This document shows, in pieces, positions 1-41,738 of a stretch of DNA of 41,738 nt. A program made the translations under genes and the position numbers. The notes below the pieces were generated by a model. It was given only the letters and a program-made list of their open reading frames with translations, had not been told where the DNA came from and made no database searches. Within the stretch, counting starts at the first letter, position 1. Each line of letters begins with the position of its first letter. The DNA comes from Anaerolineae bacterium (GTDB lineage: Bacteria > Chloroflexota > Anaerolineae > 4572-78 > J111). The stretch lies in the NCBI GenBank assembly GCA_016931895.1, contig JAFGDY010000163.1, positions 1 to 41,738 of the forward strand, given 5' to 3'.

Positions 1-2
1 TT

Positions 3-83
3 GTTAATGAACCCTTTGATCCAAGATTATTTGCCCCTATGTACCAGACAATCACCCTAAAAACTTTTGGGATACACCACTAG
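3..83 (+). CDS. possible C-terminal end of an unidentified protein (partial)
   Basis: An open frame enters from the left edge and runs 26 codons to TAG at 81-83. It encodes a tail containing NEPFDPRLFAP and ending KTFGIHH. A strong forward terminator follows at 138-170, which fits a forward transcription unit ending here. The fragment is too short to assign to a family, and frame 1 is also open for 19 codons, so the coding call is tentative. Confidence 0.35.
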   Translation, partial: VNEPFDPRLFAPMYQTITLKTFGIHH

Positions 84-137
84 CAGCCATAGCCCACCGG
101 TTTCTGCCGGCGTGAGGGCTACCGCAGGGTAACAAAG

Positions 138-170
138 GAGCCTGGTTTACAGGCCAGGCTCTTTTTTCTT
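138..170 (+). terminator. intrinsic terminator
   Basis: Perfect 8-bp stem GAGCCTGG/CCAGGCTC with an 8-nt loop, followed by six T residues. It terminates whatever forward transcript enters from the left. On the other strand the same hairpin lies just past the stop of the 226-2526 gene but has a poorer T-tract. A second possible hairpin (TAGCCC/GGGCTA enclosing CCGG/CCGG) sits just upstream at about 92-123. Confidence 0.9.
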
Positions 171-225
171 GGTTATTTCATTAGTACAACATCCGTTCAA
201 CGCGAACCAAAGTGGCTATGCTGTA

Positions 226-2526
226 TTACGGGTTATTCTCCACGCCAACAATCAACTCGTCCTCGGCCAGCCGTTCCCCAGCCGGGCCAAAGGTGGGCAG
301 TCGTTGGCCGGTGGCGGCATCATACAAACCCAGGGCAATGTGGTCAACCTGGGCATAATCAGCGGGCGGTAAAGGGTGAATGTCTTGCACAATCTCGCCG
401 GGCTGCCATTGGCTGGTGGGGTAATGTCCACTGACCGGCGGGCCATCAGCTTGGCTGCGCACAAAGCCGTCGGCAGCGCGCAGGTGAACAAAAATGGTGT
501 AATCGGTGGCGGGTGATGCGGCGGATTGCCAGTAGAGGATGAGGCGAGAAGAGGAGTGTGAATTGTGAATTGTGAATTGTGAATTGTGAATTTCTAACGG
601 TTTGGACATAAACTGTGTGGGAGTTGCGGGTAAATCTACTGTAATTTTGAGGAGGCGAATGGTTTGGTTGGGGCCGAAGGTGGCCAGGGGAGGAGGGGTG
701 AATCGGTGCGGGTCATTGGGCAAGACATGGTAGAGATAATCGCCCGCAAATTGGCCGAGGGGATAGAGGGCAGGGTTACACTCGGCGCGCCAGCGGTCGG
801 TGGTTTCCCATTGAGCGCGATCCAGGGGAGCTTCGCCGGGATGAACGAGGAGGAACAATTGTGAATTGTGAATTGTGAATTGTGAGTTATGAATGAGGGA
901 CCGTAGGGCCTTGATTGACTGTTCATCAGGGAAGTTGGCCAGGGCCTGGGCCAGTTGGGGCTGGCGGGGCGGGGTGTAGCCGGAGTAGCCGTTGACCAAT
1001 CGCCACCAGCCCAGGGTGCTGGCGTAGAGGCGTTTGACCTCTGGATATTCCGGGGCCGGGGCGCTGTGCAACGGCAGTTCAACCAGGGCAAAGTTATTAT
1101 CGGGTTGAGCGGCCAGCCAGGCGTAGACCGGGTTCAGGGTGTCTCGATTTTCTACCGGGGCCAGGGGAAGGGGGATGGAGAGGGTTTCGGTGAGCAGAAG
1201 CAAGACACAGAGAGGGAATAAGAGATTAGAGATTAGAGATAACGATTTGCGATTTGCGATTTGAAATTTTAAGTTTGCAAAGCCAAAGGCAGCCAGAGCG
1301 GCGAGGGCAAACAGGGCCGGAATGATCCAGCGAGAAGGAACCCGGACGATGGTGCTGGGGGGGGAAAGGGTGGCGAGGACAGCATACGGAGTAGGGAAGA
1401 CCAGGGCCACGGAAAAAATCAGGATGAAGAGTAAGGCGTAAAACCTGGCCCTTGATGCCTGCCACCTGACCCTTGACCCTTGGTAGGTTAAAGCTACGAG
1501 GGCCAATATTGGCGCGATAATGCCCACAAACAACACATGCTCTTCGGTGAAGCCGGGCCGGCTGCGGAAAGTTTCGGTGAGAGGGCCAAAGATACGATTG
1601 AAGGGTGCGGCCGCGGCAAAGTCGGTGGGGGCGGCGGCCAGGGAAAGGGCCAGGGAAAGCGGGCGAGCGGCGCGCAATTCATCAACGATGGCAAGGTAAG
1701 GGAGGATGAAGGGCAGGATGAGCAGGGTAACAAGTAGCAGGGTAGCAAGTAGTAAAGTAAGAGGTGGCAAGGTAGCAGGAGGGGATGGCTTGAAGTAGCG
1801 GGCCAAGAGGACGGCGAACAGGTAGAGAACAAAGATTAGAGCGGTGTAGAGGGCCAGGTACCAGGAGGCGAGAATTTGGAGCAGTAAGAACAGAGTTAGG
1901 GCCAGGCAGAGAAGCAAAGGGACAGGCAGGGAGGGGAGGGAAGTTTTTTGAGATTGGCGGGTTCTTCTGAGTAACAAATCAAGAAATAACAGGGCAAAGG
2001 GCAACCATTGAAACGTGAGTAACTGCAAATGAGCAATGGCGGCAAAACGATAGGGGTTGAAGGCAAAAATCAAACAGGCAAGAAAGGCCGCATCACGCCG
2101 GCCCGTCCAGCGGAGGGCCAGCAAGTACATCCCAAACGCAGATAGGGGAAAGGTGAGCAACAAACTTAGATTATATGCCAGGATTGGCTCGCCGGAGATA
2201 AGTTGCAGCGGCAGGGACAGCAAGGCGGTGCTAAAAAGATGCTCGGAGTAGGCCAGCGTATTGGCCAGGGGATGAAAAATATTGGCATTGAACAGGTTGA
2301 GCGGGTCGGTGAGCAGGGCGTGGCTATCCCAGGCCAAAATCCAGGTATTGAGCAGGGGGTCGCCGATGTCGTTGGGCACGACAATGGTCAAATTGAAGAT
2401 GAGGGGGTAAGTCAGGATCAGGGTGAGCAGGATGTAGACGAAAAAAACAAAAAAACTATGTCTCAGAAGTGAGGTCAGCAAACTCATTCTCGGCAATCTA
2501 CAATCAATGGTCTGCGCTTGTTTCAT
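226..2526 (-). CDS. large polytopic GT-C-like glycosyltransferase/membrane protein
   Basis: A 766-residue integral membrane protein with about a dozen hydrophobic segments in residues 20-450, then a soluble C-terminal part. The first external loop has NDIGDPLLN (residues 52-60), an acidic motif of the kind used by GT-C glycosyltransferases that draw on lipid-linked sugars; no exact family is claimed. The last ~100 residues form a beta-rich module (YTIFVHL, YPTSQW, LGLYD, TGQRLP) also found at the ends of the next two genes. Its ATG overlaps the upstream gene's stop as ATGA (2523-2526), so translation is probably coupled. A second possible start is Met14. Four heptamer-repeat arrays lie inside the gene and encode linker-like stretches such as IHNSQFTIHNSQ. 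Membrane location is clear; substrate is unknown. Confidence 0.85.
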   Translation of the reverse strand: MKQAQTIDCRLPRMSLLTSLLRHSFFVFFVYILLTLILTYPLIFNLTIVVPNDIGDPLLNTWILAWDSHALLTDPLNLFNANIFHPLANTLAYSEHLFSTALLSLPLQLISGEPILAYNLSLLLTFPLSAFGMYLLALRWTGRRDAAFLACLIFAFNPYRFAAIAHLQLLTFQWLPFALLFLDLLLRRTRQSQKTSLPSLPVPLLLCLALTLFLLLQILASWYLALYTALIFVLYLFAVLLARYFKPSPPATLPPLTLLLATLLLVTLLILPFILPYLAIVDELRAARPLSLALSLAAAPTDFAAAAPFNRIFGPLTETFRSRPGFTEEHVLFVGIIAPILALVALTYQGSRVRWQASRARFYALLFILIFSVALVFPTPYAVLATLSPPSTIVRVPSRWIIPALFALAALAAFGFANLKFQIANRKSLSLISNLLFPLCVLLLLTETLSIPLPLAPVENRDTLNPVYAWLAAQPDNNFALVELPLHSAPAPEYPEVKRLYASTLGWWRLVNGYSGYTPPRQPQLAQALANFPDEQSIKALRSLIHNSQFTIHNSQLFLLVHPGEAPLDRAQWETTDRWRAECNPALYPLGQFAGDYLYHVLPNDPHRFTPPPLATFGPNQTIRLLKITVDLPATPTQFMSKPLEIHNSQFTIHNSHSSSRLILYWQSAASPATDYTIFVHLRAADGFVRSQADGPPVSGHYPTSQWQPGEIVQDIHPLPPADYAQVDHIALGLYDAATGQRLPTFGPAGERLAEDELIVGVENNP
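558..592. repeat. heptamer array A, GTGAATT x5
   Basis: Five perfect tandem copies of GTGAATT inside the 226-2526 gene. Because 7 is not a multiple of 3, the array is read through all three frames and encodes a 7-residue peptide period (NSQFTIH). Gain or loss of one unit would shift the frame. Confidence 0.95.
861..895. repeat. heptamer array B, GTGAATT variants
   Basis: Three perfect GTGAATT units followed by GTGAGTT and ATGAATG, in the same orientation as array A about 300 bp away and inside the same gene. It encodes an IHNSQFTIHNSQ stretch between more conserved parts of the protein. Confidence 0.9.
1221..1276. repeat. heptamer array C, AGAGATT/GCGATTT words
   Basis: Eight consecutive heptamers in one register: AGAGATT twice, AGAGATA, ACGATTT, GCGATTT twice, GAAATTT, TAAGTTT. 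The word changes midway but the 7-bp phase does not. It lies within the 226-2526 gene at a loop between hydrophobic segments. Confidence 0.85.
1443..1484. repeat. heptamer array D, CCTTGAC/ACCTGAC words
   Basis: Six in-phase units (ACCTGGC, CCTTGAT, GCCTGCC, ACCTGAC, CCTTGAC, CCTTGGT) within the 226-2526 gene. The words resemble those of array I at 8283-8331. Confidence 0.75.
1724..1779. repeat. heptamer array E, AGGGTAA/CAAGTAG words
   Basis: Eight in-phase degenerate units beginning AGGGTAA, CAAGTAG, CAGGGTA, GCAAGTA. It lies within the 226-2526 gene, where it encodes a leucine-rich hydrophobic stretch. Related words recur in array K at 37971-38033. Confidence 0.7.
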
Positions 2527-5432
2527 GGCGCTACCGAGATAATGAAACTATTATTGGGCAACGGTTTGCCGGCAGCGTCGGCGGCGGGCAGGCGTTCGCC
2601 GGTGGTGGGATGGTAAAGGCCAACGGCGATGGCGTGGAGTGAGTCCGGCGAGGCCAGGCGGGAACCGATAGGGCGCGCATCGGTGATGATTTGTTGAGGC
2701 AACCAGTCAGAAAGAGAATACAGGCCATCGTAGGGGACACCGTCGGCCTGGACTAATAAGTTGCCCTCGGCATCAAGCAGGTGAATGAAAATGGTGTCGT
2801 TTTGCTCAAGAAACTGATCAGTTTGCCAATACAACACCAGGGTGTCGCCCTGGACATGAACCTGCCGGAGCGTGACGTGCGGGCCAAAGTGAGCCAAAGG
2901 CGTAGCAGGCAATTGGGGAGGCGGCGCGACCAACCACACTGAACCAAGTTTAAAGTTTGTAGCGCCATCCGGCCAGATTGACAGCCGCTCGTCAGTTTCA
3001 CGATTGTAGAGTCCCACGTGAACATCATAGCGAATGGGAGGCAAGTCTGTTGGCACTTTGAGCGAAAGGGGGTTGCGCAAATATAAACCGGGCGGCCAAT
3101 TATAGGTGGGAATATCTTCGGGGGTATCTTCGTCAACTGCGGCAAAGGTTTGTTGGTTTGGCGCGTCGAGATGAAGAAAAACTGAGTAACTTGTGTTCAA
3201 ATCGGCCAAAGCGCGCCAGTAAAGCGTAACCGTCAGCAATTCGCCGGGGGAGATGGTTTCCGGTAAATCGTCAAAGCCGACCAGCCGGATTTGGTTGGCA
3301 AAATCAACCCGCACCACGTGGTCGGCGGGTTGGGGCCGGTCGGGGTCTGATTGCAAAGTAAACAGGGGAGCCAGAGGACGCGAAAGCAGGTAAAGGGCAA
3401 AAAACGACACCGCTGCTATCACAAAGAATCTGGGAGAGATGGCCGTTGCATGGGGGTCGCCAATCCCTGTTCCACTATCTCGTCGTCCACCTGTCTCATT
3501 GATATATTGCTTAAAGAAAAAAACAGCAATCAGGCCCAAGACAAACAGCGAGCTTACGGTCAGCCCCAGCCCGATGGCGCGCAAAGGGGTTGATTCCAAT
3601 TGCAGGGTCAGGCTGTGCCGGCCGGCGGGAATAGTTGTTTGAATCAAGCCGGTATTTGGGGTCACGGTAAAAGCAACGGGTTGGCCATCCAGGTAAACCT
3701 GCCAGCCGGGCCAGTAAAGGGTGCGGATGGTAGCCACAAACTTTTCAGGCGTATTAATTTGCCAGGAATCGGACTCGGCCTGGTGGCTCAGAGTTTCCAC
3801 GTTTGCGCCGGGCGGCAGAGAGGCCGGATCAATTTTTTGCGGCGGCCGGCCGGCCTCGTAATCGGGGCGAAGAGTTTTGGGGGAGGGGTGCTGCCGGGCG
3901 CGGCGAGGCAAAAATTCGCCGGTGCTGGTGGTGCCAATGGCGTAGGAGGCTGCTTCGTAGGCAAAAGCCTCCGCCGGAGAGGGCGTGCCCCAAGAAATGA
4001 ATTGGGAGGGGAAGAGATAGTAAACGTTGAAGGTAATAACCATAAGGATAGACAGAAAAAGGATGAGGTCCAAATTGCGATTGGCAATTTGCAATTTGAC
4101 AATCCAGAAAGCAGCCGCAGCCAAAACGCCGGCGCAAAAAATTGCCGGGCCGAGCATGCGCCAGGGGAACTCGGCCAGTTCGATGAAGGGCACAGATTCC
4201 CATAGGAACTGGGATTGGGGCAGGGCCAGGAAGACGTAGAGTAAAAAGAAAATGGTGAAGAAAAGGGTGTGACCGATACGTGATTGGATCATGTCACTGC
4301 GAGCGATAGCGAAGCAGTCTCCCCTTTCGAAGTTGGAGATTGCTTCGGCCTGCGGCCTCGCAATGACGCCTGAACGTGTGTGTTCGGCTTCATTCTCGAC
4401 GCCATCCCGCGAGGACGGTCTGACTGCCTTGAAGACCAGGAAAAGCAGGGCCACCATTCCTAACACCGCGCCCATGATTTGAGGCAGGCCGAGGCTGAAG
4501 GGAAAGGCGGGATTGATGGTGGTCAGGTCAAGGGGCAACGGCGGGGAGAGCAGTTCTGAGAGGGGTATAAAATTTTCCCGAAAATCAAAAAAACCCTGGG
4601 TGATGCCTTCCAACTTAATCTCGTGCCGTTCGCCAAAAGCCGGCAGCCAAAAAATGGCGGCCAAACCCAGGCCAAGAAGCCCGGCGGCAATGGTGCGGAT
4701 GAGCAAAGGCATAAACCAAAATGCCTGTTGACCCGTTGGCTCGCCCCCTCGTCTCCTCGACTGCCAGGCTGTCAGCATCAGCAAAAAAAGTGAATAGGCC
4801 ACGAAGAGGGGGGCAAAGAGCATAAAGCTGATGTTGTGGCTCAATAACAAACCGGCCAGCGACACTGCCGCCGCCAGCCAATAACGGGGCCGGCCGGTGG
4901 TAATGAGGCCGTGAAAGGCCCAGAAGATAAGGGGGTAAAAAGCCAGGCCGGTAAATTGGCCGTAGTTGCCTTGAATATAAGCCTCACGCAAACGGTAAGG
5001 GGCATAAACATACACGGCTGCCGCGAGCAGCGCCGGGGCAGGCCCATAAAGGCGGCGGGCAAAAAGAAATATACCCAAGCTATACAGCAGAAAATCAAAA
5101 ATGATAACCGCCTTCATGGACTCGTCGAGGGGCAGGCCGGAAAGATGAAAAATTTGGGTTAGTTGATAGAGGGCCGGCGGAGCGTAGCTAAAAATGGGCA
5201 TGCCGTGTCCAAAAGCCAAATCGGCGCCCCAACGAGGGTAGAAGTGGCCCTGCTGCCAGGCCTGGTTCAGTTGGACCTGCCGCATCAGGTGCACCGGGCC
5301 ATCGGCGGTGTTGGGCAGGCCGGCATGAATGAGCAGGGGCATCACCGCGAAAAATGGCAGGAGTAACGCCAAGAGCAAACCATAGTCCCAAATCACGATT
5401 TTCAATTTAAGATTTACGATTTGTGATTTCAT
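2523..5432 (-). CDS. large GT-C-like membrane protein (6-pyruvoyl-tetrahydropterin-synthase-related type)
   Basis: A 969-residue polytopic protein. Its N-terminal half resembles bacterial membrane proteins named for the 'PTPS-related' domain: TADGPVHL near residue 45, then YPRWGADLAFGHGMPIF and APYRLREA motifs between hydrophobic segments. It probably transfers or flips sugar units at the membrane; no substrate can be read. The C-terminal ~270 residues hold two copies of the beta-rich module (VFLHLD..VGLYN and IFIHLLD..VGLYHPTTGERLP). It is paralogous to the next gene (5445-8321), 12 bp upstream of it, and its stop overlaps the next start by 4 bp. No Shine-Dalgarno is seen. The ATG forms the end of a heptamer array, so the first ~11 codons are repeat-derived. 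Residues ~352-380 come from a palindromic element and are probably not ancestral. Confidence 0.85.
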   Translation of the reverse strand: MKSQIVNLKLKIVIWDYGLLLALLLPFFAVMPLLIHAGLPNTADGPVHLMRQVQLNQAWQQGHFYPRWGADLAFGHGMPIFSYAPPALYQLTQIFHLSGLPLDESMKAVIIFDFLLYSLGIFLFARRLYGPAPALLAAAVYVYAPYRLREAYIQGNYGQFTGLAFYPLIFWAFHGLITTGRPRYWLAAAVSLAGLLLSHNISFMLFAPLFVAYSLFLLMLTAWQSRRRGGEPTGQQAFWFMPLLIRTIAAGLLGLGLAAIFWLPAFGERHEIKLEGITQGFFDFRENFIPLSELLSPPLPLDLTTINPAFPFSLGLPQIMGAVLGMVALLFLVFKAVRPSSRDGVENEAEHTRSGVIARPQAEAISNFERGDCFAIARSDMIQSRIGHTLFFTIFFLLYVFLALPQSQFLWESVPFIELAEFPWRMLGPAIFCAGVLAAAAFWIVKLQIANRNLDLILFLSILMVITFNVYYLFPSQFISWGTPSPAEAFAYEAASYAIGTTSTGEFLPRRARQHPSPKTLRPDYEAGRPPQKIDPASLPPGANVETLSHQAESDSWQINTPEKFVATIRTLYWPGWQVYLDGQPVAFTVTPNTGLIQTTIPAGRHSLTLQLESTPLRAIGLGLTVSSLFVLGLIAVFFFKQYINETGGRRDSGTGIGDPHATAISPRFFVIAAVSFFALYLLSRPLAPLFTLQSDPDRPQPADHVVRVDFANQIRLVGFDDLPETISPGELLTVTLYWRALADLNTSYSVFLHLDAPNQQTFAAVDEDTPEDIPTYNWPPGLYLRNPLSLKVPTDLPPIRYDVHVGLYNRETDERLSIWPDGATNFKLGSVWLVAPPPQLPATPLAHFGPHVTLRQVHVQGDTLVLYWQTDQFLEQNDTIFIHLLDAEGNLLVQADGVPYDGLYSLSDWLPQQIITDARPIGSRLASPDSLHAIAVGLYHPTTGERLPAADAAGKPLPNNSFIISVAP
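4072..4106. repeat. heptamer array F, AATTTGC words
   Basis: In-phase units AAATTGC, GATTGGC, AATTTGC, AATTTGA, CAATCCA inside the 2523-5432 gene, encoding a VKLQIANRNLD stretch. This peptide closely resembles the one made by array C (KFQIANRKS). Confidence 0.8.
4293..4377. repeat. palindromic element E1 inside a coding sequence
   Basis: An 85-bp imperfect palindrome with outer arms GTCACTGCGAG and CTCGCAATGAC and inner GAAGCAGTCTCC / GGAGATTGCTTC. It is a member of the family also seen at 15558-15706, 29082-29205 and 32366-32471. It is read through without a stop in the 2523-5432 gene, giving residues around 352-380 (VIARPQAEAI ... GDCFAIA). This is comparable in style to palindromic elements inserted in frame in Rickettsia proteins; no sequence relation is claimed. 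Confidence 0.85.
5391..5432. repeat. heptamer array G ending at a start codon
   Basis: Six in-phase units AATCACG, ATTTTCA, ATTTAAG, ATTTACG, ATTTGTG, ATTTCAT. The last three bases are the reverse-strand ATG of the 2523-5432 gene, so the array supplies the start codon and the first residues (MKSQIVNLKLKIVI). Confidence 0.85.
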
Positions 5433-5444
5433 AAGTCAGCCAAT

Positions 5445-8321
5445 TTACCGCTCGCCAACCGTCACGGTCGTTAATTCCACAAAGTCAAGCCCGCCGGTTG
5501 TGGTCAAACGCGCCAGCGTCAGCGGGTCGTACAGACCCACCACCAGCAAATACTCACCGGGCGCAACCTCGTTCAGCGGGATGGAGCGGGGGTCCAGGAT
5601 GGTTTGGTCCGGCAGCCAAGTTGACGTGGGGTAAGCGCCGTCCAGGGGAGGGCGGTCAAAACCGGCCACCAGATTTTGATCCAGATCAAACAATTGGGCA
5701 AAAACCGTGTAATCTTTTTGGGGCGTTTGGTCACTTTGCCAGGCCAGGGTAAAATCAAGCCGCGTCTCAGTTTGGGCCTCAAGTTGAAAGCCGGTCAGAT
5801 AAATAGTATCACTATCATTGCTAAAAATCACATCCAGTTGTTCAGCCAACGGCGTTATCTGGCCTGGCGCCGGTTTGACCCTGATAATGGTCAACTGCGC
5901 CGTATCACCGCTACCATCGGCCAGAGGCAGCAGGCGATCCCGGTCGGGGTCAATCAAGCCCACCCGCACAGCGTAGGCCAGGGGCGGGAGGTCCGGCGGC
6001 AATATCAAATCGTGTTCATCGCGCACGTAACGGGCCGTGTCCCAATGAAAGGTGGGCAGCACGCTCTCCGTGGTGGCGTCGCCGGGGGTGTAATTGGTGG
6101 CGTCGGCGACGGTGGTCCAATCGTTCAGGCGGTCTAAATGCACAAAGGGCTGCAAATTGGCCTTGATGGGCGCGGTATCGGTTGCCCAATACAGCACTAC
6201 CTGCAACCGCCCGCCCGGAGAGACAATAGGCTTATCCAGGTCATACCCGATCAGACGAAGGCCATCGGCAAAACGGATGTCGGCTTTATGGCCCGCCGGG
6301 AGCGCCTGGCCGGGCGGCGATTGAATTGTGAAGACGGAGCGTAATAGGGGTTTGAGCCAAAAAGCACCAATTACGGCCAAAGCCATCGCCAGTAGAATGA
6401 TCAGGATTTTTTGGCGAGGGGCAGGAGAGCGCGCTTTTTTATCTTGTTTTTCGACGCGACGTCTACGGCTGACTTGCCAAGATAGGCCGGCTACCAGCAA
6501 ACTCACCATCGCCAGGCCACTCCAGAGCATGGCCGTCACTCGAACCGGCGTCTCGCCAAAACGGACGGTCAAGGTGTGCTGGCCTGCCGGAAGGTCAATC
6601 AGCATCAAGCCGGTGCCGGGTTCAGGCGTGATGTTGACCGGTCGGTCATTTATCCAGGCTTGCCAGCCGGGATAATAAAAATGAAAAAATCGTAGGGTAA
6701 AGTCTTTTGGGCCGTTAAGCCGGTAGATGTGCGTGATGGCATTTTGTTTGAGCAAGATGGCCTTTGTGCCGGCGGGCAAGCTGGCGTAATCCAACCGTCG
6801 GGGATTTTGACCGGCCAGAAACGCCTCCAGCAGGGGCGAAGTGGTGGGGGCCTGGCTTACCGTTTGGGGCAGGTATTCGCTCACCGTGGTCGTCCCTACC
6901 GATTGGGAACGGCGCTCATAATCAACCTGATCGGCCAGGGTGGGCTGGCCGTATTGGGCAAAGGGGATCACGGGGTATAACAAGGGCGCCACCGCCACAA
7001 TTTGGATGGCCACGCACACGGCTACCCCCAAACGCCGGACTTGGGACGGCAGCAAGAGCAGCGCCGCGCCGGCCAAAAAAGCCAGGCCCAAATTGGCCAG
7101 GCTCAATAACCGCCAGGGGAATTCGGCTACCTGCAAAATGGTAAGGGTTTCCCAAACCGGGCGAGAGAGAGGGAGGGTCAGGAAAATGCCGGCAGCCGCA
7201 ACCAGGGCAAAAAACAGGATAAAACAGACGGGGGAAGCGCCTGGGGCAATGGCCCGTTTTTTGATGAGTAACCATAATCCCGTTAATAGTCCAAAGAGCG
7301 CCAAAATCAAAGTGACCACGCCCAGAGTCAAAGGGACGTAAGGGTTGGCCGCGCGGGCGTCCAGGGGGTAAATCCAGGCGACCAGTTCAGACCAATGCGG
7401 GTAGCGCACGTAAAAAGGGCTTTTTTCCAGGTAGATATTGGCCTGGGCGCGCGTGTAAAATCGCTCGGTAAAAGCGGGCAGCCAAAAGAAGGCGGAGAGG
7501 AGCAGACCCAAGGGAATGGACACCAGAGGCAGTAGGCCAACAATGAGCCGATAGGGTTTAGCAGAAAAATGAGAATTTAGAAATGAAAAATGAGAAACTT
7601 TTGAGGCCTGGCTTGCCCCTGACGGAGTTCGGACTGAAAGCCAAAATAGCATTAATCCATAAAGGCCCACGACAGGCGTAAACACCAGCACCTGGTACAA
7701 GTGACTCAACATTACCCCGGCGTAAAAAATGGCCGCCAGGATCAGCCAGCCCCAAAAATAAGTTCGGGCCGAGCGAGTCATGGCCCATAACGTCCAGGGG
7801 AACAGACCAATGGCCAAAAATTGAGGCACGTTGCCGCCGTAAAGCAGCGCCTCGCGCAAGGCAAAGGGCGCAAACGCATAGGCTACGGCGGCCACCAACC
7901 CGGCTTCAAGGCTGCCTAAAACATCGCGCGCCAGCAGATACATGCCAGTTGCGTAAAGTAAAATTGTGAGGATAATCAGAATCTTGAGCGCAGTCTCTAA
8001 GGTAAAGCCGGCGCCATAAAAAACCAGGGCCAGGAGATGTGGCAAGGGCGGGGTAAACACAAACAGTGGATACCCATAGCCAAACGCCAGATTGGGCGCC
8101 CAACGCGGCACAAGCACTCCCGGCGCCCAGGCTTGTTTGTATTCCAACGTGCGGTAAAGATGAATAGGCATGTCGGCCGCCGCAGGCAGGCCCGGCTGCC
8201 ACAGGCTTTGGATGATGAGTAGAGTCAGTAGAGCGGCAATGATTAGCCCAACGTCCATTCTATTGATAAAATGTGAAGCGTAACCCTTGACCTTTGCCAC
8301 TTGACACCTGACATTTAACAT
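5445..8321 (-). CDS. large GT-C-like membrane protein, paralogue of the downstream gene
   Basis: A 958-residue polytopic protein with the same plan as the 2523-5432 product: AADMPIHLYR near residue 50, VPRWAPNLAFGYGYPLF, APFALREAL, about a dozen hydrophobic segments, then two copies of the C-terminal beta-rich module (FVHLDRLN..VGLIDP and VFAQLFD..VGLYDP). It probably acts on lipid-linked sugars or polymers at the cytoplasmic membrane. The ATG at 8321 lies inside heptamer array I and has only a weak AGGG upstream. Met22 (8258), just before the first membrane segment, is the alternative and would exclude the repeat-derived peptide. Array H makes residues ~241-252 (SHFSFLNSHFS). It is first of a three-gene reverse-strand operon and only 20-40 bp from the divergent GT2 gene. 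Confidence 0.85.
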   Translation of the reverse strand: MLNVRCQVAKVKGYASHFINRMDVGLIIAALLTLLIIQSLWQPGLPAAADMPIHLYRTLEYKQAWAPGVLVPRWAPNLAFGYGYPLFVFTPPLPHLLALVFYGAGFTLETALKILIILTILLYATGMYLLARDVLGSLEAGLVAAVAYAFAPFALREALLYGGNVPQFLAIGLFPWTLWAMTRSARTYFWGWLILAAIFYAGVMLSHLYQVLVFTPVVGLYGLMLFWLSVRTPSGASQASKVSHFSFLNSHFSAKPYRLIVGLLPLVSIPLGLLLSAFFWLPAFTERFYTRAQANIYLEKSPFYVRYPHWSELVAWIYPLDARAANPYVPLTLGVVTLILALFGLLTGLWLLIKKRAIAPGASPVCFILFFALVAAAGIFLTLPLSRPVWETLTILQVAEFPWRLLSLANLGLAFLAGAALLLLPSQVRRLGVAVCVAIQIVAVAPLLYPVIPFAQYGQPTLADQVDYERRSQSVGTTTVSEYLPQTVSQAPTTSPLLEAFLAGQNPRRLDYASLPAGTKAILLKQNAITHIYRLNGPKDFTLRFFHFYYPGWQAWINDRPVNITPEPGTGLMLIDLPAGQHTLTVRFGETPVRVTAMLWSGLAMVSLLVAGLSWQVSRRRRVEKQDKKARSPAPRQKILIILLAMALAVIGAFWLKPLLRSVFTIQSPPGQALPAGHKADIRFADGLRLIGYDLDKPIVSPGGRLQVVLYWATDTAPIKANLQPFVHLDRLNDWTTVADATNYTPGDATTESVLPTFHWDTARYVRDEHDLILPPDLPPLAYAVRVGLIDPDRDRLLPLADGSGDTAQLTIIRVKPAPGQITPLAEQLDVIFSNDSDTIYLTGFQLEAQTETRLDFTLAWQSDQTPQKDYTVFAQLFDLDQNLVAGFDRPPLDGAYPTSTWLPDQTILDPRSIPLNEVAPGEYLLVVGLYDPLTLARLTTTGGLDFVELTTVTVGER
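7565..7599. repeat. heptamer array H, AAAAATG/AGAATTT words
   Basis: Five in-phase units AAAAATG, AGAATTT, AGAAATG, AAAAATG, AGAAACT inside the 5445-8321 gene, encoding a serine/phenylalanine linker between two hydrophobic segments. Confidence 0.8.
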
Positions 8322-8331
8322 TTGACCCTAA
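8283..8331. repeat. heptamer array I at a divergent gene boundary
   Basis: Seven in-phase units ACCCTTG, ACCTTTG, CCACTTG, ACACCTG, ACATTTA, ACATTTG, ACCCTAA. It contains the ATG (8321) of the reverse-strand membrane protein and fills most of the space to the forward GT2 gene, so it may also hold promoter elements (it includes TTGACC at 8322-8327). Confidence 0.85.
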
Positions 8332-8362
8332 AAATCAGAAATTGGACTATACCATTAACCCT

Positions 8363-9106
8363 ATGACTGAACAAAATTTAACCCATCAACCACAAATATC
8401 CATTATATTGCCCACTTACAACGAAGCAGGCAATATTGAAACGTTGCTTGACCGGACTTTACAAGCGTTGAGAAATTACCCCGGCGGGGTTGAGGTGGTG
8501 GTGGTTGACGACGACTCTCCGGATGGCACCTGGCAGGTAGTCGCCAAGAAAAGCAAAAACGACGCGCGGGTCCGGCTGATTCATCGAAAAACAGAAAAGG
8601 GGCTAACCAGCGCCCTCAACCGGGGCATTCAAGAGGCGCGGGGACAGTGGGTGGGCTGGATGGACTGCGATTTGAGCATGCCGCCTGAAGAATGGCCTCG
8701 CCTGGCCGAGGCCCTGGCCCAGGGCGCGGATATGGCTGTTGGTTCGCGCTATGTGCCGGGGGGTGGGGATGTGGCCCATTCTTTCACGGGGCGGCTGTTC
8801 TCGCGGATAATTAATCTGTGGGCCGGACTCATCCTGGATTGGTCCCTTAAAGATTACACCAGCGGCTTTATTTTGGGCCGCCGGGATATCTTTGCTAAAA
8901 TCAACTTGCGGGGCGATTACGGCGAGTATTGCATTGACCTGCTCTATCGCGCCAAACGCGCCGGTTACACCATCCGCGAGCTGCCCTACCTGTGCCTTCC
9001 CCGCGAGGCGGGGGAGAGCAAAACTGCCGCAAATGTGTGGGGCTATCTCAGCCGGGGAATCAATTACGTTATCACCGTATTACGCCTGCGCTTTAAGCCG
9101 GATTAA
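8363..9106 (+). CDS. family 2 glycosyltransferase, dolichol/polyprenyl-phosphate mannosyltransferase-like
   Basis: A GT-A enzyme of the DPM1/GT2 type, predicted to transfer a hexose from a nucleotide sugar to a polyprenyl phosphate, giving the lipid-linked donor that GT-C enzymes use. Visible motifs: ILPTYNEAGNI, VVVVDDDSPDGTW, the metal-binding MDCDLSMPPE, GSRYVPGG, and DYTSGFILGRR. At 247 residues with no C-terminal membrane helices it is the short soluble form. A longer frame opens at 8342, but ATG 8363 is preferred because TATACC at 8348-8353 lies 9 nt before it and the longer start would overlap that box; neither start has a Shine-Dalgarno. It diverges from the three GT-C genes, suggesting supply of their substrate. 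It is convergent with the DUF4139 gene, 5 bp apart. Confidence 0.9.
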   Translation: MTEQNLTHQPQISIILPTYNEAGNIETLLDRTLQALRNYPGGVEVVVVDDDSPDGTWQVVAKKSKNDARVRLIHRKTEKGLTSALNRGIQEARGQWVGWMDCDLSMPPEEWPRLAEALAQGADMAVGSRYVPGGGDVAHSFTGRLFSRIINLWAGLILDWSLKDYTSGFILGRRDIFAKINLRGDYGEYCIDLLYRAKRAGYTIRELPYLCLPREAGESKTAANVWGYLSRGINYVITVLRLRFKPD

Positions 9107-9111
9107 ATCTG

Positions 9112-11064
9112 CTAACTATCGCTTGACTCCAAGGCTTTAATCATCTGACCAACTTCAGAGGATTTCTGTTTGATCTCAGCCTGTATGCCCGCCACCGTCC
9201 GGTCAATCTGGACCAACTGCTCTTCGCTCTCGGTGAGTTGTTTGACGTAACGCCCGCGCAGCCGGCCTTCTTCCCCGGCGGTCGAAAGCACGGCCATATT
9301 TTTCTGGGCCTGCTCTTGCGCTTTGTAAATCTTCTCCCGCTGCTTTTCCTGCCCGGCCACTTCTTTTTCCAGGCGGTCAATCTCAGCCCAGGTATCGAGC
9401 AAGGCTTTTAGCCCAGAATAGGCCCGCTCATCCAGAAATTTATCCTTAAAGTACTGCTGCAAGCCTTTATAAGAAAGACTGCGCAACTCTTCGCGGTGGA
9501 CCCGCAAAAAACGTTCTTGCACGGCAAATTTAGCCAGTTTGCCGGGTGAAACTTTCACCTGGTACCGGTACGTGTCGAGCGTTTTTTCCGCGGGGTCAGG
9601 GGTATCAAAAATAGTATAGTTGGTCCGGGGGACGTGCTCAAGCAAAACGGTTTTGGCTTCAGCCGTGCGATTATCCACCTGGTAAATGAGCCGGCGAATA
9701 TCGTACACGTTTTGCAGCAGATAACCCTCTTTGATATTTAGCGAACGAAGTTGACTCTCGGTTTTGACTTCTTCTTTAACGTGAATACCCAACTCAACCG
9801 CGTAAGAAACAACAGCCTCGGCCTGGTCGGCGGTGAAAGGCAGCACGGCTTCACCCACGTACTCGCCCCTTTCCAGGATGGTAACCGGGCCACGTTCCAG
9901 GGTCAGGCCGGTGGCATTTTTGAAGCGAATGGTCGCCACCGGATGGGTGGGCATTTTGGCCCCGTTGTAAATCAAATCCTTTTTAAAACCCAACTTGCTG
10001 CTGACAATGGGCACCATGGCCGACTGCCCCCGGCCCACCGTGACCGGGCTGCTGACGTTGTATTGAAACAATTCGCCCAGGGCCTGGCCGGTGGCGGCGC
10101 TTTCTACAGAATCGGCCATGGCTTCCGCGGAGACGCTCGGAGGGGCCGTCATTTTCATCATGCTCCTCATCATAGGAGCCGGGGCAGGCATACCGGCCCC
10201 CAAAGTTGGCGCCTCTGCGCCGGCCGTTTCGGCCACAGCGCCATCAAACATAATGGGCGCGGCGGCCACTCGCTTTTCTTCTTTTACCACCGGGCGCTCC
10301 GGCGTGTACGGCGTGTACAAATCGTACACAAAAGAGATGGGCATCCCGGCCGTGAGCGAGAGCGAAATATCGTGCAGGTCTTCCTCCAACCGGTTGTCAA
10401 AAATGCCCCAACCTTGTAAGAGGGCTTCCGGCTTGCCGGCTGAAGGGTCATCCGCCACCAAACGGTAGCTGACCCGCCAGGTGGGGGCAGGGGCAATGTA
10501 ACTCACTTCTAAATCGTGCGAGCCGGGGCTGAGCCGGATGGTAATGGAACGATGCGTCTCCTGGCCCAACGCGGTTTGCAGGAAAAACCGCAGGTCGGCG
10601 GCAGAGACCTCGTCAAACAACTCAATGCCCTCGATGCGGTCAATGGGGACAATCGCCACCGTTTCCGAATCTTCCCGCAAAATGGAAACCAGCGAGCGTT
10701 TCAAGGGTTTTTCGTTCACTTCATCCAAGCCCAGCAAAACGCCCGTGGTGGTGGCGCCATCACTTGACAGCAGGGCCACCTTGCGCCCCCGCAGGGCCAT
10801 GAGTAAATCCCGCGTGCTGCGGGTTTTGTCAAGAATAATGGAACATCCGGCCAGTCGCTCTTTGAGACTTTGGGGGGTGTCGTAATCCACGCCGCGCACC
10901 TGCCCGCCGCCGCGGTCAATCACGGTCAAACTTTTGAGCAAGTCGTCCATTTCCTCGCGGCGAAAGGTCAGCTTGATCTCCTCGCCTTCCACCCGGCCCC
11001 GGCGGCAAAAATAGCCAACGCCGTGTTTGTAGAGCGTCATGTGCACAAGGGGTAAATTACTCAT
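9112..11064 (-). CDS. DUF4139 domain protein
   Basis: A 650-residue protein without signal peptide or membrane helix. The N-terminal ~170 residues are a conserved region starting MTLYKHGVGYF. A middle region has YIAPAPTWRVSYRLV followed by GWGIFDNRLEEDLHDISLSL, typical of the DUF4139 beta-rich domain. A Met/Pro/Ala-rich linker falls near residues 280-340. The last ~120 residues (DRLEKEVAGQEKQ and after) form a coiled coil. The family includes the poorly understood MuiA 'mucoidy inhibitor' group; no biochemical role is known to me. It starts with ATGA overlapping the flavoprotein stop and has an AGGAGAG ribosome site, so it is the last gene of the dtxR operon. Family call is fairly sure, function unknown. 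Confidence 0.8.
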   Translation of the reverse strand: MSNLPLVHMTLYKHGVGYFCRRGRVEGEEIKLTFRREEMDDLLKSLTVIDRGGGQVRGVDYDTPQSLKERLAGCSIILDKTRSTRDLLMALRGRKVALLSSDGATTTGVLLGLDEVNEKPLKRSLVSILREDSETVAIVPIDRIEGIELFDEVSAADLRFFLQTALGQETHRSITIRLSPGSHDLEVSYIAPAPTWRVSYRLVADDPSAGKPEALLQGWGIFDNRLEEDLHDISLSLTAGMPISFVYDLYTPYTPERPVVKEEKRVAAAPIMFDGAVAETAGAEAPTLGAGMPAPAPMMRSMMKMTAPPSVSAEAMADSVESAATGQALGELFQYNVSSPVTVGRGQSAMVPIVSSKLGFKKDLIYNGAKMPTHPVATIRFKNATGLTLERGPVTILERGEYVGEAVLPFTADQAEAVVSYAVELGIHVKEEVKTESQLRSLNIKEGYLLQNVYDIRRLIYQVDNRTAEAKTVLLEHVPRTNYTIFDTPDPAEKTLDTYRYQVKVSPGKLAKFAVQERFLRVHREELRSLSYKGLQQYFKDKFLDERAYSGLKALLDTWAEIDRLEKEVAGQEKQREKIYKAQEQAQKNMAVLSTAGEEGRLRGRYVKQLTESEEQLVQIDRTVAGIQAEIKQKSSEVGQMIKALESSDS

Positions 11065-11603
11065 TTGTTCTCTCCTGAAGATGCGCCGGCTTCCGCCAGC
11101 ATTGTTTTGACCGCGGCCACAATTTCCGGCACCGAGGCCATCATTAACAAATCCGCTTCAAGCTTGGGTTCCAGCACCTTTACGCCCCAGCCAAGCAGGG
11201 TTTTGATGCTCTGCGCTACCTGGGGATGATTGGCCAGAGCCATATTCATCGAAGGCACCACCATCACCGGCCAGCCCGCGCCAATGGCCTCGGCAATTAG
11301 CGAGCGGGCCAGGGTGTCGGCAATACCGTGACTGATTTTGTTGAGGGTATTAAAGGTAGCGGGGGCCACCACGGTCAGGCAAGGGGCGCGGCCATCAAGC
11401 AGCACCGGGTCAAAATAGCTGTCAACCAGAGTATGGCCCGGCTGGTCGGCCAGGTTGTAGGAACTGATGATGTTGCGGGCGGCGTCGGTGAGAACGGTTA
11501 AAACAGGCAGTTCAAATTGGGTGAGCGCCTTGAGTAAATCGGGGGCGCAGCGAGCCGAACTGGCCCCGCAGACAATGAGATAGATAGCTTTTGGTTCGGT
11601 CAT
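11061..11603 (-). CDS. flavoprotein of the PPC-decarboxylase (HFCD) fold
   Basis: A 180-residue Rossmann-type flavoprotein related to phosphopantothenoylcysteine decarboxylase and the LanD/EpiD peptidyl-cysteine decarboxylases. Visible signatures: VVAPATFNTLNKISHGIAD, the counterpart of the FMN-binding PASANT region, and VVPSMNMALANHP, the counterpart of the PxMNxxM substrate-recognition segment. It lacks the CoaB synthetase half, so it is not a CoaBC fusion. The frame also opens at ATG 11618, overlapping the dtxR stop as ATGA, but ATG 11603 has GAGG nine bases upstream and is preferred. It overlaps the DUF4139 gene by 4 bp. The substrate cannot be read from sequence; it could be a stand-alone decarboxylase or a flavin carrier. 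Confidence 0.8.
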   Translation of the reverse strand: MTEPKAIYLIVCGASSARCAPDLLKALTQFELPVLTVLTDAARNIISSYNLADQPGHTLVDSYFDPVLLDGRAPCLTVVAPATFNTLNKISHGIADTLARSLIAEAIGAGWPVMVVPSMNMALANHPQVAQSIKTLLGWGVKVLEPKLEADLLMMASVPEIVAAVKTMLAEAGASSGENK

Positions 11604-11614
11604 TTTTGACAGCC

Positions 11615-12286
11615 TCATTTTTTTTGCCGGGCCACCAAAATGGTTTTGGCCACCTGATAGCTCAAGGCATACTCCCGCTGATTAACCTCCAGCGTCAACG
11701 AGCCTTCGTAAGGCGCGCGGGCCAACAATTGAATACTTGTGCCCGGATAAAGGCCCATTTCACCCAAATAACGGAGCAACTCCGGGTCATCATCATCCAC
11801 TTCAACCACCACCAATTTATCGCCCGTTTGCATGTCAACCAGGCGGCCACTCTTTTGCTGCCGCACCACCCCGGTCCGCGAAGGAATGGGCGCGCCGTGG
11901 GGGTCAAACTGGGGATCGCCCAGGGCGGCGGCCATCCGTTCTTCCAAATCCTCGCTAATTACGTGTTCCAGTTTTTCGGCCTCAGCGTGAACCTGGTCCC
12001 AGGGTACGCCCAAGGCTTCGGCCAGGTATAATTCAATCAGGCGGTGGTGGCGGACAATTTCCAGGGCCAATTTTTCGCCGGTGGGCGTAAACTTTACGCC
12101 CTGATACGGCTCATAGGTCAACAAATTCAACTCGGCCAATTTTTTGCACATGTTTGTTACCGAGGCCGGGGCTATTTTTAAATAATCGGCCAGGGCAGAG
12201 GTAGACACCTGCTCATTTTGCTCTCGCAGCTTGTAAACGGCCTTGAGATAATCTTCCATTGCTTGACTGATGACGGGTTGACTCAA
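11615..12286 (-). CDS. DtxR/MntR-family metal-dependent transcriptional regulator
   Basis: A 223-residue iron/manganese-responsive repressor with an N-terminal winged helix (residues 1-70), dimerization/metal domain (~71-140) and a C-terminal FeoA/SH3-like domain (~145-223). Metal ligands align with DtxR as Met10, His81, Glu85, His100, Glu107 and His108. The position of DtxR Cys102 is Glu104, the residue MntR uses, so the site mixes both types and manganese is possible. The start is TTG, 8 bases after GGAAAGG, and places Met10 exactly as in DtxR; the next ATG is codon 10 itself and would lose that placement. It is the first gene of an operon with the flavoprotein and DUF4139 genes, all joined by ATGA overlaps. 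No metal transporter is present here. Confidence 0.9.
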   Translation of the reverse strand: MSQPVISQAMEDYLKAVYKLREQNEQVSTSALADYLKIAPASVTNMCKKLAELNLLTYEPYQGVKFTPTGEKLALEIVRHHRLIELYLAEALGVPWDQVHAEAEKLEHVISEDLEERMAAALGDPQFDPHGAPIPSRTGVVRQQKSGRLVDMQTGDKLVVVEVDDDDPELLRYLGEMGLYPGTSIQLLARAPYEGSLTLEVNQREYALSYQVAKTILVARQKK

Positions 12287-12350
12287 TGAACGCGCCTTTC
12301 CGCCTGGTTATCAGGTGAGGTAAAATGCCAAAGGCTTAAAACCTGCTTTG

Positions 12351-12379
12351 AGTGTATCTCAGATAACATTAAGTGTCAA
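12351..12379 (-). promoter_or_regulatory. sigma-70-type promoter of the dtxR operon, with dyad
   Basis: On the reverse strand TTGACA (12374-12379), a 17-bp spacer and TACACT (12351-12356), giving a start near 12344 and a leader of about 60 nt. The spacer carries the dyad TATCTGAGATA (12355-12365), which reaches the -10 box and is a plausible operator for DtxR autoregulation (inference). Confidence 0.8.
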
Positions 12380-12434
12380 GAACCATTGATAATCAAGTTA
12401 TTCCAGGTGATGGTCCAACCGTTCAGTGAAGAAT

Positions 12435-12472
12435 CAACAAAGGCCGGGCTTCGATTGAATTCCCGGCCTTTA
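12435..12472 (-). terminator. intrinsic terminator after malQ
   Basis: Perfect 9-bp stem AAGGCCGGG/CCCGGCCTT (12440-12448 with 12462-12470), 13-nt loop, about 20 bp past the malQ stop. The reverse-strand tail TTGTTGATTC is only moderately T-rich, so efficiency is uncertain. Confidence 0.65.
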
Positions 12473-12490
12473 TTGTTTATCGCCGACTTT

Positions 12491-14080
12491 TTAGGCAGCG
12501 CTTTTTTCTGCCTCAGCCTGACACTTTTCCTCCCACAATTTGGGGTCGCGGCCATACAGGTCAACCAGTTCCCGCAGACGATCTGACCCCCATTGGTTCA
12601 ATGCCTCGGGGCGGTAACGCCAGTCCCAATTGCCACCCAGGGTCGAGGGTGTGTTCATCCTGGCGTCAGTATCCAAATTCAACACATCCTGCAGAGGGAT
12701 AATGGCATAACGGGCAGACGAAGCCATGGCCAGGCGAATGAAATCCCAGACAATATCGTGGTCATCACGGGCCAGGTAACGGCGGATTAAATCCTTTTCT
12801 TCAGGCGTACGCTGGCGGTACCAGCCCAGGGTGGTGTCGTTGTCGTGGGTGCCGGTGTAAACCACTGCGTTACGACCGTAATTATGCGGTAAAAAAGCAT
12901 TAGAAGCATTCAAATCGCCTGCCTCTTTGCTGTCAAAGGCAAATTGTAAAATCTTCATACCGGGGAAAGCAAAATGGTCGCGCAACGCCTCAACCGCCGG
13001 GGTAATTACGCCCAGGTCTTCAGCCAGGATGGTCAATTCACCCAAGGCCGCTTTGGCTGTTTTAAACAACTCCATGCCCGGCGCTTTGACCCATTGGCCC
13101 TTGACCGCAGTTTTTTCGCCTGCCGGAATTTCCCAATAAGCCTCAAAACCACGGAAGTGATCAATGCGGATAATATCCACTAACCGAAGCGTGGCTGCCA
13201 GCCGGTCAATCCACCACTGATAATTCTGCCTGGCCATCGCTTGCCAATTGTAAAGCGGATTGCCCCACAATTGGCCGGTTTCGCTAAAATAATCGGGGGG
13301 CACGCCGGCCACCACGGTCGGTTGTCCTTTTTTATCTAAATGGAACAACTCACGATTGGCCCACACGTCCACACTATCGGGAGCCACAAAAATGGGGATG
13401 TCGCCAATAATTTTAACGCCCCGCTCGTTGGCGTAACGCCGCAAGGCGCCCCACTGCTCAAAAAAGTAGTATTGCTGCACTTTTTTCACGGCAATGGCCC
13501 CGGCATGTTCCTTTTGCCAACGAGCCATTGCCCGGGGTTGGCGCAGGGCTATGTCTTTATCCCAGTAGGTGTTCCACATAGCCCCAAAAACGCCGGCTTC
13601 TCTGGCTTTTTGGTCAAAATGATCTTTGACCACCATAAAGAGGGCAAAGTCGTCCAGCCAGCCGCTGTGTTCGGCGCAAAAAGCGTCAAAATCATTCCGG
13701 CGTTCCGCAGCGGCGTAACTTAGAAAATTGCGGGCGGCTTTTTCCAAGAGCGGGGTTTTCCACTGAATCACCCGGCCATAGTCAACCTGGTCCAGAAGGA
13801 AATCGGGCTTGCCGGCCAGGTCTGCCTCGACCAGGTCGCCCGATGTCGCCAGCCGGTCCAGGCTGATCAGCAGCGGATTGCCCGCAAATGAAGAAAAAGA
13901 TGCGTAGGGCGAGTCGCCATAACCCGTTGGGCCCAGGGGCAGGACCTGCCATAGGGATTGTTTGGCCCTAACCAGGAAGTCAATAAATGCATACGCGGAC
14001 TGCCCCAAATCGCCCAGGCCGTAAGGGCCGGGAAATGAAGTGGGGTGTAACAAAATACCACTTGAGCGGGTTAGTTCCAT
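12491..14080 (-). CDS. malQ: 4-alpha-glucanotransferase (amylomaltase)
   Basis: A 529-residue GH77 enzyme that moves alpha-1,4-glucan segments between maltooligosaccharides, used in maltodextrin or glycogen metabolism in the cytoplasm. The start RSSGILLHPTSFPGPYGLGDLG is characteristic. Catalytic regions are visible: nucleophile in IIRIDHFRGFEAYW, acid/base in ILAEDLGVITP, and the third acidic residue in YTGTHDNDTTLGW. Length is normal for the short bacterial form. It starts 2 bp after the eno stop with no Shine-Dalgarno, so it is almost surely co-transcribed and translationally coupled to enolase. Confidence 0.96.
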   Translation of the reverse strand: MELTRSSGILLHPTSFPGPYGLGDLGQSAYAFIDFLVRAKQSLWQVLPLGPTGYGDSPYASFSSFAGNPLLISLDRLATSGDLVEADLAGKPDFLLDQVDYGRVIQWKTPLLEKAARNFLSYAAAERRNDFDAFCAEHSGWLDDFALFMVVKDHFDQKAREAGVFGAMWNTYWDKDIALRQPRAMARWQKEHAGAIAVKKVQQYYFFEQWGALRRYANERGVKIIGDIPIFVAPDSVDVWANRELFHLDKKGQPTVVAGVPPDYFSETGQLWGNPLYNWQAMARQNYQWWIDRLAATLRLVDIIRIDHFRGFEAYWEIPAGEKTAVKGQWVKAPGMELFKTAKAALGELTILAEDLGVITPAVEALRDHFAFPGMKILQFAFDSKEAGDLNASNAFLPHNYGRNAVVYTGTHDNDTTLGWYRQRTPEEKDLIRRYLARDDHDIVWDFIRLAMASSARYAIIPLQDVLNLDTDARMNTPSTLGGNWDWRYRPEALNQWGSDRLRELVDLYGRDPKLWEEKCQAEAEKSAA

Positions 14081-14082
14081 AT

Positions 14083-15381
<1,299 letters not shown>

Positions 15382-15423
15382 CTAACTTTAACTGAATGAT
15401 GATGATGATGGTTAAACACAAAA

Positions 15424-15450
15424 TGAGTGCAGGCCCGGTGAGGCTGCACT
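15424..15450 (-). promoter_or_regulatory. 5' leader hairpin of eno (attenuator-like)
   Basis: Perfect 8-bp stem GAGTGCAG/CTGCACTC with an 11-nt loop, in the untranslated leader between the predicted eno promoter and the start codon. On the reverse strand it is followed by the T-rich ATTTTGTGTTT, so it could act as an attenuator, an mRNA-stabilizing hairpin, or a leaky upstream terminator. I recognise no known riboswitch class. A short ATGATG tract (about 15395-15409) lies between it and the gene. Confidence 0.55.
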
Positions 15451-15476
15451 CGCAATTATTAAGGGAACCGGCCCGT

Positions 15477-15505
15477 ATCTTACACGCAATGTTCAACTTG
15501 GGCAA
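15477..15505 (-). promoter_or_regulatory. predicted eno promoter
   Basis: Reverse-strand TTGCCC (15500-15505), 17-bp spacer, TAAGAT (15477-15482). Each box matches consensus at 4 of 6 positions. Predicted start near 15470, giving a leader of about 98 nt. Confidence 0.5.
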
Positions 15506-15557
15506 TTTTAAGGGGCCATCCTATCCTGATTTTTTTAGACCAAGGGACCGAACCTCT

Positions 15558-15706
15558 CTGAAAAGCCCGACATAGGCTCCATGTCGTTTCGAGCGTAGCG
15601 AGAAATCTCTACGGCGTAATGTTTTCGAGCGAGATTCCGGGGATTTCTCGGCCTATGGCCCATTCGCTGCGCTCAGGGCAGGCTCTCGAAATGACATGCT
15701 TTTCAG
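15558..15706. repeat. palindromic element E2 (intergenic)
   Basis: A nested palindrome: outer arms CTGAAAAGC/GCTTTTCAG, then CATGTCGTTTCGAG / CTCGAAATGACATG (one mismatch), then inner AGAAATCTC / GATTTCTCG segments. It shares the TGTCRTT...CGAG ends and the GATT-C-TTCG/GAAG core with the elements at 4293, 29082 and 32366. It fills most of the region between eno and the forward glycosyltransferase. I see no gene in 15506-15723. Confidence 0.85.
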
Positions 15707-15723
15707 ACGGCTTCTCAATGTTT

Positions 15724-15752
15724 TTGTCTCTTCCCCTCAACCGGGCTATAAT
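15724..15752 (+). promoter_or_regulatory. promoter directly abutting a start codon (leaderless)
   Basis: TTGTCT (15724-15729), 17-bp spacer, perfect TATAAT (15747-15752). Transcription should begin within a base or two of the ATG at 15762, and no Shine-Dalgarno precedes that ATG, so the mRNA is predicted to be leaderless. Confidence 0.7.
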
Positions 15753-15761
15753 CCAGCCGTT

Positions 15762-17288
15762 ATGGCTGGCGTGCGGCGTTCTCCCCTATTTTTCATTATT
15801 CTGGCAATTTATTGGCTGGCGGGGGGATTATACGCCTTTCTGACCCCTGCCTGGCAAGCGCCCGACGAACCGGCGCATTACAATTACGTGCGCGCGGTCA
15901 CCACCCAAACCGGCTTTCCGGAGTTGACGGCCAACTGTTATAACCAGGCTTACCTCGATGAATTAACCTCGCGCCGTTTTCCGCCAGATATGTCTATTGT
16001 CCCCATCTGTTATGAATTTCATCAACCCCCGTTTTATTATCTGCTGGGCATGCCGGTGTTTGTGCTGAGTGGCGGCTCGTTGCCGATATTACGCTTTTTA
16101 TCTATGGCCGTGCTGGGCGGAGCCGTCGTCGCTCTGGCCTTTTTTATCGGGCGGACCATCTTCCCAAACCGGCCGGCCATCGCCTACGGCGCAATGGCCC
16201 TGGTCGCTTTTACGCCTATGCACCTGGCCATCCTGTCCTCCATCAACAACGATACCCTGGCCGAACTTATCCTGGCCGCCATCCTTTATATCCTGGTTCA
16301 GCGGCTCATGCCGTCTGACCAGGTTGCCCCTTCCTCCTACATTAAAAATGATTGGTTACTGGGCCTTTTGTTGGGCCTGGGCCTGGGCGCCAAAACCACA
16401 GTCTACATTGCCCTGCCCCTGGTGGCGGTAGCCCTATGGTGGACCTCCACCCCAAAAACAGAGCAAGGGGCCGGGAGGGACTGGCGCAAGTTGGCCAGGC
16501 AAGCAGCCGTGGTTTTTGGGCTGGCCTTTTTGATCATCCTGCCGTGGTTTGGGCGCAACGCTCTCATTTACGGCAATTTTGACATTTTGGGGCTAAAACA
16601 ACACGAGGCGATTGTGGTGGGCCAACTGCGCACCACCGATTACCTGGCCGAGGTGGGCTGGCCGGTCTACCTGAGCGACTTTGCCACCACCACGTTCCAT
16701 AGCTTTTGGGGACAATTTGGCTGGATGGCCGTGCCCATGGACGGCCGCACCTACCTGCTCTTGACCCTGCTGACCCTCATCGCGGCAGGTGGGCTGATTG
16801 GCTTTGCCTGGCGTATCCGCTCGCCCCGCCGGGCAACCGGGCCGGAGTACAACCTGTCAGCCGACCAGTGGCGCGCTCTGGGTTTGCTGGGCCTGGCCAC
16901 CATGCTGGTAGGGTTGGCCTATGTTGGGTATAATCTGAGTTTCCGGCAGTTCCAGGGCCGCTATCTCTTCCCGGCCTTAATCCCCCTGGCTATCTTTTTT
17001 GCGATGGGACTGAGGGAAGCGTTCTCTCCAAGATGGCGGTGGTGGCTGGCGACCGGCCTGGCCACTGGATGGGTCTGGGTAATAACCACCTCTCTGCTCA
17101 AAAATGAGCCGGACAAATGGGCTATCCTGATCACCGGGTTGGTTTTTGCGGCGGCCGCCGGGCGGGCGCTGCTGGCCCGCTATGGGTTCATCCCCACCTC
17201 TTGGGTGATGATGGTATGCTACGGCGCGTTGGGTTTTCTGGCCCTGGCCAGTCCGTTTTGGTTTATTATGCCTTACCTGACCCCGTGA
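15762..17288 (+). CDS. polytopic membrane protein, DUF2142/GT39-like glycosyltransferase
   Basis: A 508-residue protein with about 11-12 hydrophobic segments. After the first membrane segment it has LTPAWQAPDEPAHYNYVR (acidic DE motif, residues 35-36) and later FHQPPFYYLLGMP, the layout of GT-C proteins of the DUF2142 or GT39/ArnT type that use polyprenyl-phosphate sugars. Substrate unknown. A longer frame opens at 15696, but that start lies at the end of palindrome E2 and upstream of the promoter at 15724-15752, so ATG 15762 is chosen. It is convergent with selB, 29 bp between stops, with no hairpin seen there. Unlike the other large GT-C proteins here it has no C-terminal beta module. Confidence 0.85.
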   Translation: MAGVRRSPLFFIILAIYWLAGGLYAFLTPAWQAPDEPAHYNYVRAVTTQTGFPELTANCYNQAYLDELTSRRFPPDMSIVPICYEFHQPPFYYLLGMPVFVLSGGSLPILRFLSMAVLGGAVVALAFFIGRTIFPNRPAIAYGAMALVAFTPMHLAILSSINNDTLAELILAAILYILVQRLMPSDQVAPSSYIKNDWLLGLLLGLGLGAKTTVYIALPLVAVALWWTSTPKTEQGAGRDWRKLARQAAVVFGLAFLIILPWFGRNALIYGNFDILGLKQHEAIVVGQLRTTDYLAEVGWPVYLSDFATTTFHSFWGQFGWMAVPMDGRTYLLLTLLTLIAAGGLIGFAWRIRSPRRATGPEYNLSADQWRALGLLGLATMLVGLAYVGYNLSFRQFQGRYLFPALIPLAIFFAMGLREAFSPRWRWWLATGLATGWVWVITTSLLKNEPDKWAILITGLVFAAAAGRALLARYGFIPTSWVMMVCYGALGFLALASPFWFIMPYLTP

Positions 17289-17317
17289 CCTTGATTTTAG
17301 CTCCCTAACCACGCACC

Positions 17318-19228
17318 TCACTCTCGCCACACTCGATCATCGCCCACCCGTTTGGTGAGCCGTTGTTCATCGGTGTATTCCAGCAGCGCCAGGGCGTATT
17401 TGCGGCTGGTGCTAAAGGTGTCGCGCACCTGGGCCACGTTGACGGTTTGATTCTGCCCCAAATAAACCTTGAGCCAATCCATAAACTCCCGGTAAGTTTC
17501 GGCCAGTAGAATGACTTCATCCGAGAGACGGACCAGTTGGCCGCTTTCCACCAGGGCCAGTAGCACGTCCTCGCCAATGGCGGCGGCTACGTCTTTGGGC
17601 AGCGGGGTATTATAAGGAGCGCGTTTAAAATCGGCCAGGAGTTGGTCAATGGCGGCCTGCTGTTGGGCATTGAATTTAACCTGGTGGTCGGCCAAACGGA
17701 CCATCGTTTCGGTGGCCGCCAACGCATCTTCCTGCTGCCCGCGCTGAATGGCTTCGTTGAACAGGCGGGTTTCCAATTTGAGCCGGCTTTTTAATTCGCC
17801 GCGGGGCATACCCACCCGCAAGGGGTAGCGGGTATGATAATTGGCCAGCGCGGTTTTGATTTGACCCAACAGGTTGGCCCAACCGGCGCGAGAAACTACT
17901 AACAATTTTGAGGCAGCTAAATCAGCCGGTGGTTCCGTTCCTTCGTTGGAGAGAAAAAAGACCTGGCCGTTTTTAAGTAAAACTGCCAGCGCCGCCGAAG
18001 CAGTTTCGGGGGGCAGGCCGCACTCGGCAATGAGTGTTCGCCCGGGTAGGGGACCGCGCCGGTCCAGTTCGGCCAGCAGCACGTCTTCAGGCGCGCCGGC
18101 CAGGAGGGTCTCCAGGCGCTCAATTACTTCCGGCCGAAACCGGCGATGGCGACGGCGCGGCAAAGCGTCCACAATGACGCCCCCGCCAATGGTCAAGGAG
18201 GGCGAGGGCTGGCGGATGATGAAGTGATCGCCCTTAATGGCGGGGATACGGTGGGCCAAACGCAACTGCACCCAACCGGCCTGGCCCGGGTCGAGCTGGC
18301 GCGCGCCCAACAGGCGGGCAAACCCCATCACCTCGGTGGAGCCGGTAAATACCTCAACCTCCTGATGATGGCGCAGCGGCCTGGACGGGTCGGGCAAAAG
18401 CCTTAGATAAACATCAAGCAGTTGGGAAGGCTCCAACCAGCCGGGAGTAGTCAGCACATTGCCCCGGCTGAGTTCACTGGCGCTGAGGCCGGTCAGGTTG
18501 ACGGCTGTCCGCGAGCCGGGGTCGGCCAGCTCAACGTTTTTTTTGTGGGATTGCAGGCCCCGAATACGGCTTTTTAAACCCTGGGGCAAAATCTCAACTT
18601 CCTGGCCCGCCTGCAACCGGCCATCGAGCAGCGTGCCGGTGACGACCGTGCCAAAGCCGCTAATGGAAAAAACGCGATCAATCGGCAGGCGGGGCCGGCC
18701 TCGATTGCTACGGGGAGGAATTTGGGCCAAAATTTGATCCAGGGCGCCAACCAGGGTGTCAAGCCCCTGCCCCTGCAAGGGGGCCACGGGAATCAACGGC
18801 GCGTTAGCCAAAACCGTACCGGCCACGGTTTCGACAATATCGGCCTGCACCAATTCCAACCACTCTTCATCCTTCACCAGATCAATTTTGGTGACGGCAA
18901 TAACCCCACGAGGAATCTCCAACAGGTCCAGAATGGCCAGGTGTTCGCGGGTTTGGGGCATCACGCCTTCGTCGGCGGCCACCACAAACAGGGCCAGGTC
19001 AATCCCGCCCACCCCGGCCAGCATATTTTTGATAAAATCCTGGTGGCCGGGCACGTCCACCAGGCCAACCGGCTCGCCGGAAGGCAGGGTCAACCAGGCA
19101 AAGCCCAGGTCAATGGTCATCTCCCGCTGCTGCTCTTCTTTGAGCCGATCAGGGTTGATGCCGGTGAGGGCTTTAACCAGGGTGGATTTGCCGTGATCCA
19201 CGTGCCCGGCGGTGCCAATCACGCGCAT
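17318..19228 (-). CDS. selB: selenocysteine-specific translation elongation factor SelB
   Basis: A 636-residue GTPase that delivers Sec-tRNA to UGA codons marked by a SECIS hairpin. The N-terminal G domain shows GTAGHVDHGKST, VDVPGHQDF and VTKIDLV, and the short RLKEEQQREMTIDLGFAW switch region characteristic of SelB rather than EF-Tu. Domains II/III follow (VFSISGFGTVVTGTL). The C-terminal ~250 residues are winged-helix repeats that bind SECIS RNA (TFSTSRKYALALLEY near the end). It lies 3 bp after the coiled-coil gene, so it is the second gene of an operon. No selA, selD or tRNA-Sec gene is visible here, but the gene implies a selenocysteine pathway. Confidence 0.95.
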   Translation of the reverse strand: MRVIGTAGHVDHGKSTLVKALTGINPDRLKEEQQREMTIDLGFAWLTLPSGEPVGLVDVPGHQDFIKNMLAGVGGIDLALFVVAADEGVMPQTREHLAILDLLEIPRGVIAVTKIDLVKDEEWLELVQADIVETVAGTVLANAPLIPVAPLQGQGLDTLVGALDQILAQIPPRSNRGRPRLPIDRVFSISGFGTVVTGTLLDGRLQAGQEVEILPQGLKSRIRGLQSHKKNVELADPGSRTAVNLTGLSASELSRGNVLTTPGWLEPSQLLDVYLRLLPDPSRPLRHHQEVEVFTGSTEVMGFARLLGARQLDPGQAGWVQLRLAHRIPAIKGDHFIIRQPSPSLTIGGGVIVDALPRRRHRRFRPEVIERLETLLAGAPEDVLLAELDRRGPLPGRTLIAECGLPPETASAALAVLLKNGQVFFLSNEGTEPPADLAASKLLVVSRAGWANLLGQIKTALANYHTRYPLRVGMPRGELKSRLKLETRLFNEAIQRGQQEDALAATETMVRLADHQVKFNAQQQAAIDQLLADFKRAPYNTPLPKDVAAAIGEDVLLALVESGQLVRLSDEVILLAETYREFMDWLKVYLGQNQTVNVAQVRDTFSTSRKYALALLEYTDEQRLTKRVGDDRVWRE

Positions 19229-19231
19229 CCG

Positions 19232-20398
19232 TTAATCCTGTTCTTCCGCTAACTGCTCAAAGTGTTGCTGCCATTCCTGGGCGGCTAAAGCCCTGGCCTG
19301 CACATCCTCTTCAATGATTTGCAGAATCAGAGTCATCTGCTTCTCGATGGTCTGGTTGAATTTGGTAATCTCGTCGGTGCGCTTCTGCAAAGTTTCCATA
19401 TCTTTTTGCAGACTTTCGGCCTGGGTCTTCCACTCCATGTTTTGCTTCTGCCAGCGTTGGCCGTAACCGGCTTGTAACTTTTCCATTTCGGACCGCTGGC
19501 GCTTTTCGGCCAGGCGCTGGAGTTCTTCGGTTTGGTGCTGCTCGCGCTGCAAACGTTCCTGAAAATCCTGCAAGGAGGTTAAGGCCCGTTTATTGAGTTG
19601 ATAGTGCTGGGCATATTTCTCCATCAGGTCTTCATACTCATCCATGCGGCGCTGGAGTGTTTCGGCCAGGTCATTCCAGGTTTTCATCTGGCGCTCGCGC
19701 TGGGCGGCTTGAAAATCCATGTGTTCGCGGTGACGACGGATCTCCTCTCGCACTTCTTCCAGAGCAATCTCGTACCGGCTAAATTGGGAAATTTGCTGCT
19801 CGAGCATTTGAGTTTTGGCCAGGCTTGCCTCCAGCTTTTTATTGAAGTCAGGCAAGCCGGCCTGCAATTCCGCTACGCGCCGGGCGTCGGCGCTGCGCTG
19901 ATCTTCCATATATTTTGCCGCTCGCACCCGTTCGTCTAACTGTTTGTGCAGCCGGTCCAGGTCGGCCTGAAAAGCATTGACCGTTTTATGCAGCCGTTCC
20001 AGTTCAGTCCGGGCCAGCGTTATCTGATCATCGTAACGCCGGGTTTTATCCAACTCTCGACGCAACTCGTTTAGGGCTTTGGTATGCGTGTCAAACTGAG
20101 TAGCCGTGGCCTGGGTTGTACCCATCCCTCCCGGCTGGCGACGACTGTATCGCTCCTCAAGTGTCTGCAACAATTCATTCCGCAAACGATTCAACTGTTC
20201 CTCGAATTGAGGCACGCGGGCCAGGGTCAAGCGGGCTTCGGCCAGGTCCTCTTCTAACGCCTGAAGCCGGCGAGCCTGTTCTTGCGCCTCGTAGGCTTGC
20301 GACTCGACCTGTTGCTGCAACTCGGCCATTTTGGCCTGGTCTGCCTGATGTTGCTGCTCTAAATAATCCAGTTGAGCAGATAAATGTGGTTGTTCCAT
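19232..20398 (-). CDS. long coiled-coil protein of unknown function
   Basis: A 388-residue cytoplasmic protein composed almost wholly of heptad-rich helix (Leu/Gln/Glu/Arg), with no signal peptide, membrane segment or recognisable enzymatic domain. A short break with glycine and proline (RRQPGGMG) falls near residue 90. Composition resembles SMC-like or chemoreceptor-type rods, but no head domain or conserved motif supports a specific assignment. A GGGAGAG stretch precedes the ATG. It is the promoter-proximal gene of the operon with selB, but coiled-coil similarity alone says nothing about a role in selenocysteine use. Confidence 0.8.
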   Translation of the reverse strand: MEQPHLSAQLDYLEQQHQADQAKMAELQQQVESQAYEAQEQARRLQALEEDLAEARLTLARVPQFEEQLNRLRNELLQTLEERYSRRQPGGMGTTQATATQFDTHTKALNELRRELDKTRRYDDQITLARTELERLHKTVNAFQADLDRLHKQLDERVRAAKYMEDQRSADARRVAELQAGLPDFNKKLEASLAKTQMLEQQISQFSRYEIALEEVREEIRRHREHMDFQAAQRERQMKTWNDLAETLQRRMDEYEDLMEKYAQHYQLNKRALTSLQDFQERLQREQHQTEELQRLAEKRQRSEMEKLQAGYGQRWQKQNMEWKTQAESLQKDMETLQKRTDEITKFNQTIEKQMTLILQIIEEDVQARALAAQEWQQHFEQLAEEQD

Positions 20399-20454
20399 CT
20401 GTTACTCTCTCCCGCCAGACCTGCAAGGCATCCGGCCTATATTTGACGAGATTT

Positions 20455-20483
20455 ATTGTATCACGACTCAGGAGTGACAGCAA
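20455..20483 (-). promoter_or_regulatory. promoter of the coiled-coil/selB operon
   Basis: Reverse-strand TTGCTG (20478-20483), 17-bp spacer, TACAAT (20455-20460). Predicted start near 20448, about 50 nt before the ATG at 20398. Confidence 0.65.
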
Positions 20484-20514
20484 AGATTTGCCAAATCAGG
20501 AACATCCTTTGGGT

Positions 20515-20591
20515 GCGTCCCAAAACTTCGGCGGTAGGGACAGGACATTGTCCTGTCCCTATCCTATGGTCTAAAAACTGGGCCAGACCCC
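20515..20591. repeat. dispersed repeat D, copy 1
   Basis: A 77-bp element centred on the palindrome AGGGACAGGACATTGTCCTG(TCCCT). Its flanks (GCGTCCCAAAACTTCGGCGG, CTAAAAACTGGGCCAGACC) match the reverse complement of 26381-26454 along the whole length with scattered mismatches. It sits between the divergent coiled-coil and NUDIX promoters. Confidence 0.85.
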
Positions 20592-20608
20592 ATCATGTTT
20601 TGGGGGGC

Positions 20609-20637
20609 TTGCTCTCAAGGCAAAGTTTTGGTAAGAT
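20609..20637 (+). promoter_or_regulatory. promoter of the NUDIX/DUF2344 pair
   Basis: TTGCTC (20609-20614), 17-bp spacer, TAAGAT (20632-20637). Predicted start near 20644, about 25 nt before ATG 20669, leaving room for the AGAGG ribosome site. Confidence 0.6.
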
Positions 20638-20668
20638 ACTGACGTTTTTAGCCCAAAGAGGTTTGACA

Positions 20669-21124
20669 ATGTGCAATACCCGCTACCCCGATGCGCCCCG
20701 GGTGGCCGTAGGCGCTGTGATAATCCATCAAAAAAAGGTGCTGCTGGTGCTGCGAGGCAAACCCCCGGCGCAAGGCAAATGGGCTATTCCCGGCGGCAGC
20801 GTAAAATTGGGTGAAACGCTCCAGGCCGCCGCTGAACGTGAAACCTTTGAGGAAACCGGCCTGCGCGTGAAAGCGGGGGAGGTGCTTTATACGTTTGACG
20901 CCATTGTGCGCGACGAACAAAGACGGGTGCAATTCCATTACGTAATTCTGGACTTACGCGCCGAAGCGCTTGAACCGGCCCAATCTTTGACTCCCGGCGA
21001 CGACGCGCTAAATGTAGGCTGGTTCAGCCTGGCCGAGGTGGACCAACTGGACACGCCTGTGTCTGACACCACGTATGCCCTGTTGCGGCAAATATTGGTT
21101 GATGAAATAAATGACCGATCCTAA
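20669..21124 (+). CDS. NUDIX hydrolase, ADP-ribose-pyrophosphatase-like
   Basis: A 151-residue NUDIX phosphohydrolase. The box matches GX5EX7REXXEEXG: it begins GGSVKLGETL (Gly43, Glu49) and continues AERETFEETGL (Arg57, Glu58, Glu61, Glu62), the metal-binding helix. The upstream VAVGAVIIHQKKVLLVLRG and the KWAIPGG approach are typical of the ADP-ribose/house-cleaning subgroup; the exact nucleotide substrate cannot be told. The frame extends upstream to 20456 but runs through repeat D and the promoter. ATG 20669 has AAAGAGG seven bases before it and matches the family start. It overlaps the next gene by 14 bp. Confidence 0.92.
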   Translation: MCNTRYPDAPRVAVGAVIIHQKKVLLVLRGKPPAQGKWAIPGGSVKLGETLQAAAERETFEETGLRVKAGEVLYTFDAIVRDEQRRVQFHYVILDLRAEALEPAQSLTPGDDALNVGWFSLAEVDQLDTPVSDTTYALLRQILVDEINDRS

Positions 21125-21791
21125 CCAATCTCCCCGGTATCGCTTGCGCCTGACCTTTGCCAAAAAAGCAAGCCTTAAGTATATCTCTCACCTGGATTTG
21201 GCCCTGGCCTGGGAGCGGGCGCTGCGCCGCGCCCAAATTCCGCTGGCCTATTCGCAGGGATTCAACCCCCGCCCCAAAATGCAAATTGCCTCCAGTTTGC
21301 CGGTGGGCGTCATTGGCCGGGCCGAAATTATGGACATTATCCTCACCCGCCCCGTTGCCGCCGCTGAAACGCTGGTCCACATTCGCGCCGCTCTGCCTAG
21401 CGGTATTGACCTGCACTCGGTTGCAGAAATTCCCCTCAAGGCCCCCACCCTGCCCCACCTGCTGCGCCAGGCCGAGTATCGCGTGGTGGTGGAAACCGAT
21501 CTATCGGCCGAAGCCTTGACCGACCGGATTGAGGTCCTGTTAGCCGCTGATGAAGTGATCCAGACCCGGCAGCGTAAGGGGCAGGGGGAAGTGTTTGATC
21601 TACGCCCCTGGCTACACGAACTCCGCCTTGAGACAATAAGTGGTGGTGAAGTCCATTTACACATGCGTCTCACTGCCGGGCAGTTTGGCCATCTCCGCCC
21701 CACAGACGTATTAAATACGTTGGGCCTGGCTGAGAATTGGGCTGAAATCGAACGAACCCGGCTTATATTTGCAGACGCGCCAAGGGATTAG
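21111..21791 (+). CDS. DUF2344 (radical-SAM-linked) protein
   Basis: A 226-residue protein of the DUF2344/TIGR03936 family, with the hallmark start RYRLRLTFAKKASLKYISHLDL, then AYSQGFNPRPKMQIASSLPVG and a C-terminal HLRPTDVLNTLGL. In other bacteria this domain is fused to, or directly downstream of, a B12-binding radical SAM protein (TIGR03960) and may help modify RNA or protein; the biochemical role is unsettled. Here the preceding gene is a NUDIX hydrolase (14-bp overlap), and no radical SAM gene is present in the window. Confidence 0.9.
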   Translation: MTDPNQSPRYRLRLTFAKKASLKYISHLDLALAWERALRRAQIPLAYSQGFNPRPKMQIASSLPVGVIGRAEIMDIILTRPVAAAETLVHIRAALPSGIDLHSVAEIPLKAPTLPHLLRQAEYRVVVETDLSAEALTDRIEVLLAADEVIQTRQRKGQGEVFDLRPWLHELRLETISGGEVHLHMRLTAGQFGHLRPTDVLNTLGLAENWAEIERTRLIFADAPRD

Positions 21792-21844
21792 TTTTTTTCC
21801 CTTTTCAAAATTCTCACGTTGGACTTCTCTTTATCCCAATATTA

Positions 21845-21853
21845 TGTTATAAT
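21845..21853 (+). promoter_or_regulatory. extended -10 promoter
   Basis: TGTTATAAT, an extended -10 with a perfect TATAAT (21848-21853) and no good -35 at 17 bp. It would start a transcript near 21860 with a leader of about 165 nt for the secreted protein at 22027. Confidence 0.5.
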
Positions 21854-22026
21854 CTTATGTGAAATTTTTATGTCATCTTGGGGTACATTCCAAATTGTAG
21901 GAATTTGGCATAAACCAGGGGGATTCGGGGAAATACCCCCGTGCCCCCCAATCTGTGCCCAAACTTTGGACAGACCCTCATCTTGACACCCTGTGGGAAT
22001 TTGGTCAAAGAAAGGATAAGCAGGCA

Positions 22027-23055
22027 ATGAAAAATTATCCACGGCAACTTGCCACTATAATAGTTATTGTGGGAATATTTTTATTGGCCGTTAGCGGCAA
22101 TACGGCGCTGGCGGCGCGGGGAGAAACAGTAGAAATTACCAGCCCTTCAGAAGGAGAGAGCGTTTCGGGCCTGGTGACGGCAACCGGAACCGTTGACTTT
22201 ATGGATTTTATGAAATACGAGGTTTTTCTGAAAACCGGCAACCAATTGATGTGGGCGGCCACGGTTTTTGCCCCGGTGATCAACGGCAACCTGGCCTATC
22301 TGGATACCCGTACTTATCCCGACGGTTTGTACCAACTGATCATCCGCACGGTTAAAACCGATAGCAATTACAACGAATACCCCGGCCCCACCTTTGCCAT
22401 TGAAAACAACCTGGGCGCGCCCCTGCCCTATCCCGAGGTGGAATCAAGCCCGCTCTATCCGCCCGAAGCCGGAGCCTCGGCGCGGGTGAGAAATTGCAGC
22501 GGCGACAACCTCAGTTTCACCTACGGCAGTCCCCAGGGTTTTTGCAGCGCGGATGATCTATGGATACCGTACAAGGAGCAAAACAGCCCAACGTGTCCTT
22601 ACGTAGACCTGCTGCTCATCCCGGATTGTGAATACCGGGGGTCGGCTAACGGGCAGGGGCAAACCAAGGGGGCTACTTACAGCTTTGTGGCGGAACACGG
22701 TAAAATTTATGAAATCATCTATTCCGGCGGCCAGCAAATCTACATTGCCGAAATCGAGGGTGACGAACGAGCCAGCACCGACACCGGCGGCCTGGCCCTC
22801 GACGACTCGACCCGCTACCAGGAAATGAGCACCCCTGAGGCTGTTGCTGCCGGCGCGGACGAAGCGGCTAAACCAACTGTGGCCGCGCCCGTCACGCCAG
22901 ATGCAGCGCAGGATGAGACGATTTTGCCGGTGTCCGGCGCAGGACGCGAAACCAATACACCGTTTATGGTGGCAGCGATTGGCTTGATTTTGTTCTTGCT
23001 GGTGGCCGGGATGGTGGCGGTAATGCGCAAACGGGGACATTCAGCAGCGAACTGA
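22027..23055 (+). CDS. secreted surface protein with LPVSG-TM-RKR tail
   Basis: A 342-residue exported protein. The signal peptide spans residues 1-30, with cleavage likely after NTALA. An Ig-like or fibronectin-like segment follows (VEITSPSEGESVSG ... TYPDGLYQLIIR), a frequent bacterial extracellular fold. A four-cysteine region (NCSG, GFCS, TCPY, DCEY) comes next, then a Pro/Ala/Thr-rich spacer. The end is LPVSG (near residue 300), a ~20-residue membrane helix and RKRGHS, the layout of sortase substrates or membrane-anchored surface proteins. The frame opens upstream at 21955, but ATG 22027 gives a proper signal peptide and has an AAAGGA site. A strong terminator follows. No sortase gene is present in the window. 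Function unknown. Confidence 0.85.
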   Translation: MKNYPRQLATIIVIVGIFLLAVSGNTALAARGETVEITSPSEGESVSGLVTATGTVDFMDFMKYEVFLKTGNQLMWAATVFAPVINGNLAYLDTRTYPDGLYQLIIRTVKTDSNYNEYPGPTFAIENNLGAPLPYPEVESSPLYPPEAGASARVRNCSGDNLSFTYGSPQGFCSADDLWIPYKEQNSPTCPYVDLLLIPDCEYRGSANGQGQTKGATYSFVAEHGKIYEIIYSGGQQIYIAEIEGDERASTDTGGLALDDSTRYQEMSTPEAVAAGADEAAKPTVAAPVTPDAAQDETILPVSGAGRETNTPFMVAAIGLILFLLVAGMVAVMRKRGHSAAN

Positions 23056-23089
23056 GAATTTAAATAGTTTATTTCACCAGAAAGCACGC

Positions 23090-23122
23090 CAGGGCAAGAA
23101 ATTTATCTTGCCCTGTTTTTTT
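23090..23122 (+). terminator. strong intrinsic terminator
   Basis: 10-bp stem CAGGGCAAGA/TCTTGCCCTG, 6-nt loop, seven T residues. It ends the 22027-23055 transcript and touches the stop of the convergent small gene. Confidence 0.93.
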
Positions 23123-23300
23123 ACAACGTATCAGAAAACAAAATACCCCCCAGGCCCACAATAACGCCCAAATGTAACAACCACTGCCCGGCGGTCAAAA
23201 AAGAAAGCGCCGGCAGAAATTGAGCAATAAAGCTGATAATTACCAAAATAAGCCCGATGATGACGGGCAGCCCTTTGATCAGGGCCATTTTATCGAGCAT
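23121..23300 (-). CDS. small two-helix membrane protein
   Basis: A 59-residue hydrophobic protein with two predicted membrane segments (GLPVIIGLILVIISFIAQFL and LLHLGVIVGLGGILF), unrelated to any family I can name. The frame begins at TTG 23306, but AGGAGG is spaced correctly for ATG 23300 (8-9 bases), so that start is chosen. It lies about 40 bp after hflX on the same strand and is probably its co-transcribed partner. Its stop abuts the forward terminator at 23090-23122. Confidence 0.7.
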   Translation of the reverse strand: MLDKMALIKGLPVIIGLILVIISFIAQFLPALSFLTAGQWLLHLGVIVGLGGILFSDTL

Positions 23301-23342
23301 GAGCAATTCCCTCCTGAGATAGTAATTGAATATGTTCCATAT

Positions 23343-24710
23343 TTAAATTGCAGGCTGCAAGCGGTAGGCCCGGATCAGGCCCAGCAGGTGATGGGGAACG
23401 TGGGCTTCAATGTTGATTCCTTCAGCCTGGTAGGTTTCTTGGTTGATAATGGCCTGCTCGTGGAGCAGTGAGACCAAATCCCCCCGGCTGTAGGGAATAA
23501 GCAAGGACACCATTTCCCTGCTCTGTTGTAAAATCCCCTCTATTCTGTCTAACAATATCTCCAAACCCTGTCCGGTTTTGGCGCTGATGGCCAGGCTGTT
23601 GGGATATTGCGCCATCTGCTCAATGACCTGCTCTGGATTGGCTAACCGATCAATTTTATTGAGCGCCACCAGCATGGGCGCTTCAGTGGCGCCCAGGTCG
23701 GCCAACGTTTCCGCCACCGTGGCCGCCTGCTCGGCTACGTTAGGATGGGTCAGATCAACCACGTGCAAAATCAGGTCGGCTTCAGTAATCTCTTCCAGGG
23801 TGGCCCGAAAAGCGGCAATCAGGTGGGTGGGTAATTTTTGAATAAAACCAACCGTGTCGCTGAACAGGATTTCGTTTCCGCTGGGCAGGGTCACCCGGCG
23901 GGTGGTCGGATCAAGCGTGGCAAAAAGTTGGTCGGCGGCCAGAACCTCGGCTTTGGTCAATTTATTGAGTAGGGTACTTTTGCCGGCATTAGTGTAACCG
24001 ACAATGGAGACCACCGGAATCCCGGCCCGGCGGCGCTGGTTGCGATGACGCGCCCGGTGCGCCCGCACTTTCTCCAATTCCCGCCGGAGATGGGTAATCC
24101 GATGCCCAATCTCCCGGCGGTCAACCTCAAGCTGGGTTTCGCCGGGGCCGCGCACCCCCACCCCGCCGCCCACTCCTCCGGCTCGACCGCCGGCCTGGCG
24201 GGCCAGGTGGGTCCACATCCGGGTGAGGCGGGGCAAGCGGTACTCGTATTGGGCCAATTCCACCTGCAATTGTCCTTCGCGGGTGCGGGCATGGCGGGCA
24301 AAAATGTCCAAAATTAAGGCCGTCCGGTCCACCACCTTAACCTTGAGCAACTTCTCCAATTCGCGCTGCTGGCGCGGACTCAACTCGTCGTCAAACAAAA
24401 AAACATCAATGGCCAGTTCATCCCGATAGGTTTGCAACTCCTCAATCTTGCCGCTGCCAATCAAGGTCCCGGGCTGGATACTTTCCAGGCGCTGGTAAGT
24501 GGCGCCTTCAACTTGCAAGCCGGCCGTATCGGCCAAAGCCGCCAGTTCTTCCAACGAGTCCTCCACCTTGAAGGCGGAATGGTTATCTCCCGGCCGCTTC
24601 TTTAACTCCACACCCACCAAAAAGGCGCGCTCAACAGGAGACGCGGTAAAAATAAGTTGGTTGTTTTTGGTAGAAATAGGTTGACTCCTTTCACTATGAT
24701 ATTCTATCAT
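23343..24710 (-). CDS. hflX: ribosome-associated GTPase HflX
   Basis: A 455-residue GTPase that in E. coli splits stalled or heat-damaged 70S ribosomes. The N-terminal HflX domain shows GTLIGSGKIEEL and FDDELSPRQQRELEK. A glycine-rich linker (GGRAGGVGGGVGVRGPGETQ) and a basic helical stretch follow. The G domain shows GYTNAGKSTLLNKL, the switch region FATLDPTTRRV, FSDTVGFI and ALNKIDR. The C-terminal ~80 residues form the small extension of the family. The conventional start is ATG 24710, but that codon overlaps the -10 box of a promoter-like sequence, and AGGAG points to the in-frame ATT at 24677, so the true N terminus may lie there. It is downstream of birA and upstream of the small membrane gene. 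Confidence 0.95.
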   Translation of the reverse strand: MIEYHSERSQPISTKNNQLIFTASPVERAFLVGVELKKRPGDNHSAFKVEDSLEELAALADTAGLQVEGATYQRLESIQPGTLIGSGKIEELQTYRDELAIDVFLFDDELSPRQQRELEKLLKVKVVDRTALILDIFARHARTREGQLQVELAQYEYRLPRLTRMWTHLARQAGGRAGGVGGGVGVRGPGETQLEVDRREIGHRITHLRRELEKVRAHRARHRNQRRRAGIPVVSIVGYTNAGKSTLLNKLTKAEVLAADQLFATLDPTTRRVTLPSGNEILFSDTVGFIQKLPTHLIAAFRATLEEITEADLILHVVDLTHPNVAEQAATVAETLADLGATEAPMLVALNKIDRLANPEQVIEQMAQYPNSLAISAKTGQGLEILLDRIEGILQQSREMVSLLIPYSRGDLVSLLHEQAIINQETYQAEGINIEAHVPHHLLGLIRAYRLQPAI

Positions 24711-24729
24711 AGCTTCAAACTTCTACCAA
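24701..24729 (-). promoter_or_regulatory. internal promoter before hflX
   Basis: Reverse-strand TTGGTA (24724-24729), 17-bp spacer, TAGAAT (24701-24706), in the 41-bp gap after birA. Predicted start near 24694. AGGAG (24685-24689) and an in-frame ATT (24677) follow at standard spacing. Confidence 0.55.
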
Positions 24730-24751
24730 TCCAGCGCCATCCCGCCAGCCG

Positions 24752-25630
24752 TTAACCTGTCCTACGCAAAGTGACATCCCCGGCCAGGAAGGTCATCAGC
24801 GAGCCATCGGCCTGTTGCAGCAGTAACGCGCCATTTTCGTTCACATCAGCCATGATGCCCTGGCGCACATCGCCCTCCACACCAATAATAGTTACCGGCT
24901 GGCCCAGGCCCACCAATCGGCTGCGCCATTCCCGATGGGGCAACACGCCCCCCTGCCGCAGCGCGTCGTAACGCCGCTCCACATTCGACAGGAATTTTTG
25001 CAGAATTGGCAAACGAAGCTGGTCGGTATCCCGGCCCAAAATCAGCGACAGGCTGGTGGCGGTTTGGGCCAAAGGCGTATCTCCATTCCCAGATTGTCCT
25101 GTTTCTTTCTTGAAATCGAGGTTGACGTTCAAACCCACGCCAACCACCACCCAATTCGATCGTTCCCCTTCAATGTCCACCTCGGTCAAAATTCCGGCCA
25201 ATTTTTTGCCATCGTGCCACACCAAGTCGTTGGGCCACTTCAGGCCGGGGCGCAGGCCGGTATGGGTTTCAATGGCATTAGCCAGGGCCAGGGCGCAGAG
25301 CATGGTCAGGCGTTGGCTTTGGGCGGGCGTCAGCCAGGGGCCGGGGCGGAACAGCAACGACAGCAGCAGGCTGGACCCGGCGGGGGCATACCATTTTCGT
25401 TCCAGCCGCCCCCGGCCGGCCAGTTGCTCTTCGGCAAGATAGAGCAAACCTTCCGGCGCTCCCTGCCGGGCCAATTTTTTTAGCTCGGTATTGGTGGAGC
25501 CGGTTTTTTCGGTATAAATTACATTTTGGCCAAAGGTGTAAGTTGGCAGTTTATGGCGCACCAAGTCGCCAGAAAGTCGGGCCATAAATATTATAGTAAT
25601 CCCTTCCCCCTGATTGGCAAATTCGCTCAT
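24752..25630 (-). CDS. birA: biotin-[acetyl-CoA-carboxylase] ligase
   Basis: A 292-residue biotin protein ligase that makes biotinyl-AMP and attaches biotin to the carboxylase carrier lysine. Visible: TEKTGSTNTELKKLA, the biotinyl-AMP loop AGRGRLERKWYAP, the central KWPNDLVWHDGKKLAGIL, VVVGVGLNVN, and a C-terminal SH3-like segment (GQPVTIIGVEGDVRQGIM). There is no N-terminal DNA-binding winged helix, so this is a class I enzyme and not a bio-operon repressor. The frame extends to TTG 25657; ATG 25630 is chosen for its GAGAG just upstream, and Met16 (25585), nearer the conserved start of the domain, is also possible. It is followed by hflX. Confidence 0.94.
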   Translation of the reverse strand: MSEFANQGEGITIIFMARLSGDLVRHKLPTYTFGQNVIYTEKTGSTNTELKKLARQGAPEGLLYLAEEQLAGRGRLERKWYAPAGSSLLLSLLFRPGPWLTPAQSQRLTMLCALALANAIETHTGLRPGLKWPNDLVWHDGKKLAGILTEVDIEGERSNWVVVGVGLNVNLDFKKETGQSGNGDTPLAQTATSLSLILGRDTDQLRLPILQKFLSNVERRYDALRQGGVLPHREWRSRLVGLGQPVTIIGVEGDVRQGIMADVNENGALLLQQADGSLMTFLAGDVTLRRTG

Positions 25631-25815
25631 TCCATCTCTCTTTGGTAAAATATACAATTTGTGCGGGCAGAAAAGCGGCGGATGTTATTTTACCGCAAAC
25701 CCTAAAGATTTTTGACACTCAAATGGAGCTGAGCAATTCAATTCAGTTCCTACGAGGGCCAATGAAATCTTCTGCAAAATCAGGAATTTCTTAATCAAGA
25801 AGTGAGTGAGCCAAG

Positions 25816-26334
25816 TTGGATAGATTATACACCCCCTGGCGAATGAAATACGTAACCTCAACCGAGCCGCAAAGGGAGGAGTGCGTGTTCTGCAACCACC
25901 TCCGCGCCAACCCCAGCCACGACCGGGAGAATTACCTGGTTTACCGGGGACAAACCGCTTTTACAGTGATGAACCTTTACCCTTATAATACCGGCCACCT
26001 GATGGTTTTACCCAACGAGCATGTAGCCACCCTGGCTGAGACTTCTCCCACCACCCAGTTTGAGATAATTACCCTGGTCACCTATTTTACCGGGTTACTT
26101 TCGACCCTGATGCAGCCCGATGGATTCAATATTGGCCTTAATATGGGTCGGGTGGCCGGGGCAGGCATTGACCACCATTTGCACGTTCACCTTGTACCCC
26201 GCTGGAGCGGCGATACCAACTTTATGTCTGTGTTTGGCGACACGCGGGTGTTACCCGAAGCGCTGGTTGATACCTATGACAAAATTATGACCTGGTTAAA
26301 AGAGCAACCACCACAAATCCCATCTTTGGCGTAA
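25816..26334 (+). CDS. HIT-family nucleotide hydrolase/phosphorylase (Ap4A-phosphorylase-like)
   Basis: A 172-residue histidine-triad protein, predicted to hydrolyse or phosphorolyse dinucleoside polyphosphates or nucleoside phosphoramidates. Catalytic triad HLHVH (His121, His123, His125); Cys23-x-x-Cys26 with a downstream His suggests a structural zinc site; LYPYNTGHLMVLPNEH is the usual base-binding strand. The N terminus DRLYTPWRMKYV is standard for the Ap4A-phosphorylase-like subgroup, so the TTG start at 25816 is accepted although Met10 is the first ATG. It is transcribed away from birA. The gap 25658-25815 has no other gene. Confidence 0.92.
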   Translation: MDRLYTPWRMKYVTSTEPQREECVFCNHLRANPSHDRENYLVYRGQTAFTVMNLYPYNTGHLMVLPNEHVATLAETSPTTQFEIITLVTYFTGLLSTLMQPDGFNIGLNMGRVAGAGIDHHLHVHLVPRWSGDTNFMSVFGDTRVLPEALVDTYDKIMTWLKEQPPQIPSLA

Positions 26335-26380
26335 GCCCGGGGATCACGTCCCTACCGAAATTGATCCAGCAGACCCTCGG

Positions 26381-26454
26381 AGTCTGTCCCAATTTTTAGG
26401 CCTAGGGTAGGGACAGGACAATGTCCTGTCTCTACCGCCAAAATTCTGGGACGC
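26381..26454. repeat. dispersed repeat D, copy 2 (inverted)
   Basis: Reverse-complement counterpart of 20515-20591, centred on AGGGACAGGACAATGTCCTG(TC). Just left of it, CAGACCctcggaGTCTG forms a further small hairpin. It lies between the HIT stop and the kinase promoter and could serve as a terminator-like structure. Confidence 0.85.
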
Positions 26455-26474
26455 AGCAGGCCCTCATTAGCCAC

Positions 26475-26503
26475 TTGACGCAGCCCCCAAATTGAGATAC
26501 TAT
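26475..26503 (+). promoter_or_regulatory. promoter of the Ser/Thr kinase gene
   Basis: TTGACG (26475-26480), 17-bp spacer, TACTAT (26498-26503). Predicted start near 26510, about 83 nt before ATG 26593. Confidence 0.7.
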
Positions 26504-26592
26504 TCTGTAACAAACAACAATACCACCCTCCAGACTTTCCCCTAAAAAAATAACCACCGGGCCGCATTAGCCCCGGGCCAAGGAGAGAAGCT

Positions 26593-28932
26593 ATGTCAGA
26601 CCTCATCGGCAAAACCATCGGACAATACGAAATTGTTGAAAAAATTGGCGTGGGCGGGATGGCTACCGTTTACAAGGCTTACCAGCGTTCCATCAACCGT
26701 TACGTGGCCGTTAAAATTTTGCCCACCCAATTTGCGCACGATCCCAATTTTGTCAAACGTTTTGCCCAGGAAGCCAAAGCTATTGCCGCCCTGGAACATC
26801 CCCACATCCTGCCCGTTTATGATTTTGGCACCCAGGAAGGTTTAACCTACATGGTCATGCGTTACGTAGAAGGCGGCACGCTGGCCGACCAGATGGGCAA
26901 ACCGACATCCGACAAACGCATTGTAGAGATTGTGGGTAATATCGCCAGAGCGCTGGAATATGCCCACCGCCAAGGGGTGGTCCACCGGGACATCAAACCC
27001 AGCAATGTTCTCATTGACAAACAGGGTGAGGTGCTGCTCACCGACTTTGGTATTGCCAAAATGATGCAAGATTCCGGCGGCACCCGCTTGACCGGCACCG
27101 GCAGCATTTTGGGCACGCCGGAATATATGTCGCCCGAACAGGCCGAAGGGGTGAGCGTGGACCATCGCAGCGACATCTACTCTCTGGGTGTGGTTTTGTA
27201 TGAATTACTGACCGGCCAGCCCCCCTTCCAGGCTAAAACCCCCCTGGCCGTGGTGCTGAAACACGTCAAAGAACCATTGTCGCCGCCGCGCACGATTAAA
27301 CCTGATGTGGCCGAGCCGCTGGAGCAGGTGGTACTCAAGGCTATGGACAAAAACCGCGAGCAACGCTACCAAACCGCCGCCGAAATGGAGCAAGCCTTAA
27401 AAGATGCGCTCCGCGAAATTGAAAGCGCCGCCCCTACCACCAGCATTCCTCCCTCTAAAACGCAAGGAGTAGCCCCTCCGGTGCCCACGCCGGCCAAAGG
27501 GCGGAGCACAATGAGTACGTTTTTAGTTATTGGGCTGGTGGTGGCCGTAGTATTGTGCCTGGGCGCAGGGGGTATCTTTGCCCTGGCTGCTCTCTCTGGC
27601 AGGGGGGAGCGCGGCACAGCCACGGCCGTATCGGGAGATGTGTCCGTGTCTGACGGTCTTTTCCCAAAAACCCCTGAACCTACTGCAGAACCCACCGCAG
27701 AATCTTCCGACGCGCCTACTCCCACCAAATCAGGCGTGGAAGTTGATACGATTCTCCCCCCGGTTAACCTGGATAGAGCAGAACTGTTCCGGGAGAGCTT
27801 TGATTCAAACGAGAATAACTGGACCATTGGCCAGGAAATAGATGAATATGGCATCTACAACGCCGAGATGGTTGATGGTCGCTATCGTATGAGTCAAAAG
27901 GCCGATAAAGACGTGTTTATCTGGGAGTACCTGACCGGCGGCAATTTTGATAACTTTGTGGTAGCGGTTGACGCCTTCCCGGTTGAGGCCAATACCGACG
28001 CCTATGGTTATGGCCTTGTTTTGCGCAATAACGCCAATACCCAAAGCCTTTACACCTTTGAAATAGAAAATGATAGTTTTAAGGTGGATCTGTTAGCGGA
28101 TGGTAATTGGAAAACACTGGCTGATTGGAAATCGCTGGCGGCCATTAATGTTGGTGGGCCGAACCAACTGATGGCCAAAGCAGCCGGCCCGGCCTTGACC
28201 TTTTATGTTAACGGCCAGGAAGCCACCACCGTGGAAGACAACACCCTGCTGGACGGCTCGATTGGTGTAGCCCTTAATCTTCACCAAGCAGGGGACAGCG
28301 CGACCGTTGATTTTGATAACCTGGTGGTATACGCCCTGAACGATGAGGAACTGGCCGGCGTCAGCGACATTATCTTTGAGGAGTATTTCGACTCCGATGC
28401 TAACGGTTGGGCTACCGGCGAATTTGAAGATGACTACAGCCAGGATGAAATCACCATTGAGGATGGCAAATACACCTTACGCGCCCTCACCAAAAAAGCC
28501 GCTTACATTGAAAAAAAGCTACCCAATCGAGAGTTCTCAGACTTTGTGCTCACTCTGGAAGCCACCCCCCACGATACCGCCGAACATTACTCCTATGGTA
28601 TCGCTTTCCGCGAAGACAGCGAAGCCAATGTTTACACCTTTGAAATTGGCAATGATGGCCTCTACGCCGTTTTCCTTTATGATAACGAGTGGATAAAACT
28701 CAAAGATTGGTCCAGCGCCAAAGCCATTAAACCAGGCCAAACCAACCAACTCAAGGTGATTGCCCAAGGTAGCACCCTCACCTTCTTTGTCAATGACGAC
28801 CAATTGACCACCCTCACGGACGATACCCTGGCCAAAGGGCAAATTGGCCTGATTTTGGACATGTTTGAAGAGAATCAATCCGCCGCTGTGGATTTTGACA
28901 ATTTAGTTATCAGGAGAATAATCGAGCCGTAA
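26593..28932 (+). CDS. membrane Ser/Thr protein kinase with duplicated extracellular lectin-like domain
   Basis: A 779-residue PknB-type Hanks kinase. The kinase domain (residues ~12-272) is complete: glycine loop GVGGMATVY, Lys41, Glu60, HRDIKPSN (Asp133), DFG (151-153) and TPEYMSPE. A Pro/Thr-rich stretch leads to one membrane helix (~309-333), then a second Pro/Thr linker and the outside part: two tandem ~175-residue domains starting ESFDSNENNW (~401) and EYFDSDANGW (~602). Each has the order YTFEI, LxDWxS, NQL, TFFVN/TFYVN, GxIG, VDFDNLV, typical of LamG/DUF1080-like concanavalin folds. No PASTA repeats. The likely role is sensing a carbohydrate or wall ligand and phosphorylating cytoplasmic targets (inference). 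AAGGAGAG precedes the ATG. Strong terminator follows. Confidence 0.93.
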   Translation: MSDLIGKTIGQYEIVEKIGVGGMATVYKAYQRSINRYVAVKILPTQFAHDPNFVKRFAQEAKAIAALEHPHILPVYDFGTQEGLTYMVMRYVEGGTLADQMGKPTSDKRIVEIVGNIARALEYAHRQGVVHRDIKPSNVLIDKQGEVLLTDFGIAKMMQDSGGTRLTGTGSILGTPEYMSPEQAEGVSVDHRSDIYSLGVVLYELLTGQPPFQAKTPLAVVLKHVKEPLSPPRTIKPDVAEPLEQVVLKAMDKNREQRYQTAAEMEQALKDALREIESAAPTTSIPPSKTQGVAPPVPTPAKGRSTMSTFLVIGLVVAVVLCLGAGGIFALAALSGRGERGTATAVSGDVSVSDGLFPKTPEPTAEPTAESSDAPTPTKSGVEVDTILPPVNLDRAELFRESFDSNENNWTIGQEIDEYGIYNAEMVDGRYRMSQKADKDVFIWEYLTGGNFDNFVVAVDAFPVEANTDAYGYGLVLRNNANTQSLYTFEIENDSFKVDLLADGNWKTLADWKSLAAINVGGPNQLMAKAAGPALTFYVNGQEATTVEDNTLLDGSIGVALNLHQAGDSATVDFDNLVVYALNDEELAGVSDIIFEEYFDSDANGWATGEFEDDYSQDEITIEDGKYTLRALTKKAAYIEKKLPNREFSDFVLTLEATPHDTAEHYSYGIAFREDSEANVYTFEIGNDGLYAVFLYDNEWIKLKDWSSAKAIKPGQTNQLKVIAQGSTLTFFVNDDQLTTLTDDTLAKGQIGLILDMFEENQSAAVDFDNLVIRRIIEP

Positions 28933-29008
28933 AACATAATTGCCACCAAGTTGCCCGGTTGAAATAATGCGGTTAGGATCGTAGAACCGGGTTTGAACGA
29001 ATATGAAT

Positions 29009-29050
29009 AAAAAAGACCGCAGCGGTTTTTGAAACCGCTGCGGTCTTTTT
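29009..29050 (+). terminator. strong bidirectional terminator
   Basis: Near-perfect stem AAAAAGACCGCAGCGGTTT/AAACCGCTGCGGTCTTTTT with a 3-nt loop and T-runs on both strands. It ends the kinase transcript and insulates the region to its right. Confidence 0.95.
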
Positions 29051-29081
29051 GAATCCAACGTAATCCCAAAGAAACCTTTTA

Positions 29082-29205
29082 GGCTCATGTGTAGAACCTG
29101 CGCATGTCGTTGCGAGCAAAGCGACGCAATCCCCGTTCAACGGGGGGGAGACCACTTCGCCTCCGGCTCGTGGTGACATGTCCGCACACATTTCACCCAT
29201 GAGCC
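29082..29205. repeat. palindromic element E3 (intergenic)
   Basis: A nested palindrome: outer arms GGCTCATG/CATGAGCC, then CATGTCGTTGCGAGC / GCTCGTGGTGACATG, and inner CCCCGTT/AACGGGG. Ends and the GCGAGC..GCGACGCAATC core relate it to E1, E2 and E4. The 699-bp stretch 28933-29631 has no convincing long gene; it holds the kinase terminator, this element, the 11-bp direct repeats at 29285-29328 and the repeat at 29429-29484. Confidence 0.85.
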
Positions 29206-29284
29206 ACCTCTTATTTATCCCCATATCACCGGCTCAACGACCAGCGCCCTTTCTTGGGCCAGCAGTCCCTCCATCATTCTATCT

Positions 29285-29338
29285 GCGACAAAATTGCGAC
29301 AAAGCGGCGACATTTCTGTGACATTTACCTGCTATTCT
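29285..29338 (+). promoter_or_regulatory. PhoB-box-like array of four 11-bp direct repeats with -10
   Basis: GCGACA, GCGACA, GCGACA and GTGACA recur at exactly 11-bp steps (29285, 29296, 29307, 29318), each followed by five AT-rich or mixed bases. TATTCT (29333-29338) sits just downstream where a -10 would be. OmpR/PhoB-type regulators bind 11-bp direct repeats (TGTCA on the other strand) in place of a -35, so this looks like an activator site for transcription toward 29632. The regulator is not in the window. Confidence 0.55.
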
Positions 29339-29428
29339 ATTTTACAGGAGGGTAACAGCCCCCACGAAACGGCAATGAGAATAACAATGGCATTACGAAG
29401 GAAACCACACCGGACAGGTTTTCATGAA

Positions 29429-29484
29429 GTAGGGACAGCGCCTGGCGCCTGTCCTCTGGGACGACCACAAGGGGACGCCCCTAC
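29429..29484. repeat. left flanking repeat of the secreted cassette
   Basis: A 56-bp GC-rich element starting GTAGGGACAGCGCC and ending GCCCCTACATTACCGG (continuing to ~29491). It aligns in the same orientation with 31040-31094 (GTAGGGGCAATACC ... GCCCCTACATTATCGG), and the two flank the gene pair 29632-31025. Confidence 0.75.
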
Positions 29485-29546
29485 ATTACCGGATTAATTT
29501 CTAAAAATCCATAAAAACCTGCCAGTGGGCCAGAAAGGAGGTGGCT

Positions 29547-29567
29547 ATGCTCAAACTGGTAGCGTGA
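29547..29567 (+). CDS. possible six-codon leader peptide
   Basis: ATG CTC AAA CTG GTA GCG TGA preceded by AAAGGAGGTGGCT, one of the best Shine-Dalgarno sequences in the window. It lies 65 bp upstream of the secreted-protein start, in its probable leader. It may be a regulatory minigene or a chance match; no attenuator hairpin is obvious after it. Confidence 0.25.
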   Translation: MLKLVA

Positions 29568-29631
29568 GCGAATAGACGATATGCCCAAACTTATAAAAGT
29601 CAACCAAAATATTAAAATAAGGAGAATCACA

Positions 29632-30729
29632 ATGAAACTTAAAAAACTTTGGAGCATTAGTGTCGTTGTCACCGTGCTGCTGGTACTGGTGACGGTAGGG
29701 ACCGTGATGGGACAGGAACCGGAGTCATCGCCGCCCCCGGCCGAAGGGGAAGGCGATTTTGGAGCAGAAGCTGAAATCGGCATCATGGCTGTGCCCGCTA
29801 AAACGATGAACTACCAGGGCTATCTGACCGATAACAGCGGCAGCCCCCTGAACGGCAGTTACAATATGGTGTTTAGCCTGTGGGATGAAGAGGCCGCCGG
29901 CGCCGGCAACAGGGAATGGGGAGACGAAACCCACACCGGCGTGTCCGTTTCTAACGGGATTTTTAGCGTGGTTTTGGGTGAAACTGTGCCGCTGGACCCC
30001 TATACTGATTTTGACGAACAGTTGTACCTGGAAATTGTGGTCAATGGCACCACCTTGCCCCGGCAAACGCTGCGGGCCGTGCCCTATGCAATGGGCCTGA
30101 CGTCGGGCGCTCGGGTTATGGGCCAAACAGACACAACGAGCCAGTACGGCCTTTATGTGGAAAACAAAAATGGACGCGCGCTTTACGTTGATGGGGTGGG
30201 TGACAACATCTATGGTATTTATAATACAGATGTTACTTACTCCGATGAGGGTTTTGCCGGCCGGGATACTTGTGTTTTTGCGCCCACCTTGAACGCCGTT
30301 TTGCCGTATCTCGCCAGTGGCTACCACCTTTCCCCGCAAAATGGCAACTATACGGCGGTTGTAGGAGAGGCCGGCGGTGGCAGCGGATCAGTTTATATCC
30401 CGCTACAGGTTGAAGTTCCCTACGGCCGGGAGTATGTACTCGACCAGGTCAGGGTTTACTACAAAGTAGGTGGTGGGGCCAGCATTACCTGGGCCGGGAT
30501 TATGGGCATGAATTTTGATAACGGCGGCATGCTCACCATTGGTAGTAACAGTAACACTTACTCAAGCGCCACGGCCACCTCGTTTGCGATCACCCCTACC
30601 AATCCCTACACCATCACCACTACAACGGCCCCTACCGGGATAACCCTCTCCGTTAATACTCCCGCCGGTGGGGACATGATTCATCTGTATGGGGTCAGGC
30701 TACAACTGGATAGCAGTTACGAATACTAA
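29632..30729 (+). CDS. secreted protein with MNYQGYL beta-domain
   Basis: A 365-residue exported protein: signal peptide MKLKKLWSISVVVTVLLVLV..VMG (residues 1-~24), an acidic spacer, then a domain starting KTMNYQGYLTDNSGSPLNG with FSLWDEEAAG, YLEIVVNGTTL and LRAVPYAMGL. This arrangement is common in extracellular proteins of Chloroflexota and Bacteroidota, sometimes ahead of tail-fibre-like repeats. The second half is Gly/Thr/Ser-rich with no named domain. An adhesive or surface-structural role is inference. Start at ATG 29632 is set by AAGGAG seven bases upstream; the frame extends back to 29581 without a ribosome site. It is followed at 11 bp by the next secreted gene. Confidence 0.85.
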   Translation: MKLKKLWSISVVVTVLLVLVTVGTVMGQEPESSPPPAEGEGDFGAEAEIGIMAVPAKTMNYQGYLTDNSGSPLNGSYNMVFSLWDEEAAGAGNREWGDETHTGVSVSNGIFSVVLGETVPLDPYTDFDEQLYLEIVVNGTTLPRQTLRAVPYAMGLTSGARVMGQTDTTSQYGLYVENKNGRALYVDGVGDNIYGIYNTDVTYSDEGFAGRDTCVFAPTLNAVLPYLASGYHLSPQNGNYTAVVGEAGGGSGSVYIPLQVEVPYGREYVLDQVRVYYKVGGGASITWAGIMGMNFDNGGMLTIGSNSNTYSSATATSFAITPTNPYTITTTTAPTGITLSVNTPAGGDMIHLYGVRLQLDSSYEY

Positions 30730-30740
30730 GGAGGAATAGC

Positions 30741-31025
30741 ATGGCGGTTAGAAGAGTGGTAGTATTTTTTATCTTGCTGGTTTGCGGTTTGTTTTTGGTA
30801 GGAAGCGTGCTGGCTGCCGACGGGGTGGTCCTGCGGCGCAGTGTCGTTGGTGGGGGCGGCGGGCCGGTAACAGACGGCAGCCTTTACCTCCTTAACGGCA
30901 CGGTGAGCGAGCCTGTTGCCGGCGTTGTTGTTGTCGGGGGTAGCTATGGCCTTAGTTCCGGATTTTGGTGGGCCGGCGGATTCGGCGGAACCACAGTTTA
31001 CCTACCCCTGATGCTAAAGAATTAG
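30741..31025 (+). CDS. small secreted protein ending in YLPLMLKN
   Basis: A 94-residue exported protein. The signal peptide spans residues 1-~25 (hydrophobic core VVVFFILLVCGLFLVGSVLA). The mature part is Gly/Val-rich (RRSVVGGGGGPVTDGSLYLLNGTV, then SYGLSSGFWWAGG) and the last residues are VYLPLMLKN. Endings of the form YLPLxxK/RN recur on otherwise unrelated secreted proteins of Anaerolineae-like Chloroflexota (recollection, to be checked), which suggests a C-terminal sorting or assembly signal. AAGGAGG lies six bases before ATG; it is 11 bp downstream of the previous gene, so the pair forms an operon. Confidence 0.85.
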   Translation: MAVRRVVVFFILLVCGLFLVGSVLAADGVVLRRSVVGGGGGPVTDGSLYLLNGTVSEPVAGVVVVGGSYGLSSGFWWAGGFGGTTVYLPLMLKN

Positions 31026-31039
31026 GCTCCTGATGATTT

Positions 31040-31094
31040 GTAGGGGCAATACCCGGCCCTTGCCCATAGGGCGACCCCAAGGGTTTGCCCCTAC
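31040..31094. repeat. right flanking repeat of the secreted cassette
   Basis: Terminal inverted repeat GTAGGGGCAA/TTGCCCCTAC (10 bp, perfect) with a GC-rich middle. It begins 14 bp after the stop of the 30741-31025 gene and could act as its terminator-like hairpin. It is a direct-orientation relative of 29429-29484. Nothing else is seen in 31095-31186. Confidence 0.8.
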
Positions 31095-31186
31095 ATTATC
31101 GGTATCAAATTCAAATTCCAACTGTTTTACGTTGGGCAATTTTTCAGGCGTTTGGGCTTTGATTGGCGACTATTGTCGCCCGGTAT

Positions 31187-31618
31187 TCATCTTCGATCAG
31201 CATGACCATAGGCCCAGCCGGTCCCATCACATACTCTGCATCTTAATATAAAAAACTCTCTTCCTCTTCCTCGACACCAGGCGCATTTTTTGCGGGGATA
31301 AACTGTCAGCACATTCCCCCGCCCTCCGCAGACCCTACAAGGAAGGATGAATAAGTTCTTGCCGCTGCCACGACACCAGGCGCAGGAGGCAAGTTTGTAA
31401 GTTACATGGCGGTTGTAGTCAAAAACCATTTGGGGGCGGCCAAAAATTGCCTGCCATACTCCCAAAATCATCCCGACAAACAGGCAAATAAGCAACCCTC
31501 TCAGAAAATAAGTCTGAAGAATGTTAAAATTGACGCCGCCATGCCAATAACCCAAAAATAAGCCCAAAAACGCCCCAAGTACTGCCCCCCCAACGGTGTA
31601 CCGAATTACCAAGACCAC
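31187..31618 (-). CDS. membrane protein with DnaJ-type zinc-finger repeats
   Basis: A 143-residue protein. Two membrane helices occupy residues ~5-27 and ~38-60; a cytoplasmic tail then carries four CxxCxGxG motifs: CAWCRGSG, CRVCGGRG, CAWCRGRG, CRVCDGTG. These are the two-zinc cysteine-rich domain known from DnaJ/Hsp40, here without J domain or substrate-binding domains. It may bind unfolded protein or sense redox/zinc at the membrane (inference). GTG start, with GAGAGG five bases upstream. A strong promoter lies at 31682-31711. Confidence 0.82.
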   Translation of the reverse strand: MVLVIRYTVGGAVLGAFLGLFLGYWHGGVNFNILQTYFLRGLLICLFVGMILGVWQAIFGRPQMVFDYNRHVTYKLASCAWCRGSGKNLFILPCRVCGGRGNVLTVYPRKKCAWCRGRGREFFILRCRVCDGTGWAYGHADRR

Positions 31619-31681
31619 CTTGTCCTCTCCCCACGTTCAAGTTCAATTGTTGACCCTCAATGACGGCTGGAACCAGCCCAC

Positions 31682-31711
31682 ATTATAGGCCAGTCGGTTA
31701 ACTCTTGGCAA
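31682..31711 (-). promoter_or_regulatory. strong promoter of the zinc-finger membrane protein
   Basis: Reverse-strand TTGCCA (31706-31711), 18-bp spacer, perfect TATAAT (31682-31687). Predicted start near 31675, leader about 56 nt with a GGCTGG/CCAGCC hairpin near 31664. Confidence 0.75.
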
Positions 31712-31750
31712 GGCTACACTTAAGAGTTCAGGGCAATCGTATTATCATAT

Positions 31751-31782
31751 AAAAAACCCTGCTCCATTATGGGGCAGGGTTG
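31751..31782 (-). terminator. intrinsic terminator after the AbrB-like gene
   Basis: On the reverse strand AACCCTGC / GCAGGGTT stem followed by TTTTTATATG, about 38 bp past the stop at 31820. Confidence 0.88.
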
Positions 31783-31819
31783 CCGGCAATTGCCATCAGG
31801 CGGAAAAATTCGCCAGTTT

Positions 31820-32293
31820 TTATGTTTCCGGCGCAAATATCTCTAACTCTGGATGTTTTTTGGCTTCCGCCACAATTGGCCCCCGCACGGCAAAACCAAT
31901 AGCCAAACCGCTTCCTCTTATCACCAACAACTTTACCCCAATCCCAACCCCGTACTTCTTGAGTGTTTCCGGAGGAATGGCGACGCCGCCGTGACGTAGT
32001 TCAACCCAACTATACGGTCTGCCATTGTACTCGATAACCTCTCCTTCAGGCAACCGGTACTCTCTCAGCCCTGAATGGACATCCAGCACGGCACCCAGAG
32101 GAGACTTTCTGACAGCTTCTGGAGAACCTAAGCCAAACCCACCTGATGTCCGACTGCCGGGCACCAGGATTAACTTCTCCTTTTCTTGCAGACGGTACTC
32201 CGCCAGGGCTTCAGGGGGGATGATAATCCGGCCGGCGGCCCCCACCCGGCACCAACCAAACGTGTGCTTGCCGCCTTTGACCAGTTGCGGCAT
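31820..32293 (-). CDS. protein with two AbrB/SpoVT-like swapped-hairpin domains
   Basis: A 157-residue small protein, probably a DNA-binding transition-state-type regulator. Two copies of the looped-hinge motif are seen: WCRVGAAGRIIIPPEALAEY with KLILVPGSR in the first half, and VELRHGGVAIPPETLKKYG with KLLVIRGSG in the second. Each is followed by a similar GFGLG / IGFAVRG segment, so the gene looks like an internal duplication. No enzymatic motif. AGAGGAG is seven bases before the ATG. A near-perfect 18-bp palindrome lies 56 bp upstream (32349-32366), a candidate operator. Neighbours are the zinc-finger membrane gene and the RsbR-like gene, each with separate signals. Confidence 0.8.
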   Translation of the reverse strand: MPQLVKGGKHTFGWCRVGAAGRIIIPPEALAEYRLQEKEKLILVPGSRTSGGFGLGSPEAVRKSPLGAVLDVHSGLREYRLPEGEVIEYNGRPYSWVELRHGGVAIPPETLKKYGVGIGVKLLVIRGSGLAIGFAVRGPIVAEAKKHPELEIFAPET

Positions 32294-32348
32294 GGACCAA
32301 CTCCTCTTTTAATGCGGGAATTCTTTTGATACTTTGGAGTCTGTTTGA

Positions 32349-32366
32349 CGCGACAAATTTGCCGCG
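32349..32366 (-). promoter_or_regulatory. 18-bp palindromic operator candidate
   Basis: CGCGACAAATTTGCCGCG: symmetric except for one pair (A/C), with a perfect CAAATTTG core and CGCG ends. It lies upstream of the double-AbrB gene in its probable promoter region. A partial second copy (GACAATTTGCC) occurs at 32373-32384. Confidence 0.5.
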
Positions 32367-32471
32367 TTCTGTTGACAATTTGCCCCAAAATGTCATTAGA
32401 CCCGAAACAGGAGATTCTTCGCTCCCTTTGGTCGCTCATACTAATGACATAATCCGAAATGTCAACAGAAC
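32366..32471. repeat. palindromic element E4 within a longer inverted repeat
   Basis: Outer perfect 12-bp arms GTTCTGTTGACA (32366-32377) / TGTCAACAGAAC (32460-32471); inner perfect 9-bp arms TGTCATTAG (32391-32399) / CTAATGACA (32441-32449), with GGAGATTCTTCGCTCC between. The inner 59 bp belong to the family of E1-E3. It lies just past the stop of the PAS-STAS gene. Confidence 0.85.
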
Positions 32472-32490
32472 CTAATCCCCTTTTCCAGCT

Positions 32491-33336
32491 TTACTTGTTG
32501 GCCTCAATACGCAAGCCTAATGAGGCCAACGCCGCCGTCAGGCCGGTCCGCAAATCGCTCAAGGTCTGCACCTCACTCCAGTCAATCCCCAGATCAACAA
32601 TGGCTTCGGCCACAGCATCAGAAACCCCCGTAACAATAGTGCGCGCCCCCTTAAGCCGGGCCGCCTGGATGGTCTTATTCAGGTGATTAACCACGCCGGT
32701 ATCCACAATCCCCACACCGGTTACGTCAAGGATCACCACCTTGGCCCGATGTTGGCTGATGCCGGCCAACAGGTTACGAGTAATGTCCTTGGCGCGTAGA
32801 CTGTCTATGCTGCCAATCAAAGGCATCACAATAATGCGATCCATAATCGGTATGACCGGCGTCGAGAGTTCCTGGATGGCGTGTTGTTGAGTCTTAATGA
32901 TTTCCTCTTGCAATCGGGCGCGTTCGGCTTCTGCCTGTTTCTGGACCGTAATGTCTGTAATTACGCTCAACCCGCCAACAACTTCATTGTCACGAATGAT
33001 GGGATAGGTGCGACTCCCCGTCCAGCTTGGTTGTCCATCAGGCCCCGGTGCCTCAGTTTCGAGATAAGTTTCTTCCCCCCCTTGTAGCTTTTCCAAAGAC
33101 CGGATAGCTTGTTCACGTGCTTGGGGGGGAGTTAAGTCTACGGTATTCATCCCCAGCAATTGTTCTCGTTCCAAGCCCGGAAGACTTCGGCTGACGAACT
33201 CGATGTTGCCCTGGGCATCTGATTTAAAAACAATATCAGGCAATACCTCAAAAATTGAATTCAATTCGGCAATCTGCTGCCGGGCTTCTTGCAACTCAGC
33301 AAGAAGCTCTTCTCGAGTTTTTTCATTATTATCCAT
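32491..33336 (-). CDS. RsbR-like PAS-STAS anti-sigma-antagonist protein
   Basis: A 281-residue cytoplasmic protein: short N-terminal coiled coil, PAS domain (~30-135, IFEVLPDIVFKSDAQGNIEFVS), linker helix (KQAEAERARLQEEIIKTQQ) and a STAS domain (~155-275, with VVILDVTGVGIVDTGVVNHL). The Thr in VDTGV matches the phosphorylated position in RsbR/RsbS-type stressosome proteins, and the VSTPVIPI-like start (LSTPVIPIMDRIIVMPL) is standard. It probably senses a ligand or redox state and feeds a switch-kinase pathway. No RsbS, RsbT or sigma gene is in the window, so it is an orphan. AAGGA precedes the ATG. Confidence 0.9.
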   Translation of the reverse strand: MDNNEKTREELLAELQEARQQIAELNSIFEVLPDIVFKSDAQGNIEFVSRSLPGLEREQLLGMNTVDLTPPQAREQAIRSLEKLQGGEETYLETEAPGPDGQPSWTGSRTYPIIRDNEVVGGLSVITDITVQKQAEAERARLQEEIIKTQQHAIQELSTPVIPIMDRIIVMPLIGSIDSLRAKDITRNLLAGISQHRAKVVILDVTGVGIVDTGVVNHLNKTIQAARLKGARTIVTGVSDAVAEAIVDLGIDWSEVQTLSDLRTGLTAALASLGLRIEANK

Positions 33337-33592
33337 CTTGGTATCCTTATTGTATTACTCAAATGACAAATCATTCAATAACTGTATTACCCGTCTGCCG
33401 ATATTTTTACTGCGTTTTTTCGGCCAGGTGTTCGACTCCAACTAAAAAAGCTCTTGCGCAATCAGGGCTATTATTGGCAAAAACCCGCGTATACTTTTTC
33501 CAGGCAAACCCCATCATAGCACGTCTTCTGGGGGAAGTCCAGTTCTATTTGAGATTCCTCTGTATTTTTTATTTTGGCTTGATCCTTGCGGT

Positions 33593-33621
33593 TTGTGTTT
33601 CTCTACCACTCATCGTAAAAT
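33593..33621 (+). promoter_or_regulatory. promoter abutting the GMC oxidoreductase start (leaderless)
   Basis: TTGTGT (33593-33598), 17-bp spacer, TAAAAT (33616-33621). The ATG is 9 bases past the -10, the same geometry as at 15724-15762, and there is no convincing Shine-Dalgarno. Confidence 0.55.
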
Positions 33622-33629
33622 GAGACATC

Positions 33630-35204
33630 ATGAACACACCACAATTTGATTACGATTATATCATCATTGGCAGTGGGTTTGGCGGCTCGGTGGCGGCGTT
33701 GCGGTTAGCGGAAAAGGGCTACCGGGTGCTGGTCATGGAAAAGGGCAAATGGCTGGCCGGAAAAGATTTTCCCCAAACCAACTGGAATCTCAAAAAGTGG
33801 CTGTGGCTGCCCACGCTCAGATTCTTTGGGCTGTTCAAGATTACGTTTTTCCGGCACATTACGGTTTTATCGGGCGTAGGCGTTGGCGGCGGCTCGCTGG
33901 TTTACGCCAATACCCTGGCTACGCCCAAACCGGAATTTTTTCAGGCGGATAGCTGGGCGCATCTGGCGGATTGGGCGGCAGAACTCAAAGAGTTTTATCG
34001 CACAGCGCTGACCATGCTGGGCGCCACCCCCAATGCTTACCTGGCCGTCGGCGATAAAGCTTTGCAGCAACTGGCCCAACAGATAGGCCGGGAAAACGAC
34101 TTTGCCGTCACCACGGTAGGCATTTACTTTGGCCAGCCGGGCCTTACCGCCCCGGACCCCTATTTCAACGGCGCCGGGCCGGACCGAACCGGCTGTAATT
34201 TCTGCGGCGGCTGTATGCTGGGGTGTCGTTATGAGGCCAAAAATACCCTGGATAAAAACTATCTGCACCTGGCTCAACAAAAAGGGGCCAAAATTCAGGC
34301 CGAGACAGAAGTGTACGACGTGATTCCACGGGGGCCAAATGGAACGCAGGGTTATACCATCAAATGCAAATCAGCCACCACGCTTTTGAAAACAAGGGGG
34401 ACCTACACCTGCCGGGGAGTGGTGTTGGCCGCGGGCGTGCTGGGCACGGTAAAACTGCTTTTGGATTTGAAACAATCTTCGTTGCCCAATCTCTCAAACA
34501 AAGTGGGCGCTGGGGTGCGGACCAATTCGGAAAGCCTAATGGGGGTGACGGCTTTGGACAAAGACACGGTTTTTTCCGAAGGTATCGCCATCGGCTCAAT
34601 TCTGCATACCGACACAAATAGCCATTTAGAGCCGGTGCGCTATCCGGCCGGTTCAGGCTTTTGGCGGCTGCTGCAAGCGCCGCTGGCCCACGGGCCCAAT
34701 GTAGTGGTCCGGTTGGCCAAAATAGCGGCCGATTTTATCGCTCATCCCGGCCAAAATCTAAAGGTTATTTTTGTGGACGACTGGGCCAAACGGACGCAAA
34801 TCCTCATGTTTATGCAAACACTCGACAGCCGGCTCTCTTTTTCCAGGGGATTGGGAGGGATGAAAACAACCGTGGAAAAGGGGGAACAGCCCACGGCCTT
34901 CATCCCGGAAGCCAAAATATTGGTCGAGCAGTACGCCCGGTTGGTCCGGGGCAAGCCGATAGCCTTGTTAACGGAAACGCTATTGGGCATCCCGACCACG
35001 GCCCATATTTTGGGAGGCTGTGTGATGGGGCAAACCCCCGCTGAGGGTGTGATTGACAAAAATAACCGGGTCTTCGGTTATAAAAATATGTTTGTGTGTG
35101 ACGGTTCAATGATCTCGGCCAACCCCGGCGTAAACCCCGCCCTGACCATTATGGCCCTCACCGAACGAGCGATGAGCAAGATACCGGGGAAGGACGACGA
35201 ATGA
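33630..35204 (+). CDS. GMC-family FAD oxidoreductase, cholesterol-oxidase-like
   Basis: A 524-residue flavoenzyme. FAD-binding IIIGSGFGGSVAALRLAEKG lies at residues 11-30; SGVGVGGGSLVYAN is the second flavin loop; the middle has a cysteine-rich CNFCGGCMLGCRYEAKN; the end has TAHILGGCVMG and CDGSMISANPGVNPALTI, containing the His and Asn positions of cholesterol-oxidase-type GMC enzymes. It probably oxidises a sterol-like or other hydrophobic alcohol; the substrate is not certain. No signal peptide. Predicted leaderless from the 33593-33621 promoter. The C-terminal codons (GKDDE-stop) lie in heptamer array J, so the very end is repeat-derived. Confidence 0.92.
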   Translation: MNTPQFDYDYIIIGSGFGGSVAALRLAEKGYRVLVMEKGKWLAGKDFPQTNWNLKKWLWLPTLRFFGLFKITFFRHITVLSGVGVGGGSLVYANTLATPKPEFFQADSWAHLADWAAELKEFYRTALTMLGATPNAYLAVGDKALQQLAQQIGRENDFAVTTVGIYFGQPGLTAPDPYFNGAGPDRTGCNFCGGCMLGCRYEAKNTLDKNYLHLAQQKGAKIQAETEVYDVIPRGPNGTQGYTIKCKSATTLLKTRGTYTCRGVVLAAGVLGTVKLLLDLKQSSLPNLSNKVGAGVRTNSESLMGVTALDKDTVFSEGIAIGSILHTDTNSHLEPVRYPAGSGFWRLLQAPLAHGPNVVVRLAKIAADFIAHPGQNLKVIFVDDWAKRTQILMFMQTLDSRLSFSRGLGGMKTTVEKGEQPTAFIPEAKILVEQYARLVRGKPIALLTETLLGIPTTAHILGGCVMGQTPAEGVIDKNNRVFGYKNMFVCDGSMISANPGVNPALTIMALTERAMSKIPGKDDE

Positions 35205-35280
35205 CGAATAACGAACGAGGAATGACGGACAACAACTTTGGTCGTTGGTCCTTCGTCGTTGGTCGGTTTGGTCGTTACTC
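35190..35280. repeat. heptamer array J with fold-back halves
   Basis: Thirteen in-phase heptamers (AAGGACG, ACGAATG, ACGAATA, ACGAACG, AGGAATG, ACGGACA, ACAACTT, TGGTCGT, TGGTCCT, TCGTCGT, TGGTCGG, TTTGGTC, GTTACTC). The first half is ACGA-type and the second is its complement type (TCGT), so the array can fold on itself. It covers the GMC stop codon and the gap before the zinc-ribbon gene. Confidence 0.85.
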
Positions 35281-35302
35281 AAAATGAAAATAGAGGTGAA
35301 CT

Positions 35303-35848
35303 ATGAAAATTTGTCCTTATTGCGCCGAAGAAATTCAAGATGAAGCTGTTAAATGCCATTATTGCGGCGAGTTTTTGGATGGCCACCCGCGTTCTCAGCA
35401 ACAGGTGGTCGTGGCGCACGGAGCCTATTGGGGCTATGAGTACCGCTCTAAACTTGAAGTGTTGGGCTGGCCGCTCATTCATATTGCCCAGGGCATTAAC
35501 CCTGAAACGGGACGGCCTCGCGTGGCCAGGGGCATCATTGCCATTGGCAACATTGCCATCGGCCTGATTGCTATTGGGGGGATCGCATTGGGGGGCTTTG
35601 TGCTGGGTGGTTTGGGGCTGGGTGTAATTGCCGTGGGCGGCGTTGCGGCCGGCTGGGTGGCCCTGGGCGGCATGGCTCTGGCCCTTTACCTGGCCCTGGG
35701 CGGCATGGCCGTTTCCCTGGTGTACGCCATTGGAGGCATGGCCCTGGGGCCGCACACCATCAGCGCGTTAGGCGCGGATCCCGAGATGTTACAAATGCTG
35801 GAGAAATGGTTCCCGGAAAGCAGCACCTTTTCAGCGGGTGGGCGTTAA
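35303..35848 (+). CDS. zinc-ribbon protein with (I/L)A(I/V)GG repeats
   Basis: A 181-residue protein. Residues 1-~25 form a zinc ribbon (CPYCAEE, CHYCGEF). Residues ~75-150 are a glycine-periodic stretch with units like IAIGNIAIGLIAIGGIALGG, VIAVGGVAAG and VALGGMAL. The spacing (G about every 5-6 residues with A/I/L between) could be membrane helices with small-residue packing or a beta-helix-like solenoid; I cannot tell which. No enzyme motif. AGAGGTG lies just before the ATG. Its stop overlaps the convergent lysoplasmalogenase stop (TTAA at 35845-35848), with no terminator between. Confidence 0.8.
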   Translation: MKICPYCAEEIQDEAVKCHYCGEFLDGHPRSQQQVVVAHGAYWGYEYRSKLEVLGWPLIHIAQGINPETGRPRVARGIIAIGNIAIGLIAIGGIALGGFVLGGLGLGVIAVGGVAAGWVALGGMALALYLALGGMAVSLVYAIGGMALGPHTISALGADPEMLQMLEKWFPESSTFSAGGR

Positions 35849-36492
35849 GACAATAGCAACGCTCCCACCGACCCGGCAATTAGCCATTGCGCGGCAAAGT
35901 AGGTGGACAGGCTCAAGGCGCGGGCAAACTTGTGCGGGCCACGAAAACGGTTGAGGGCCAAGATGGAATCTGATACCACAAACAGCACCGCACCGACGAA
36001 GGCCAGCAGCGCCACTGCTCGGCTCAATTGAACCAGCCAGCGGGCCCAGGCCAGCCAGGCCATCACCAAGATTACGGCAATATAAATGATCACGGGCAGT
36101 TTTAATTTTCCCAACCCCGGCGATACCATCATATAAACAACTACGCCGTAAATAACCAGCAAAATCAACGGCCACCAGGCCAGCGTGTCAAGGTCTGAGA
36201 TGAACGCGGCAATATAACATAGGTGCGCCACCAGAAAGGCGCCCAGCCCGGCGGCAAAACGGTCCCAGGGCGGCATCAGCAGCGCATCGCCCGCCATTGA
36301 AAAAATCAAACCGGCCAAAACCAGATATTTGTAAACCGGCGGCGTAGCCTGCCCCTGCATAGCGATGAGCACAATGCAGGCCATTGTCAACGGTTTAAAA
36401 AGGTGGATGTGCCGCACGGGGCCGCGATATTCGGCGCGGATGAGGATAGCGGCAAAGATAATGGTCAAGATGGTCAGCACAACGATGAGCAT
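35845..36492 (-). CDS. YhhN-family membrane protein (lysoplasmalogenase-like)
   Basis: A 215-residue protein with about eight hydrophobic helices, matching the YhhN/TMEM86 family that cleaves the vinyl-ether bond of lysoplasmalogens in animals; bacterial roles are poorly known. Signatures: KPLTMACIVLIA near residue 35, LAGLIFSMAGDALLM (conserved GDxLL) and FVVSDSILALNRF with the conserved SD. ATG 36492 is chosen for its AGGAGG five bases upstream. The frame continues upstream to 36921, but that part is antisense-like noise overlapping the RNase H gene. It is the last gene of an operon with RNase H and DUF4013, 25 bp after RNase H. Confidence 0.9.
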   Translation of the reverse strand: MLIVVLTILTIIFAAILIRAEYRGPVRHIHLFKPLTMACIVLIAMQGQATPPVYKYLVLAGLIFSMAGDALLMPPWDRFAAGLGAFLVAHLCYIAAFISDLDTLAWWPLILLVIYGVVVYMMVSPGLGKLKLPVIIYIAVILVMAWLAWARWLVQLSRAVALLAFVGAVLFVVSDSILALNRFRGPHKFARALSLSTYFAAQWLIAGSVGALLLS

Positions 36493-36517
36493 TTTTCCTC
36501 CTATGTCACAACCTTTT

Positions 36518-37123
36518 TTATTTCCGACCAAAGTCGGCCCTGATCTGGCCCCACGCCTGGGTATCCCACTCGAGTATTTCGTTGGCATAGGCATTGTTCT
36601 CAAGCCATTGCAAGGCTCTATCAGCCAACTCCCACACTTTTTCGGTGTCCTGATTCCGGGGTAATCTTGAACCGACCGTTTTGCGTTGAACCCACCCAAT
36701 GGCCGTTCTGGAATCTGAATAAACAGGTTTTTTTTGACCCTGTTTTTTGAGCAGGGCCAGGGCATGCACAATGGCCAAAAACTCGCCCAAGTTATTGGTG
36801 CCGTTTTCAAGAGAGCCAACGTGAAACAACTCCCGGCCGCTTTGGGTGTAAACGCCCCGGTATTCCAAGTTGCCGGGACTGCCGTCACAGGCGGCGTCAA
36901 CCGAAACGCTGTCGGCCACAACTTCGGAAGGCAAACTCAAGGCCGGGACGGGGCCGAGACATTTTTCCCAGCCCAAGGCAAACGCTTCGTTTGCCTGGTC
37001 TTCCCGCGTGTAAGCCTTGTATTTGGCCCCCGCAAAACCAAGCACCTGCTCGCTGCACTCGGCCCAGGTGGAGTAGATGCCCGACTGCCGGCCCACCCAA
37101 ACCACGTAGTATTTTTTAGCCAA
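36518..37123 (-). CDS. rnhA: ribonuclease H with N-terminal viroplasmin domain
   Basis: A 201-residue RNase H1-type enzyme that degrades RNA in RNA-DNA hybrids. The N-terminal KKYYVVWVGRQSGIYSTWAE..FAGAKYKAYTREDQANEAF (residues 4-48) is the hybrid-binding viroplasmin domain. Catalytic acids fit Asp76 (SVDAACDGSPG), Glu114 (NNLGEFLAI), Asp137 (VYSDSRTAIGW) and Asp197 (QIRADFGRK). The start is TTG 37123; MAKKYYVVWVG is the standard beginning of this family and GGAG lies 11 bases upstream. It follows DUF4013 by 7 bp. Confidence 0.93.
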   Translation of the reverse strand: MAKKYYVVWVGRQSGIYSTWAECSEQVLGFAGAKYKAYTREDQANEAFALGWEKCLGPVPALSLPSEVVADSVSVDAACDGSPGNLEYRGVYTQSGRELFHVGSLENGTNNLGEFLAIVHALALLKKQGQKKPVYSDSRTAIGWVQRKTVGSRLPRNQDTEKVWELADRALQWLENNAYANEILEWDTQAWGQIRADFGRK

Positions 37124-37130
37124 GATATCG

Positions 37131-37934
37131 TTACTCCGTTGTTATCGCCATAGCCTCCTGGCCGACCAGATTTTCCAGTCCCTGCCGATAAGCCTGGCCA
37201 AAAAGCGCGCCATAAATGGCGATAAGATACATGGTGACCGGCGCGGTCAGGAAGGGTATCAAACAGCATAAAATAATCGTACAGTAAAGCAGTGTAAAGG
37301 CGGAACTGAGCACCATTGAGAGCAACATAATCATCACGTAAGCCATCAAAAAGCCGCCCACGTTGGCCCGAAAAACAGCCCACCATTCTTTAAAACGAAA
37401 AGCTGCGCCAAATTCATCGGTTGCCACCACGTGGCCCATAATGGCGGGCATCACCAGGCCAATCGCCAGGGCCAGGAGCATGCCCACCCCAAACAAAATA
37501 AAAAAGCCCACCATCCCCAGCACCGTGATTACGGCAAAAACTCCCCCGGCTGCCTCGGCGTTCTCTTCCCCGGCTATGGCCATCACCGGCACTCCCAAAA
37601 ACGGCAGCACAAAGAACATGGCGTAACCAATAGAAAACAACACCATCACCGGCAGCATATAAATAAATACTACTCCCAATAACTTCAAGCCATCTACCAA
37701 TAGTTTGCCCCAATCGTCCCATTCCGGCAGATATGGTTCGCCTTTTTCCACAATAATCCGGCGCATGATTTGCATCATATACCCGTAAACAAAAAAGAAC
37801 GGCACCAGGGGCACGGCAAAACCGGCCAGCACCACTAAACTGCCAATTAGAAATTTATTCTTCCAGTTTTTATCGCGGAACGGGTAGCCCAATAAGGTTT
37901 GGAGATAAGCGGTGGTGAATGATTGCGTAGTCAT
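37131..37934 (-). CDS. DUF4013 membrane protein
   Basis: A 267-residue protein with about six hydrophobic segments. It has the DUF4013 hallmarks: an N-terminal YPFRDKNWKNKFLIG, YGYMMQIMRRIIVEKGEPYLPEWDDW with the conserved LPEWDDWG, and an FKEWWAVFRAN segment. Function is unknown; members are widespread in Archaea, Firmicutes and Chloroflexota. GGAGG is seven bases before the ATG. It is the first gene of the operon with RNase H and the YhhN protein. Confidence 0.9.
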   Translation of the reverse strand: MTTQSFTTAYLQTLLGYPFRDKNWKNKFLIGSLVVLAGFAVPLVPFFFVYGYMMQIMRRIIVEKGEPYLPEWDDWGKLLVDGLKLLGVVFIYMLPVMVLFSIGYAMFFVLPFLGVPVMAIAGEENAEAAGGVFAVITVLGMVGFFILFGVGMLLALAIGLVMPAIMGHVVATDEFGAAFRFKEWWAVFRANVGGFLMAYVMIMLLSMVLSSAFTLLYCTIILCCLIPFLTAPVTMYLIAIYGALFGQAYRQGLENLVGQEAMAITTE

Positions 37935-37970
37935 AATTTTTCCTCCATCAATTTTTTGCCATAGTGAATG

Positions 37971-38033
37971 TCAAGGTAGCAGGGTAACAGAGTGGCAGGG
38001 TAACTGCCTTTCTACCTTGCAACCTTATTACTT
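37971..38033. repeat. heptamer array K with fold-back halves
   Basis: Nine in-phase units TCAAGGT, AGCAGGG, TAACAGA, GTGGCAG, GGTAACT, GCCTTTC, TACCTTG, CAACCTT, ATTACTT. The left AAGGTAGCAGGGTAAC and right TACCTTGCAACCTT halves are partly complementary and can pair. It overlaps the miaA stop codon. Confidence 0.8.
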
Positions 38034-38963
38034 TGCTCCTTGGAATCTAGTAACCAGGTGTTTTATCTGGGCATAAGTTTCCTCCGGTTGTCCGGCCAGG
38101 TCAAACCAGTCTATCCGCGGGTCGGCCAAGCGGAACCAATTATACTGCTGGCGCATAAAGCGCCGGGTTTCTTTTTTAATCAGGGCCACCGCTTCGGCCA
38201 GGCTGAACTGGCCCTGCAAGTACTGCCCAATTTGACGATAACCCAAACCCGACAGCGCCGGCAAGCGCCAATCATAGCCCGCCGCGGCCAGCCCTTCAAC
38301 TTCGGCCACCAGGCCGCTATCCATCATTTTTTCGACCCGCCGGTCAATACGATTATAAAGGATTTCCCGGGGCATGGTCAAACCAATGAGCAAAGTGTGG
38401 TAAGGCGGGGGATTTTTCTGTTGGTGTTGGCTGATGGGCACGCCCGTTTTTTGATAGACCTCCAACGCCCGGATAACCCGGCGTACATTGCGCGGATCAA
38501 GCTTTTGGGCCGCCAACGGGTCAACGTCCTCCAGTTGGGCATGGAGCGCCTCAGCGCCAACAGCCTCGGCGCGAGCGGCCAGTTTGGCCCGGAGGGCGGG
38601 GTCCGGCGGCACGCGCGGGATGCCCCAACCTTCCACCACCGCCCACACCCACTGCCCCGTGCCGCCCACCAATAACGGCAGCCGGTTCCGGCGATGAATG
38701 GCCGCGATAGTCGCGTAGGCCCGTTCCTGAAACTCGGCCAGGGTCAGAACTTGGTCCGGGTCAACCACGTCCAGCAAGTGGTGGGGCGCCAGGGCCTGCT
38801 GCGCCGCCGAAGCTTTGTCGGCGCCAATATCCAGGCCGCGATAAATCTGGCGCGAGTCCGCCGAAACAATCTCGCCGCCAACATCTTGGGCCAGCCGCAC
38901 CGACAAAGCCGTTTTGCCCACCGCCGTTGGGCCAATAACGACCAGCAGAGGTCTATCACTCAT
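38028..38963 (-). CDS. miaA: tRNA dimethylallyltransferase
   Basis: A 311-residue enzyme that adds a dimethylallyl group to N6 of A37 in tRNAs reading UNN codons. Visible: P-loop VIGPTAVGKTALS (start), the conserved IVSADSRQIYRGLDIGADK, HHLLDVVDPDQ, LVGGTGQW, and the C-terminal QYNWFRLADPRIDWFD. Length is normal. The final codons and the stop lie in heptamer array K. It follows the carboxypeptidase gene by 14 bp on the same strand, so the two are probably co-transcribed. Confidence 0.97.
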   Translation of the reverse strand: MSDRPLLVVIGPTAVGKTALSVRLAQDVGGEIVSADSRQIYRGLDIGADKASAAQQALAPHHLLDVVDPDQVLTLAEFQERAYATIAAIHRRNRLPLLVGGTGQWVWAVVEGWGIPRVPPDPALRAKLAARAEAVGAEALHAQLEDVDPLAAQKLDPRNVRRVIRALEVYQKTGVPISQHQQKNPPPYHTLLIGLTMPREILYNRIDRRVEKMMDSGLVAEVEGLAAAGYDWRLPALSGLGYRQIGQYLQGQFSLAEAVALIKKETRRFMRQQYNWFRLADPRIDWFDLAGQPEETYAQIKHLVTRFQGAK

Positions 38964-38977
38964 TTCGCCTGCTTATT

Positions 38978-40480
38978 TTACAATTGGTAAATCTTACCAA
39001 ATTTTTGCTTGATGTAACTCAGATAGGGGCCAACTTCTATCTGTTTGGCTCCCGTCACCTGCTCAATCAACTCGTTGGCCGTGAACTTTCGGCCATGCCG
39101 GTGGATGTTGTTTTTGAACCAACTCAAAAGCGCGCCAAACTCGCCCCGGCTGAATTGTTCCGGCAGGTCAGGTATATCTTGCCAAGCTCGATGGTAAAAT
39201 TGCAGCGAAAGCACGGTGCCCAGGGTATAAGTGGGGAAATAGCCCATCATCCCCGCCGACCAATGGACATCCTGCAACACGCCCAGGGCGTCATCGGGCG
39301 GGGTGAGGCCCAGGTATTCCTCCATTTTGGTGTTCCAGGCGTCGGGTAAATCGGCCACATTGAGGCGCTGCTCCAGCAAGGCCTGTTCCAACTCAAAACG
39401 CAGGAAAATATGCAGGTTGTAAGTCACCTCGTCGGCCTCAACCCGGATGAACGAAGGGGCCACTTTGTTGATGGCCCGATAAAAAGTATCCAGTTTGACC
39501 TCTTTAAGTTGGGCCGGAAAATATTCCCGCAAACGAGGATAATAAAACTGCCAAAACTCCCGGCTGCGGCCCAAAACGTTTTCCCACAGGCGCGATTGGG
39601 ACTCGTGGATGCCCAACGAGGCGCCCTGGGCCAGGGGCAGTCCTTCCAGGGCCGGGGCGATATTCTGCTCGTATAAGGCATGGCCGCCTTCATGCATGGT
39701 GCCAAACAAACCGGGGTTCAACCAATCTTGGTGAAAACGGGTGGTTACGCGCACGTCGTTGATGGAAAAACTGGTGGTAAAGGGATGGGCCGATTTATCC
39801 TGCCGCCCCCGTTCAAAATCATAGCCCATCGCCTTTAACACGGTCAGGCCAAAATCCCATTGGGCTTGCAGGTCAAAATCTTGATGCAGGCAAGCATCAT
39901 CCACCGTTTCAACTTGGGCCGAAATAGCGCGAACCAGCGGCACCAATTCAGCCTTGAGCGCCTCAAACACCCGGCTCACCTCAGCAGATTTCATGCCCGG
40001 TTCAAAATCGTCAAGCAAGGCGTCATAAATGGCCTCCTGGTAGCCGTACGCCTGGGCTTTTTGAATGTTCAAATCCACAATTTTGGCCAGGCTGTTTTGG
40101 AATTGAGCAAAATCTTTTTCCGCCCTGGCCTTTACCCAAATTTGATGGCCCAGGACAAACGTCCGGCTCATCTCCTCAACCAGAGACACAGGCAGTTTAC
40201 GCGCTTTTTCGTAATCTCGTTGGACCACGCGCACCAGGCTGGCCTCATCAGAATCGTATGCAAATCCGGCGTCAGCCAGATCAGCCAGCAGCACGCCAAT
40301 TTCGTCGGCAATGAACAATTCGTGGGCCATTGTTTCCAGGGTGGCAATTTGTTCGGCCCGGGCCTCTGCCCCGCCGGGCGGCATATTGACCTGCTGGTCC
40401 CAATGCAGCACGGCCACGGCGCTGTTGATGTTTTGAATCTCTTTGAGTTTGGTGGTCAAAGTTTTGAATTTTTCGGTCAC
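38978..40480 (-). CDS. M32-family metallocarboxypeptidase (carboxypeptidase Taq)
   Basis: A 500-residue zinc carboxypeptidase of broad specificity, cytoplasmic and mostly helical. The zinc motif HEGGH is in GTMHEGGHALYEQNI; the DQQVNMPPGGAEARAEQIA start, IHESQSRLWEN and VEADEVTYNLHIFLRFE segments are family signatures. Length is normal. The start is GTG 40480; AAAGGAG is 10 bases away, while the in-frame ATT just before GTG is at the better distance of 7. It is upstream of miaA and downstream of a 10-bp inverted repeat. Confidence 0.95.
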   Translation of the reverse strand: MTEKFKTLTTKLKEIQNINSAVAVLHWDQQVNMPPGGAEARAEQIATLETMAHELFIADEIGVLLADLADAGFAYDSDEASLVRVVQRDYEKARKLPVSLVEEMSRTFVLGHQIWVKARAEKDFAQFQNSLAKIVDLNIQKAQAYGYQEAIYDALLDDFEPGMKSAEVSRVFEALKAELVPLVRAISAQVETVDDACLHQDFDLQAQWDFGLTVLKAMGYDFERGRQDKSAHPFTTSFSINDVRVTTRFHQDWLNPGLFGTMHEGGHALYEQNIAPALEGLPLAQGASLGIHESQSRLWENVLGRSREFWQFYYPRLREYFPAQLKEVKLDTFYRAINKVAPSFIRVEADEVTYNLHIFLRFELEQALLEQRLNVADLPDAWNTKMEEYLGLTPPDDALGVLQDVHWSAGMMGYFPTYTLGTVLSLQFYHRAWQDIPDLPEQFSRGEFGALLSWFKNNIHRHGRKFTANELIEQVTGAKQIEVGPYLSYIKQKFGKIYQL

Positions 40481-40520
40481 AATGATTTTTCTCCTTTCAA
40501 ATTAGCGACCGGCCCTTCGA

Positions 40521-40541
40521 ATGACGAAGGACAAATGACGA
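40521..40541. repeat. heptamer array L, ATGACGA words
   Basis: Three units ATGACGA, AGGACAA, ATGACGA, the same word family as the first half of array J, in the gap upstream of the carboxypeptidase gene. Confidence 0.7.
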
Positions 40542-40549
40542 AAATTGCT

Positions 40550-40613
40550 CGCCGGTCGGGAACGCCTCAAGGTGGATATTAAAAATGCCGGTCATGATTT
40601 TAGCCGACCGGCG
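40550..40613 (-). terminator. 10-bp inverted repeat between genes (possible terminator)
   Basis: Perfect arms CGCCGGTCGG / CCGACCGGCG separated by 44 nt, with a third CCGGTC copy inside the loop. On the reverse strand AATTTTCG follows. It lies between the GIDE-like gene (stop 40645) and the carboxypeptidase start; the long loop makes terminator function uncertain. Confidence 0.45.
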
Positions 40614-40644
40614 ATTTAAAGGTTACTTGCTGGGAATGGTTTGC

Positions 40645-41364
40645 CTATTGGGGCTTAGTTTTAACCGGCGAGGCAAACCCGGCCGTCACAATGGCCACAA
40701 GCAAAAAAACAAGGCCAAACCCGGCAAAAACAAACCCCATAACAAGAAGAACCGTGGCTGCTTCGGCTTGACTGTTAAAATAATCCTGGCGATTACCACC
40801 GGAAAGAAAATCCGCGTTCAGGCTGACCCCGTCATTGGTCTTCACCTGGCCGATGACAAAAACCGGGTTGCCCATCCGAAACCCTTGATATTCCAGCGTT
40901 TCATATTCAATGGGGTTCAACGTGGTTTGCCAAACTTCGGGCGCGTTAAGCAGGTCGTAATCCGTGTTCCCCACTCTCACCCGGCCCTCCGGCAAATCCA
41001 GCCATAAGGCCGGCGTCACCCGTTCAACCAGGGACCATACTTCGTCACATTCGTAATCGCCATCGTCGTCTTCGTCATCCTCGTCGTCACATTCAATCCC
41101 CTGGTATTGGCGGGCAATGTAAGCCACCAACCCTTCAAAACGAGGGGTGTTTTGCTCACTTATGCGTCCCTCAATCGCAACCGGAGTTCCTGAAGAAATA
41201 TCGCCCAATTGGGCCAGGGTGTAGAGCGGGATTTGGGCGGCCTGTTGGGTTTCCTGTTGGGTATGGAAATACCCCCATAAAAAGCCCCCACCAATCACGG
41301 CAAAAACGGCGCCAATAAAGCCAAAAACCAGGCTGATCAGATGTTCTTCAAACCAGCGGCCCAT
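40645..41364 (-). CDS. two-helix membrane protein, GIDE/DUF3592-like
   Basis: A 239-residue protein with one membrane helix near each end (~10-33 and ~205-228) and a ~165-residue loop between. The loop carries GTPVAIEGRISEQNTP and ENPVFVIG-like (GNPVFVIGQVKTNDG) segments, reminiscent of the OB-like fold of GIDE-type E3-ligase-related proteins, but there is no RING domain. A distinctive acidic insert CDDEDDEDDDGDYEC is bracketed by two cysteines and could bind a cation or form a disulfide. No Shine-Dalgarno is obvious. Function unknown; the family similarity is a tentative impression. Confidence 0.75.
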   Translation of the reverse strand: MGRWFEEHLISLVFGFIGAVFAVIGGGFLWGYFHTQQETQQAAQIPLYTLAQLGDISSGTPVAIEGRISEQNTPRFEGLVAYIARQYQGIECDDEDDEDDDGDYECDEVWSLVERVTPALWLDLPEGRVRVGNTDYDLLNAPEVWQTTLNPIEYETLEYQGFRMGNPVFVIGQVKTNDGVSLNADFLSGGNRQDYFNSQAEAATVLLVMGFVFAGFGLVFLLVAIVTAGFASPVKTKPQ

Positions 41365-41377
41365 TCCGCCATTCCTT

Positions 41378-41662
41378 TTATTGGCCTAATCGCCGTTTGC
41401 ACTCGTCCAAGATTTCTGCGGTGCGGCTGGCTCCAACGCGGGTCACGCCCAGCGCCCGCACTGCCAGCAATCTGTCTAACGAGCGCACTCCACCCGCTGC
41501 TTTAACCTGAACGTGCGCCGGAGAATGTTGGCGCATTAACTGCAAATCCTCGTCCGTGGCCCCGCCCGGAGCATAACCGGTCGAGGTCTTGACCCAATCG
41601 GCATTCAGCTCGCCGCAGATTTCGCACAGTCGGATTTTCTGGGCGTCATTCAGATCTTGAAT
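41378..41662 (-). pseudogene. deoC: 5'-truncated deoxyribose-phosphate aldolase (deoC)
   Basis: A 94-codon remnant matching the C-terminal ~40% of DeoC, which splits deoxyribose 5-phosphate. Visible: ADWVKTSTGYAPGGATDEDL with the Schiff-base lysine, VQVKAAGGVRSLDRLLAVRAL with the second catalytic lysine, and GASRTAEILDECKRRLG at the end. Reading upstream, homology stops near DLNDAQKIRLCEI and an in-frame TAA occurs at 41663-41665. A reverse-strand terminator sits directly beyond, so the N-terminal barrel strands are absent and no start codon is available. It is either a true deletion remnant or an assembly junction. Confidence 0.75.
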
Positions 41663-41665
41663 TTA

Positions 41666-41706
41666 GAATAAAAAATGGGCGGGCTGCGAGTTGCGCAGAA
41701 CCGCCC
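41666..41706 (-). terminator. intrinsic terminator upstream of the deoC remnant
   Basis: On the reverse strand GGGCGG, then CTGCG-CAACT-CGCAG, then CCGCCC forms a two-part stem, followed by ATTTTTTATTC. It would end a transcript entering from the right and shows that the deoC fragment is not continuous with a 5' part here. No gene is seen in the last 32 bases. Confidence 0.85.
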
Positions 41707-41738
41707 TTGGGTAGAGAATTTGGCTATGAACACACAAA

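Follow-up and report, generated by a model that had tools for sequence, protein, structure and literature searches.

Background

The dominance of heptanucleotides among the long tandem repeats of bacteria is a puzzle that dates back to 2007 or earlier. The closest described systems are the dispersed heptameric repeats of Xanthomonas, GGGAATC/(GGGANTN)n, and of Nostoc, GGGGA(T/C)T (Rehm et al. 2015, PMC4692102). These repeats are heterogeneous, with fixed and variable positions, and are found as inverted pairs (70-75 per genome) lying 28 nt from the stop of the 5' gene compared to 160 nt from the next gene. Their length and sequence differ between close species, their words form a single G-rich family able to fold into quadruplexes, and 7-11 % of the arrays are intragenic (PMC4692102). 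TAACTGA heptamers have been described in Beggiatoaceae, Cyanobacteria and Bacteroidetes (MacGregor 2015, PMC4679880); they show indels in 7-nt increments and are mixed with other heptads in Microcystis. Within Chloroflexota, (GATAGRA)n satellites are known in Chloroflexus aurantiacus (Subirana and Messeguer 2019, PMC6749651). Two further cases are the degenerate heptanucleotide repeats which the tRNA-Leu intron of Nostoc carries in its P6b stem (Costa et al. 2002, as used in PMC3488679) and the heptanucleotide repeats that control HMW1A in Haemophilus influenzae and are associated with phase variation (PMC8262952). Earlier work has thus already described heptads as the commonest class of long simple sequence repeats (SSR), heterogeneous units, arrays in inverted pairs or located past stop codons, words that differ from species to species, and indels of 7 nt (PMC4692102, PMC4679880, PMC6749651, PMC3488679).

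Sequences and methods

The stretch of DNA analyzed here, called the window, is the entire contig C163 (41,738 nt) of a 6.06-Mb, 320-contig genome, 97 % complete (G000, hereafter the own genome). The host is an Anaerolineae (Chloroflexota) MAG and not a heterocystous cyanobacterium, the group for which the earlier note on this DNA had mentioned heptanucleotide repeats. Tandem structure was scored by ungapped self-alignment at lag p (match +1, mismatch -1) with a cut-off score of at least 10 per segment, and TRF was also run on the window. Order-3 Markov copies (n=60) and local triplet shuffles of the window were used as controls. Periods were counted at the genome scale on stretches chosen blind to repeats, which amounted to 853 kb for the own genome and 460 kb for G310, a member of the same family; G301 belongs to the same genus. 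Gene calls are mechanical ORFs. Array residues were masked before the alignment used to compare array sites, and word sharing is the share of 7-mers matched within one mismatch.

Excess of period 7 in the window and in the genome

Ten lag-7 segments reached the cut-off in the window (approximately 557-592, 857-892, 1218-1276, 1458-1482, 4077-4098, 5398-5429, 7564-7597, 8283-8326, 35189-35265 and 40518-40542), compared to a mean of 0.6 in the Markov copies (maximum 3) and 0.2 in the triplet shuffles (maximum 2). The twelve arrays listed in the earlier note are real, ten of them exceeding a score met only 0.2-0.6 times in shuffled windows. The other two places are less strict: 1721-1752 is a 15-bp (7+8) array and 37971 a degenerate inverted pair. 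Nine of the twelve lie, as had been stated, in three genes at 226-8321, and the other three are intergenic. In the first 8.3 kb, lags 7, 14 and 21 gave 8, 7 and 6 segments respectively, and every other lag from 4 to 20 gave 0-2. The "strict" 7-bp register that had been claimed holds statistically, but not at every junction, since a GATT motif steps by 6 once in 1221-1276.

The same tendency was observed at the genome scale, where the earlier note had placed its own test. Period 7 was the best period for 21 arrays in the 853 kb of the own genome and for 23 in the 460 kb of G310, compared to 0-7 arrays for each of the periods 5, 6, 8, 9 and 10. Two exceptions to period 7 were met on contig C150 of the own genome, a period-8 array (also 16 and 24; L048:4822-4950) and a period-6 array (also 12, 18 and 24; L048:774). 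The locus of glycosyltransferase (GT)-like genes is a hotspot. In G310, G309, G306 and G304 it holds between 42 and 63 arrays of period 7 per 100 kb, compared to 5 in random stretches of G310, and for the whole window the figures are 12 vs 2.5. The description of this locus as rich in arrays is thus confirmed, its density being far above that of random stretches.

The word (GTGAATT)3 occurs 32 times in the own genome, counting overlaps, which corresponds to about 13 exact arrays, and the reversed word is absent. In a 301-genome sample of the phylum, (GTGAATT)3 was found in the own genome only; it is present in 7 of 11 other family members and in 2 members of the order, control genomes of other orders being searched by pattern only. 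Heptad arrays are a trait of the family, and their density is highest in a single operon of polytopic GT-like genes.

Arrays in the GT-like genes

The three genes and their nine arrays are on the minus strand. o1 (226-2526) is an ORF for a GT-like polytopic membrane protein of 766 aa with five arrays; its orthologues are 47-66 % identical, with intact frames. o2 (2523-5432) encodes a polytopic membrane protein of 969 aa with two arrays, and o3 (5445-8321), a paralogue of o2 with about 30 % identity to o2-type genes, a protein of 958 aa with two arrays. Pfam gave weak matches for o2 (PTPS_related, 1e-6; PMT_2, 1.3e-5) and no match for o1 or o3. The hosts are, by these weak matches, putative GT-like proteins, with a presumed role in surface structures. 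In random stretches also, genic arrays are mostly in PMT_2-type, other glycosyltransferase or polytopic proteins.

Two arrays of o1 are made of AATTCAC. The first (557-592; 5.1 copies on the coding strand, TRF score 72, lag-7 score 29) encodes IHNSQFTIHNSH; its site carries the identical word in the same-genus genome and other words in three further genomes. The second (857-892; about 5 copies, lag-7 score 25) encodes IHNSQFTIHNSQ, and the same-genus orthologue has VPNSELY instead. The third array (1218-1276; lag-7 score 28) passes from AATCTCT to AAATCGC and then to AAATTTC and encodes LKFQIANRKSLSLISNLLF; at this alignment site five relatives have arrays, mostly of other words. The last two are an array of CAAGGGT/CAGGTGG words (1458-1482; lag-7 score 12), which encodes QGSRVRWQA, and the 15-bp array at 1721-1752, AGCAGGGTAACAAGT in + strand letters (TRF period 15, score 57).

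In o2, CAAATTG heptads at 4076-4098 (lag-7 score 11) encode VKLQIANR at a site which carries arrays in four relatives, and mixed NNNATTT heptads (+ strand) give MKSQIVNLKLKI at the N-terminus (5398-5429; lag-7 score 13). In o3, AAATGAG heptads (+ strand) at 7564-7597 (lag-7 score 13) are read as SHFSFLNSHFS, the site being occupied by two-armed arrays of other words in G306 and G310. The N-terminal array of o3 (8283-8326; lag-7 score 17), MLNVRCQVAKVKG, is composed of CAGGTGT/CAAGTGG words and has a similar array in the same-genus genome (L211 1477-1505).

Variation of units and replacement of words

Words change inside an array while the phase is kept, as the earlier note had observed: identity goes from 0.74 to 0.41 at lags 7 to 49 compared to 0.20-0.33 off phase, the lag-7 value being inflated by array detection, which itself picks lag-7 similarity. 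Phase is kept over at least 49 bp (0.41 at lag 49 vs about 0.25 off phase). Adjacent units are 0.77 identical compared to 0.66 for permuted units, the adjacent value being higher in 64 of 69 arms; unit identity declines from 0.75 to 0.24 across 18 units, and transitions represent 53 % of unit differences. This is the signature of local 7-nt duplication followed by point mutation. Mixed in-phase words had been presented as an argument against slippage. This argument does not hold, since likeness of neighbours and decay with distance are what local duplication leaves, and in-phase drift from one word to another needs no exotic synthesis when local duplication and point mutation give the same pattern. 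Differences in copy number were also seen between species, in MAG assemblies which may collapse or misassemble repeats.

Slippage and mutation could then be the whole explanation, each array arising independently from a chance duplicate with no exchange between loci. The unit-to-unit decay and the excess of transitions agree with this, as does the polymerase-footprint proposal of Mrazek for heptads, as reported in PMC4679880 and PMC4692102. What slippage leaves unexplained, and what the earlier note had missed, is that words are common to unrelated loci and are replaced at orthologous sites.

Array sites are conserved between genera, since in the alignment 40 of 44 arrays coincide with an array from a different genome, compared to 26.3 +- 3.6 (maximum 37, n=1000) in shifted controls. 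These sites are presumably loops and termini tolerating insertion. The words at orthologous sites are replaced in other genera, so that the arrays are not identical conserved coding sequence, a possibility that the earlier note had raised against itself. In GT-locus comparisons based on seven to nine genomes, 7-mer sharing between different sites of one genome was 0.184 compared to 0.069 for unrelated arrays; at the same site it was 0.051 with another genus and 0.455 within the genus. Label permutation never reached this result (0/2000). When letters were re-ordered inside heptads, keeping composition and period, sharing dropped to 0.087 (maximum 0.113, n=200). Words are therefore genome "dialects", common to the sites of a genome beyond composition.

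Whole-genome counts give the same picture. GACSAAY x4 occurs 41 times in G000 and 42 times in G309 and is absent from G306 and G310, whereas ACGATTT x3 occurs 57 times in G306 and is absent from G000. The GT-gene arrays of G309 are made of GTCATTS, the complement of the genome-wide word of G309. One comparison gave a weaker signal: exact 7-mers of the GT arrays of the window are equally frequent (0.33) in random arrays of G000 and G310, whereas those of the GT arrays of G310 match their own genome better (0.26 vs 0.03). GACSAAY words are common in G000, G309, G307, G319 and even G144 (same class, other family). We counted 63 overlapping matches of GACSAAY x4 in G319 (same order, L344) and 45 in G144; with so many matches outside the family, this word is patchily shared over long distances.

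Purely local slippage is rather unlikely in view of these shared words, which differ at the same site in other genera, and of the roughly 13 exact (GTGAATT)3 arrays, without any reversed word, in one 6-Mb genome. Since it is insufficient, words must either pass from one locus to another or be favoured by a bias acting across the genome. Exchange between loci is suggested indirectly by the dialects, and our confidence in it is moderate to low; the dialects could also come from a genome-wide bias, in mutation or selection, towards certain words. A more specific reading, which we put forward as tentative, is that dispersed arrays evolve in concert, words being copied between unrelated loci in phase and without flanks, so that each genome would converge on a dialect of its own while sites stay fixed.

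Reading frames of the genic arrays

Translated in frame, the GT-locus arrays give repeated heptapeptides (IHNSQFT, SQIANLK, VRCQVS). In 42 GT arrays, stop triplets in any frame numbered 36 on the coding strand compared to 241 on the antisense strand, and in other genes tracts favour the stop-poor orientation 17:1. On contig C302 of the own genome (L087:7225-8412, minus strand), a single frame joins 23S_rRNA_IVP and hexapeptide transferase domains over a 177-bp heptad array (7845-8021); the array, being free of stops, may have given rise to a gene fusion.

Arrays inside putative surface genes recall the SSR-controlled surface genes of Haemophilus, and changes in copy number of a 7-nt unit could switch GT genes on and off by shifting the frame. 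The hotspot in polytopic GT-like genes, seen in the window and in random samples, would fit phase variation, as would the frame shift caused by a single unit gained or lost and the near perfection of the AATTCAC arrays. It is nevertheless an unlikely explanation: the GT-locus orthologues of relatives are mostly 47-68 % identical and all ORFs translated for alignment are stop-free, in MAG consensus sequences that hide minority variants; most arrays are short and interrupted, with several in one gene; and outside the GT locus more than half of the arrays are intergenic.

Intergenic arrays

The array at 35189-35265 is an inverted pair, with a GACGAAT-type arm followed by a TTGGTCG-type arm (purine then pyrimidine; lag-7 score 18), and folds to -34 kcal/mol (z -1.6). 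It ends a GMC-oxidoreductase-like gene (33630-35204), whose stop codon (35202-35204) is inside the array. Negative distances suggest the same position of the stop codon for several other tracts, and it seems that arrays provide the stop of the gene before them or take its place. At 37971-38027 we observed a degenerate inverted pair, AAGGTAGCAGGGTAAC / CTACCTTGCAACCTT in direct reading, part of which folds with a z of -3.3. The third is a short GACGAAN array (40517-40542; lag-7 score 10) with a surrounding stem of z -3.4.

Intergenic tracts in general begin a median of 7 nt past the stop of the 5' neighbour, often overlapping it, and 27 of 34 are in gaps between co-directional genes. A significant inverted partner, i.e. 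a hairpin signal, was found for 25 of 36 intergenic tracts compared to 4 of 21 genic tracts. The purine-rich arm came first in all twelve two-armed tracts with a clear purine contrast. This order and the frequency of intergenic hairpins may reflect selection and not mere tolerance.

If so, intergenic arrays could be 3'-end structures that serve to protect or process transcripts or to terminate them in both directions, with the coding arrays as by-products. The hairpin signal, the placement just past stops and mostly between co-directional genes, the constant order of arms and a similar placement in Xanthomonas (PMC4692102) are in favour of functional RNA hairpins. Yet the arms pair imperfectly and differ in words, convergent gaps hold only 1 of 34 intergenic tracts although they represent 66 of 520 gaps, and no Rfam match was found in the window; as an account of the whole system, selection for hairpins is quite unlikely.

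Other candidates

Templated synthesis, in which a telomerase-like enzyme with a short template adds heptads, would give the fixed 7-nt step and the recurring words but is highly improbable, since an external template would make units exchangeable, yet neighbours are most alike, each genome has many different words, and the own genome, which is 97 % complete, gave no RVT_1 (reverse transcriptase) match.

Loss of mismatch repair was rejected as an explanation, since every family member searched has MutS domain I, so that no repair loss marks the family. A mobile element or MITE was rejected too. Beyond the repeats, the flanks of two sets gave no cross-locus match among 98 and a single one, of 22 bp, among 64, and flanks being unrelated between loci, no larger mobile element carries the arrays. 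A universal preference for GACSAAN was not observed, 58 viral-contig stretches being found compared to 69 for the reversed pattern; 17 vs 2 for (GTGAATT)3 and its reversed word is suggestive only.

In a search of plasmids, the IHNSQFT peptide was found in three records only (Providencia, Burkholderia, Planktothrix), and a 50-nt GACSAAN query gave no match. A full-text literature search returned no paper on the encoded peptides. On the Providencia rettgeri plasmid AP025671.1, unannotated DNA at 5765-5821 (L194:1501-1557) encodes heptapeptides of the IHNSQFT type and adjoins a partition-like pair of genes (CopG-like/AAA ATPase); these repeats are possibly centromere iterons using the same heptad by coincidence.

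Proposed mechanism

We consider it probable that imperfect heptanucleotide tandem repeats have spread within the genomes of a single Anaerolineae family as follows, the 7-nt step being taken as given. A locus would first gain a short stretch of a word already common in the genome by ectopic copying from another array, i.e. template switching or short-patch conversion. Replication slippage would then duplicate or delete units at the locus itself, a 7-nt step being too long to be repaired efficiently as a mismatch, and units would diversify by point mutation. Selection would retain arrays where they are harmless: in gaps just past stops, and in loops and termini of large membrane glycosyltransferases. 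Genic arrays would be kept only in the stop-poor orientation; since 7 is not a multiple of 3, a heptad without stops leaves all three frames open. The intergenic inverted pairs could come from fold-back copying or from selection for RNA hairpins. In this mechanism we regard the arrays as mostly tolerated, not selected for a function.

Comparison with known systems

The Anaerolineae arrays offer a natural experiment on heptads, the same in-frame orthologous sites carrying arrays of different dialects across several genera. They separate the step length, which is conserved, from the word, which is replaced, and make the preference for seven bases easier to test; local duplication shapes them, and local slippage is not enough. 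For annotation, they are a warning that peptides such as IHNSQFT, SQIANLK and VRCQVS can be the read-through of DNA repeats and not protein motifs.

With the heptanucleotide class of long SSR (class of Mrazek 2007, type of Rehm et al.), the arrays share the genome-wide excess of period 7, dispersal at many loci, genome-specific words, heterogeneous units and inverted pairs near the stop of the 5' neighbour. Unlike in the repeats of Rehm et al., many word families coexist and the arrays are concentrated in coding frames of GT-like genes. They do not belong to the G-quadruplex subtype, the main words of the own genome (AATTCAC, AACGACC, ACCTGCT) not being G-rich. Like TAACTGA, they repeat a heptad particular to the genome at many loci, with a patchy distribution among distant taxa; TAACTGA is mostly just upstream of start codons in its main organism, whereas the arrays described here are past stops and inside genes. 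The Chloroflexus aurantiacus satellites are likewise scattered heptamer arrays in Chloroflexota, and the GATAGAA words of G310 are similar to them; C. aurantiacus has a single heptamer, unlike the many words found here in another class of the phylum. As in the Nostoc P6b stem, degenerate heptads on both arms pair into a hairpin of variable copy number; P6b is one intron locus, whereas the Anaerolineae arrays are genome-wide. HMW1A concerns one adhesin gene, compared to a genome-wide, multi-word and in-frame system here. As far as we have searched, what is new is the presence of many word families in one genome, in-frame arrays at conserved orthologous sites, and the replacement of dialects at these sites.
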